DNA from: Candidatus Omnitrophota bacterium | Lineage (GTDB): Bacteria; Omnitrophota; Gorgyraeia; Gygaellales; Profunditerraquicolaceae | Reading direction: 5' to 3' | Assembly (NCBI GenBank): GCA_028712255.1 | Contig: JAQTQJ010000015.1 | Location: forward strand, 1 to 42,401 | Length of the DNA stretch: 42,401 nucleotides | Notes under the pieces: generated by a model | Told to the model about the DNA's origin: nothing | Database searches by the model: none | Seen by the model: only the letters and a program-made list of their open reading frames with translations | Position numbers and translations under genes: made by a program | In this document: piece by piece, positions 1-42,401 of the stretch | How the letters are laid out: each line of letters starts with the position of its first letter | Numbering within the stretch: position 1 is the first letter of the stretch

Positions 1-178
1 TTGGAGTACTTGTGACCATATGATATCCAAGCGCAAATTCAGGGATTACTTTTCTTATCACTTCTACCAAAGGGATAAGCCTAAATCTATTCTGATCAAA
101 ACCCACATGATAGGCTTTAAGAGTACTCTCTGCTATTTGCTCCCGTAATACTAATTCTGATTTAAATGGACGTGTCAT
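1..178 (-). CDS. Hypothetical protein, N-terminal part (runs off left edge)
   Basis: An open frame starts at ATG (176-178) and continues without a stop to the window edge, giving 59 residues beginning MTRPFKSELVLREQIAE. It lies 61 bp downstream of the helicase-nuclease gene on the same strand, so it could be a co-transcribed partner in the same island. No strong Shine-Dalgarno sequence is visible, only a purine run AAGAAATAA. I do not recognise the family. The visible part is mixed alpha/beta in character with no membrane segment or signal peptide. The full gene lies outside the window, so no function is proposed. Confidence 0.5.
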   Translation of the reverse strand, partial: MTRPFKSELVLREQIAESTLKAYHVGFDQNRFRLIPLVEVIRKVIPEFALGYHMVTSTP

Positions 179-239
179 ATTTATTTCTTAAGATTAAATT
201 AGGAGACAGTTTCTATTCTCCAATAATTGGAAACAGTTG

Positions 240-3200
240 TTATTTAGCCAGAGCTAACCTATCATTTATCTCAATAATTTTATGATCTTTTTTGTATTGC
301 TTGATAGCTTCCCCGACATATTTACTAATCTCTTCAGTCACTCTCTCGAAACCCAACAAATTAGCGGTCTGTTCAATTAGGCTATCTTTCGGCATACTAT
401 ATTCTTTTCCTAAGGCAATTAAAGCTGTTTCTCCTATTTCCTCAGGAGCAATTAATTCTATGTTTTTATTAATATCTACTGAAATTCTTCTTCTCACTAT
501 GGGTTTGTCCATACCTATTGACCAATAAAAATCACCCCGCCTTTTTACCATTTTCTCTTTCACGCTAATCTGTTCTGCTTCTTTAAGAATCTCCCGTATT
601 CTATTCCCCACTGCACGTATTCCCCAATGTTGCACTACTCTTCTTTCCACCTCGTCTTTATGTATAGGCCCTTCATGCTCAACCACTTTCTTAAATACAG
701 AACAAATCTCTGGTATATCAGCGAAATAGAAACTCTTAGATGGTAAAGTTTTATAGATTGGCGTTAAAGAATAGCTCTTAACTTGTATACCACTTCCCCT
801 TGAACTGTGATTTTTATATTGGATTTCATAGTTAAAGTTAGAATTTAGTTTTTTTTTAGAAAACTCTCCACCTTTTGATTTTTCAATTGTATTAATTAAT
901 TTCTCTAATTCTAAACGCGGATTTTTAAACCAATCTGTAGACCAAATCCGGTATATATTCCAGTTTAAATCTTCTAAAACTTGTTGCCTCAATCTATCCC
1001 TATCTCTTGCAGTAGAAGAAGAATGATAATAAGCTCCATCGCATTCTATTCCCAATAGATACTTTCCCGGATTAGATTCATCAACCACAGCCAAATCAAT
1101 TCTAAACCCAGAACAACCTACTTGCTTACTTACTTTAAACCCTTTATTCACTAACAAGTCGAAAACTGACTCTTCAAATGGCGACTCAGCAAACCCTCCA
1201 ACATCGGTTTCTCGTAACAAAGCAGATTTTCCTTTCTCTGCAAAATCTAAATAATTCTTAAGTAAATGAACTCCTTCGCTGTCAGTTTTGGACAAATCAA
1301 AATCATCTCCCTTAATAGAACTAAATATATCTAGTCGTTTTCTAGCTCGGGTTACTAATACATTCAATCTACGCGTCCCCCCGACTTGGTTGATAGGTCC
1401 AAAATTCATCGGCAATTTTCCTCTTTGATCTTTTCCATATCCAACGCTTAGAAATATTATATCTCTCTCGTCTCCCTGGATAGTCTCTAAGTTTTTTACA
1501 AAAAAGTGCTCTGGTTTATCTTTCGCAAAGAATACCTCAAGAGAACTATCTTCCCGTAGCATCTCTTCTAACACATCTTCAATCGCATATTTTTGCCTAA
1601 TACTAAACGTGCCAACTCCGAGGCTTAGTTCAGGGTTATCTTTAAAATGCTTAAAAATGGCTTTTGCTACTTCTCTCGCTTCCTCAATATTTGTCCCACT
1701 ACCACCTCTATCGTAAGCAGCATTCGGAAAATAATGAAATTTTATACCTAAGCTACTGCATCCTTCTTCCGCGCAAGGAAAAGTAAAAAGATTATTACTA
1801 TAAAAATGTTTATTTGAAAAAGCAATTAATGATTCATGCTTACTACGATAATGCCACCGTAACATAGTTTTCGGAATCCCACTAACAGCACACTCATCAA
1901 GTATGCTATCCAAGTCCGGCGGCAATGTTTCTTCAGAAACACCATCTTCGTCTTCTGGAGTAACTACTTCTGATTGGAAAAAAGTAGTAGGCGGTAATTG
2001 TTTGCTATCTCCTGCTATAACTATTTGTTTTCCTCGTAGAATTGAACCAACGCTATCTTCGGGAGGTATCTGACTCGCCTCGTCAAAAATTACTAGATCA
2101 AATTTAATTAATTCTGGATTTAAAAACTGCGCAACTGTCAAAGGACTCATCATTAAACAAGGTTTTAAATTTACTATGACATTGGGCGCCTGTTCAAAAA
2201 GTTTTCTAATCGGCATATGAGCTCTTGTTTTTCTAGCTTCCCTCAATAGAATACCCAGCTCGGATCCTTTAGATGGCGTATAAGATGGGGTATAAGTTGT
2301 ATCTAATTTGCCAGAAAGCATATGTTGAATTCTTACTTTTGCTAACTCTATTAGTTTTCTATCAAGCTCACAGAATTTTTGAATTAATTTTTCATGATCC
2401 ACACCATTAAATTTCTTTAATGCGAACCTTTCCGAAAAAGCTGCATCTAGCCAACATCGTAAAAATTGGCATTTTAAGGTATCTAAGAAATTTTCAGGAG
2501 GAATTTTCAATGTCAGTAATTTATTCACAAAATCTTTTAACCCTTTGTCGTCAGATTCCTTAAGAACCTCTTGGTATCTTGTCCATTCTTCTACGCGGTC
2601 AATGTTATCTTCCATAAGCGAAATATTTTTAATTATTTCACTAAGCGGGGATTCCTCAAACTTAGCCCCGGGAACAAACTCTCCATTAAGTTTAGCGGAA
2701 TTAATGAATGCGCTGATATCATTTTTTAGCTTTGTTAGTGAGGAGGATAGGCTATCTACAAGAGAAATCATCGCCTCCTTCTCTCCTATTTTCTGAGAAA
2801 CACCTTCAAAAACTGCTTCAACGAAATATTTCTTAACAACATAGTAGCGGAAATTAACTATCCATTTTGAAAAGCTATCTAAACTCTCCCAATCCGAATC
2901 GATTCCCATCCAAAGGTCTCCAAATAATTCTTGGCCAAAATGCAGATTATTGGTTATCTTTTCGAATGCCTGTTTTCCTTCTCTTATTTTGCCTAAATCA
3001 GCAATAATGTCTGTTATAAGTGGCTTATATTTAACATCTACTATATAGTGTCTTAATAAATTACGATTTTTCCAAAACGAGCTAGTAAAAAACAAAAATG
3101 GATTTTTAGAATAACGGCAATAATTGTTAATAAGCGTAGCAACATCTAAGTTATCTGAAATAATATTCTCAATGTTATATCTAACTTGCATACCGGCCTT

Positions 3201-4973
3201 GAATTCCTTAAAAAACTTAACTGTCTTTATTAATTCTTCCACTTCAAACGAAACTGAATTCCAATGCTCATTTATTAATATAGATTTTGTAACACTAGGT
3301 GATTTTTGTAGAAGTTTATTTGCTTCAATCAGGACTTCAATATCCATAATAGATAATGGTTCCTTAAAGAATGTGAGCTCTTGCAGCTTTTTGACAAGAT
3401 TGCTTATGGTAGAATTGTTACTAATAATCGCCCCCATTAACTCTGTTAGTTTCAATTTGTCTTGATAGTAAATACTAGTCAAAGAAGAGCCATGCCAGGG
3501 GTGCGCGAGCGGATCTCCAATTTTCAACAAGTTGTCTGCTAAGCTACCCATTAACTCATAGGATGTTTCGTATTTTCTTCTATTCCATTGCTTGACTTCA
3601 TTAAATACAAAAGAAATATCCTTTATTACAGGACGACTATTTATAATCCCAAACGCCTGAAACGGTGTCATCTCTAAATCACCAAAAGTCGCGTGGATAT
3701 CTCTAGCATAATTATTGAGCTCCGCTCTTATTTTCTCCAATTTGGCAATCTCTTCATCATGCGAATGATCTGGTTTTTTCTGCATTTCTAGAACTCTAAC
3801 CAATTCTTTTATAATCTCATTCTTATTTGCTTTCCTGCTATGTAATTCTAGACAAAAATCACCAAGACCATTATTATCAAGTCGCTTTTTCACGACTTCT
3901 AGAGCAGCCATCTTTTGACTTACGAAAAGTACTTTCTTACCATTGGCTAGAAACTCTGATATTATATTGGCTATTGTTTGAGATTTTCCTGTACCTGGTG
4001 GACCCTCTATTACTAGATTTTTTCCTTCTTTTACCGCTTCAATGGCTTGTTGCTGGCTTGAATCAGCATCTAGTATCTGAAAAGTTTTATGCGGATCCAA
4101 TACCTTATCTAGCTCTTTCTCTTCCAAATATAAGCCCAAAGAAACATTTTGCTCTAAAGGTTGGCCACAAATCATACGGATAATAGAATTATTTAATAAC
4201 ATTGATAGAAATTTAGAGATATCTTTGTACATAACGAACTTTGCAAAGGAAAATAAAGTAAGGTATATTTCATTTGTTACGCGCCAGCGACTTTCTTGCT
4301 TTATCGCTGCTTGAATCTGCGAGAATATCACCTGCGTATCTAGATTCTCTAATTCTTCATCAATCGGATCTATAGTAATATTGAAATCGTTCTGTAATTT
4401 TAAAATCAATGCCGGATTCAAGATTAAGGTTTCTTCTTCATGGAAGTTTAATTTAAACTTGCTTTTTACGGAAGTACGAGTTAATTCAACTGGCACCAGA
4501 ATAATTGGTGCTTTCAACTTAACATCAGACTCATCTGATTCGTACCACTCTAAACAACCAAGTGATAAAAATAAAACATTATAACCTTGCTCCTCCATGA
4601 CAGAATTGGCTTTAGAGTAAATACGAAATAAATTTTTGGGAAGTTTATCTTTAGTTAAGTTAGTTTGTAAATATTTATCTTTATGTCTTTCTTCAAGTTC
4701 TTCTTTTTTATACGCTTGGAATTCTACCGAAGATTCTACCTTCTCCTTTTCGCCATCTTCTTTAAATAACTCTCCTTCTTCTAAGGTCAGGGGAAGAAAT
4801 TCCATCCCCTCATTTTGAACGGCAAGAGTATTTAAAACTTCAGAAGGTAATTCATTAATTATCTTTATGGTAGTTACTTTGGTGGGGCGAAAGCTTAATA
4901 ATCTATTTCGCTTAGATAGGTCAACTAATTTATCTTTCCATTTCTTTATGCGCTCTTCAACAGGATTGGGCAT
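240..4973 (-). CDS. DUF4011 / SF1 helicase / Vsr-like nuclease / DUF3320 protein (putative defence effector)
   Basis: A 1577-residue multidomain protein. The N-terminal DUF4011-like region (about 5-260) opens with KWKDKLVDLSKRNRLLSF, typical of this family. The SF1 helicase core has Walker A GPPGTGKS at 324-331, Walker B DEAS at 964-967, motif III GDSKQLPPT at 988-996, a WHYRS motif near 1035, QGDERD near 1165 and VTRARKRL near 1205. About 600 residues of mostly helical sequence separate motifs I and II. A PD-(D/E)xK nuclease of the Vsr/MTES_1575 type follows (about 1265-1350) with D1293 in RIDLAVVD and E1310 in GIECDG, then a DUF3320 segment (about 1415-1485). Proteins of this architecture act on nucleic acid and are common in anti-phage defence islands; that role here is inferred. 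The gene lies 32 bp after the XRE gene on the same strand, so the two probably form one operon. All helicase and nuclease motifs look intact. The gene is AT-rich compared with the core genes to the right, which suggests acquisition. Confidence 0.88.
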   Translation of the reverse strand: MPNPVEERIKKWKDKLVDLSKRNRLLSFRPTKVTTIKIINELPSEVLNTLAVQNEGMEFLPLTLEEGELFKEDGEKEKVESSVEFQAYKKEELEERHKDKYLQTNLTKDKLPKNLFRIYSKANSVMEEQGYNVLFLSLGCLEWYESDESDVKLKAPIILVPVELTRTSVKSKFKLNFHEEETLILNPALILKLQNDFNITIDPIDEELENLDTQVIFSQIQAAIKQESRWRVTNEIYLTLFSFAKFVMYKDISKFLSMLLNNSIIRMICGQPLEQNVSLGLYLEEKELDKVLDPHKTFQILDADSSQQQAIEAVKEGKNLVIEGPPGTGKSQTIANIISEFLANGKKVLFVSQKMAALEVVKKRLDNNGLGDFCLELHSRKANKNEIIKELVRVLEMQKKPDHSHDEEIAKLEKIRAELNNYARDIHATFGDLEMTPFQAFGIINSRPVIKDISFVFNEVKQWNRRKYETSYELMGSLADNLLKIGDPLAHPWHGSSLTSIYYQDKLKLTELMGAIISNNSTISNLVKKLQELTFFKEPLSIMDIEVLIEANKLLQKSPSVTKSILINEHWNSVSFEVEELIKTVKFFKEFKAGMQVRYNIENIISDNLDVATLINNYCRYSKNPFLFFTSSFWKNRNLLRHYIVDVKYKPLITDIIADLGKIREGKQAFEKITNNLHFGQELFGDLWMGIDSDWESLDSFSKWIVNFRYYVVKKYFVEAVFEGVSQKIGEKEAMISLVDSLSSSLTKLKNDISAFINSAKLNGEFVPGAKFEESPLSEIIKNISLMEDNIDRVEEWTRYQEVLKESDDKGLKDFVNKLLTLKIPPENFLDTLKCQFLRCWLDAAFSERFALKKFNGVDHEKLIQKFCELDRKLIELAKVRIQHMLSGKLDTTYTPSYTPSKGSELGILLREARKTRAHMPIRKLFEQAPNVIVNLKPCLMMSPLTVAQFLNPELIKFDLVIFDEASQIPPEDSVGSILRGKQIVIAGDSKQLPPTTFFQSEVVTPEDEDGVSEETLPPDLDSILDECAVSGIPKTMLRWHYRSKHESLIAFSNKHFYSNNLFTFPCAEEGCSSLGIKFHYFPNAAYDRGGSGTNIEEAREVAKAIFKHFKDNPELSLGVGTFSIRQKYAIEDVLEEMLREDSSLEVFFAKDKPEHFFVKNLETIQGDERDIIFLSVGYGKDQRGKLPMNFGPINQVGGTRRLNVLVTRARKRLDIFSSIKGDDFDLSKTDSEGVHLLKNYLDFAEKGKSALLRETDVGGFAESPFEESVFDLLVNKGFKVSKQVGCSGFRIDLAVVDESNPGKYLLGIECDGAYYHSSSTARDRDRLRQQVLEDLNWNIYRIWSTDWFKNPRLELEKLINTIEKSKGGEFSKKKLNSNFNYEIQYKNHSSRGSGIQVKSYSLTPIYKTLPSKSFYFADIPEICSVFKKVVEHEGPIHKDEVERRVVQHWGIRAVGNRIREILKEAEQISVKEKMVKRRGDFYWSIGMDKPIVRRRISVDINKNIELIAPEEIGETALIALGKEYSMPKDSLIEQTANLLGFERVTEEISKYVGEAIKQYKKDHKIIEINDRLALAK

Positions 4974-5005
4974 TTTCTTACTCTCTCTTCTACTACCAGA
5001 TTTGC

Positions 5006-5209
5006 TTATTCATCAAGAAAATATGCGGAAGACTTCTTAAGAACTTTGGCGATCTTTACCAAAGTATCCAGAGAAGGCAGCGAAACTCCATTTTCATACC
5101 TAGAAATACTCTTTTGTTTAGCTTTAATCCTTTTGGCAAGATCTGTTTGGGTAAAATCAAACTCTACACGTGCCAACTTAATCTTTTTGCCAAGTTTCTT
5201 AGCATCCAT
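5006..5209 (-). CDS. XRE-family HTH transcriptional regulator
   Basis: A 67-residue protein that is almost entirely one helix-turn-helix domain of the Cro/CI (XRE) class (residues about 8-62). It carries the typical run FTQTDLAKRIKAKQKSISRYE followed by GVSLPSLDTLVKIAKVLKKS. GGAGGA sits five bases before the ATG, a strong ribosome binding site. It precedes the helicase-nuclease gene by 32 bp on the same strand and is divergent from the small ORF and recombinase. A perfect palindrome (5243-5268) lies in the divergent control region, so autoregulation and control of both arms is a reasonable inference. It has no sensor domain, so a signal would have to act by another route. Confidence 0.88.
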   Translation of the reverse strand: MDAKKLGKKIKLARVEFDFTQTDLAKRIKAKQKSISRYENGVSLPSLDTLVKIAKVLKKSSAYFLDE

Positions 5210-5237
5210 TGAATTCCTCCTATGATAAAATAAGACC

Positions 5238-5266
5238 TTGACAAATTATACCTCTTAAGGTATAAT
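5238..5266 (+). promoter_or_regulatory. Consensus sigma-70-type promoter for small ORF and recombinase
   Basis: TTGACA (5238-5243), a 17-base spacer and TATAAT (5261-5266) match the consensus exactly in sequence and spacing. It points toward the 60-residue ORF at 5344 and the recombinase. The start codon lies about 75 bp downstream of the -10 box, leaving room for a short leader. The -10 box and spacer are covered by the palindrome at 5243-5268, so a protein bound there should block it. Confidence 0.8.
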
Positions 5267-5268
5267 TT
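5243..5268. promoter_or_regulatory. Palindromic operator, probable XRE repressor site
   Basis: A perfect inverted repeat with two 10-base arms, AAATTATACC and GGTATAATTT, separated by TCTTAA. Each arm contains TATAAT or its complement, so the site overlaps the rightward -10 box and supplies a possible leftward -10 box (5245-5250) for the XRE gene. Small XRE proteins usually bind as dimers to such sites, which makes this the natural operator of the adjacent regulator. Binding itself is inferred. Confidence 0.7.
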
Positions 5269-5343
5269 AGTCATAGAGTAAATTTTAGGATTTATACCAT
5301 ATAGGGCTATTATATCCCTTTTTGGGAATAGGGCAACAATTTT

Positions 5344-5526
5344 ATGAATAAACTTACCATAGAAGAAAATAAGGCTGCATGTAGCCAAATGATAAGCTTG
5401 GGATGGAAAGATTCCTCTTCCATCAAACAACTTCTCGATGTTATTGCTAACATTATTGCTCAAGAATATATCAATGTTGCACAAACAAATCCTTATCTCT
5501 TTAATATTAAAGGAAAAAAGGTATGA
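5344..5526 (+). CDS. Small hypothetical protein coupled to serine recombinase
   Basis: A 60-residue protein, MNKLTIEENKAACSQMI at its start, with no recognised domain, signal peptide or membrane segment. It is mostly helical by composition. Its TGA overlaps the recombinase ATG as ATGA (5523-5526), a typical translational-coupling arrangement, and it is the first gene after the consensus promoter. These two points make it a real gene. Small genes next to phage-type integrases can encode directionality or accessory factors, but nothing in the sequence shows that here. Confidence 0.65.
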   Translation: MNKLTIEENKAACSQMISLGWKDSSSIKQLLDVIANIIAQEYINVAQTNPYLFNIKGKKV

Positions 5527-7340
5527 AAGCTGCAATATATTCACGGTATTCTTCTGAAAATCAAAGCGAAAAGAGTATCGATGATCAAGTAAGGGTATGC
5601 AGAAACTACGCCAAAGACCATGGACTTGTGGTTGAAGATAGTCAAATTTATGTAGATGAGGCAAAATCCGGGTCTCTACTTAATCGACCTGGATTGCAAG
5701 CCTTAGAAAAAGCCGTTGAAAATAAAGAGATTGAAGCGGTTCTTGTTGATGATCTTTCAAGGCTATCTAGAAGCAATCATCAGATGCTAACCTTGGTGCT
5801 TAAGTTTAATTACTTTCAAGTGAAGATCGTTTCTGTGGCTGACGGTATTTCTACAGATGATGAGAACTCAAAGCTAGGAATTCAGATTCGCGGATTAATA
5901 AATGAGTTGTATTTGGACGATCTCAGAAAAAAGACATCCCGAGGTCTAGAGGGACAGAAATTGCGCGGTTTTAGTGCGGGAGAGAATGTTTATGGCTATT
6001 GTACAAAACCAGTTGGAGAATTAAAACTTAACAGGAAAGGCCAAGCTAAATACGAAGGCATGATACATAAAGTAAATCCCGAAGAAACTGAAATTGTGAA
6101 ACGGATATTTAAAGAATTTGTTGAAGGCAAAAGCATACACAAGATAGCAACCGGGCTTAATGAAAATAAAATCCCTACCAAAAGGAATATGCGCGGAGGC
6201 TGGAATATATCAACTGTTTCAAGGATTTTAAAAAATGAAAAATATACCGGGATTTGGAACTGGAGGAAAAGTAAAAACGTCCGCGATCCTATGACAGGCA
6301 AAAAGAAATCGATCCCCCGCCCTGCGAAAGAACATATCCCGATATTTCGCGAAGATCTGATAATAATCGATAAAGAAACTTGGACTAAAGCTCAAAAACG
6401 TTGGCTTGAATTAAAAGGCACCTGGCCGGTCAGTAAGAAACGCAAAGCATACTACCAACAAAAAAGCTACGTTCATACAAGCCCTACCCATCTATTTTCC
6501 GGTCTTATGAAGTGCAAAGTGTGCGGCGGAGCTATTGTTCTCTTAAGCGGCAAAGGAACGGGTTATTATGGTTGCTATAATGGTAAAAGAAAAACCTGCA
6601 CTAATACACTAACAGTCCCACGTAAGCGCATTGAGGAAACCATTATCACTGATTTAAAAAACCGGATTTTAACATCTGATAACCTTGAATACATTTATAA
6701 AAATGTGGAAAAATTTGCTGCGATAGGTCTAAACAGGATTCCGGAATTAGTGAAGAAACGTGAAGCGGAACTCGACAAAATTAAACAAGAACTCCGGAAT
6801 TATCTTAATTTCGTTAAAATGGGTAATTTCTCTAAAGCTGTTTCTGATGCTATACAGGAGGCTGAAAAAAGAACTGATGAACTTCAGGCCGAAGTCAATG
6901 CTTTGCAATACCAAAAGGAAAGTACTTTTAAAGCACCCCCCAAAGAATGGATTACTTACCGGCTAGAGAAGCTTACGGAAACTTTAAACAAAAATACCGT
7001 CTCCTCTGCTCTTGCTCTTAAAGAACTTCTAGGCCCAATTACATTGGAAGCGGTATCAAGTAAAGAAAATGATTTTTATAAGCTATTCCAAGGCGAAGAG
7101 AAGGATTTTAAACCTTACTACGTCGCACATACAAAAATTCGAACCCTCGCTCTCCTAGATGAGGAGAGAAAAGGTTCGAATTGGTATCACTGGCGGAGAG
7201 GCAGGGATTCGAACCCTGGAACCCTTACGGGTTACGTGTTTTCCAAACACGCGCGCTCGACCACTACGCGACCCCTCCAAATTATTTCTAGCCCTATAAA
7301 AATTACTTTAAACGAAACCTACGGAAGGAGCAGGATTTGA
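5523..7340 (+). CDS. Large serine recombinase (resolvase/integrase type)
   Basis: The N-terminal catalytic domain (about 1-150) has YSRYSSENQ with R8 and S10 at the nucleophile positions, and DDLSRLSRS further on. A Recombinase domain (about 165-300) includes IVKRIFKEFVEGKSI. A zinc ribbon follows with C331, C334, C351 and C359, then a coiled coil (about 400-470). It would catalyse site-specific integration or excision through a phosphoserine linkage. The frame is 605 residues, but the last 50 or so are the antisense reading of a tRNA-Ser gene (RRGRDSNPG is a typical antisense-tRNA peptide). The natural C-terminus is therefore probably near residue 550 and has been displaced, or the frame is simply open through the tRNA. 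The gene is coupled to the small ORF upstream. Whether it still recombines is unknown. Confidence 0.88.
   Translation: MKAAIYSRYSSENQSEKSIDDQVRVCRNYAKDHGLVVEDSQIYVDEAKSGSLLNRPGLQALEKAVENKEIEAVLVDDLSRLSRSNHQMLTLVLKFNYFQVKIVSVADGISTDDENSKLGIQIRGLINELYLDDLRKKTSRGLEGQKLRGFSAGENVYGYCTKPVGELKLNRKGQAKYEGMIHKVNPEETEIVKRIFKEFVEGKSIHKIATGLNENKIPTKRNMRGGWNISTVSRILKNEKYTGIWNWRKSKNVRDPMTGKKKSIPRPAKEHIPIFREDLIIIDKETWTKAQKRWLELKGTWPVSKKRKAYYQQKSYVHTSPTHLFSGLMKCKVCGGAIVLLSGKGTGYYGCYNGKRKTCTNTLTVPRKRIEETIITDLKNRILTSDNLEYIYKNVEKFAAIGLNRIPELVKKREAELDKIKQELRNYLNFVKMGNFSKAVSDAIQEAEKRTDELQAEVNALQYQKESTFKAPPKEWITYRLEKLTETLNKNTVSSALALKELLGPITLEAVSSKENDFYKLFQGEEKDFKPYYVAHTKIRTLALLDEERKGSNWYHWRRGRDSNPGTLTGYVFSKHARSTTTRPLQIISSPIKITLNETYGRSRI
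7136..7182. repeat. Long inverted repeat at end of recombinase gene, possible att-related site
   Basis: Outer arms AATTCGAACC (7136-7145) and GGTTCGAATT (7173-7182) are perfect complements. Inner arms CTCTCCT (7150-7156) and AGGAGAG (7162-7168) are also perfect, around loop AGATG. The left arm shares ATTCGAACCCT (7137-7147) with the T-arm of tRNA-Ser(GGA) at 7207-7217. It lies inside the recombinase frame, nine bases before the tRNA 3' end. It could be part of an attachment site or an intrinsic folding element; no U-tract follows. Confidence 0.5.
7191..7278 (-). tRNA. tRNA-Ser(GGA)
   Basis: An 88-nt class II tRNA with acceptor arms GGAGGGG and CCTCTCC, discriminator G and an encoded CCA. The anticodon loop TTGGAAA gives anticodon GGA (7242-7244). 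It has the long serine variable arm around AACCCGTAAGGGTT and T-arm AGGGTTCGAATCCCT. It is the only one of the three serine tRNAs here with encoded CCA, and its 3' end abuts the recombinase gene on the opposite strand. Confidence 0.93.
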
Positions 7341-7406
7341 ACCTGCGAGACATTGCTGTCTAATCGCTTTCGAGGCGATCGCTTTCGACCACTCAGCCAT
7401 CCTTCC
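7322..7406 (-). tRNA. tRNA-Ser(CGA)
   Basis: An 85-nt class II tRNA with acceptor arms GGAAGGA and TCCTTCC and discriminator G. The anticodon stem ATCGC/GCGAT encloses loop CTCGAAA, giving anticodon CGA (7370-7372). It has a long variable arm and T-arm CAGGTTCAAATCCTG. No CCA is encoded. It lies 43 bp from tRNA-Ser(GGA). Confidence 0.93.
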
Positions 7407-7437
7407 ATTTTTAATCTCAAAATATCTATTTTTCTGA

Positions 7438-8463
7438 TCAAACCCCACAATCAACAAATTTCTGATATTTATGCAAATGTTTGCTATTATGCGTGCCTAC
7501 TTTTTGAAAATATTTTTCGATTTCATTCTTCCCATATACATAAACACGTCTTTCAGTCATACAGGGATGATAACCATTTTTATCAAGAATAGTATAAACA
7601 CTTCTGAGTAAAGGTCCAGAGGCATTCGTAAAACACAAGGCAAAATTATGATATCGCTTTTTATTAATACTATGCGCGTAGACATAACCAGAGCCATCAG
7701 TATCCATCAGCCCACGCAAACAAGATAATTGAAAATCATTGTTTTGTTTTATCCAAAAGGGAATATCTACCTCATTTTTAACTTTATTTCCCCTCTTTAA
7801 TCCATTACTCTCTAAAAACTCTACCAAGTTTTTACTATAAACTACGATATCACTTCCTTTATCTAGCTTTTTTGAAATTATTTTTGGAGTTAATTTAAAG
7901 AGTTTCTTAATCAACTCTTTCATAAAATCCGCGTGTTCAGCGTCTGTATCTCGATTAAAAGTAATCTTCAGCTGATAATTTGTTAAACCTCCATCGCCCA
8001 ATACTATACCCACAAATTCAGCTAATTGCAAGCCCCTTTTAGGGCATTTTATATTTTTAATAATTCTTAACCCTGATTTCTTAGCTAGCTCAGGACTACG
8101 CGTAAATTTCCTTATCGTAGCAAAACCACCCTTCTTTCTGCCTTCAGGTGTACCAAAATTCCCATAAAGCTTATTTCTCATTAATGCCCCAAGTCTAGCC
8201 GCTCTATTAACATACCAAAATTGAGGCAAGATATTAATTCCATCTGGAATTGGTATATTATAATTTGCATGCAAATCTAAAAGAGCTTTATAACTCATAG
8301 TAGATTTTTCTCTACACCAACCGCTTAAAGTCCGCCTATTAATATCAAAAATTTTAGCTAATTCATCCTGCCGCAAGTTTAATCTCTTATTAACACTCGC
8401 AATAAATAGCTTCTGCTTACCTTTAGGGAATTTTACCCTTTTATTTTTAATCTGCTCTGCCAT
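7438..8463 (-). CDS. Free-standing LAGLIDADG homing endonuclease with N-terminal HTH
   Basis: A 341-residue protein from the ATG at 8463; the longer open frame only adds antisense tRNA sequence. AGGTGAT just before that ATG serves as ribosome binding site. Residues about 28-55 form a helix-turn-helix-like segment (LRQDELAKIFDINRRTLSGW). Two LAGLIDADG motifs follow: LAEFVGIVLGDGG with D157 and LSCLRGLMDTDGSG with D256, so it is a monomeric two-motif nuclease with both acidic residues kept. Such enzymes cut long asymmetric sites and spread their own genes. It is not inside a visible intron or intein but sits between tRNA-Ser(TGA) and tRNA-Ser(CGA). The target is unknown; one of these tRNA genes is a reasonable guess. 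Confidence 0.88.
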   Translation of the reverse strand: MAEQIKNKRVKFPKGKQKLFIASVNKRLNLRQDELAKIFDINRRTLSGWCREKSTMSYKALLDLHANYNIPIPDGINILPQFWYVNRAARLGALMRNKLYGNFGTPEGRKKGGFATIRKFTRSPELAKKSGLRIIKNIKCPKRGLQLAEFVGIVLGDGGLTNYQLKITFNRDTDAEHADFMKELIKKLFKLTPKIISKKLDKGSDIVVYSKNLVEFLESNGLKRGNKVKNEVDIPFWIKQNNDFQLSCLRGLMDTDGSGYVYAHSINKKRYHNFALCFTNASGPLLRSVYTILDKNGYHPCMTERRVYVYGKNEIEKYFQKVGTHNSKHLHKYQKFVDCGV

Positions 8464-8488
8464 ATCACCTATATAGTTAAAAAATAAA

Positions 8489-8575
8489 CGGAGAGGGCGA
8501 GATTCGAACTCGCGAGAGGACAAGTCCCCTTCCGGTTTTCAAGACCGGTACACTCAACCACTATGTGACCTCTCC
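8489..8575 (-). tRNA. tRNA-Ser(TGA)
   Basis: An 87-nt class II tRNA with acceptor arms GGAGAGG and CCTCTCC and discriminator G, no encoded CCA. The anticodon stem ACCGGT/ACCGGA region holds loop CTTGAAA, giving anticodon TGA (8539-8541). It has a long variable arm with GGGGACTTGTCCTC and T-arm CGAGTTCGAATCTCG. Confidence 0.93.
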
Positions 8576-8586
8576 AAGTATTACAA

Positions 8587-9306
8587 TTATTTAAACAAAA
8601 AAAGCTGTTTAAAAACAGTGTAAAATATATCCCTGGCTATATTAAAGGAGATATTGCAGAAATTAACAAATGAAAACTTGGCAAAAATAAAGCTAAGGCC
8701 AAAAGCAAGCAACGTAATGTTTAAAATCAAAATAAAGGAAAAACCAAAAATATAATTAGATTTTAAAAAATCGCCTTTTTTAGAACGAATCGTCTTAGCT
8801 GCAAAAGTTAAATGCAGAATAGTGCTAAAGCCTACTAAAAATAGCGTATATTCAATCAACCAGCTCGATTTAATTCCAATCGATAACAAACCATAGATAA
8901 TAAAAAACAGGATTGTATATATGGGCAAAAGAAATGGCGCGACATTGACCATTGGCTTAAAAAAACTAAACATAACCTCTAAAAGTTTATGCCCTTTATT
9001 ATAAATCCACCCCGGCTCCCAAATAAACAGATAGATCGCCAGAAAAGTAATTACCCCGTTACAAAAAATCTGCTGCAGGCGCGTATCGATTTGCGTAAAT
9101 TCATTCAGGAAAGATATAATAGATGAATAAACAAACGGCAGGATAAGCACCGCTAAAATAACCTTAACTACCCCGAAAAGCTTGCTGGATAAAGCGGATA
9201 TCTTGCTGGAAAAATCCCCGGAAAGCCCACCGCCGCCAAAATCATGATGCGCAAAATCTTCTTTTCCTTTTAACGGAAACTTATCAGGAAATTCTTTTTT
9301 GGCCAT
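8587..9306 (-). CDS. Hypothetical multi-pass membrane protein
   Basis: A 239-residue protein with a soluble N-terminal stretch containing [14 protein letters not shown], followed by about five hydrophobic segments (near 45-65, 80-97, 118-140, 150-168 and 185-208). I do not recognise a family. The layout, a polar glycine-containing head then a bundle of helices, suggests an inner-membrane protein. Its ATG lies inside the end of serS, overlapping by 23 bp in another frame, so it is probably translated from the same message. No catalytic motif is evident. Confidence 0.75.
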
Positions 9307-10552
9307 TTAAATACGGCTGTAGGATTTTAGGGACTAAAACCGAGCCGTCCTCCTGTTGATAATTTTCTAATATCGCAATCACCGTGCGCGCCAAGGCAAC
9401 GCCTGAGCCGTTTAAGGTGTGCACAAATTCCACTTTTCTGCTTTCTTTACGGCGGAATTTTATATTGGCCCGGCGCGCCTGAAAACTTTCGAAATTACTG
9501 CAGCTGGAAACCTCAAGCCATTTGTCCGCTCCGGCGGCGTGAGCCTCCAAATCGTAACATTTACTGGCGGAAAAACTTAAATCCTCTGTAGCCAGCATTG
9601 CCACTCGATAAGGTAATTCCAAAAGTTGCAAGACTTCTTCGGCATTGGCTACTAATTTTTCCAGCTCCGCATAAGAATCTTCAGGCTTAACAAATTTAAC
9701 CATCTCAACTTTATCAAATTCATGCACGCGATTTAATCCTTTAGTATCTTTTCCATAAGAACCTGCCTCTCTTCTAAAACATGCCGTATAAGCAGTATAA
9801 TAAATTGGCAGTTTCTCCTCATCCAATATCTCATCACGGAATATATTGGTTACAGGAACCTCCGCGGTAGGAATAAGAAAAAGATCATCATCATTTAATT
9901 TATACATATCCTCTTCTAATTTCGGCAATTGCCCAGTACCAAGCATGGAGGCGCGGTTAACTAAAAACGGAGGAAAAATCTCAGTATAGCTATGCTTATC
10001 AGTATGCAAATCAAGCATAAAATTAATCAATGCACGCTCGAGTTTTGCCCCCCAGCCCTTAAAAAGAATGAAATTTGATCCGGTAATTTTAGTCGCGCGG
10101 TTAAAATCCACAATATCCAGATTTTGGCAAAGCTCGATATGGCTAAGAGGCTTAAAGTTAAATTTTTTAGGTTCCCCCCAACTGCGTACAATCTTATTTT
10201 GTGAAGCATCTCCTATGGGTAAAGATGCATGTGGGACATTAGGAATATTTAAAAGTAGTTTATTTAATTCTATTTCTTTATCTTTTATCTGAACCTCTAG
10301 CTCACCGATACGCTTTGAAATCTCTTTCATCGATGAAATTTTACTCTTGGCGTCTTTTTTTTCTTTAAGCAGAATACCTATCTCATCATTAGCTTGATTA
10401 CGCTTGGCAGCTAACTCCTCAAATTCAGCCAATGCCTTGCGGCGCACATCATCAATTTTGATAACCTCATCAATATCAATTTTTAAGGCGCGGTTATTAA
10501 TTGCCTGTTTGACCGAATCCTGATTTTCTCTTATAAATCTTATATCTAGCAT
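9284..10552 (-). CDS. serS: Seryl-tRNA synthetase
   Basis: A 422-residue class II aminoacyl-tRNA synthetase that charges serine onto tRNA-Ser. It has the N-terminal coiled-coil arm (about 30-100) that grips the long serine-tRNA variable arm. Motif 2 is [20 protein letters not shown], and motif 3 has [19 protein letters not shown] near the C-terminus. The start [11 protein letters not shown] at 10552 matches the family; ten upstream codons in frame are excluded. AGGATAAA precedes the ATG. It is followed by the overlapping membrane-protein gene and then three tRNA-Ser genes, an unusual grouping of the enzyme with its substrates. Confidence 0.97.
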
Positions 10553-10588
10553 TTTATCCTTTAATATACCCGTAAAAACCAAAAGTAT

Positions 10589-10661
10589 TCATATTATACC
10601 TTTAGATTCCAATTCTTTCAATAAGATATCTACGATATTAGGAGGGCTTAAACTTGCGGAA
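10589..10661 (-). pseudogene. RtcB C-terminal fragment, second copy
   Basis: Directly after the response-regulator stop, the minus strand reads SSASLSPPNIVDILLKELES then KGII and a stop. This matches the segment ASASSTSADILLKELRFKGI of the larger RtcB remnant at 15533-16204. At nucleotide level, GATAT(A/C)TTATTGAAAGAATT and the GGTATAATA stretch are shared. It is too short to function. Together with the larger remnant it flanks the two-component cassette in the same orientation. Confidence 0.6.
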
Positions 10662-11048
10662 CTATTTTATCAAAAGCTTAATCTTGGAAATAAGTTCTTG
10701 GCTTTCAAAAGGTTTCAATATGTAATCATCCGCACGGGTTGCTACTGATTTTATCTTAACATACTCTTCCTGCGGATATTGCGCGGTAAATATAATTACC
10801 GGTATTTTACAGGTAATTTGATCGGCTTTTAATTCTTTACAAACATCATAACCATCTTTACCTGGCATTACAATATCCAAGAGAATGATATTTGGTTTCT
10901 CGTTTTTTGCAATTTCTACTGCATTTTCCCCACTGTCTAGCGTTATAACCTTATATCCATTTGCTTCAAGCCTAGTCTTGGCTAGCTTTAAAATATCTCC
11001 CTCATCATCTATAATCAGTATTTTTCCTGTGGAATTAATACTATTCAT
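10662..11048 (-). CDS. CheY-like single-domain response regulator
   Basis: A 128-residue receiver domain with no output domain. It has the acidic pair D14-D15, the phosphoacceptor D58 in ILLDIVMPG, T88 in IFTA and K112 in ILKPF, so all key residues are present. It would be phosphorylated by a partner kinase, most likely the adjacent CheB-CheR-PAS kinase, whose gene ends about 50 bp upstream on the same strand. GGAGGGACAAA precedes the ATG. With no output domain it probably acts by protein contact or as a phosphate relay. No flagellar or cheA/cheW genes are in the window. Confidence 0.93.
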   Translation of the reverse strand: MNSINSTGKILIIDDEGDILKLAKTRLEANGYKVITLDSGENAVEIAKNEKPNIILLDIVMPGKDGYDVCKELKADQITCKIPVIIFTAQYPQEEYVKIKSVATRADDYILKPFESQELISKIKLLIK

Positions 11049-11097
11049 TTTGTCCCTCCCCCGCTAGTCACCTACCGGTCTCTAAGATAAAAACATC

Positions 11098-11278
11098 CTA
11101 ACCCCTGCGCTCCTTAATTGGTAAAGTAAAATGGAAGGCAGATCCTTTACCTACTTCTGACTCTGCCCATATTTTTCCATTATGCCCTAGAATAATCTCT
11201 TTTGAGATAGCTAAGCCCAAACCTGTTCCGCCCTTCTTCCTCTCTCCACCAACCCCTAATTGTTCAAAAGCCAAAAAA
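11098..11278 (-). pseudogene. Out-of-frame end of the histidine-kinase ATPase domain
   Basis: In the -1 frame relative to the large kinase gene this stretch reads [19 protein letters not shown], then [20 protein letters not shown] and a normal kinase C-terminus ending IKERRG and TAG (11098-11100). This is the missing G2-box end of the HATPase domain. Adding one base to the A6 run at 11273-11278 would restore a continuous kinase. It is therefore the tail of the preceding gene and not a separate gene. Confidence 0.8.
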
Positions 11279-14200
11279 GCTTCTTCATATCTTCATCCTT
11301 AATTCCTAAGCCGGTATCCTGCACCATCACATGTACAACATTAGTTTCCTGTTTTATACTGACAACAATCTTACCTTTGTCAGTAGATGCTATAGCGTTA
11401 TTTAACAAATTAGTAACTACCTGGACAATCCTATCTCTATCAAACCCTATTCTGGGTATATTATCATCGGCCTCTATTATTAAATCCAAATTCTTCTCTT
11501 TTACTAAAACACCCATGGCATTAATAGTTTCCAACACAACCTCTTTAATATCATTCTGGGAAATATCAAACTTTACTCTGCCCATTTCTATCTTCTGAAA
11601 ATCCAGGACATTATTGATCAAGCGGCTTAATCTATCAACATTCCTTTTGGCAGTACCTAATAAATCCTTCTGCTCGCTATTAACATCCCCTACTAATCCT
11701 TCTAAAACAAGATTTATACCTTCTTTAATTACTCCCAGCGGGCTTCTGAGTTCATGAGAAACCATAGAGGTAAAATGTAACCTCATCTCTGTAAAAGTTT
11801 TTAAATCCTCAATACGCCTTAATTCATCCTCATTGCGCTTACGCTCAGTAATATCCCTTTGAAAGTGAAGCAATTGAACAACCTCTCCATCCTTATTTTT
11901 AATGGGAAAAACGGTAACTTCAATAAAAGACGGCTCTCCATTTTTATTGATGTGCGCATGAATTACGGTTTTAGAATTACCTTTCTTCAAAACATCCCTA
12001 ATAGGACATTCATAATTAGCAGAGGATTGACAGCGCCTTTGCTGCCTATGAATAATATTATAGCAATGCTGGCCTTGAACTTCTTCCCTTGTTAAACCGA
12101 AATGCTCAAGACTAGCATTATTGGACCAAATAACCTTAAGATCTACAGCAAGAAGCAACACGCCATCTGTAATCCCATTAACAATACTTTCAAACATTTG
12201 TTGGGAGGTATGCAGCTTTTCCTCTGCGCGCTTACGCTCAGTAATATCCCAGTACAAACCGAATATTCCCACGATATTACCAGTTTTATCTTGCACAGGC
12301 ACCTTAACCGTATTAACAACACTCTTTTGAGAATCTCCAAGAAAATCGTTTATAAACACAAACTCCTCTTCAATATTTTCTGTTTTTCCTGACTCCATTA
12401 CTTTCTTATCGTCAGCCCTGTATTTTTCAGCCAAATATGTAGGGAAAAAATCAAAATCTGTTTTTCCGACAATCTCCTCAGGTTTAATCCTTAGGTCACG
12501 GGCATAATTACCATTACAAGATACGTAAACTGAATTCTTGTCTTTCAAAAATACTTTTTGTGGAAGGTTTTCAATAAGCGTTCTATACTCTCTCTCATTT
12601 GCCTGTGCTAATTCATTCTCAAGCCGCCTGCGCTCAGTAATATCATCAATAGTAATAATAATCCTATGTATATTGCTTAGTCGCCGGACATTTAAAAACA
12701 TCGTTCTGGATCCAATTGTCTTAAAATTATGTTTCACTTCGAAATTTTCAATGCTACCTTTATTAGGAAGAATATTTTCTAAGAGATGCCGTAAGGCTGG
12801 GATATCCCACTGCCGGTTATCTAAATGATAAATAGGCTGGCCTTGAGCCTCTTTAGCGTTAATTTTGAAAACCTGATAGAAAGACTTATTGGCTGAGATT
12901 AATTTTAAATCATCCCCCAGCACTATCAAAGGCTCTACCATTGATTCTATAATATTTTCGGCATATATACGGGCTTCCTCAATAATTTGCTCTGCTTTTT
13001 TACGTTCGGTAATATTCACAAAGATCACCACCACTCCGTCAATCTTGTCATCTAAAGTGCGGTATGGCTTGATATATACTGAATACCAGTTCCCTCTTTT
13101 ATCTGCTATTTCAAATTCCTTGGGATGCAGAGATTCTATTACCTCAACAAGTATTTTTTTAAACTCCGGTATATCAAAATTAAGTTTAATGCTGCTTATC
13201 GGCCTGCCGATATCAGCTGGAGTTATATTAAGCGCCTTCTCCGATTGAGGGGTTATCCTACGCACAACAAAATCTACCCCCATCATTATTACCGGCATAT
13301 TGATACTATTGAGTAAATTGACTAAATCATTATTCAAAAGAGAAACTTCCTTATTGCGTCTTTGCAATTCCTCATTAGAAGTAATTAATTCTTCATTAGA
13401 AGATTGCAGCTCTTCTTTGGCAGTCTCTAACTCTTCATTAGTACTCTGCAATTCTTCATTACTTGATAATATCTCCTCATTGGCTGTTTTGACTTCTTCA
13501 TTGGCGCTCTCTTGCTCCTCGATGATTGTCTGGAGATATTCTTTTGTTTCAGCAAGTTCTTTTTGGAGGCCGTTGATATATCTATCGCTTTTAATGGATT
13601 TTGACTTTAAAGATAAATCCTTGTTCACTTTTACCAAACTCTTTCCTCCAATTGGCCTACCAATCTCATCAAAGAGCACCAAAAATAACTTTTCTTTCAA
13701 GGCTTCCAATTTCACCGGAACAACAGTAATATTAACCCTTGCCTTACGGCTTCCCAACCTGACTTCCTGCGCCTCTCTTTTAACTGTATGTTTTGTTTTC
13801 TTAGCTTCCTGTATCGCCGAGTGCAGAGGAAAAAATAACCCCTCCCGTGCCAATTTGAATATATTAAGACTTGGTTTGCCTGCAGCTGACTCAAGATAAC
13901 GTCCGGTGTGCCCACGAAATGATATAACTTCCATATCATTATCTATCAACGCTCCGCAAGGGACGTATTCCCTAAGCACAACTTGCTCTACAATATTTTC
14001 AATATCAATTTTCTTACTCTTCTTAATATCTGGTTTTAATTTAATTCCTAATTTATCTGACGGATGATAACTACGATCTAATTCAGGCTCAGGGCTTGCT
14101 AACAGGTATTTTTTTACAAAAATTCTCTGTTTCCTGTCCAATATTTTAAAGAGATTCGCATAACCGCCTGCGGATTCTGAATTTCCCAAAAAGAGAAACC

Positions 14201-15539
14201 CGCCCGGCCTTAAGCCGTAATGAAAATTATAAAACACCTTTTTCTGTAAAAACGGTTGAAAATATATAAGCAGGTTACGGCAACTTATCAAGTCTAAATT
14301 GGAAAAAGGCGGGTCACTAAACACATTCTGCTTGGAAAAAATGCACACCTCTCTTAACTGTTTTGAAACTTTATAAAAATTACCTGTTTTTATAAAAAAC
14401 TTTTTTAACCGTTGGGGCGTAACATTATTTTCTATGCTCTTTCCGTAAATGCCACATCTAGCCTTATTAATACCGCTTTCGTTCACATCAGTAGCAAAAA
14501 TCCGTATGGGAAACCTGTTAATTCTATCACCCATCGCCTCAATAAAGCACATAGCAATAGAATAAGCTTCTTCACCTGTGGAACATCCTGGAACCCATAC
14601 CCTGATACTCTGATCTTTTGTCTTATTTTTAATAATTGCAGGTATCACCAATTTTTCCAATGTATGGAAAGCTTTCGGATCTCGGAAAAAACTGCTAACA
14701 TTTATCAATAAGTCTTCATAAAGCTTTTCTACTTCATCTTTATGCTTACGCAAAAATTTTATATATTCTTTAAGTTTTTCTATTCTTACTAAAATCATCC
14801 GCCGCGATACACGCCTGCTAATGGTAGGAGCTTTATAATAAGTAAAATCCAAACCTTTGACTAAGTGTAATAGATTAAAAACACTATCCAAACCTTCGTC
14901 TTTTATTATAAGTGATTCTTCTGTTTTTACAGGCCAGGTATGCGACAGATAAGGATGCCTTGCCATGCGCTCCAGTTCAGCGGCAATTTTCTTAGGCGAA
15001 GAAATAAAATCCACACACTTGGCATTAATGGCGCTTCTGGGCATATCGAAGTACTTTGCAGATTTTTCATCCTGAGCAAGAACAATACCTTCTGCGGACT
15101 TTATAGCTTCAGATCCCAACGTACCGTCTGTTGCTGTTCCTGACAGAATAACTCCAATACTCTTATTCCCTTTGTCTTCAGCCAACGAACGGAAAAAATA
15201 ATCTATAGGCATATGCTTAAAATCTCTATCCGCTCTTCTACTAAGCATCAGTTTTCCACCTGATATAGAAATATTGGCATTTGGAGGTATCACATAAAGA
15301 TGGTTTATTTCAATGAACATGCCATTTTTTATTTCTTTTACCGGTATTTTTGTTAATCTGGCCAATAATTCTGTCAGCATGCTTTTATGTTCCGGTGCTA
15401 AATGCATTATAAATACAAATGCCATCTGCGGTTTAGCTGAAAGATTTTTGAGCAATTCCTGAAATGCTTCCAGCCCTCCAGCAGAAGCTCCAATACCGAC
15501 AATAGGAAAAGATTTAGTTATTTTTATTCTCTTTACCAT
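11256..15539 (-). CDS. CheB-CheR-PAS hybrid histidine kinase, C-terminus frameshifted
   Basis: A 1427-residue signalling protein. The CheB methylesterase domain (about 10-195) keeps its triad S19, H46 and D138. A CheR methyltransferase domain (about 210-480) has the SAM-binding run [19 protein letters not shown]-like region follows, then a coiled coil of [18 protein letters not shown] repeats (about 640-737), and four PAS domains beginning near 744, 850, 983 and 1115. A HisKA domain has H1262 in SHELRSP, and the HATPase domain has an N box near 1375. The reading frame ends in WLLNN inside the ATPase domain, and the lost G2 box is found in the next frame (11098-11278). The protein would sense a cytoplasmic cue and signal to the downstream regulator. 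If the frameshift is real, kinase activity is probably lost; a sequencing slip in the homopolymer is equally possible. Confidence 0.93.
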
Positions 15540-16204
15540 ATTTCCTTAACCATAACGTTTAACCATCCCTTCACAACGCCAAGCGGCCGCATCCGGCAGA
15601 CACGCTTTCCGATTCCCGCGTTATACACCACATCCACTACCTCATTCACATATTTATAAGCCGACGGCGCTTCTTCTATGACAGTTTTTCATCCGGAGGC
15701 CTTAATTATTATACCCTTGAACCTTAATTCTTTCAATAATATATCTGCACTAGTAGAACTAGCTGAGGCAGTGCGTGATTTTAGCCTCCCTGCGCCATGA
15801 TAAGTACTGCCAAAAGTTCCCTCCATCGCTCTCTGCGTACCACCAACCAGCAAATATGAACTCCTCCTCATATCTTTCGAAATAATCACAGGTTGACCGA
15901 TCTCCCTATACCTTTACCTTTGCGGTATAACCGGATCATGCAACCCGAAAGCGCAAGTGGCACCTTTACGATGTACACAAAGTTTTTTCTCAATACCATT
16001 AACCTTATGCTCTTCGATCTTGGCGATGTTATCTGCCTTTTGTGTGATTACGATTTTATGTTTTTCTGGGAGTAAAGTTTTTTGTTTCTCTATGGAAATA
16101 TCAGTTATAGCAAGCCCTGCGCTTCTGAATAAATTATCCAGAGACGAAGCTTTAACCCTGATTCCGATATCCGCAGTATGTTCTAATACTTCGTAGTTCT
16201 TCAT
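15533..16204 (-). pseudogene. Archease-RtcB fusion remnant with in-frame stops
   Basis: The frame starts at ATG 16204 with [20 protein letters not shown], a clear archease N-terminus. After about 70 residues it switches at [15 protein letters not shown] into the C-terminal third of Rtc[13 protein letters not shown], then YREIGQPVII, SSYLLVGGTQRAMEGTFGS, TYHGAGRLKSR, EEAPSAYKYVNEVV and NAGIGKRV near the end. The C-terminal half of archease and most of RtcB are missing. Two in-frame stops, TAA at 15914-15916 and TGA at 15689-15691, interrupt the same frame, so nothing functional is made. Archease and RtcB together ligate RNA in tRNA splicing and repair. The join lies near the NIAK segment and looks like an internal deletion. 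The frame ends 7 bp inside the start of the CheB-CheR kinase gene. Confidence 0.82.
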
Positions 16205-16226
16205 CGGGTTTTTAGGTAGGATAAAA

Positions 16227-16299
16227 TGGGCCATGTAGGAGTCGAACCTACGACCTTGACATTAAGAGTGTCCTGCTCTGCCAATTGAGCTAATGGCCC
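16227..16299 (-). tRNA. tRNA-Lys(CTT)
   Basis: A 73-nt tRNA with acceptor arms GGGCCAT and ATGGCCC and discriminator A, no encoded CCA. The anticodon loop CTCTTAA gives anticodon CTT (16264-16266). D-arm GCTC...GAGC and T-arm GTAGGTTCGACTCCTAC are intact. The base pair at the top of the anticodon stem (27-43) appears mismatched (G-A). Confidence 0.93.
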
Positions 16300-16328
16300 T
16301 AAAATTTAGGTCTTTACCGCCCATTAAC

Positions 16329-16367
16329 GAATCCGCCAACGCTTCAGTGGCGGAGAGCTAATGGCCC
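16329..16367. repeat. Dispersed palindrome plus duplicated tRNA-Lys 5' end
   Basis: TCCGCCA (16332-16338) and TGGCGGA (16348-16354) form a hairpin whose core CCGCCAACGCTTCAGTGGCGG recurs with one change at 37418-37438. It is followed by GAGCTAATGGCCC (16355-16367), an exact repeat of the first 13 bases of tRNA-Lys (16287-16299, minus strand). The repeat seems to have inserted beside, or copied, the tRNA end. Confidence 0.55.
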
Positions 16368-16372
16368 GGAAT

Positions 16373-16813
16373 TTACTTATATGCCTGCATTGTTTCGATA
16401 ACTCGCTGGCTGACGCCTTGTTTCTTTAGGTAATCTATGTCATCTACGGTTAAAGAATATTTAGGATTTACGGCTTTGATTTTAGCTATAATTTCATCGC
16501 TTGATATGCCTTGCTTAGTCCAGTCAACTATCTGCTGCATGGTAATTTGCGTAGAAGCTGTAGGATTTTGAGTGTTTGTAGTCGGTTTATTAATCTGCGC
16601 ACCGACTATTGCCCCTGTTCCTGCGCCTACTGCGCCGCCTATGGCAGCACCTTGCAAGGGATGACCGCTCTGATAACCAAGAATCCCTCCTGCGATTGCT
16701 CCAACGGTGCCTCCGATACCGGCTCCCTCGGCTACTCTAGTTTTATTACTCTGACAGCCACAAATAACAAATATAGATATCAAAATAACAAATAAATAAA
16801 AATACCTTTTCAT
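16373..16813 (-). CDS. Glycine-zipper lipoprotein
   Basis: A 146-residue protein beginning MKRYFYLFVILISIFVICGC, a lipoprotein signal with lipobox VICGC. A glycine-zipper segment follows (about 32-72), rich in GxxxG (GAGIGGTVGAIAGGILGYQ). A threonine/asparagine linker then leads to a C-terminal helical region containing QIVDWTKQGISSDEIIAKIK. Such proteins sit in the outer membrane or periplasm. AGGAGG lies nine bases before the chosen ATG; a longer open frame upstream lacks any start signal and crosses a repeat. A TATAAT-like -10 box (16872-16877) lies about 60 bp upstream. Confidence 0.8.
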   Translation of the reverse strand: MKRYFYLFVILISIFVICGCQSNKTRVAEGAGIGGTVGAIAGGILGYQSGHPLQGAAIGGAVGAGTGAIVGAQINKPTTNTQNPTASTQITMQQIVDWTKQGISSDEIIAKIKAVNPKYSLTVDDIDYLKKQGVSQRVIETMQAYK

Positions 16814-16909
16814 CGTAATACCTCCTATAAAAACATTAAAAGATACCTGGATTTTTATGGCTTGAGTTAATATTATACAACAAATTAAAATAAAACATAT
16901 AAAATAAAT

Positions 16910-17043
16910 GCGCCTGGCTGGATCGAACCAGTCGTCGTTACCACTCCTCCCCAAAGGGCTCTGCCCCTATGGCGCTCTCCGCCTACGGCGGATCGCTGTT
17001 ACTCCAGCGGTATTTTTCTACGATCATACTAAAGAGTAGCCGA
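16910..17043 (-). repeat. Dispersed ~130-bp repeat with tRNA-like 3' end, copy A
   Basis: On the minus strand this stretch ends in CTGGTTCGATCCAGCCAGGC then GCATTT, which resembles a tRNA T-arm and 3' acceptor strand and shares AGGCGCATTT with tRNA-Arg at 21774. Upstream, it shares GCGCCATAGGGGCAGAGCCC, GGTAACGAC and GTAACAGCGA with the copy at 21602-21765. No matching 5' acceptor strand is visible, so it is not a complete tRNA. It fills the gap between the lipoprotein and DUF4340 genes. Confidence 0.55.
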
Positions 17044-17050
17044 TAAATAT

Positions 17051-18079
17051 TTACTTCTTTTTGGCTTTATCTGCTTTTGCAGAGAAATATGATTTGTCGT
17101 GATTAAGCGAATTAACGAGGGAATCCGAAACAATAAATACCTGATTTTGGGGCATAATCTTAACATAATAACAATGCTTTTCTTTTAGGTAGTTACCAAC
17201 TTCAAGCCTGATTTCTTCTGTCTTACCTCCTTTAATCAGCCTGAGCTTTAACACCGCGTAGGGTTTCTCAAAGCCATAGACGCTAAGCGCAGGATCCAGT
17301 ATGTCCTGAGAGTAAAAGGCAGCTATACTTTGCAAATACTTCTCCACCTTAGCCGAATCAAGAAGCGATTTTGGATTAACCGGCACAGAATTCCAATAAG
17401 CAGAAGGATTTTTGTCAGTTGCTTCCGTTTTTGTTAAAACCAAGGAATGCTTTCTGGAATCCGTAAATTCAATCTTATTTACGGAATTTACGTCAAAATT
17501 AAATATTTTATAATTGGCAAAATTATTTTCGTCACATTTGGCTGCCTTACCAAAAAAGCCCATGCTGTTTAAAATATTCCGGTTAGTTAACAAAATCTTC
17601 TCCGAGTTAAACTCCCGTATAAAATTCTGGTTCCCATCTGGCTTTTTAAAACTTATAACCAGATGCGTCAGGGGCTTGCCATCGGCTCCCGCTAGAATTA
17701 AATGGGCTGACTCATTATCCTGAATCTGAAAATCGTTGAATACATCCTTTGATTCAGCTCGCACTTCTCCTTTTGTATTATTCAGGTTGCCTAAGAAATT
17801 ATCCACCGCTTCTTTCCTGGCTCTTAGGCCAAACCGGCTCTCCAAAACCCATTGCCCCTCATTATTCTTGGAGATAATAACCTTATTCTTTTCGTCGCTG
17901 CCATTATAAATTATTATCTTAGAAACAGAAACATTCATATTACTATTCACTAAAGCAATTGACGGCTCTTCCCGGCTGGCCTTGACAGATTGAATTTTGT
18001 GGCAGAAACTTTTTATAATCACAAGTGCCAGCAAAAAAGAAAAAACGCCTATTATTATAAGTAGTTTTTTAAATTTCAT
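17051..18079 (-). CDS. DUF4340 domain-containing membrane-anchored protein
   Basis: A 342-residue protein with one N-terminal membrane anchor (about 5-24) and the rest predicted outside the cytoplasm. It shows the repeating DUF4340 pattern: VSKIIIYNGSDEKNKVIISK, then NEGQWVLESRFGLRARKEAV with the small-domain run VDNFLGNLNN, and a second repeat around VNKIEFTDSRKHSLVLTK. DUF4340 proteins commonly accompany GldG-type ABC transporters. Here it follows the fused permease-GldG gene by 2 bp, so it is the third gene of that operon. Its molecular role is unknown; a structural or substrate-binding partner in the envelope is inferred. Confidence 0.85.
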   Translation of the reverse strand: MKFKKLLIIIGVFSFLLALVIIKSFCHKIQSVKASREEPSIALVNSNMNVSVSKIIIYNGSDEKNKVIISKNNEGQWVLESRFGLRARKEAVDNFLGNLNNTKGEVRAESKDVFNDFQIQDNESAHLILAGADGKPLTHLVISFKKPDGNQNFIREFNSEKILLTNRNILNSMGFFGKAAKCDENNFANYKIFNFDVNSVNKIEFTDSRKHSLVLTKTEATDKNPSAYWNSVPVNPKSLLDSAKVEKYLQSIAAFYSQDILDPALSVYGFEKPYAVLKLRLIKGGKTEEIRLEVGNYLKEKHCYYVKIMPQNQVFIVSDSLVNSLNHDKSYFSAKADKAKKK

Positions 18080-18081
18080 CT

Positions 18082-20574
18082 TTATTGCGATCTCGCTGCC
18101 AGGTAAAACTGCTTCTCTTTCCTGCGTAAAAGCAGCCTTATATAAGCGTAAATCACCCAGATAATAGGAATAGCGGCTACAGCGATAAACCTGTAAAGAA
18201 CCTTCTGAGAATCAGTAAGCTTCTTGATGCTACGGTCAAAGACAGATTTAGAACGTATCTGTATAAGATCATCACTTATTGAAAAGCTATCCACAATATT
18301 CGCAAAGAGTCCCAGGTTTCCGGAACCGCTACCGATAACCTGATCGCTAAACATCTTCGAGCAACCTATAATCACAAGTTTGCCGGGCTTCGGATTTACT
18401 AAAAGCTCGGCTTTTTGCACCACCCCCCCTGCTTGCGTAGAATCGGCAATTGTCGCACCATTAAAAGTATCGCTAAACTGCCCTTGTAATATTACACCTA
18501 AAGGAAATTTTCCCGGTGAACCGGTTTTAGGAAACTCAAAGGACTCGCCCTTAATCATTCCGTTTTCATAAGGAACCAACCAACTTCTGGGGCTGGAAGT
18601 AAACAGTAACGTTTTCTTAAGATTGGCGGATTTTATTGCTTCATCGGATATGTTAAGCGATGAACCCCAAAGATAAAATAAAGCGCTTAAACGGTTCATT
18701 ACCGCGGCCTTATTATTGAATAACTGCTGACGCACAAGTATCTGGTTTGGTATTTTAATAGGCGTGGTTACGGTAAACGGCCCCATATTTTGATTACTAG
18801 AGATATTGATAATCTGGCAATCTTCATCCATAAGCATAAGGTCATTTATGCTTACGCCCCATTGCTGGATAAGCCTATTTATACTTAAATCCAGTTTCCT
18901 GGGAAAGATATCCAGGCCTTTCCCGGCGACCATCTGAAAAGAATAATCATAACCTTCCGCCGCGATCAAAACTGAACCTCCCTGATACAGGAATTTATTT
19001 ATTTCATAAAGCTGCCTATCATTCAAGCTCTCCGGGTCAAGGATCAAAAGCGTACCCACCCCCTCCGGTATAGGGCTTTCCTTGCTTAGGCTTATACGCT
19101 CATACTCATAGCCGTTATTTTTTATTAAGGACTCTAAAGATTGGAATACATCTATATACTGAGATGAGGGAACCGGCTTACCCATTGAAACAAGGGCCTT
19201 GATTATTTCAGGGCTCAATTGAGCGCCCTGTATCGGAGAGAATAGTGCAATCTTTGGTTTCTTTTCCGTAGTCAACTTTACAATTCTTGAAAGAAGCAAA
19301 TATTCCAAATCCGGAATATTCTGCGGAAGCACGCTCTGAATAACCTCTTCATTTTTATCCAGGTAGCTTATGGTAATGGCTGAGTAAACAAGCCGCACCC
19401 CGAGCGCATCCTTGTCTATGCTCTCAACCTGAAAAGGCACTATACCTTTTTCCTGGAGGGTTTGCTCAAGAGAATTTGACGGAGTTGCCCTGCCCTGGGC
19501 GTTTTGCTGCTGAGCCTCTAAAAGTTTAGCTGCCTCTATATAAAAAACCTTAAAATTAAGCTTATTTTTAGAGGCTATGCGCAATTCATCAAGTTTACCC
19601 ACAATCTCCTGTTCCAGGGTTTTAATAGCTGTAGGCATCTTATCCGCAGGAGTGATATAAAAGTTTACCTGCACAGGCGCTTTAAGACCAGCCAAAATCT
19701 TTTTGGAAGCGCCGGAAACAGTGTAAATCTTATTTTCCGTAATATCAAACCTCCCCAAAGGCAAATCATGCACCAGCCAGTTAAACAAAATTAAGCCGGC
19801 CAGGCAAATTGCCACTACTGAACCAAAAACAATGTTCGCTTTCGGCCGCAGGCGGCCTTCAAAATAAAATCCATTAAGTAAAAGAAAAACAAAGGTAGCG
19901 GTGACAAAATATAAAAAGTCTTTAACGTCAATTACGCCCCGGCTAAAACTCGCCAGGTGCCCTATTGCGCCGACGTAATTCTTCATGAAACTCCCTAACC
20001 CAGGTAGCCATCCGTCAAAAAAAGAAGCTAAAAAATCCATTCCTAATAATAAAATAAGGAAACACGACAAAGATGTTATTACAAAAGCTATGACCTGCTC
20101 CTTAGTTAACCCGGAAATAAATATTCCCATAGACATAAACAGCGCCCCCAACATTAAAACGCCCAGGTAACCGGAGATAATCGTGCCGACATCGGGTGAA
20201 CCAGAAATAAATAAAATCAGGGGAAGGCCAAAGGTGCTAACGAGTGATATAATATAAAAGGTAAGGCTGGCTAAGAATTTGCCTAAAACAAGTTCCACGG
20301 GTTTCATCGGAAAAGTCAACAAGAGCTCAAAAGTATTCTCCTTCCTGTCCTCAGCCCACAGGCGCATCGTAATAGCAGGAATAAATATTAGCAAGACATA
20401 CGGCAAGAGAACGAAAAATGAATCCATATCCGCGCGGCCGACTAAAAAGAACTGGGTCATAAACAAAGCGTTGTTAATCGCAATAAAAGCGATTAAATAA
20501 ACATAGGCTACGGCGGAATTAAAATACCCTCCGAGCTCACGCTTTAAAACCGTAATAATATTTTTTAAATTCAT
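18082..20574 (-). CDS. ABC permease fused to GldG-like auxiliary domain
   Basis: An 830-residue protein. The N-terminal part (about 1-245) is an ABC-2 permease with six hydrophobic segments and RLWAEDRKENTFELLLTFP, the usual loop of GldF-type permeases. A further helix near 255-275 leads into the GldG/ABC-auxiliary extracytoplasmic region, marked by FDITENKIYTVSGASKKIL and the VNFYITPADKMP segment. A last membrane helix lies near 795-815. It would form the membrane part of an exporter or envelope-organising ABC complex with the ATPase encoded upstream, whose stop overlaps this start by one base (TAATG). In Bacteroidetes GldF and GldG are separate proteins; here they are one chain. Confidence 0.9.
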   Translation of the reverse strand: MNLKNIITVLKRELGGYFNSAVAYVYLIAFIAINNALFMTQFFLVGRADMDSFFVLLPYVLLIFIPAITMRLWAEDRKENTFELLLTFPMKPVELVLGKFLASLTFYIISLVSTFGLPLILFISGSPDVGTIISGYLGVLMLGALFMSMGIFISGLTKEQVIAFVITSLSCFLILLLGMDFLASFFDGWLPGLGSFMKNYVGAIGHLASFSRGVIDVKDFLYFVTATFVFLLLNGFYFEGRLRPKANIVFGSVVAICLAGLILFNWLVHDLPLGRFDITENKIYTVSGASKKILAGLKAPVQVNFYITPADKMPTAIKTLEQEIVGKLDELRIASKNKLNFKVFYIEAAKLLEAQQQNAQGRATPSNSLEQTLQEKGIVPFQVESIDKDALGVRLVYSAITISYLDKNEEVIQSVLPQNIPDLEYLLLSRIVKLTTEKKPKIALFSPIQGAQLSPEIIKALVSMGKPVPSSQYIDVFQSLESLIKNNGYEYERISLSKESPIPEGVGTLLILDPESLNDRQLYEINKFLYQGGSVLIAAEGYDYSFQMVAGKGLDIFPRKLDLSINRLIQQWGVSINDLMLMDEDCQIINISSNQNMGPFTVTTPIKIPNQILVRQQLFNNKAAVMNRLSALFYLWGSSLNISDEAIKSANLKKTLLFTSSPRSWLVPYENGMIKGESFEFPKTGSPGKFPLGVILQGQFSDTFNGATIADSTQAGGVVQKAELLVNPKPGKLVIIGCSKMFSDQVIGSGSGNLGLFANIVDSFSISDDLIQIRSKSVFDRSIKKLTDSQKVLYRFIAVAAIPIIWVIYAYIRLLLRRKEKQFYLAARSQ

Positions 20575-21509
20575 TACCCTGCCCTCTTAAAAAGCCCCAA
20601 GAAAACTTCTTCTAAAGAAGGCTCTTTGAATGATAATTCACGAAGTAACCAGCCCTTCTCTTTAATAAGCGCGTTAATCGCTATTAACGCTTTATCAATA
20701 GAATGAGTTAAACACAAAAATCTCGGGCTTAAATCTATATTACCTATATAATTAACTTCCTTTAACGCGTTAATCGCCCCAAGGGCTCTTTGCGCATCTT
20801 CCTTTGAAGCCTTAAACGAAACAAATAAAAAAGATACTCCTGTTTTTTCTTTCTTTAATTCCGCAATCAGGCTGTTGGCGATTATTTTACCGTGGTCTAT
20901 AATTACCAAGCGCTCGGCGACACTTGAAACTTCCTGTAAAATGTGTGTGGAGAATATAATTGTTTTTTCGCTAGCTAAATCCTTAATAAGCTTACGCATG
21001 CTAACTATCTGCATCGGATCAAGCCCGCTAGTAGGCTCATCAAGTATAACTACTTTAGGGTCATGAATTAACGCCTGAGCAAGCCCCACCCTTTGCCTAA
21101 AACCTAAAGAGAGCTCACTAACCATATGTTTCCAGACATCCCCGATCTTGACTGCTTCCACAACCCAGCCAATTCTTTCTTTTAATTCTCTTCCAGATAA
21201 TCCGCGGCTTAAACCCACAAAATTGATGAATTCATCCACGCGCATATCCATATAAAGAGGAGGAGTTTCAGGAAGATAACCGATAATCTTTCGCACACTA
21301 AGAGGATCTTCGGTAATATCAATTCCGTTAATTTTGGCGCTGCCAGAGGTGGGGTAAAAAAAGGTGGTGAGGACGCGCATCAAGGTAGTTTTTCCTGCGC
21401 CATTTGGCCCAAGCAAACCCACAATCTCGTGTTCTTTTACCTCAAAAGAAATATCCTGCAAAGCACGGATAGGGCCATAACTCATTGAAAGATTATTTAC
21501 TTTGATCAT
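20574..21509 (-). CDS. ABC transporter ATP-binding protein, GldA-like
   Basis: A 311-residue ATPase with Walker A GPNGAGKT (34-41), a signature of the form LSLGFRQRVGLAQAL instead of LSGGQ, Walker B VVILDEPTSGLDP and a switch histidine in IFSTHILQEVS. The altered signature and the about 80-residue C-terminal domain match the GldA/ABC-2 exporter type. It powers the fused permease encoded next. It is the first gene of the operon and lies behind a near-consensus promoter at 21547-21574. Confidence 0.93.
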   Translation of the reverse strand: MIKVNNLSMSYGPIRALQDISFEVKEHEIVGLLGPNGAGKTTLMRVLTTFFYPTSGSAKINGIDITEDPLSVRKIIGYLPETPPLYMDMRVDEFINFVGLSRGLSGRELKERIGWVVEAVKIGDVWKHMVSELSLGFRQRVGLAQALIHDPKVVILDEPTSGLDPMQIVSMRKLIKDLASEKTIIFSTHILQEVSSVAERLVIIDHGKIIANSLIAELKKEKTGVSFLFVSFKASKEDAQRALGAINALKEVNYIGNIDLSPRFLCLTHSIDKALIAINALIKEKGWLLRELSFKEPSLEEVFLGLFKRAG

Positions 21510-21546
21510 CCTTTAACCCTTTTCAATAAGTATTATTAAATTTGAT

Positions 21547-21574
21547 ATTATATATATCTCTAGTACCTTGTCAA
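21547..21574 (-). promoter_or_regulatory. Promoter of the ABC/GldG/DUF4340 operon
   Basis: On the minus strand TTGACA (21569-21574) is followed after 16 bases by TATAAT (21547-21552). Both boxes are exact. The ATG of the ATPase lies about 38 bp downstream of the -10 box. Confidence 0.72.
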
Positions 21575-21601
21575 GCCCTTTATAGCTACAAGAAATTTAT
21601 T

Positions 21602-21765
21602 ACGCCTGGCTGGAATCGAACCAGTAGTCGTTACCGCTCCCCAAAAAAAAGGGGGGGGCTCTGCCCCTATGGCGCTCCCCCACCACAAAAAATTGACGGG
21701 TCGCTGTTACCCCGAATGCGCAGGGAATTTTTTCCGCACCCCTTCTGGTTCGACTGACAGTACTT
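21602..21765 (-). repeat. Dispersed repeat with tRNA-like 3' end, copy B
   Basis: On the minus strand it ends CTGGTTCGATTCCAGCCAGG then CGTA, as in copy A at 16910-17043. It shares GGTAACGAC, GGGGAGCGG, CATAGGGGCAGAGCCC and GTAACAGCGACC with that copy. An A8/G8 run (21644-21658) lies in the middle. It is positioned right after tRNA-Arg, whose own 3' end GGTTCGAGCCCACCTAGGCG is similar to the repeat end, so it may be a decayed insertion at that tRNA. Confidence 0.55.
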
Positions 21766-21773
21766 AGCTAAAA

Positions 21774-21846
21774 TGCGCCTAGGTGGGCTCGAACCACCAA
21801 TAACCAGTTCCGAAGACTGGTGCCTTATCCATTAGGCAATAGGCGC
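21774..21846 (-). tRNA. tRNA-Arg(TCG)
   Basis: A 73-nt tRNA with acceptor arms GCGCCTA and TAGGCGC and discriminator A, no encoded CCA. The anticodon stem CCAGT/ACTGG holds loop CTTCGGA, giving anticodon TCG (21811-21813). T-arm GGTGGTTCGAGCCCACC is intact. Its 5' end is one base from the stop of the radical SAM gene. Confidence 0.93.
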
Positions 21847-21847
21847 G

Positions 21848-22567
21848 TTATACAATCTCCGCTTTATCCCCAAAAATTTCTTTTATCTTCTCAAGTTTAT
21901 TTCTCTCGACGGCAAGCACATCTTTCTCAGCGGTTGAGCGCATCGGAGAGTTAAGCTGTATTTTATCCGGATTTATACGCTGGATTATCTTTTTTAATTC
22001 CTTAATATGGCCAAAATCATCGTTGACTCCTTTTACAAGCATTATCTCCAGCCAGACTTCCCCGCTAAATTCTTTTCTTAAAGCAACCAGGCCATCGATA
22101 ATCTCATCTAATTTTACACCCTCATCAGGACGATCAATCTGCTTAAAAATTTGAGCGTCAACTGCATCTAAAGAAGGAACAATTAAATCCGCTTTTAAAA
22201 GCCCTTTACGCACTAAAGGATCACCTAAAAGCGTAGAATTGGTAATTACGGCAATACTAGCGCCGGTAATCGCCTTGGCCTGATCAATCAACTCTCCGAT
22301 ACATGTATTTAGCGTCGGTTCCCCCAGCCCGGAAAGGGTAACAAATTTTAAGTTTTTAAATTGGTCTGGATTATTCTTAATCCAGGATTTTAATTCAAGG
22401 ATAATATCATCAGCCGAAGCATATTCCTTCCTCTCAAAAACTGTCTTGCCAACAGAGCCCCATTGGCAATAAATACAATCGAGATCGCATATCTTATTGG
22501 GACTCAAACTTAACCCCAGTGAGAGCCCCAACCTACGCGATTTTATTGGTCCATAGATATATTTCAT
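21848..22567 (-). CDS. Radical SAM protein (COG0731-like)
   Basis: A 239-residue enzyme with the [4Fe-4S]-binding CX3CX2C motif at C27, C31 and C34 (CDLDCIYC), the SAM-contact run SGLGEPTLN near 93, and the barrel pattern typical of the family. The N-terminal YGPIKSRRLGLSLG is characteristic of the COG0731 group of Fe-S oxidoreductases related to the wybutosine enzyme TYW1. It generates a 5'-deoxyadenosyl radical, but the substrate is unknown. No maturase or target gene sits beside it. It lies between the glycogen-binding protein and tRNA-Arg. Confidence 0.85.
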   Translation of the reverse strand: MKYIYGPIKSRRLGLSLGLSLSPNKICDLDCIYCQWGSVGKTVFERKEYASADDIILELKSWIKNNPDQFKNLKFVTLSGLGEPTLNTCIGELIDQAKAITGASIAVITNSTLLGDPLVRKGLLKADLIVPSLDAVDAQIFKQIDRPDEGVKLDEIIDGLVALRKEFSGEVWLEIMLVKGVNDDFGHIKELKKIIQRINPDKIQLNSPMRSTAEKDVLAVERNKLEKIKEIFGDKAEIV

Positions 22568-22584
22568 TTTAAGAATAAATTTTT

Positions 22585-22613
22585 AAGGCGCTCTCTTAAC
22601 AAGTGAGCGCCTT
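22585..22613. repeat. Perfect hairpin upstream of radical SAM gene
   Basis: AAGGCGCTC (22585-22593) and GAGCGCCTT (22605-22613) are perfect complements around an 11-base loop. On the minus strand it is followed by AAAAATTTA and not a U-tract, so a rho-independent terminator is unlikely. It lies 18 bp upstream of the radical SAM start and could fold in that leader. Confidence 0.5.
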
Positions 22614-22615
22614 GA

Positions 22616-22721
22616 GTCATTCTGAGGAGTCCGCCATTGGTTTAAGTGTCGGACGAAGAATCTAGAAACGAGATCCTTCCCCTTCCCTTTCGCCTCGCTC
22701 AAGTTCAGGGTCAGGATGACA
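22616..22721. repeat. Paired dispersed palindromes of the GTCATTCTGAG/GAAGAATCT type
   Basis: A unit beginning GTCATTCTGAGGAGTCCGCC and ending GGACGAAGAATCT (22616-22663) is followed by an inverted relative starting GATCCTTCC and ending TCAGGATGAC (22671-22721). Related units occur at 37404-37450 and 41277-41310. They fill the 22568-22753 gap between two minus-strand genes. Confidence 0.6.
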
Positions 22722-22753
22722 TGATTTGGAAAAGTATAAAAGGAAATGCTAAA

Positions 22754-23029
22754 TTATTTAACTTCAACTACGCAGTTATGCGACCCAAACGAGTTAGAAA
22801 CACAAGAGTTACAACGAGGATCATTTGTCCATGTTTCATCAACGACAAATTTATATTCGTGCTTGCCGGGCTTAAGGGCTACTTTCGCTACCCAATTACC
22901 CTTGCTATCCTTCTTGGCAAGTAATTTCTTGGTATTCCATTTATTAAAACTACCGGCGAGCACAACCTTCTTAGCTACAGGTGCATATAACTTAAACTCC
23001 GTTGGTTTTGTTCCAGCTGTCCGTGCCAT
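22754..23029 (-). CDS. Stand-alone glycogen-binding (CBM48/AMPK-type) domain protein
   Basis: A 91-residue protein that is a single early-set beta-sandwich. FKLYAPVAKKVVLAGSFNKW and the GNWVAKVALKPGKHEYKFVV segment match the carbohydrate-binding domain of AMPK beta and isoamylase-type enzymes. The W in FNKWN and the W in ETWTNDP are the usual sugar contacts. There is no enzyme domain. A short cysteine-containing tail (RCNSCVSNSFGSHNC) follows the fold. GGAGGG lies just before the ATG. Small proteins of this type are frequent in Omnitrophota-like genomes, which I recall as a tendency. It might bind glycogen or another alpha-glucan in the cell. Confidence 0.85.
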   Translation of the reverse strand: MARTAGTKPTEFKLYAPVAKKVVLAGSFNKWNTKKLLAKKDSKGNWVAKVALKPGKHEYKFVVDETWTNDPRCNSCVSNSFGSHNCVVEVK

Positions 23030-23057
23030 ATTCCCTCCTTTTATTGCCTTTATTGGG

Positions 23058-23101
23058 GGCAGTCATTTTTATTTTCTATATGATCAAGAAAAATGACTGC
23101 C
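23058..23101. repeat. Hairpin in leader of glycogen-binding gene
   Basis: Perfect 13-base arms GGCAGTCATTTTT (23058-23070) and AAAAATGACTGCC (23089-23101) surround an 18-base loop. It lies about 29 bp upstream of the glycogen-binding gene start. Its layout, a G/C core followed by a T-rich inner arm, matches the REP-like hairpins further right. Confidence 0.6.
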
Positions 23102-23145
23102 TTCAATTATATTTTCACACTATAAACAACCACTGTCAAGATTTT

Positions 23146-23949
23146 TTACACTGCGACAATAGAAATACCTTTTTTATCCGCAAGCCTGATACTTTCTTCT
23201 TTGTCGAGAAAAAGTGTTTTTCCTGCCTCAAAAGCAAGGCATTTGACTTTTGCCTTAATTAAATTCTTTACGGTATTTAACCCTATAACAGGAATATCAA
23301 AACGCATATCCTGCTTAGGTTTACTTACTTTAACGATTACAATTTTACCGCGTCCTATTTTACTTGAACGTCGGATTAAATTATCTGTTCCTTCAAAAGC
23401 CTCAACCGCAACTATTGCCTTACTTTTTACCGCAACCGTCTGGCCAATATCCAAACTAGCAATTGCCTTAGCCAAACTCAAACCAAAATAAATATCCTCC
23501 CAGGTATCAAGATCTGGATTAAGTTTAGTAAGAGTACCTTTTTTAGGAAGGTATTCTTCTATAAAAGTAGTAGAATCCAAAAGCGTAAGTCCGGCTGCTT
23601 CTAATTTTTGCGCCACAGCTCCAAACAACGTATCCGTCTTCTTGTCCTTAAGGCTAGCCAATATCTGCTTTAATTCCAGACTTCTATTAATTTCTTTACT
23701 AAATAATCTGCGTGGGCTGATTTGGCCGGCCATAACCACGCCTTCTACGGCTTCATTTTTAAGTATATCAAACATTTTCTGAAAGTCAGAGAGCCCAATC
23801 CAATATATCTTATCAACAAATTTTTTTAGTTTTGGCGAGGTATCGCCTTTAATCGCGATAGCGACAATTGAGCAGCCTTTTTTCTTGGCAGCCTCTGCAA
23901 AAAGTAGGGGGAATTTTCTATTTCCGGCGATTAAACCGATTTTTATCAT
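23146..23949 (-). CDS. lpxI: UDP-2,3-diacylglucosamine pyrophosphatase LpxI
   Basis: A 267-residue protein of the DUF1009/LpxI family. It hydrolyses UDP-2,3-diacylglucosamine to lipid X and UMP, the fourth step of lipid A synthesis, replacing LpxH. Family features include the N-terminal IGLIAGNRKFPLLFAEAAKK, VVMAGQISPRRLF near 72 and the C-terminal ECD-equivalent region CLAFEAGKTLFLDKEE. It is 51 bp downstream of lpxA with a REP-like hairpin between them. The length is normal. Its place in an lpx cluster leaves little doubt about the function. Confidence 0.92.
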   Translation of the reverse strand: MIKIGLIAGNRKFPLLFAEAAKKKGCSIVAIAIKGDTSPKLKKFVDKIYWIGLSDFQKMFDILKNEAVEGVVMAGQISPRRLFSKEINRSLELKQILASLKDKKTDTLFGAVAQKLEAAGLTLLDSTTFIEEYLPKKGTLTKLNPDLDTWEDIYFGLSLAKAIASLDIGQTVAVKSKAIVAVEAFEGTDNLIRRSSKIGRGKIVIVKVSKPKQDMRFDIPVIGLNTVKNLIKAKVKCLAFEAGKTLFLDKEESIRLADKKGISIVAV

Positions 23950-23956
23950 ATTTAAT

Positions 23957-23991
23957 CTTAGGGACGGTTCTCTTTGATAACCGTCCCTAAG
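23957..23991. repeat. REP-like hairpin, GGGACGGTT family
   Basis: Arms CTTAGGGACGGTT (23957-23969) and AACCGTCCCTAAG (23979-23991) are perfect complements around a nine-base loop. The GGGACGGTTCTCTTT core recurs at 32874-32913 and, degenerate, at 27669-27701. It occupies the lpxA-lpxI gap. Confidence 0.75.
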
Positions 23992-24000
23992 TTTTCCTAT

Positions 24001-24780
24001 TTAACGGCAGGAACGGGCCAGGCCACGCTCAGAGCTTTTGGCAAAATTAATCAGATAAGATATCTCTTCACTTTTCTCTAACTCTTTTTCTACTTTTTCA
24101 ATGGCATGTTTCACGGACAACCCGGAATTAAATATTACTCTGAATGCCTGATCAAGCTGTTTAATGGATTTATTAGAGATGCCTTTGCGCCTTAAGCCAA
24201 CAAGATTTAGACCATACACACGCGCAGGATGTCCATCACAGGTAGAAAAAGGGGGAATATCCTGAACCACCTTGGAACAACCGCCAATAATTGAAAGCAT
24301 GCCAATACGCACAAATTGATGTATTGCTACTATCCCGCCGATTACCGCCCTATCTTCAATGGTAACATGGCCAGCCAGAGTACTGTTATTGGCCAAAACA
24401 CACCAATTACCAACATTACAATCATGGGCAACGTGAGAATAAGCCATGAGCAAATTATTATCTCCGATAACCGTCTTTGCGCCTTCTTTGGTTCCCGGAT
24501 TGAGCGTGCAGTACTCGCGGATAATATTATTATTACCTATCTCTAAAAAAACTTTTTCACCTTTAAATTTGAGATCCTGAGGCCTGCTGCCCACTACCGC
24601 TCCAGTAAATATTTCACAAGATTTGCCAATAGTAGTATTACCTTCGATTACGCAATGCGGCCCAATCAAAGTATCCGCGCCAATAGTTACATTGTCGCTA
24701 ATTATACTATAAGGGCCAACAGCTACTCCCGAATCTAATTTTGCTTTCGAAGAAATTATTGCCGAAGGATGTATTTTCAT
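24001..24780 (-). CDS. lpxA: UDP-N-acetylglucosamine acyltransferase LpxA
   Basis: A 259-residue left-handed beta-helix acyltransferase. It moves a 3-hydroxyacyl chain from ACP to O3 of UDP-GlcNAc, the first step of lipid A synthesis. Hexapeptide repeats run over the first 190 residues. The catalytic histidine is H119 in HVAHDCNVGNWCVLANNSTL, and the family C-terminal helical domain follows. It starts 2 bp after the lpxC-fabZ stop, so the two are translated together. Confidence 0.96.
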   Translation of the reverse strand: MKIHPSAIISSKAKLDSGVAVGPYSIISDNVTIGADTLIGPHCVIEGNTTIGKSCEIFTGAVVGSRPQDLKFKGEKVFLEIGNNNIIREYCTLNPGTKEGAKTVIGDNNLLMAYSHVAHDCNVGNWCVLANNSTLAGHVTIEDRAVIGGIVAIHQFVRIGMLSIIGGCSKVVQDIPPFSTCDGHPARVYGLNLVGLRRKGISNKSIKQLDQAFRVIFNSGLSVKHAIEKVEKELEKSEEISYLINFAKSSERGLARSCR

Positions 24781-24782
24781 AA

Positions 24783-26075
24783 TTAATTATCTACCAGCGC
24801 AAACATCAAATCTGCTTCTGCAACAACCTTGCCATCTACCAAAGCCTTGCCATGCACAGTACCGATCTTTGAACGCATCTTCCCGGCTTCTACCTCAAAA
24901 ACTAACCTGTCACCGGGAATAACTGTTTTTCTAAATTTAGCATTATCTATCGCCATAAAAAACGCTAATTTCCCTCTATTCTCTTCGCTGGCTAGCATCA
25001 TTACTCCACCGACCTGGGCCATCGCCTCTAAAATAAGTACTCCCGGCATAATCGGCCTCCCTGGAAAATGCCCTCTAAAAAAATCATCATTCATCGTTAC
25101 ATTTTTAAAACCAACTGCCCTCTTTCCTTTTTCCAAATGGGTAACCCGGTCAACAAATAGAAACGGCTGGCGATGCGGCAGGATTTTCATGATTTCATTA
25201 ATATCTAAAGCCTCTTTCATATTACTAGCTCCTTGTGAAGTTGTTCTCTGTTGGTAAATCTTTTGGGCGATCTTTAAATTTAAAGAATGGCCACTTCTTA
25301 ATGCAATCACATGGCCGCGGATTGGACAACCTGCCAGATAAAGATCTCCGATTAAATCCAGAATCTTATGCCTTACAAACTCATCCTTAAATCTGAGTTT
25401 ATTTTTAATTACGCCTTCATCTCCTACAACCAGAGTATTTTCGTAGTTAGCGCCCATGCCTAAACCTTGACTCTGTAAATCTTTTGCCTCGCTTTCAAGG
25501 CAAAAAGTGCGCGCTGGGGCAATCTCGGTTTTAAAAGATTCTGCATTAATGAGTATCTCTAAAAATTGCGACGATAACATTGGATGGTCATAGTTTAAAG
25601 TATAAGAAACTTTAAACTCGCAAGACGGCATAATTGTAATGGAGCTTGCGCCCTCTTGGATAGTTATTGGCTGGCAAACTCTATAAATATATTTTTCTTT
25701 ATCCTGTTCCTTTAGGCCACCATCGACAAGTGCCTCTACAAAACTAATCGAACTTCCGTCTAAACCGGGAAGTTCATTATTATCTATCTCAACATCAATA
25801 TTATCTATTCCCAAACTAAATAACGCAGCCATAAGATGCTCAATGGTCTGCACCTCTGCCTGGTTATTTCCGATAGAAGAACGGCGGCTTGATTTTTGTA
25901 TAAGCAGGGACTCAACATTGGCTTTTATCCTCGGGGAACCTGCAATATCCGTGCGGATAAAAGTTACCCCGCTATCTACTTGCGCCGGCTTAAGAATTAC
26001 ATTGACATTATGGCCGGTATGGATACCTTTACCTTTAAGGTGGATCTCTCTGTTAATTGTTTTCTGTTTTTCCAT
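24783..26075 (-). CDS. Bifunctional LpxC-FabZ (UDP-acyl-GlcNAc deacetylase / 3-hydroxyacyl-ACP dehydratase)
   Basis: A 430-residue fusion. Residues 1-275 are LpxC, the zinc deacetylase of the committed lipid A step, with zinc ligands H80 (in TIEHLMAAL), H236 and D240 (in [11 protein letters not shown]) and general-base-region H263. Residues about 290-430 are FabZ, a hot-dog dehydratase with H336 in [10 protein letters not shown] and E350 in [10 protein letters not shown]. Both active sites look intact. FabZ competes for the hydroxyacyl-ACP used by LpxA and LpxD, so linking it to LpxC couples fatty acid and lipid A synthesis. This fusion is known from Bacteroidetes and some other phyla. The stop and the lpxD start adjoin. 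Confidence 0.96.
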
Positions 26076-27107
26076 TTATTTAATTCGAGCCTCAAGCTCT
26101 TCAATCTTTTTCTTTAACTCTTTGACCAAATCAAATAGCTTAGGCAAATTCTGAAGGCTGGCATTTGCTCTCTGAGTAGTCATAAACGGACGGGCAGGAT
26201 ATCCCGAAACCATTGTATTGGCGGGTACAGATTTAGCCACTCCGGTTTGCGCAGTTACAATAGCATTATCGCCAACAGTAATATGGCCGACTAATCCGGC
26301 TTGGCCGCCTAAAATTACACTATTACCGATAATCGTGCTGCCTGATATTCCAACTTGAGCTACAATCAGAGAATTTTCACCAATAACTACATTATGAGCA
26401 ATCTGCACTAAATTATCAATTTTAGTTCCGCGCCCGATGATCGTCCTGTCAAAACGTGCCCGGTCAATAGTAACATTAGCGCCAATCTCAACATCATCGC
26501 CGATTTCAACTGTCCCCACCTGAGGAATCTTGTGGTGTATCCCTTTAATCGTAGCGAATCCAAAACCATCGGAACCTATAACCGTTCCCGAATGAATAAT
26601 TACTCCAGCTCCAATATCAACACGTTCACGTATTGAAACATGGGGGTAAATCAGGGTTTTAACCCCTATTTTTGTATGGTGGCCGATATAACAGGAAGCA
26701 TAAATTATAGCATTATCCCCTATGGTTACATCATCTTCGATAACTGTATAAGGCCCAATAGCCACATTGGCCCCTAAAGTTACATTTTTCCCCATCATTA
26801 CCGTAGGGTCTATGCGCTTGGGATGGCCTACCTCATCAGGCATAAACATAGAAATAATCTTTGCAAAGGCCAGGGAAGGATTATCAATTACAATTACCGG
26901 TTTACTGGTTTCTCGAGCATCGGCTGAAGTAACAATCGCGCTAGCTAATGTTTTATCCATAAGCGAGCTGTATTTAGGATTGGCTAAAAAGGTAATATCA
27001 CCTTCAACTGCCTCTTTAATTCCCGAAGCCCCGGTAATCAGAATATCGCCATTGCCGATAACCTGGCCACCAATAAACTTAGCTATTTCACTAAGTGTCT
27101 TTTGCAT
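26076..27107 (-). CDS. lpxD: UDP-3-O-acylglucosamine N-acyltransferase LpxD
   Basis: A 343-residue protein with an N-terminal uridine-binding domain (1-100), a long hexapeptide beta-helix (about 100-300) and a C-terminal helix rich in K and E (about 318-343). The catalytic histidine is H238 in [11 protein letters not shown]. It adds the second hydroxyacyl chain at N2 of the glucosamine. It lies directly upstream of lpxC-fabZ with no gap and 32 bp after ompH, the order seen in many Gram-negative bacteria. Confidence 0.96.
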
Positions 27108-27139
27108 TTAATAAACACCTAAGAAGTACATAAAAACTC

Positions 27140-27643
27140 TTATTTACTGGGACTATTTAGAATCGCGATAATTTGATTTGTAATATCCATACTTTTGGTT
27201 TGATAAACCAAAACCCGGTCATTAAAAACAAGGGTATATCCTTCTTTTTCGGCATATTTCTTAACTGCGACTTCGATATCCTTAAGAATCTCTTTCATTC
27301 TTTCTTCCTGCTCTTTACGTAAGTCAGCCTGTTTCTGACGGTCAGAATCCTGAAAAGATTTTACCTTTGCCTGAAGATCGGCATTCTTTGCTTCTCTTTG
27401 TTTGTCATTAAGTAAATTTAATTTATCTTGAGCGGCTTTGAGATCGGCGACTTTTTTATCACGTTCATCGGTATAAACTTTTTCTTTATCGGTTAAAGTT
27501 TTATCATAACCTTTGGTTTTATTATATTCGCTAAAAGCGCGGCTTAAATCAATGTAACCGAATTTATCCGCTGCCTGAGCGCTTCCAATCAATAAAACTA
27601 AGCTAAAAACTGCTCCTAACAAAACTACTGTTGCCTTTCTCAT
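27140..27643 (-). CDS. Periplasmic chaperone OmpH/Skp
   Basis: A 167-residue protein with a signal peptide (MRKATVVLLGAVFSLVLLIG, cleavage after AQA near 24). FGYIDLSRAFSEYNKTKGYD and a long coiled-coil middle (about 60-130) follow, typical of Skp/OmpH. It holds unfolded outer-membrane proteins on their way to BamA. It lies just downstream of bamA, as usual for skp, and upstream of lpxD. The trimer-forming ends look normal. Confidence 0.92.
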   Translation of the reverse strand: MRKATVVLLGAVFSLVLLIGSAQAADKFGYIDLSRAFSEYNKTKGYDKTLTDKEKVYTDERDKKVADLKAAQDKLNLLNDKQREAKNADLQAKVKSFQDSDRQKQADLRKEQEERMKEILKDIEVAVKKYAEKEGYTLVFNDRVLVYQTKSMDITNQIIAILNSPSK

Positions 27644-27668
27644 CTTTCCTCCTGTTTTTGAGAATCCA

Positions 27669-27701
27669 GGTGACGATTCTAGAAATCACAGAACCGTCCC
27701 C
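27669..27701. repeat. Degenerate REP-like hairpin, GGGACGGTT family
   Basis: GGTGACGATTCT (27669-27680) and AGAACCGTCCCC (27690-27701) pair with two G-T-type mismatches around a short loop. The right arm carries the GGGGACGGTTCT core in the minus orientation. It lies between bamA and ompH. Confidence 0.5.
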
Positions 27702-27717
27702 ATGTTTTTTAATTTTA

Positions 27718-30126
27718 TTAAAATCCGTGGCTGGCGCTGAAGTGAAACCGTCCGCCGCTCTTCTTAGAACTTTCTCCAGATTCTTTATCCATAGGAATAC
27801 CATAATCCAGCATTATCGGGCCAATCGGGGTTTTAATACGTAAACCCAAACCGATACCAGATTTTAATCCTCCAGAATTAGCTACCCCATTGGCATTCTT
27901 ATTAGAGAAAATATCACCTGCCTTCTCCCAAACATTACCTACATCGTAAAATGCGGCAACCTTTAAAAAACTAAACAAGGGATAAGTATATTCAATATTA
28001 CCAACTGCCATCGATGCGCCACCCAATGGGTCTTTAGATAAAGGGTCAACAGGCCCAACTTTTCTTTCTTCATAACCTCTAATGGTATAAGCGCCGCCGG
28101 CAAAGAACCTTTCATATATAGGTATTTTTTCTGTGCTCCCATAAGGATCTGCCAAACCAAGCCTGCCCCTTATTTCAAGTACCGCCCCACGAGGCATAGG
28201 AAAATAATGTGATGCCCTGGTAAAGAATTTCGTATAGTTTTTATCCCCACTCAGCGCTCCACCGGCAAAATCAAAAGAAGCAGTAAGAAAGTTACCTTTT
28301 CTGGTATCAAAAACATTATCCCTTGAATCATAAGTTAAACTCGGAGAAATAACACTAATATTATTTTTTCCTACCTCAGCCAGTAGATCGTTTGAGGCGT
28401 CGCTTGAAGGATTTTTAATATTTATCTGATCCATGCGATACATAAGATCCCCTCTTAAATATTCTGATATCTCCTTGCCTAAACGTAAATCCCCGCCAGT
28501 AACCGTCTCATCATAACCATATCCTGTATCGGTATCCCGGTCATGCGTGCGCCGGTATAAATCAAAACCAAAAGAAACCGGATAGTCAAACATCCATGGC
28601 TCGGTAAAGCTTAATTCAAAACCATTGCTTAAATTACCGATAGATGCCCGCGCCTTTAAATTTTGGCCTGCACCGGTAAAATAAGGCCAGTTTCTCCAAT
28701 CAAAATTCTTCTGCTCAACTTCTATAAAACCTATAAACTGGTCAACCGTGCTATAACCACCGCCAAAACTAAAACTTCCGGTCTTGGTTTCTTTTACATC
28801 TACCACCAGATTCTTCTTATCCAGATTTTGAGTCTCTTCAGTATCATAACTGACCTCGTCAAAAAATCCTAAATTGGTAAGCCTCTCTTTACTACGCCTA
28901 AGCTTTTCTCCATCGAATCTTTCCCCGGGATGAATTCTCATCTCTCTGCGGATAACCAAATCCTTGGTTTTAATATTGCCACGTATTTTAATTTTATCGA
29001 CATAAACAATTTGGTTTTCGACAATTGTATAAGTTATATCCACTCGTCCGGTGTCTGTATTGACAATTGTGGATTCCTGAACCTGCGCAGAGATATATCC
29101 TCGGTCAAAATATATCCCCTGAATACTGGTAATATCTTTTTTCATTGCTTCCTGACTAAAAACTTTTCCAGAAACACAATCGGTTAAATGGCTTAAGATT
29201 TCTTTTTCGGTAATATCCTTATTGCCTTTTATTATAACCGACCCTACAAGATATTTTTTACCTTCATCAATCTTAATCATAATAAAAAGTAAATACGGTT
29301 TTTTAACATCGGGCTTTACTTCATAACTTACTGCCACATCAGTAAAGCCTTCGCGCTGATAAAAAGACTTAATGCGTGCAATGTCTTCTGTAAGTACCTC
29401 ATCTTTTAAAACTCCGGCATTAAAAAACCATGCGCGTTTAGTTTTTAGCAGTTTTAGGATACGAGCGCTTGAAAAATTTTTATTCCCATCAATTATAATA
29501 TCCTTGATGCGTACCTTCTTACCCTCAACTACAGTAAATAGTATCTTGGCTTTATTCTTCTGGGCATCCACATCAACTTTATAAGTTATATCTGCCTGGC
29601 TATAACCCATTTTTTCATACATCTTTTTTAATATACGCACATCCTCAGCTAAAGAAGGATAATCCAAATATTGTGTTTCCTTGCTCTTTAACTGCTGCTT
29701 TAATTTATCATCCTTCATGGTAATAAGATTAATTCCCGAAAAACTGATATTTTCAATAATCGGCCTTTCCACAACATTGATGATAACCTTTAGGCCATCC
29801 TTATAATCCTGCGTATCGATTTTAATATCGCTAAAAAAACCCAGCAGATAAAGCCTCTTTAAATCATCACTGACGATATTCTCCTGATAAGCACTCCCAA
29901 TGCGCGTCTTCATTTTAGAAATAATAACATTGGTGCTGATAGCTTTATTACCAACAACTTCTATAGCGGTAACATTTTTTGTGGTTATAGCAGCAGAATC
30001 GGTAGCAACGACAGGCGCGGTTGTCTTTGTTTCCGTTTGATTCTGTGGATTTTCTTCGGCAAAAATTATTGAAAACGCAGCTAGAGTAAGGAAAACGATC
30101 AGGAGTACGGAAGTTAGTTTACGCAT
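27718..30126 (-). CDS. bamA: Outer-membrane protein assembly factor BamA
   Basis: An 802-residue protein with a signal peptide of about 23 residues. Five POTRA domains (about 50-425) each begin with a strand such as VTAIEVVGNKAIS, IENISFSGINLI and VRIKDIIIDGNKNF. A 16-strand barrel follows to a C-terminal phenylalanine (SASHGF). The lid-loop motif is IRGYEER near 683, in place of the usual VRGF. It inserts beta-barrel proteins into the outer membrane. It shows that the cell has an outer membrane, in line with the lpx genes that follow. Confidence 0.96.
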   Translation of the reverse strand: MRKLTSVLLIVFLTLAAFSIIFAEENPQNQTETKTTAPVVATDSAAITTKNVTAIEVVGNKAISTNVIISKMKTRIGSAYQENIVSDDLKRLYLLGFFSDIKIDTQDYKDGLKVIINVVERPIIENISFSGINLITMKDDKLKQQLKSKETQYLDYPSLAEDVRILKKMYEKMGYSQADITYKVDVDAQKNKAKILFTVVEGKKVRIKDIIIDGNKNFSSARILKLLKTKRAWFFNAGVLKDEVLTEDIARIKSFYQREGFTDVAVSYEVKPDVKKPYLLFIMIKIDEGKKYLVGSVIIKGNKDITEKEILSHLTDCVSGKVFSQEAMKKDITSIQGIYFDRGYISAQVQESTIVNTDTGRVDITYTIVENQIVYVDKIKIRGNIKTKDLVIRREMRIHPGERFDGEKLRRSKERLTNLGFFDEVSYDTEETQNLDKKNLVVDVKETKTGSFSFGGGYSTVDQFIGFIEVEQKNFDWRNWPYFTGAGQNLKARASIGNLSNGFELSFTEPWMFDYPVSFGFDLYRRTHDRDTDTGYGYDETVTGGDLRLGKEISEYLRGDLMYRMDQINIKNPSSDASNDLLAEVGKNNISVISPSLTYDSRDNVFDTRKGNFLTASFDFAGGALSGDKNYTKFFTRASHYFPMPRGAVLEIRGRLGLADPYGSTEKIPIYERFFAGGAYTIRGYEERKVGPVDPLSKDPLGGASMAVGNIEYTYPLFSFLKVAAFYDVGNVWEKAGDIFSNKNANGVANSGGLKSGIGLGLRIKTPIGPIMLDYGIPMDKESGESSKKSGGRFHFSASHGF

Positions 30127-30182
30127 TTAATTATTATATAGAAATAGGCCTTTTAAATCAAATAGTTATTGTCTAACTTGTG

Positions 30183-30250
30183 GAATAATGGGACCGTTTC
30201 TATTTTCACCGGTTTTTTAAAATTGAAAAATAGAAACGGTCCCATTATTC
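30183..30250. repeat. REP-like hairpin with 24-bp perfect arms
   Basis: Arms 30183-30206 and 30227-30250 are perfect complements over 24 bases, with core GGGACCGTTTCTATTTT and a 20-base loop. The same core forms the hairpin at 31603-31666. It fills the dnaB-bamA gap and ends inside or next to the dnaB stop, so it may act at the message end, although no U-tract follows on the minus strand. Confidence 0.8.
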
Positions 30251-30252
30251 TA

Positions 30253-31593
30253 TTATTCAATTTTGGACAAATTGTCAAACCTGGTAAACTCTTTAATAAA
30301 GGCTAGCTTTAAAGACCCCACCGGGCCGTTACGCTGTTTAGCAATAATTGCCTCTGCTATACCTTGATTTTCAGGAGAAGGAGTATAATATTCCTCTCTT
30401 AAAATTAATACCACTACATCGGCATCCTGCTCGATGGCCCCAGACTCCCTTAAATCCGAAAGTTGCGGACGATGGTCGTTGCGAGATTCAACGGCGCGCG
30501 ATAGCTGGCTGATAGCAATAACCGGAACACTTAATTCCCTGGCTAAAGCTTTCAAAGATCGTGAAATTTCAGAGATCTCCTGCTGACGGCTCTCCATATT
30601 CATACTTGAGCCGCGCATTAACTGCATATAATCCAAGATGATTAACTTTATGCCATGATGTGATTTTAACCGCCGGGCACGGGCACGCAGCTCCATTACA
30701 GAGATAGCCGGAGTATCATCGATATAAATAGGAGCCTCAGAAAGTTTTCCGGCAGCTGCAGTCAGACGAGGCCAATCACTAGTAGCAAGATAACCAGTCC
30801 TAACTTTATGCGCATCAACCCGCGCATGTGAACAAAGCATTCTCTGAACAAGCTGCTCCTTGGACATCTCTAAGCTAAAAACCGCAGTAGGTATCTTCTC
30901 GACTACGCCGGCATACTCGGCAATCCCTAAAGCAAAAGCACTTTTACCCATTGAAGGGCGTCCGGCAACAATAATTAAATCTGACGGCTGCAAGCCCGCG
31001 GTCTTTAGGTCAAAATCTATATAACCTGTAGGTATCCCGGTAACATGCGCTTTATTTTGATAAAGCTTATCAATTGTTTCAATACTATCCTTCACAATTT
31101 CTTTTAGATGTAGATAGGTCCCTTGATTTTTCCGGTCGCTGACCTCAAAAATCAACTTCTCAGCAGTATCCACAATCTCAGCAATATTGCCTTCGCTTTC
31201 ATGGCAAACGGTAATAATCTTAGTTGAATTATTAATTAAGGTCCTTAAGATATATTTTTCGCGGACTATGCTGGTATAGTGATTAATGTTGGCGGCAGTT
31301 GGAACAGCATTGGCTAAAGATGTCAGGTAGCTTGCTCCGCCGATAGCATCAAGCGAATTATCTTTTTTTAAAGCATCCGTAAGAGTAATTAGGTCTACAG
31401 CCTTATTGGCATTGTAAAGATCGCTTATTGCCTGGAAAATCTTCCTATGGGTATCTTTATAAAAACAGGTGGCATCTAATTTTTCAGAGGCAATTGATAC
31501 TGCTTCTTCATCTAAAAGCATAGAGCCTATAACAGCCATTTCAGCTTCCAGATTCTGCGGTGGGAGTTTATCTAAAATTATGTCTTGTGGCAT
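30253..31593 (-). CDS. dnaB: Replicative DNA helicase DnaB
   Basis: A 446-residue hexameric 5'-3' helicase. The N-terminal domain (about 8-110) contains PPQNLEAEMAVIGSML. A linker leads to the RecA-like domain with Walker A GRPSMGKS (211-218), Walker B LIILDYMQLM and the arginine-finger region EYYTP. It unwinds DNA at the fork and is loaded by DnaC/DnaI or an equivalent. It lies downstream of rplI, the arrangement common in many bacteria. No intein is present. Confidence 0.97.
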   Translation of the reverse strand: MPQDIILDKLPPQNLEAEMAVIGSMLLDEEAVSIASEKLDATCFYKDTHRKIFQAISDLYNANKAVDLITLTDALKKDNSLDAIGGASYLTSLANAVPTAANINHYTSIVREKYILRTLINNSTKIITVCHESEGNIAEIVDTAEKLIFEVSDRKNQGTYLHLKEIVKDSIETIDKLYQNKAHVTGIPTGYIDFDLKTAGLQPSDLIIVAGRPSMGKSAFALGIAEYAGVVEKIPTAVFSLEMSKEQLVQRMLCSHARVDAHKVRTGYLATSDWPRLTAAAGKLSEAPIYIDDTPAISVMELRARARRLKSHHGIKLIILDYMQLMRGSSMNMESRQQEISEISRSLKALARELSVPVIAISQLSRAVESRNDHRPQLSDLRESGAIEQDADVVVLILREEYYTPSPENQGIAEAIIAKQRNGPVGSLKLAFIKEFTRFDNLSKIE

Positions 31594-31602
31594 ATTAAAT
31601 GG

Positions 31603-31666
31603 AATAAAGGGACCGTTTCTATTTTTCTAAGAGATAAAGGGGGAAAATAGAAACGGTCCCTTTATT
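31603..31666. repeat. REP-like hairpin with 23-bp perfect arms
   Basis: Arms 31603-31625 and 31644-31666 are perfect complements, with the same core GGGACCGTTTCTATTTT as the copy at 30183-30250 but different loop sequence. The two copies bracket dnaB. It occupies the rplI-dnaB gap. Confidence 0.8.
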
Positions 31667-31673
31667 TTTCATT

Positions 31674-32117
31674 TTACTTTTTCACTACCCATAGTTTGAG
31701 TTTAGCAATTACTTCGGGATGGAGTTTTACCCGAATTTCATAAATTCCTAAAGATTTTATCGGTTCAACCAAATCAATATTGCTTTTATCAATGGAAAAA
31801 CCTTCATTTTTTAATGCCTCGGATATATCCTGCGCGCTGATACTGCCATATAGTTTTTCTTGGCCTTGAGTCAAAGCAGAAATGGTTAAAGAAAGGCTAC
31901 TTAAACGTTTCTCTAATTCTATTGACTCCTCTTTAAGCTTGGCAAATTGTGCGGATTTAATTTGTTTCTGCTGCTCCAATATTTTAAGGCTACCTGAAGT
32001 GGCTTGTTTTGCTAAATTTTGTGGAAAAAGAAAATTTCGGGCAAAACCTTCTTTAACCTTGACTATTGAACCGGCCTTGCCGATATTAGCTACATCCTTA
32101 TTTAAAATTACTTCCAT
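31674..32117 (-). CDS. rplI: 50S ribosomal protein L9
   Basis: A 147-residue protein with the L9 N-terminal domain MEVILNKDVANIGKAGSIVK, then KEGFARNFLFPQNLA, a long central helix and a C-terminal domain with EKLYGSISAQDI. It binds 23S rRNA near the L1 stalk and limits frameshifting. It is 22 bp after rpsR in the rpsF-ssb-rpsR-rplI-dnaB cluster. The length is normal. Confidence 0.96.
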   Translation of the reverse strand: MEVILNKDVANIGKAGSIVKVKEGFARNFLFPQNLAKQATSGSLKILEQQKQIKSAQFAKLKEESIELEKRLSSLSLTISALTQGQEKLYGSISAQDISEALKNEGFSIDKSNIDLVEPIKSLGIYEIRVKLHPEVIAKLKLWVVKK

Positions 32118-32138
32118 TTTTAATTTTAACTGCTAATT

Positions 32139-32417
32139 TTACCTGGTATAAGGAAGTAAGGACAAAAATCTGGCCTTATTAATCAGTTCCCTGATCCTTC
32201 TCTGATGCCTGGCGCAATTACCGGAAAAACGGCTGGAATTAATTTTACCCTTTTCGGTAACAAAAACTTCCAATCTTTTTATGTCTTTATAATCGATACT
32301 GCCCAATTTATCCGCGCAGAACCGGCAAAATCTTTTTCTTACCGGGCCCAAAGCGTCCTTCTTTTTCTTCAATAACTTTTTCTTATCTTTATCAAAACCT
32401 CTTTGTTTAACCTTCAT
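32139..32417 (-). CDS. rpsR: 30S ribosomal protein S18
   Basis: A 92-residue S18 with a lysine-rich N-terminus and the family core RFCRFCADKLGSIDYKDIKR, then VFVTEKGKINSSRFSGNCAR and HQRRIRELINKARFLSLLPY. I chose the ATG at 32417 because GAGG lies about nine bases before it; an ATG three codons upstream has no spacing from GAGG. The start lies 11 bp inside the end of ssb. It pairs with S6 in the 30S platform, consistent with rpsF two genes upstream. Confidence 0.94.
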   Translation of the reverse strand: MKVKQRGFDKDKKKLLKKKKDALGPVRKRFCRFCADKLGSIDYKDIKRLEVFVTEKGKINSSRFSGNCARHQRRIRELINKARFLSLLPYTR

Positions 32418-32853
32418 GTGTTTCATCCTCGCTTTCTGCTAACCATGTTGATTCACTAGTTGACTCCTGCCCTTGCGCCTCTGTATGCATTTGGCTGCCT
32501 TGCTCAGGCGCCTGAGGCTTGCCAGGAGCACCCATAAATTGAACACGCTCTGCTCTGACTTCGATGACTGACCGCTTGGCTCCGGCATTATCCTCCCAAG
32601 TGCGTGACTGCAGCCTGCCCTCGACAAAAACACTGCTTCCTTTATGCAGATACTGATTGCATGTTTCTGCCTGTTTATTCCAAACTACCGCGGTTATAAA
32701 ACAAACCTCTTCTTTTAACTCCTGATCTTTGGTGCGGTATTTACGATTCACTGCTAGGCGCAGATTAGCTACAGCTGTGCCTTGCGGGGTATAACGCAAT
32801 TCAGGATCCTTGGTAAGATTTCCCATCAATAATACTTTGTTATAGCTGGCCAT
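32407..32853 (-). CDS. ssb: Single-stranded DNA-binding protein
   Basis: A 148-residue protein. The OB-fold domain (about 1-105) has NKVLLMGNLTKDPELRYTPQ and the SVFVEGRLQSRTWEDN segment. A glutamine/serine-rich linker follows. The C-terminus ends in ESEDETHEG: acidic, but without the DDDIPF tip that most bacterial SSB proteins use to recruit repair and replication partners. The stop lies within the start of rpsR, so overlap may have removed the tip. It sits between rpsF and rpsR as in many phyla. Confidence 0.95.
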   Translation of the reverse strand: MASYNKVLLMGNLTKDPELRYTPQGTAVANLRLAVNRKYRTKDQELKEEVCFITAVVWNKQAETCNQYLHKGSSVFVEGRLQSRTWEDNAGAKRSVIEVRAERVQFMGAPGKPQAPEQGSQMHTEAQGQESTSESTWLAESEDETHEG

Positions 32854-32873
32854 AATAAATTCTCCTTCGGAAT

Positions 32874-32913
32874 CTTGGGGACGGTTCTCTTTTTTAAGAG
32901 AACCGTCCCCAAG
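32874..32913. repeat. REP-like hairpin, GGGACGGTTCTC family, 18-bp arms
   Basis: CTTGGGGACGGTTCTCTT (32874-32891) and AAGAGAACCGTCCCCAAG (32896-32913) are perfect complements with a four-base loop. It occupies the rpsF-ssb gap and lies close upstream of ssb, so it would form in that message. Confidence 0.8.
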
Positions 32914-32917
32914 CTTT

Positions 32918-33205
32918 TTAATCCATTCGAGTAAACAAAACTCTCAGAATATTTTCATTAAGCTTATAAATATTGCGGATCTCTTTAATTGCTTTGGAAG
33001 GCGCCGTAAAAGCTGCTAAATAATAAATTCCTTCAAGGAATTTATTAATGGGGAAGTAAAATTTACGCTTCTCAGCCCAGACTCCCGATTGAGTGATCTG
33101 GCCGCCATTTTTAACTACTGCCTCATCAATCTGTTTAAATAACGTTTTTTTATCTTCATCAGATAAATCAGGCCTAACAATTACCATCGCTTCGTACTTA
33201 TTCAT
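32918..33205 (-). CDS. rpsF: 30S ribosomal protein S6
   Basis: A 95-residue S6 starting MNKYEAMVIVRPDLSDEDKK, with WAEKRKFYFPINKFLEGIYY and ILRVLFTRMD at the end. The start at 33205 fits the family; 13 upstream codons in frame would lie in the leader hairpin and are rejected. AGGAGT lies about nine bases upstream. It is the first gene of the rpsF-ssb-rpsR-rplI cluster. A leader fold resembling the S6:S18 binding site precedes it. Confidence 0.95.
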   Translation of the reverse strand: MNKYEAMVIVRPDLSDEDKKTLFKQIDEAVVKNGGQITQSGVWAEKRKFYFPINKFLEGIYYLAAFTAPSKAIKEIRNIYKLNENILRVLFTRMD

Positions 33206-33212
33206 CTTTTTT

Positions 33213-33264
33213 ACTCCTTGTCTACCAAGACAACACCCGCGCAAATCTGCTAAGCGCGGGGTGC
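33213..33264 (-). promoter_or_regulatory. Probable S6:S18-binding leader of rpsF
   Basis: On the minus strand CACCCCGCGC (33254-33263) pairs with GCGCGGGTG (33234-33242), leaving one bulged C next to CCG. GGTGTTGT follows, and then a second hairpin, TTGTCT/AGACAA (33218-33233), directly before the Shine-Dalgarno sequence. The known rpsF leader motif in many phyla is a hairpin with a bulged CCG that mimics the S6:S18 site on 16S rRNA. The position and the CCG bulge fit; the assignment is by recall of that motif. The first arm overlaps the end of pth. Confidence 0.55.
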
Positions 33265-33828
33265 TCTTGTATTAAATATACTCATGGTTTCAACTATACC
33301 CTTATCTACCCAACTCATACAACAGCCAAGAGCCTGATCTTTAACTTCTTGGACTATTATCTTTTCATTGCGCAAAAAGCCCGTTAGCACATATTCTGCA
33401 GCATCTACAGAATTCTTTGGCCGGCCGATTCCAATACGCAGGCGGTTAAAATTCTGTGTTCCCAAGTGCTCGATAATCGAAGCTAATCCTCGATGGCCGC
33501 CACTTGAGCCAAGTTGACGGATTTTCATTCTACCTAAATCCAAATCCAAATCATCACAAACCACTAAGAGATCTTCAGGCTTAGCTTTGAATTTCTTAAG
33601 CAGGGATTTAACTGCAACGCCGCTTAGATTCATAAAAGTTTGCGGCATGGCCAATACCAGATCTTGCTTACCTATCTTTGACAGGCCGACTAAAGAAGAA
33701 ACTGAATTATCTCTTTTAAATGCAACTTTTAAAGAACTAACTAGTGATTTCAAAACCGCAAAACCAATATTATGCCGGGAGCCTGCATAAGTCAAACCAG
33801 GATTACCCAGCCCTACAATTAACTTCAC
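33250..33828 (-). CDS. pth: Peptidyl-tRNA hydrolase
   Basis: A 192-residue enzyme that frees tRNA from stalled peptidyl-tRNA. It starts with MKLIVGLGNPGLTYAGSRHN, with active-site N9 and H19, the LAMPQTFMNLSG loop and the catalytic aspartate near 92 in VVCDDLDLDLG. The start codon is GTG at 33828, and its GTGA overlaps the rplY stop by four bases, so translation is coupled. The end lies within the rpsF leader hairpin. Confidence 0.95.
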   Translation of the reverse strand: MKLIVGLGNPGLTYAGSRHNIGFAVLKSLVSSLKVAFKRDNSVSSLVGLSKIGKQDLVLAMPQTFMNLSGVAVKSLLKKFKAKPEDLLVVCDDLDLDLGRMKIRQLGSSGGHRGLASIIEHLGTQNFNRLRIGIGRPKNSVDAAEYVLTGFLRNEKIIVQEVKDQALGCCMSWVDKGIVETMSIFNTRAPRA

Positions 33829-34520
33829 TTCTTCTCTTTCTCTTTAGCCTCAGCTGCTGGCGCGCCTTCACCAGGAACTTCTTTTTTCTCTTTGATTACC
33901 TCAGGCTCCGCTTTAACTTCACCTTCAACTGCTTCAGCCGGCGCCTCTTCTTTCATTGGAGCAATAATATGCAGAACAACCGCTGCCGGATCATGTAAAG
34001 ACTTAACTCCCGAAGGAAAAGCCAAATCTTTAACATGTATGGCTTCACCCATTTTAAGAACAGCAATATCTACTTCTATATTTTTAGGGATACTCGTAGG
34101 CAAACATTCTACTTCAATCTCCCAAAGCAAATGTTCCAAAGATCCACCCTCTTGCTTAACCCCGACAGCTTCGCCGCGGGTTTCAATAGGAATATTGACC
34201 TTAATTGTTTCAGTCAGGGATATCTCATTAAAATCCACATGAATAATATCCTCTTTTACCGGGTCATATTGAATATCTTTAATCAAACAAGGGCGTCCTC
34301 CTGACTTCTTATCATTTCTAATCTTTAAATTAATAATACTTGTCTCTAAATGATATTGATGCACCAATTTTAAAAGCGCACTCCTGGAAATCTGTAAAGA
34401 CAAAGCATCCTTCCCGTGGGAATAAACTATCGCAGGCAAATAACCGCTATCCCTTAAATCTTTTACCTTAGCCCTTCCTTTTTGCTCTCTTAGTTCTGCT
34501 TCCAAAAATATCTCTTCCAT
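33825..34520 (-). CDS. rplY: 50S ribosomal protein L25 (CTC form)
   Basis: A 231-residue long-form L25. The N-terminal 5S-rRNA-binding domain (about 1-95) has LREQKGRAKVKDLRDSGYLP. The C-terminal beta domain (about 96-185) contains VDFNEISLTETIKVNIPIE. A low-complexity tail of A, E, K and P follows (about 190-231). It binds 5S rRNA in the 50S subunit. It lies between prs and pth as in the Bacillus ctc region. Confidence 0.95.
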   Translation of the reverse strand: MEEIFLEAELREQKGRAKVKDLRDSGYLPAIVYSHGKDALSLQISRSALLKLVHQYHLETSIINLKIRNDKKSGGRPCLIKDIQYDPVKEDIIHVDFNEISLTETIKVNIPIETRGEAVGVKQEGGSLEHLLWEIEVECLPTSIPKNIEVDIAVLKMGEAIHVKDLAFPSGVKSLHDPAAVVLHIIAPMKEEAPAEAVEGEVKAEPEVIKEKKEVPGEGAPAAEAKEKEKK

Positions 34521-34540
34521 TTCTTTACCTTTCTTTGATC

Positions 34541-34570
34541 TTTAGTCATTCCCGCGAAAGCGGGAATCCA
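34541..34570. repeat. Dispersed palindrome GTCATTCCCGCGAAAGCGGG, copy 1
   Basis: ATTCCCGC and GCGGGAAT form a hairpin with loop GAAA. Thirty bases from TTTAGTCATTCCC to GGGAATCCA are identical to 41238-41267. Relatives of this palindrome are widespread in bacterial genomes. It lies between prs and rplY. Confidence 0.75.
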
Positions 34571-34574
34571 TTCA

Positions 34575-35513
34575 TTAGTCAAATAAACAGCTAACTGATT
34601 CTTCGTTGTGTATCCTTTTTATTGCTTCAGCCAGGAGTCCGGACACTGAAAGCACATGGATCTTGGCATTTCTCTTCTGGACAGCCAAAGGTATACTATC
34701 GGAAATAAGTAACTTCTCCAGCCCATCACATTGATCAATACGCTCAATTGCCGGGCCTGATAAAATACCATGAGCAATTGCAGCATAAATAGTTTTTGCA
34801 TTAGCTTTTTTCAAAGCGCCAACAGCCTCAATCAAAGAGCTGCCTGTAGCAATCATATCATCAACTATAATTACATTCTTACCCTCTACTTCGCCCATAA
34901 TATGCATTGCTTCAGCCTTCTCAGGTGAAACCCGGCGTTTATCAATTATGGCAAGCCCTGCAGAAACCCTCTTTGCATAGGCCCTGGCCATCTTAATACT
35001 CCCCACATCGGGAGAAACCGCAACCAAATTTTTAATATTCATCTTAGAAAAATAATCTACAAATACCCCCACTGAGAATAGATGGTCTACAGGAATATCA
35101 AAAAACCCCTGAATCTGGCCGGCGTGTAAATCCATAGTCAGGATTCGATTTGTTCCGGCGACAGTTAAAAGATTAGCCACTAATTTAGCAGTAATCGGCA
35201 CGCGCGGCTGGTCCTTCCTATCCTGGCGGGCATAACCAAAATACGGAATCACCGCGGTAATCCTATTAGCGCTTGCCCTACGCATAGCATCAATCATAAT
35301 CAATAATTCCATAAGATTATCATTTGACGGAGGGCAGGTTGGCTGAACGATAAAAACATCTTTACCACGCACATTTTCATTGATCTTTACGCGAATCTCC
35401 CCTTCACTAAATCTACCTACAAAAGCATCTTGTAATTTTACTTTTAGATTTTTACAGATATCATTGGCTAATTCAAGATTCGCGTTACCGCTGAAAATCG
35501 CAAGTTTATCCAT
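34575..35513 (-). CDS. prs: Ribose-phosphate pyrophosphokinase (PRPP synthetase)
   Basis: A 312-residue class I enzyme that makes PRPP from ribose 5-phosphate and ATP. It has GRFSEGEIRVKINENVRGKD near 33, the catalytic region VIPYFGYARQDRK near 88, MDLHAGQIQGFFDIP near 125, and the PRPP loop VIIVDDMIATGSSL near 213. PRPP feeds purine, pyrimidine, NAD and histidine synthesis, the last including hisG at the right end of the window. It follows glmU, as in many Firmicutes. Confidence 0.97.
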   Translation of the reverse strand: MDKLAIFSGNANLELANDICKNLKVKLQDAFVGRFSEGEIRVKINENVRGKDVFIVQPTCPPSNDNLMELLIMIDAMRRASANRITAVIPYFGYARQDRKDQPRVPITAKLVANLLTVAGTNRILTMDLHAGQIQGFFDIPVDHLFSVGVFVDYFSKMNIKNLVAVSPDVGSIKMARAYAKRVSAGLAIIDKRRVSPEKAEAMHIMGEVEGKNVIIVDDMIATGSSLIEAVGALKKANAKTIYAAIAHGILSGPAIERIDQCDGLEKLLISDSIPLAVQKRNAKIHVLSVSGLLAEAIKRIHNEESVSCLFD

Positions 35514-35524
35514 GATTTACCCCT

Positions 35525-35652
35525 TGTCATTCCCGCCCTCGATTAAAACATTCGAGGGGAATAAAGGTGACTGTCACGCTTTTTGTGACTGTCACCTTTT
35601 ATAACCTTTTGTAGATCCCCACTTCCGTGGGGATGACGCGCTTGGCGCGTCA
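35525..35652. repeat. Four consecutive hairpins in the glmU-prs gap
   Basis: The gap holds CCCTCGA/TCGAGGG (about 35536-35557); AAAGGTGACTGTCAC/GTGACTGTCACCTTT with one central mismatch (35563-35577 and 35585-35599); ATCCCCAC/GTGGGGAT (about 35614-35633); and TGACGCGC/GCGCGTCA (about 35633-35652), the last running into the glmU end. It looks like a cluster of REP-like units placed side by side. Confidence 0.7.
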
Positions 35653-36894
35653 CTTTAAAATTCTAGCCGGAACTCCCGCCACAACGGTTCTTTTCGGAAC
35701 ATCCCTAGTAACTATCGAACCAGCTCCGGTAACCGCAAAGTTACCAATCTTTACCGGAGCAACTATCACAGTATCCGAACCAATCTTTACATTATCCTCA
35801 ATAATCGTATAATTTTTCTTTAAGCCATCGAAATTAGCCGTAACCGTGCCTGCTCCGATATTTACATTTGAACCGACACAGCTATCTCCGATATAAGAGA
35901 AATGTTTAACGAGTGTTTTAGTACCGATTTTGGAACGCACCATTTCAATGAAGTTGCCAGCTATAACATCATCTTTAAGCTCGACACCATCACGCAGGTG
36001 CGCAAAAGGGCCTACCGAACAACGTTTTCCAATTTTAACACCACTTTCGATTACTGTAAAGGGATAAATCACCGTATCCATGCCGATTCTAGTGCCAAAA
36101 TTAATAAAGGTGGATGCCGGATCAAGAATAGTTATACCATCTTGCATCAATTTATCGTTAATCGTTTTCTGCATAAAAGAATTAGCCTTAGCCAATTCAG
36201 CGCGGGTATTAATTCCTAATGCCTCATGAGCATCTTCGACTTTAAGACCTTCAACTAAATAATTCTTTTTTGCCAGAATTTCAATTATGTCGGTTAAATA
36301 ATATTCTTTTTTGCGGTTATTTGCGCGAATACTCTTTAAATTATTATCCAACCTATCTTTCTTAAATACCATAATACCGGTATTGATCTCTTCAATATCT
36401 TTCTGCACCTCATCAGCGTCTTTCTCTTCGATTATGCCACAAATACTGGAATATCTATCACGCATAATCCTACCGTAACCAAAAGGCTTATTCAATCGTG
36501 CAGTCAACAGTGTAGCATCGGCATTACTTTCTAAATGATAATCAAGAAGCTTCTTAAGCGTATCCTTCTTTAGAAGAGGATTATCTCCATAAAGGATAAG
36601 CACTGTGCCTTTAAATCCCTTCAAAACTGACAATCCTGTTTTTACCGCATCAGCGGTTCCGATAAGTTTTTTCTGGATAACAATTTTTACGCCTCCAGGT
36701 ATAATTTTACGCACGAGTTCCTGTTTATACCCTAAGACTGCAACTACCTGCTTGGGCTTTAATCCTGCTACCAAATCCAAAACATAACCTAGCATCGGCC
36801 TACCACAAAGCTTATGCAGCACCTTAGGCACCTCAGATCTCATCCGCGTGCTCTTACCCCCCGCCAAAATTATTACCGCAATATCTTTTTTCAT
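35650..36894 (-). CDS. glmU: GlmU: GlcNAc-1-phosphate uridylyltransferase / glucosamine-1-phosphate acetyltransferase
   Basis: A 414-residue protein. The N-terminal nucleotidyltransferase (about 1-225) has LAGGKSTRMRSEVPKVLHKL and LILYGDNPLLK. A hexapeptide beta-helix follows (about 245-414) with SKIGTKTLVKHFSYIGDSCV, whose H matches the catalytic histidine of the acetyltransferase, and VNIGAGTVTANFDG. It makes UDP-GlcNAc, the substrate of LpxA and of peptidoglycan synthesis. It is about 40 residues shorter than the E. coli form and lacks the usual basic C-terminal tail. The VAGVPARILK end resembles other acyltransferases, so the acetyltransferase step is likely but less certain than the uridylyl step. 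Confidence 0.92.
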   Translation of the reverse strand: MKKDIAVIILAGGKSTRMRSEVPKVLHKLCGRPMLGYVLDLVAGLKPKQVVAVLGYKQELVRKIIPGGVKIVIQKKLIGTADAVKTGLSVLKGFKGTVLILYGDNPLLKKDTLKKLLDYHLESNADATLLTARLNKPFGYGRIMRDRYSSICGIIEEKDADEVQKDIEEINTGIMVFKKDRLDNNLKSIRANNRKKEYYLTDIIEILAKKNYLVEGLKVEDAHEALGINTRAELAKANSFMQKTINDKLMQDGITILDPASTFINFGTRIGMDTVIYPFTVIESGVKIGKRCSVGPFAHLRDGVELKDDVIAGNFIEMVRSKIGTKTLVKHFSYIGDSCVGSNVNIGAGTVTANFDGLKKNYTIIEDNVKIGSDTVIVAPVKIGNFAVTGAGSIVTRDVPKRTVVAGVPARILK

Positions 36895-36911
36895 TAATGA
36901 CTTACATCCTG

Positions 36912-36982
36912 TTGCCCGGCAAGGATTCGGACCTTGACAGTCAGACCCAAATTCTGATGTGCTACCATTACACTACCGGGCA
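36912..36982 (-). tRNA. tRNA-Gln(TTG)
   Basis: A 71-nt tRNA with acceptor arms TGCCCGG and CCGGGCA and discriminator A, no encoded CCA. The anticodon stem TCAGA/TCTGA holds loop ATTTGGG, giving anticodon TTG (36948-36950). It lies between glmU and spoVG on the same strand. Confidence 0.93.
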
Positions 36983-36995
36983 GAACTAAAATTAT

Positions 36996-37382
36996 TTATG
37001 CAGTTTTACTCTTCTCTTGCGTATAAGCCTCCAAAACCTTTTTCTGCAAGCTTTCCCTAAATGACTGCGTTATAGGGTGAGCTATATCCTTATGCTCAGT
37101 CTGGCTAGCCGGAATATCCTCAGCGCGTTGCGCGCTAGCTTCAATTGGCAAAGGCGCAGCACACTGATTACAATATTTACTGCGCAATTCATTTTTATAA
37201 GCGCATCTTGGACAAGCTTGCTTTACTTTACGGGAAGGCATGGCGATAAATAAACCAGCGGTTCCTTCGATTACCTTAATATCCCTAACTACAAAAACAT
37301 TATCAAAAGTCACCGTGGCATATGCTTTTAATTTTTTATCCGGAGAATCCTTCAATATCACCCTGACTTCAGTTATCTCCAT
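36996..37382 (-). CDS. SpoVG-family protein with inserted zinc ribbon
   Basis: A 128-residue protein. Residues 1-52 are the SpoVG fold (EITEVRVILKDSPDKKLKAY, then GLFIAMPSRK). Residues 96-118 are its conserved end, KDIAHPITQSFRESLQKKVL. Between them lies a four-cysteine zinc ribbon, C57-x2-C60-x10-C71-x2-C74, and a linker of about 20 residues. In ordinary SpoVG the AMPS and DIAHP segments are only a few residues apart. SpoVG is an RNA/DNA-binding regulator. The ATG at 37382 has AGAGGGTGG just upstream; an in-frame GTG two codons earlier is less likely. The glmU-spoVG-ispE neighbourhood supports the family call. Confidence 0.87.
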   Translation of the reverse strand: MEITEVRVILKDSPDKKLKAYATVTFDNVFVVRDIKVIEGTAGLFIAMPSRKVKQACPRCAYKNELRSKYCNQCAAPLPIEASAQRAEDIPASQTEHKDIAHPITQSFRESLQKKVLEAYTQEKSKTA

Positions 37383-37403
37383 ATCCACCCTCTGCCTTCT
37401 GTT

Positions 37404-37450
37404 CCGTCATCCTGAGTCCGCCAACGTTTCAGTGGCGGGCGAAGGATCTA
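37404..37450. repeat. Dispersed palindrome of the GTCATCCTGAG/GAAGGATCT type
   Basis: ATCCTGAGTCCGCCA and TGGCGGGCGAAGGAT pair imperfectly around ACGTTTCAG. The core CCGCCAACGTTTCAGTGGCG also occurs with one change at 16333-16353. It fills the ispE-spoVG gap. Confidence 0.65.
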
Positions 37451-37476
37451 ATATTTCACATTGTAAATTTTAATAA

Positions 37477-38364
37477 CTAAACCGCCGAACTTACAAAAAC
37501 GGCCCAAGATTTATGTTTTTTGGTCAATTTATCTTTGAAATCCTGAGCTTGTTTACGACCATTGCAAATCGCAAATACTGCTGACCCGCTTCCGGACATC
37601 ATTATTTTTTCTAACCCCATACCGGAAAGCACGTTTTTAACTTGATTAACTACGGGATAAAGAGTGCTAGTAACAATTTCTAAATCATTAATAAGGCATT
37701 TAGGATTAACCCCTTTGCCGCATTTAAGCAACTCAGAAGGTAGTATTTTAACATCACACCGGAACCTTGTCAACCCAGAAAAACTATCAAATTTCTGATA
37801 AATCAAGGGTGTTGAAACCCTGATATTAGGATAAATCAGGACAAGCCAGAGCTTAAGTTTATCCAGAGAGATTAATGGTTTAATCTTGTCTCCCCTGCCG
37901 CTTCCTAAAGCAAACTTTGTATTATAAATAAAAAATGGAACATCACTGCCTAATTTAGCCCCTAAAGTCACTAGTTGTTTTTTAGATAAACCTAAGCACC
38001 AGTATTTGTTTAGCCCTAAAAAGACACTGGCAGCATTAGAAGAACCTCCGCCTAAACCTGCGCCAACTGGTATATGCTTCTGAATATCTATATCTAAGCC
38101 AAAACTTAAACCATACTTCTGCTTTAATAATTCAGCAGCACGCCAACAAAGATTCGTTCTGTCGCAAGGGACATGCCGATTAATACATTTGATCTTAATC
38201 AGGCCATCTTGACGATTTTTAAGTATAATCGTATCTGCTAAATCAACACGGCAAAATAAAGTATTTAGATTATGAAAATTATCCTTGCGTTTGTTCAGAA
38301 TCTGTAGGTAAAGATTGACTTTGGCAAAGGATTTAACGGCTAAGGCAGAGGAAGATTGCTTCAT
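37477..38364 (-). CDS. ispE: 4-diphosphocytidyl-2-C-methyl-D-erythritol kinase
   Basis: A 295-residue GHMP kinase of the MEP isoprenoid pathway. It has SFAKVNLYLQILNKRKDNFH at the N-terminus (catalytic K), the ATP loop PVGAGLGGGSSNAA near 91-104, ASVFLGLNKYW, and the C-terminal MMSGSGSAVFA motif. It shows that isoprenoids come from the MEP route. It lies 15 bp after the transketolase C-half; the MEP pathway begins with pyruvate and glyceraldehyde 3-phosphate, which transketolase can supply, although the pairing may be incidental. Confidence 0.95.
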   Translation of the reverse strand: MKQSSSALAVKSFAKVNLYLQILNKRKDNFHNLNTLFCRVDLADTIILKNRQDGLIKIKCINRHVPCDRTNLCWRAAELLKQKYGLSFGLDIDIQKHIPVGAGLGGGSSNAASVFLGLNKYWCLGLSKKQLVTLGAKLGSDVPFFIYNTKFALGSGRGDKIKPLISLDKLKLWLVLIYPNIRVSTPLIYQKFDSFSGLTRFRCDVKILPSELLKCGKGVNPKCLINDLEIVTSTLYPVVNQVKNVLSGMGLEKIMMSGSGSAVFAICNGRKQAQDFKDKLTKKHKSWAVFVSSAV

Positions 38365-38379
38365 GAAGATATTTTTGAC

Positions 38380-39309
38380 TTAGGAGATATTGGATAAAAC
38401 CGCTTTTTCAATATCTAAACTGCTGAGATTATACTCTTTTAAAAGTTCTTGCGGCTCTCCTGATTGGCCGAAACGATTACGCACGCCTACACGAATCACC
38501 TTCACCGGAGAATTCTCTGCAACTATTTCATCAATACTTGAGGCTAAGCCTCCAATAGTACTATGCTCTTCGCAGACAACAATAAGTTTAGTTTCGCCAG
38601 CAGCCTTAAGGATAATCGCGCTATCCAAGGGCCTAATAGAATGCATATTGATCAGGCGCGCTCTTATTCCCTTCTGCGCCAGATTTTTTATTGCCAAAAG
38701 CGCCTCAGTAACCATTATCCCACAGGCAACGATGGTAACATCATTTCCTTCAGTTATCAACTGAGCCTGGCCTAATTTAAATTCACCTTTATTCTCTAAT
38801 GTTGAAACCTTTGACCTGCCTAAACGAATATAAAATGGCCCGGGGGTCGCCGCAGCTACTCTAACCGCATCTTCTGTTTGTGGTCCGTCGCATGGAACAA
38901 TGATATTCATATTGGGAAGCACGCGCATCAGGGCAATATCCTCCAAAGCCTGGTGGCTAGCACCATCAGGGCCAACAGTAATACCTGCATGCGTAGCTAC
39001 AATCTTAACATTAAAATTATTATAACTTATAGCCAGTCTTACCTGATCCCAGGCGCGGCCTGAAGCAAATACGGCGAAAGTTGAAACAAAAACCGTCTTG
39101 CCACAACTAGCAAGGCCTGCGGACACAGCCATCATATTCTGTTCGGCTACACCAATATTAAAAAATCTATCCGGGAACTGCTTGGCAAAAAGATTGGTAC
39201 GCGTCGAGCTGGACAAATCCGCATCCAAAACAACAATATTTTTATCCGATAAACCCAGCTCTACCAAAGTTTGGCCGTAGACATCCCGTTGATAAAGTTG
39301 CTCTGCCAT
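38380..39309 (-). CDS. Transketolase, C-terminal subunit
   Basis: A 309-residue protein containing the pyrimidine-binding and C-terminal domains of transketolase. VVLDADLSSSTRTNLFAKQF, the NIGVAEQNMMAVSAGLA run with the catalytic glutamate, and HAGITVGPDGASHQALEDI are present. It must pair with the N-half to act in the pentose phosphate pathway. Its start overlaps the N-half stop by one base (TAATG), so the two are made in step. Split transketolases are common in archaea and some bacteria. Confidence 0.92.
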   Translation of the reverse strand: MAEQLYQRDVYGQTLVELGLSDKNIVVLDADLSSSTRTNLFAKQFPDRFFNIGVAEQNMMAVSAGLASCGKTVFVSTFAVFASGRAWDQVRLAISYNNFNVKIVATHAGITVGPDGASHQALEDIALMRVLPNMNIIVPCDGPQTEDAVRVAAATPGPFYIRLGRSKVSTLENKGEFKLGQAQLITEGNDVTIVACGIMVTEALLAIKNLAQKGIRARLINMHSIRPLDSAIILKAAGETKLIVVCEEHSTIGGLASSIDEIVAENSPVKVIRVGVRNRFGQSGEPQELLKEYNLSSLDIEKAVLSNIS

Positions 39310-40130
39310 TAAACTAACTCCTTTAAAGCCCTCTGGGCCTCTTCCTGGGTAGGAGCCTTGCCATGAAAAGCAACCACACCTTCCATAAAAGATACACCTT
39401 TACCCTTAACAGTGCGAGCAATAATTATTGTCGGCTTGTCTTTAATTGTTTTAGCCTGTTCATAAGCATCTAGAATCTGGCGCATATCATGGCCATTAAT
39501 CTCTATTGTGTGCCAGCCAAAAGCCTGCCATTTGGCAACCAAAGGTTCCAGGCCCATTATATCTTCACATCTTCCGTCAATCTGGCAACCATTGGAATCC
39601 AGAATAGCGCATATATTACTGCAGCCAAAATGAGCACTGGCCATAGCTGCTTCCCAAATATTACCTTCCTGCACCTCTCCATCTCCTAATAAAACATAAA
39701 CCCGGGAATCTAATTTATCTATTCTTAACGCCAGGCTCATCCCTAAAGCAATAGAGAGCCCTTGGCCAAGTGAGCCAGATGCCGACTCAACACCTGGAGT
39801 TTTACGATCAGGATGCCCCTGAAGAATTGAACCTAATTGCCTTAAGGTAAATAATTTTTCTTCGGAGAAATAACCGGTTTTTGCCAACACCGCATACCAT
39901 AGCGGGCAACAATGCCCTTTAGACATATGAAAACGATCGCGGTCAGGCCACTGAGGATTATCTGATTTAAAACGTAAAACATTAAAATAAAGGGCAGTAA
40001 TTAAATCCGTAGCCGACAGGCTCCCCCCGGGATGCCCGGAACCGGCGCGAGCCAACATCTGAATAATCAGGCGGCGAATCTCTTTAGCTTTTACTTCCAA
40101 TTCTTCGATGGTCAGTTGATTATTTGCCAT
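39309..40130 (-). CDS. Transketolase, N-terminal subunit
   Basis: A 273-residue thiamine-diphosphate-binding half. It has HPGGSLSATDLITALYFN near 33, SKGHCCPLWYAVL near 70, GSLGQGLSIALGMSL near 119, and the ThDP motif GDGEVQEGNIWEAAMASA near 149. It forms the active enzyme with the C-half. Its start overlaps the end of the TPR gene by 11 bp. Confidence 0.93.
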   Translation of the reverse strand: MANNQLTIEELEVKAKEIRRLIIQMLARAGSGHPGGSLSATDLITALYFNVLRFKSDNPQWPDRDRFHMSKGHCCPLWYAVLAKTGYFSEEKLFTLRQLGSILQGHPDRKTPGVESASGSLGQGLSIALGMSLALRIDKLDSRVYVLLGDGEVQEGNIWEAAMASAHFGCSNICAILDSNGCQIDGRCEDIMGLEPLVAKWQAFGWHTIEINGHDMRQILDAYEQAKTIKDKPTIIIARTVKGKGVSFMEGVVAFHGKAPTQEEAQRALKELV

Positions 40131-41100
40131 TATTGGTTAGCTTAAATAATTTTGTTTTTATCTTTTCCTGTGTGGAATCTAACTTGAGGGATTTCTCCCA
40201 ATTCAATTTTGCGCTTTCCTGGTTGCCCAGTTTTAGAAAAACATCACCTAGGTGATCATAAATTACCGGATCACTCATTAGTGATGCTGCTTTTTCTAAC
40301 TCATTCAATGCTTCTTTAAATCTGCCTTTTTTAAAATAAAACCATCCTAAACTATCAATATAGGCGCCATTGTCCGGCTCAAGAACTAAGGCCTTTTTGA
40401 TCATTTTCCCTGCAGCATCGATATTTTTATCCTGCTCCAGATAAAAATATCCCAGAAAATTCAAAGCCTCCTGATAATCAGGTTTTAATTTTAATGCGGT
40501 TTTTAATTCTTTTTCTACAGAAGAATAATCTTTTAAATCAAAATAAATACTGCCCAAATAAAGATGCGCCTGAGGATCGTCCGCAGATAAACCCGTAATT
40601 ATTTTAAAAATACTTTCTGCTTCTTTTAATTTTCCCTGTTGCAGATAAATCGCCCCTAAACTTTTATAAATTTCAATATTTTTCGGTTCAAGTTTTGAGG
40701 CATTCTTAAGCGCAAGTGTATATTCCTGAGAAGCCAGCTCTACTTGCTTCTGTGCGGCATATACCAATGCTAATATTGCATGCGGTTCCACGGCTTCAGG
40801 AGCAATCCCGATAGCCTGTTTAAGCTGAGAAATTGCCTGTTTGGCATCATCCTTCTTAATAAAAATCGATGCCAGGTTTAGATGCAATAAAGCACTATCC
40901 GGGTCAGTTACCAGGGCTGCCTGATATTCCTGCATCGCCCTATCCAGATCTCCCAGATCTTCGCAATAAACTCCTACGATATAGTGGCTTAAACCTTGGG
41001 CGTCTTCTTTTGTATCCGAGGCCAACGCTAGAGAAACAACCAAGGCCAATGTAAGACAAAGACAGATTACACTGTTAAGGTATTTGAAATTCAATAGCAC
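40120..41100 (-). CDS. Exported TPR-repeat protein
   Basis: A 326-residue protein with an N-terminal signal peptide (hydrophobic run SVICLCLTLALVVSLALA, cleavage near 28). About eight tetratricopeptide repeats (about 40-315) follow, for example LDRAMQEYQAALVTDPDSAL and PQAHLYLGSIYFDLKDYSSV. TPR arrays are protein-docking scaffolds. An envelope location is inferred from the signal. The partner is unknown. It ends inside the transketolase N-half start, so it is probably in the same message. Confidence 0.87.
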   Translation of the reverse strand: MLLNFKYLNSVICLCLTLALVVSLALASDTKEDAQGLSHYIVGVYCEDLGDLDRAMQEYQAALVTDPDSALLHLNLASIFIKKDDAKQAISQLKQAIGIAPEAVEPHAILALVYAAQKQVELASQEYTLALKNASKLEPKNIEIYKSLGAIYLQQGKLKEAESIFKIITGLSADDPQAHLYLGSIYFDLKDYSSVEKELKTALKLKPDYQEALNFLGYFYLEQDKNIDAAGKMIKKALVLEPDNGAYIDSLGWFYFKKGRFKEALNELEKAASLMSDPVIYDHLGDVFLKLGNQESAKLNWEKSLKLDSTQEKIKTKLFKLTNNGK

Positions 41101-41114
41101 CCTTCTAAAAAGAC

Positions 41115-41225
41115 TTAACCTTTACCGCCCCAAGCTCTCTTCTTCAAGTGACGAAGACGACGGCGTAATTTCTTACGCTTATGGGTTTTAATCTTCTGTC
41201 TTTTTCTTTTCTTTCCGCAAGGCAT
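41115..41225 (-). CDS. AURKAIP1/COX24-domain small ribosomal-type protein (mS38/bS22-like)
   Basis: A 36-residue, highly basic protein, MPCGKKRKRQKIKTHKRKKL followed by RRRLRHLKKRAWGGKG. The pattern GKKRKR..K..THKRKK(L/R)R is that of the AURKAIP1/COX24 family, whose members include mitochondrial mS38 and mycobacterial bS22, both small-subunit ribosomal proteins. GGAGAG lies eight bases before the ATG. It lies between the TPR gene and hisG on the same strand. Its size makes it easy to miss, but the sequence pattern is distinctive. Confidence 0.82.
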   Translation of the reverse strand: MPCGKKRKRQKIKTHKRKKLRRRLRHLKKRAWGGKG

Positions 41226-41237
41226 AACTACTCTCCT

Positions 41238-41267
41238 TTAGTCATTCCCGCGAAAGCGGGAATCCAC
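41238..41267. repeat. Dispersed palindrome GTCATTCCCGCGAAAGCGGG, copy 2
   Basis: It is identical over 30 bases to 34541-34570, with hairpin ATTCCCGC/GCGGGAAT and loop GAAA. It lies directly upstream of the small ribosomal-type protein gene. Confidence 0.75.
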
Positions 41268-41276
41268 AACAAGTGT

Positions 41277-41310
41277 CATTGCGAGTCCGCCGAAGGCGGA
41301 CGAAGCAATC
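41277..41310. repeat. Dispersed palindrome of the CATTGCGAG/GAAGCAATC type
   Basis: GTCCGCC and GGCGGAC pair around GAA, with outer ATTGCGA/GAAGCAAT pairing imperfectly. It belongs to the same group as 22616-22721 and 37404-37450. It ends at the hisG stop codon. Confidence 0.65.
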
Positions 41311-42194
41311 TAATAAATCACTTTATTCAACGGATACTCAATAATCCCGCAAGCGCCTGCTGCCTTTAACTCGGGAATGAGCACCCGCACAATTTTCTCA
41401 TCAATAATTGTCTCGATGGCAAACCATCCGTCATCGCTTAAGCCGGAAATTGTGGGATTCTTTAATGCAGGAAGTTTGGCAATGACTTTTTTAAGATTTT
41501 CTTTTTTTACGTTCATCTTCAAGCCGACTTTATCTTCGGCGGCAATTGCCCCCCTTAAAAGAAGAGCAATCTGCTCCATTTTGGCTTTTTTCCAGCTGTC
41601 TTTGTATGCGTCTTTATTAGCGATGAACTGAGTAGTGGATTCGCAAAGAGTGGCAATCTCAACCAGCTTATTGGCCCGTAGTGAACTCCCGGTTTCTGTT
41701 AATTCAACAATAGCATCAACCAAGCCGCCGCTAACCTTAACCTCCGTTGCCCCCCAGGAAAACTCTACCTCCACCTTAACTTTATTTTTCTGAAAATAAT
41801 CTTTTGTCACATTGACCAATTCGGTAGCTACCCGCTTACCGTTTAAGTCTTTAACATTTTTTAAGCCGGAATCCTGCGGCACAGCCAAAACCCATCTTAC
41901 CTTACTCAGGCTTTGCTTGGCATAAGTCAAATCTGTAACCCTGACGATATCGGATTTATTCTCCAGGATCCAATCATTACCGGTAATCCCACAATCAAGC
42001 GCACCGTCCTGGACATAACGCGACATCTCCTGAGCCCGCAACAAGGTTGCCTGAATCTCGCTGTCATCCACCGACGGAAAATAAGAACGCGAACTGGACA
42101 GGTTCACATTAAATCCAGCCTTTTTTAACATCTTAAAGGTAGATTCTTGGAGGCTCCCCTTTGGTAATCCTAATTTTAAAACTTTATCTTTCAT
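41310..42194 (-). CDS. hisG: ATP phosphoribosyltransferase, long form
   Basis: A 294-residue HisG that joins ATP and PRPP in the first step of histidine synthesis. It begins [19 protein letters not shown], has [16 protein letters not shown] near 64 and the PRPP loop region [19 protein letters not shown] near 160. The C-terminal about 80 residues form the regulatory domain of the long form, so HisZ is not needed. GAGGAAAA lies before the ATG. No other his genes are in the window. Confidence 0.96.
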
Positions 42195-42280
42195 CGTAAT
42201 TTTCCTCTTTAATTAAATAATAGCGGAATTTATTATAACGGGATTAATATATATTGTAAAGCAAAATAATAAAGGTGCAT

Positions 42281-42330
42281 TAGCAAGATTAAAATGTCCT
42301 ATTTCTAGCAACTTTAAAATGTCCTATTTT
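42281..42330. repeat. 25-bp tandem repeat, possible insertion-element end
   Basis: Two units (42281-42305 and 42306-42330) share TAGCAA and TTAAAATGTCCTATTT and differ at about three positions. Paired short repeats like this occur at the ends of some insertion elements, such as the IS21 family. Any element would extend beyond the right edge. The rest of the 42195-42401 stretch has no gene that I can support. Confidence 0.4.
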
Positions 42331-42401
42331 AAGGTTTTTAAAGAACGCCGGCCAATGCTTCTTCCGGGGCCTTCGTAGGATTCGACCCCACAAGCCTAAA
42401 A

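Follow-up and report, generated by a model that had tools for sequence, protein, structure and literature searches.

The window (the whole stretch of 42,401 nucleotides that was analysed, a contig of a Candidatus Omnitrophota bacterium) carries two copies of a short element that occurs in many relatives, often behind tRNA genes. This family is best explained, with a confidence that we put a little above even, as a mobile element that is non-coding and non-autonomous; the part that moves would be a core of about 90 nucleotides, folded on the sense strand. The core is structured and the whole element measures about 150 bp; copies hold no gene and are too short for any. The segment directly 5' of the core, here called R', is complementary to the T-arm of the tRNA behind which the copy lies. 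An earlier note on the window had missed this anti-T-arm segment, the further copies and the relation to Rfam family RF02937.

Two worn copies at tRNA-Arg in the window

The two related stretches described in the earlier note were both recovered on the minus strand: in a whole-genome search copy 1 and copy 2 were 81% identical over query positions 64-133 (E 3.9e-14), and both matched the family covariance model (Table 1), with E 1.2e-10 for copy 2, which was in the training set, and E 6.9e-6 for copy 1, which was absent from it. The T-arm- and acceptor-like ends lacking a 5' tRNA half were likewise confirmed. A tRNA or tRNA pseudogene was ruled out, because a tRNA requires both halves, the 5' half is missing, and neither ARAGORN nor Rfam reported a tRNA at either stretch. 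A self-splicing intron or known ribozyme was rejected as a reading of the core, since no Rfam ribozyme or intron family matched at the cut-off in the window, nor at E up to 0.1 in loci L053 and L055-L057. A phage collection searched with copy 1 gave no match.

Both tails, as well as R' of copy 2, fit the form of tRNA-Arg(TCG) found in the two nearest relatives (GCTGGTTCGACCCCAGCCAGGCGCA; GCTGGTTCGACCCCAGCC...), whereas the window's own tRNA-Arg(TCG) now reads GGTGGTTCGAGCCCACC at that place. These matches indicate that copy 2 preserves an older form of its host gene; the tails, which the earlier note likened to the neighbouring tRNA-Arg, are not closest to that gene in its present form. The window copies are old, worn insertions at tRNA-Arg(TCG) that now stand on either side of the ABC-transporter operon. 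The suggestion of decayed integrations at tRNA-Arg was in this respect partly borne out, in that the insertion duplicated the tRNA 3' end and the copies are worn.

A 71-aa open reading frame on the plus strand (21542-21757), antisense to copy 2, consists of the tail and core in reverse, and gene finders may call it a protein. Behind tRNA-Lys(CTT), a short open reading frame on the minus strand (15914-16234) fuses an archease N-terminal part to an RtcB piece (Pfam) and looks like a broken archease/rtcB pair.

Table 1. Positions of the element copies and associated features (window coordinates unless a locus is named)
Feature	Position	Strand	Basis
Intact tRNA-Arg(TCG), the target of copy 2	21774..21846	-	ARAGORN + Rfam
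Copy 2, whole, directly after tRNA-Arg(TCG)	21601-21773	-	
Copy 2 spacer S, between R' and tRNA 3' end	21757..21773	-	sequence
Copy 2 arm R' (CAGTCGAACCAG), complement of T-arm CTGGTTCGAC in the G019/G020 form of tRNA-Arg(TCG)	21745..21756	-	sequence
Copy 2 core: AAGGGGTG, hairpin P1, GGGGTAACAG, variable hairpin P2, GCCATAGGGGCAGAGCCCC hairpin P3	21641..21745	-	covariance model, 56.0 bits
Copy 2 P4 segment, short (GGAGCGGTAACGACT)	21626..21640	-	sequence
Copy 2 duplicated tRNA tail: T-arm and acceptor 3' strand, older tRNA-Arg allele	21601..21625	-	comparison with relatives
Copy 1, whole	16909-17024	-	
Copy 1 core, hairpin P1 mostly lost	16951..17024	-	covariance model, 33.4 bits
Copy 1 P4 segment (GGAGGAGTGGTAACGACG)	16933..16950	-	sequence
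Copy 1 duplicated tRNA-Arg tail	16909..16932	-	comparison with relatives
Three-gene ABC-transporter operon, between the two direct copies	17051..21509	-	Pfam domains
ABC ATPase gene	20574-21509	-	operon
ABC2 membrane/ABC_transp_aux gene	18082-20574	-	operon
DUF4340 gene	17051-18079	-	operon
Group I intron	L003 1159-1352 (G000 contig C2)		Rfam RF00028
Group I intron	L067 2194-2484		Rfam RF00028
Group I intron	L121 1310-1567		Rfam RF00028
Group I intron	L122 1425-1691		Rfam RF00028
Second repeat type, behind Pro and Val tRNAs (G000)	L003 815-1120; L005 1674-1795; L034 1577-1690		
Third repeat type (G000)	L020 1937-2035; L034 1690-1760		

Spread of the family and its relation to RF02937

The further search of the genome that the earlier note had proposed yielded three more copies besides the window pair in the source genome (G000; 1.7 Mb, 37 contigs), behind tRNA-Thr(TGT), tRNA-Met(CAT) and a tRNA-like sequence that is split and has a group I intron; each of these copies follows its tRNA and closes with that tRNA's own 3' part. 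When 58 relatives were searched, 40 gave matches, many of them to the tRNA-Met tail of the query alone, and a core-only model was therefore built from 19 sequences. This model matched 60 of 128 genomes of the order at E <= 1e-4 and 67 of 384 genomes drawn from the phylum at E <= 1e-6; the element is thus not the two-member one first described. Nine loci were fetched from outside the order: five show R' to their own tRNA and a second tail (for Trp, Met, Asp and Gln, besides a tRNA-like tail missed by ARAGORN), in two the element is found upstream of a tRNA, and the remaining two, at tRNA-free sites, have palindromes ahead of the core. Among viral contigs, no stretch had the tRNA-type core pattern and four had the RF02937-type pattern.

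RF02937 is the Clostridiales-2 RNA, entered in its Rfam line as an sRNA, without function or mobility. It shares with the Omnitrophota cores a layout of AAAGGGGGTG, a GC hairpin, CG..UU..GGGU and a second hairpin; it differs in the second half, GGGGTAACAG..GCCATAGGGGC. The TIR-type cores L160, L164, L171 and L174 align to positions 1-82 of the 82 in the RF02937 model, including both hairpins (L160 with 49.7 bits), and tRNA-linked cores align weakly, at about 18-29 bits. The cut-off of 58.6 bits was reached in none of the 384 phylum genomes, the best score being 55.8 bits. Judged from sequence, the core is a divergent relative of RF02937 that falls below its cut-off. Among the papers covered by literature searches, none on the element or on RF02937 was found.

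Insertion sites and the duplicated tail

A subset of the core-model matches in the order, comprising 106 distinct copies, was examined. In 64 of these, the core lies 11-126 nt behind a complete sense tRNA, with 19 anticodon labels represented, against a chance expectation of about 0.2 in 106 that was estimated from 42 tRNA matches in 1.7 Mb. By simple rules, the other copies comprise four behind the 3' end of a 5S rRNA, two antisense at the 5' part of 5S (L129, L132), 17 in elements with their own inverted ends, and 19 unclassified copies, which include some with the tRNA cut off or unrecognised, tandem repeats and copies upstream of tRNAs. Misfits such as these 19 count against a mobile element as the explanation.

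The sequence after the core was compared with all tRNA tails in the set, and of 61 copies 50 matched their own tRNA best, while one gave a tie; among the exceptions are copies with another tRNA inside the scored 140 nt, those upstream of tRNAs, and the window copy. The duplication spans about 30-45 bp, beginning in the variable loop or T-arm and reaching the tRNA 3' end, sometimes a few nucleotides beyond. Because the 3' part of the target stands on both sides of the element, the tRNA upstream stays whole. In the spacer between tRNA-Met and tRNA-Val, seven relatives have an empty site in which the tail leads directly into the spacer, and in occupied relatives the second tail leads into a short, native-like spacer before tRNA-Val. 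Parsing of this tail was correct in three of the eight occupied loci (G022, G008 and G044) and wrong in G012; the tail was left unparsed and judged by eye in the other four, and the decayed G011 was also parsed. Rather than being fixed within the family, the tail is made anew from each target. The alternative offered in the earlier note, a small RNA family that borrows a tRNA 3' end, therefore stands as regards a structured, RNA-like family, but not as regards a set tail.

The T-loop of the second tail often has a small hairpin or an extra base (L068, L073, L077, L104, L120, L131, L133, L361, L366), as if it were disabled or open to nested insertions. Copies upstream of a tRNA (L083, L122, L124, L147, L148, L156, L159 at G000 C3:57581-57678, L186 and L358) have their own left hairpin, and in several of them a right part of about 110 nt is conserved; both flanks of L148 carry AGGCACCAGCGAACGAC. 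Cores are repeated closely, up to three times, behind one tRNA or neighbouring tRNAs in L125, L120, L142 and L111.

The arm R' follows the target tRNA

Over 64 copies, the pairing of R' with its own tRNA scored 9.28 compared to 6.20 after permutation (0/2000 permutations reached the observed value), and within isotypes (n = 50) 9.50 compared to 8.24 (0/5000), figures that are not independent tests because the copies are related. As controls, the 24 nt before R' scored 3.8 (n = 12) and shuffled R' scored 4.4. These permutation tests are the fair version of an earlier count of 219/225, which was biased in that segments had been picked to fit their own tail. A plainer test, in which the own R' score had to exceed that of every other isotype, succeeded in only 29 of 64 copies, since all T-arms share GGTTC. 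R' changes together with the target tRNA between species. When the working tRNA and the second tail were compared as partners of R' (n = 57), the working tRNA was better in 31 copies, equal in 25 and worse in one, window copy 2; a closing stem formed chiefly between R' and the second tail was accordingly rejected.

A scan of named genomes with the second half of RF02937 returned at least 80 loci, some of whose high-GC matches look like chance; among the loci listed are many Clostridia (Dethiobacter, Sedimentibacter, Geosporobacter, Anaerosolibacter), Omnitrophota and Methylomirabilis. Copies occur in the isolates Geosporobacter ferrireducens, Sedimentibacter saalensis and Anaerosolibacter carboniphilus. 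In Clostridia, a palindrome has the T-run of the host gene's terminator as its left arm, and its right arm, R', is complementary to this and abuts the core, for example CCGTTTTTAATATAC..GTATATTAAAAACGG (L230) and TTTTTTCATATAA..TTATATGAAAAAA (L242), in a list of 26 entries of which a few (L195, L201, L202, L247) are not the left hairpin. Counted outward from the inner hairpin, the arm match averaged 7.3 for the own flank and 1.9 for other flanks over 20 rows, five of which were misparsed (L211, L216, L241, L246, L258). The rule is thus obeyed in another phylum and at another kind of target.

The folding strand

The 102 mismatches counted over 60 T-arm/R' duplexes include 63 of G.A or A.G and four of the mirror types C.T/T.C; tandem G.A occurred in 18 of the 60. 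Binomial figures on these mismatches assume independent copies, although the copies are related. In the core (69 sequences), 98.2% of cells were paired compared to 95.2% in shuffles, and the covariance model and test for compensatory change proposed in the earlier note gave six pairs with two-sided changes compared to 1.9 in shuffles, with G.U pairs at the base of P1; further pair types in the 69 sequences did not exceed shuffles. With core pairing above shuffles and matches in 60 of 128 genomes, the outcome that would have spoken against the note's reading, two copies of unconserved structure, is not what was found. The predominance of G.A mismatches, together with the G.U pairs and two-sided changes of the core stems, shows the sense (tRNA) strand, as RNA or single-stranded DNA, to be the one that folds. 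Pure quasi-palindrome correction was rejected, as it fails to explain GA opposite GA.

That G.A pairs recur and that R' keeps in step with the tRNA suggests that the R'/T-arm helix is maintained for its role in RNA. Both would also fit a mostly inherited, cis-acting RNA that regulates or processes the tRNA, in which R' opens the T-arm in a read-through precursor and the second tail serves as an alternative 3' half. For such an RNA speak the G.A and G.U pairs, which are typical of RNA, the way in which, within isotypes, R' varies along with the working tRNA and prefers it to the second tail, and the presence of the element at identical Lys and Met loci across several families; its patchy presence, the decayed copies (L074 and both window copies), the copies located at terminators, 5S genes or sites of the TIR type, and near-identical cores with unrelated flanks in a single genome (G121) make it unlikely.

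Movement and inheritance

In G121, copies stand behind tRNA-Lys and tRNA-Gly with cores that are 95% identical, each with R' and the tail of its own tRNA. In 15-nt windows, the identity of the two is 0.80-1.0 over the core of about 90 nt and 0.07-0.40 on either side. Near-identical cores with unrelated, target-matched flanks indicate that the core moves and that the target supplies the arms. In G082, the cores at Val-GAC and Val-CAC are identical, but each is located at the end of a contig, so that the pair may reflect assembly overlap and was left out of the evidence. Among 72 copies, the nearest neighbour belonged to another genus and another target in 33 and to the same target within the genus in 13. 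The Lys-Leu-Gly cluster and the Met-Val pair are orthologous loci that carry the element in several families, and part of the pattern is therefore attributed to old inheritance. The nearest-neighbour pattern is a mix of movement and inheritance.

Possible mechanisms and known systems

A target duplication and an inverted copy of the target flank a foreign core, which suggests strand switching at a hairpin. The likeliest mechanism, though we hold it only tentatively, is that a strand-switching reaction, perhaps by an enzyme supplied in trans, copies the core into gene ends that bear a hairpin. The growing strand would leave the target, snap back and copy the arm of the target's hairpin, giving R'; it would then copy the core and return to the start of the target, giving the second tail. 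After insertion, the R'/T-arm helix might be kept by selection on read-through RNA or renewed by copying. Snap-back predicts exact complementarity, however, and the recurring tandem G.A mismatches count against it unless later selection or another process is invoked.

A transposase, integrase or other partner enzyme for the element was not found. Movement in trans by a hairpin-reading host transposase (e.g., a Y1/REP-associated tyrosine transposase), with R' and the duplication as by-products, draws on the presence of Y1_Tnp in 103 of 125 order genomes and on its being most numerous in G039 (12) and G048 (11), which hold the most TIR-type copies. No core lies within flanks of about 1 kb of 12 Y1 genes (G000, G039, G048, G049), however, G061 (7 copies), G107 and G108 have no Y1 match, and we know of no Y1 enzyme that makes target duplications of about 30 bp, so we regard this as an improbable alternative to strand switching. 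Target-primed reverse transcription of core RNA would account for the target duplication and for insertion at RNA 3' ends, both of which fit retroelement logic, but no RVT_1 match is present in the source genome, such matches are confined to 20 of 125 order genomes, and the insertions at the 5' part of 5S are antisense; it is accordingly considered highly improbable.

REP/BIME/REPIN palindromes with RAYT transposases, as described in PMC3733652, are likewise short, palindromic, non-coding, multi-copy and intergenic, but the present element has a longer structured core, a target duplication and a target-matched arm; copies flanking a Y1 transposase gene, the mark of REP/RAYT systems, were not seen around the 12 Y1 genes. 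The mitochondrial double-hairpin or repetitive hairpin elements described in PMC2800124 are also potentially mobile hairpins near or in RNA genes, and differ, as presented there, in being organellar, simpler and without a target-complementary arm; the reference list of that paper names palindromes flanking Neurospora mitochondrial tRNA genes. A MITE would have fixed terminal inverted repeats and a short target duplication; ends of this kind were seen in the TIR-type copies of G039 and G048 and not in tRNA-linked copies.

It is conceivable, if doubtful, that a protein-free or host-serviced mobile RNA gene writes the antisense arm of its target's hairpin, so that a bespoke anti-T-arm or anti-terminator would evolve with the tRNA as a guide or switch. 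If the mobile-element explanation is right, a tiny non-coding element could live at tRNA genes harmlessly, the unexplained family RF02937 would gain a behaviour, and the anti-T-arm segment would predict a measurable RNA interaction with tRNA precursors; the rule that the core moves and both arms are remade from the target would be testable in culturable multi-copy Clostridia.

The operon between the window copies

The DUF4340 gene of the operon occurs in two of 26 genomes of the genus, in G013 at a different place, and in G015 and G020 tRNA-Lys comes immediately after tRNA-Arg; the stretch bracketed by the copies was therefore probably gained at tRNA-Arg. These observations, and the position of the operon between two direct copies that each have a tRNA-Arg tail, would also suit the remnant of an integrase-mediated island, with the tails as att sites and the operon as cargo. 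tRNA-targeted integrative elements with tyrosine integrases insert at the T-arm or 3' end and leave a second copy of the tRNA tail, and a direct repeat of the tRNA 3' end that restores the gene was found here as well. No integrase gene was found between the window copies or in the element, however, the same core occurs cargo-free with other tRNA tails at many tRNAs, and we know of no islands with target-specific anti-T-arm segments, which leaves an island remnant very unlikely. The element further departs from tyrosine-integrase elements in its size of about 150 bp, in the use of one core at 19 anticodon types and in its per-target tails.

Other repeats and introns near tRNA genes

Group I introns (Rfam RF00028, 68-103 bits) were observed near or splitting tRNA-like sequences (Table 1), and those in L003 and L067 look like interrupted tRNAs. 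A second repeat type, a double hairpin of TCCGCC..GGCGGA and GGGCGCC..GGCGCCC, lies at the junction of the D-arm and anticodon arm in partial tRNA copies. A third type, also a double hairpin, is inserted in the T-loop where partial tRNA copies follow Trp and Pro tRNAs.
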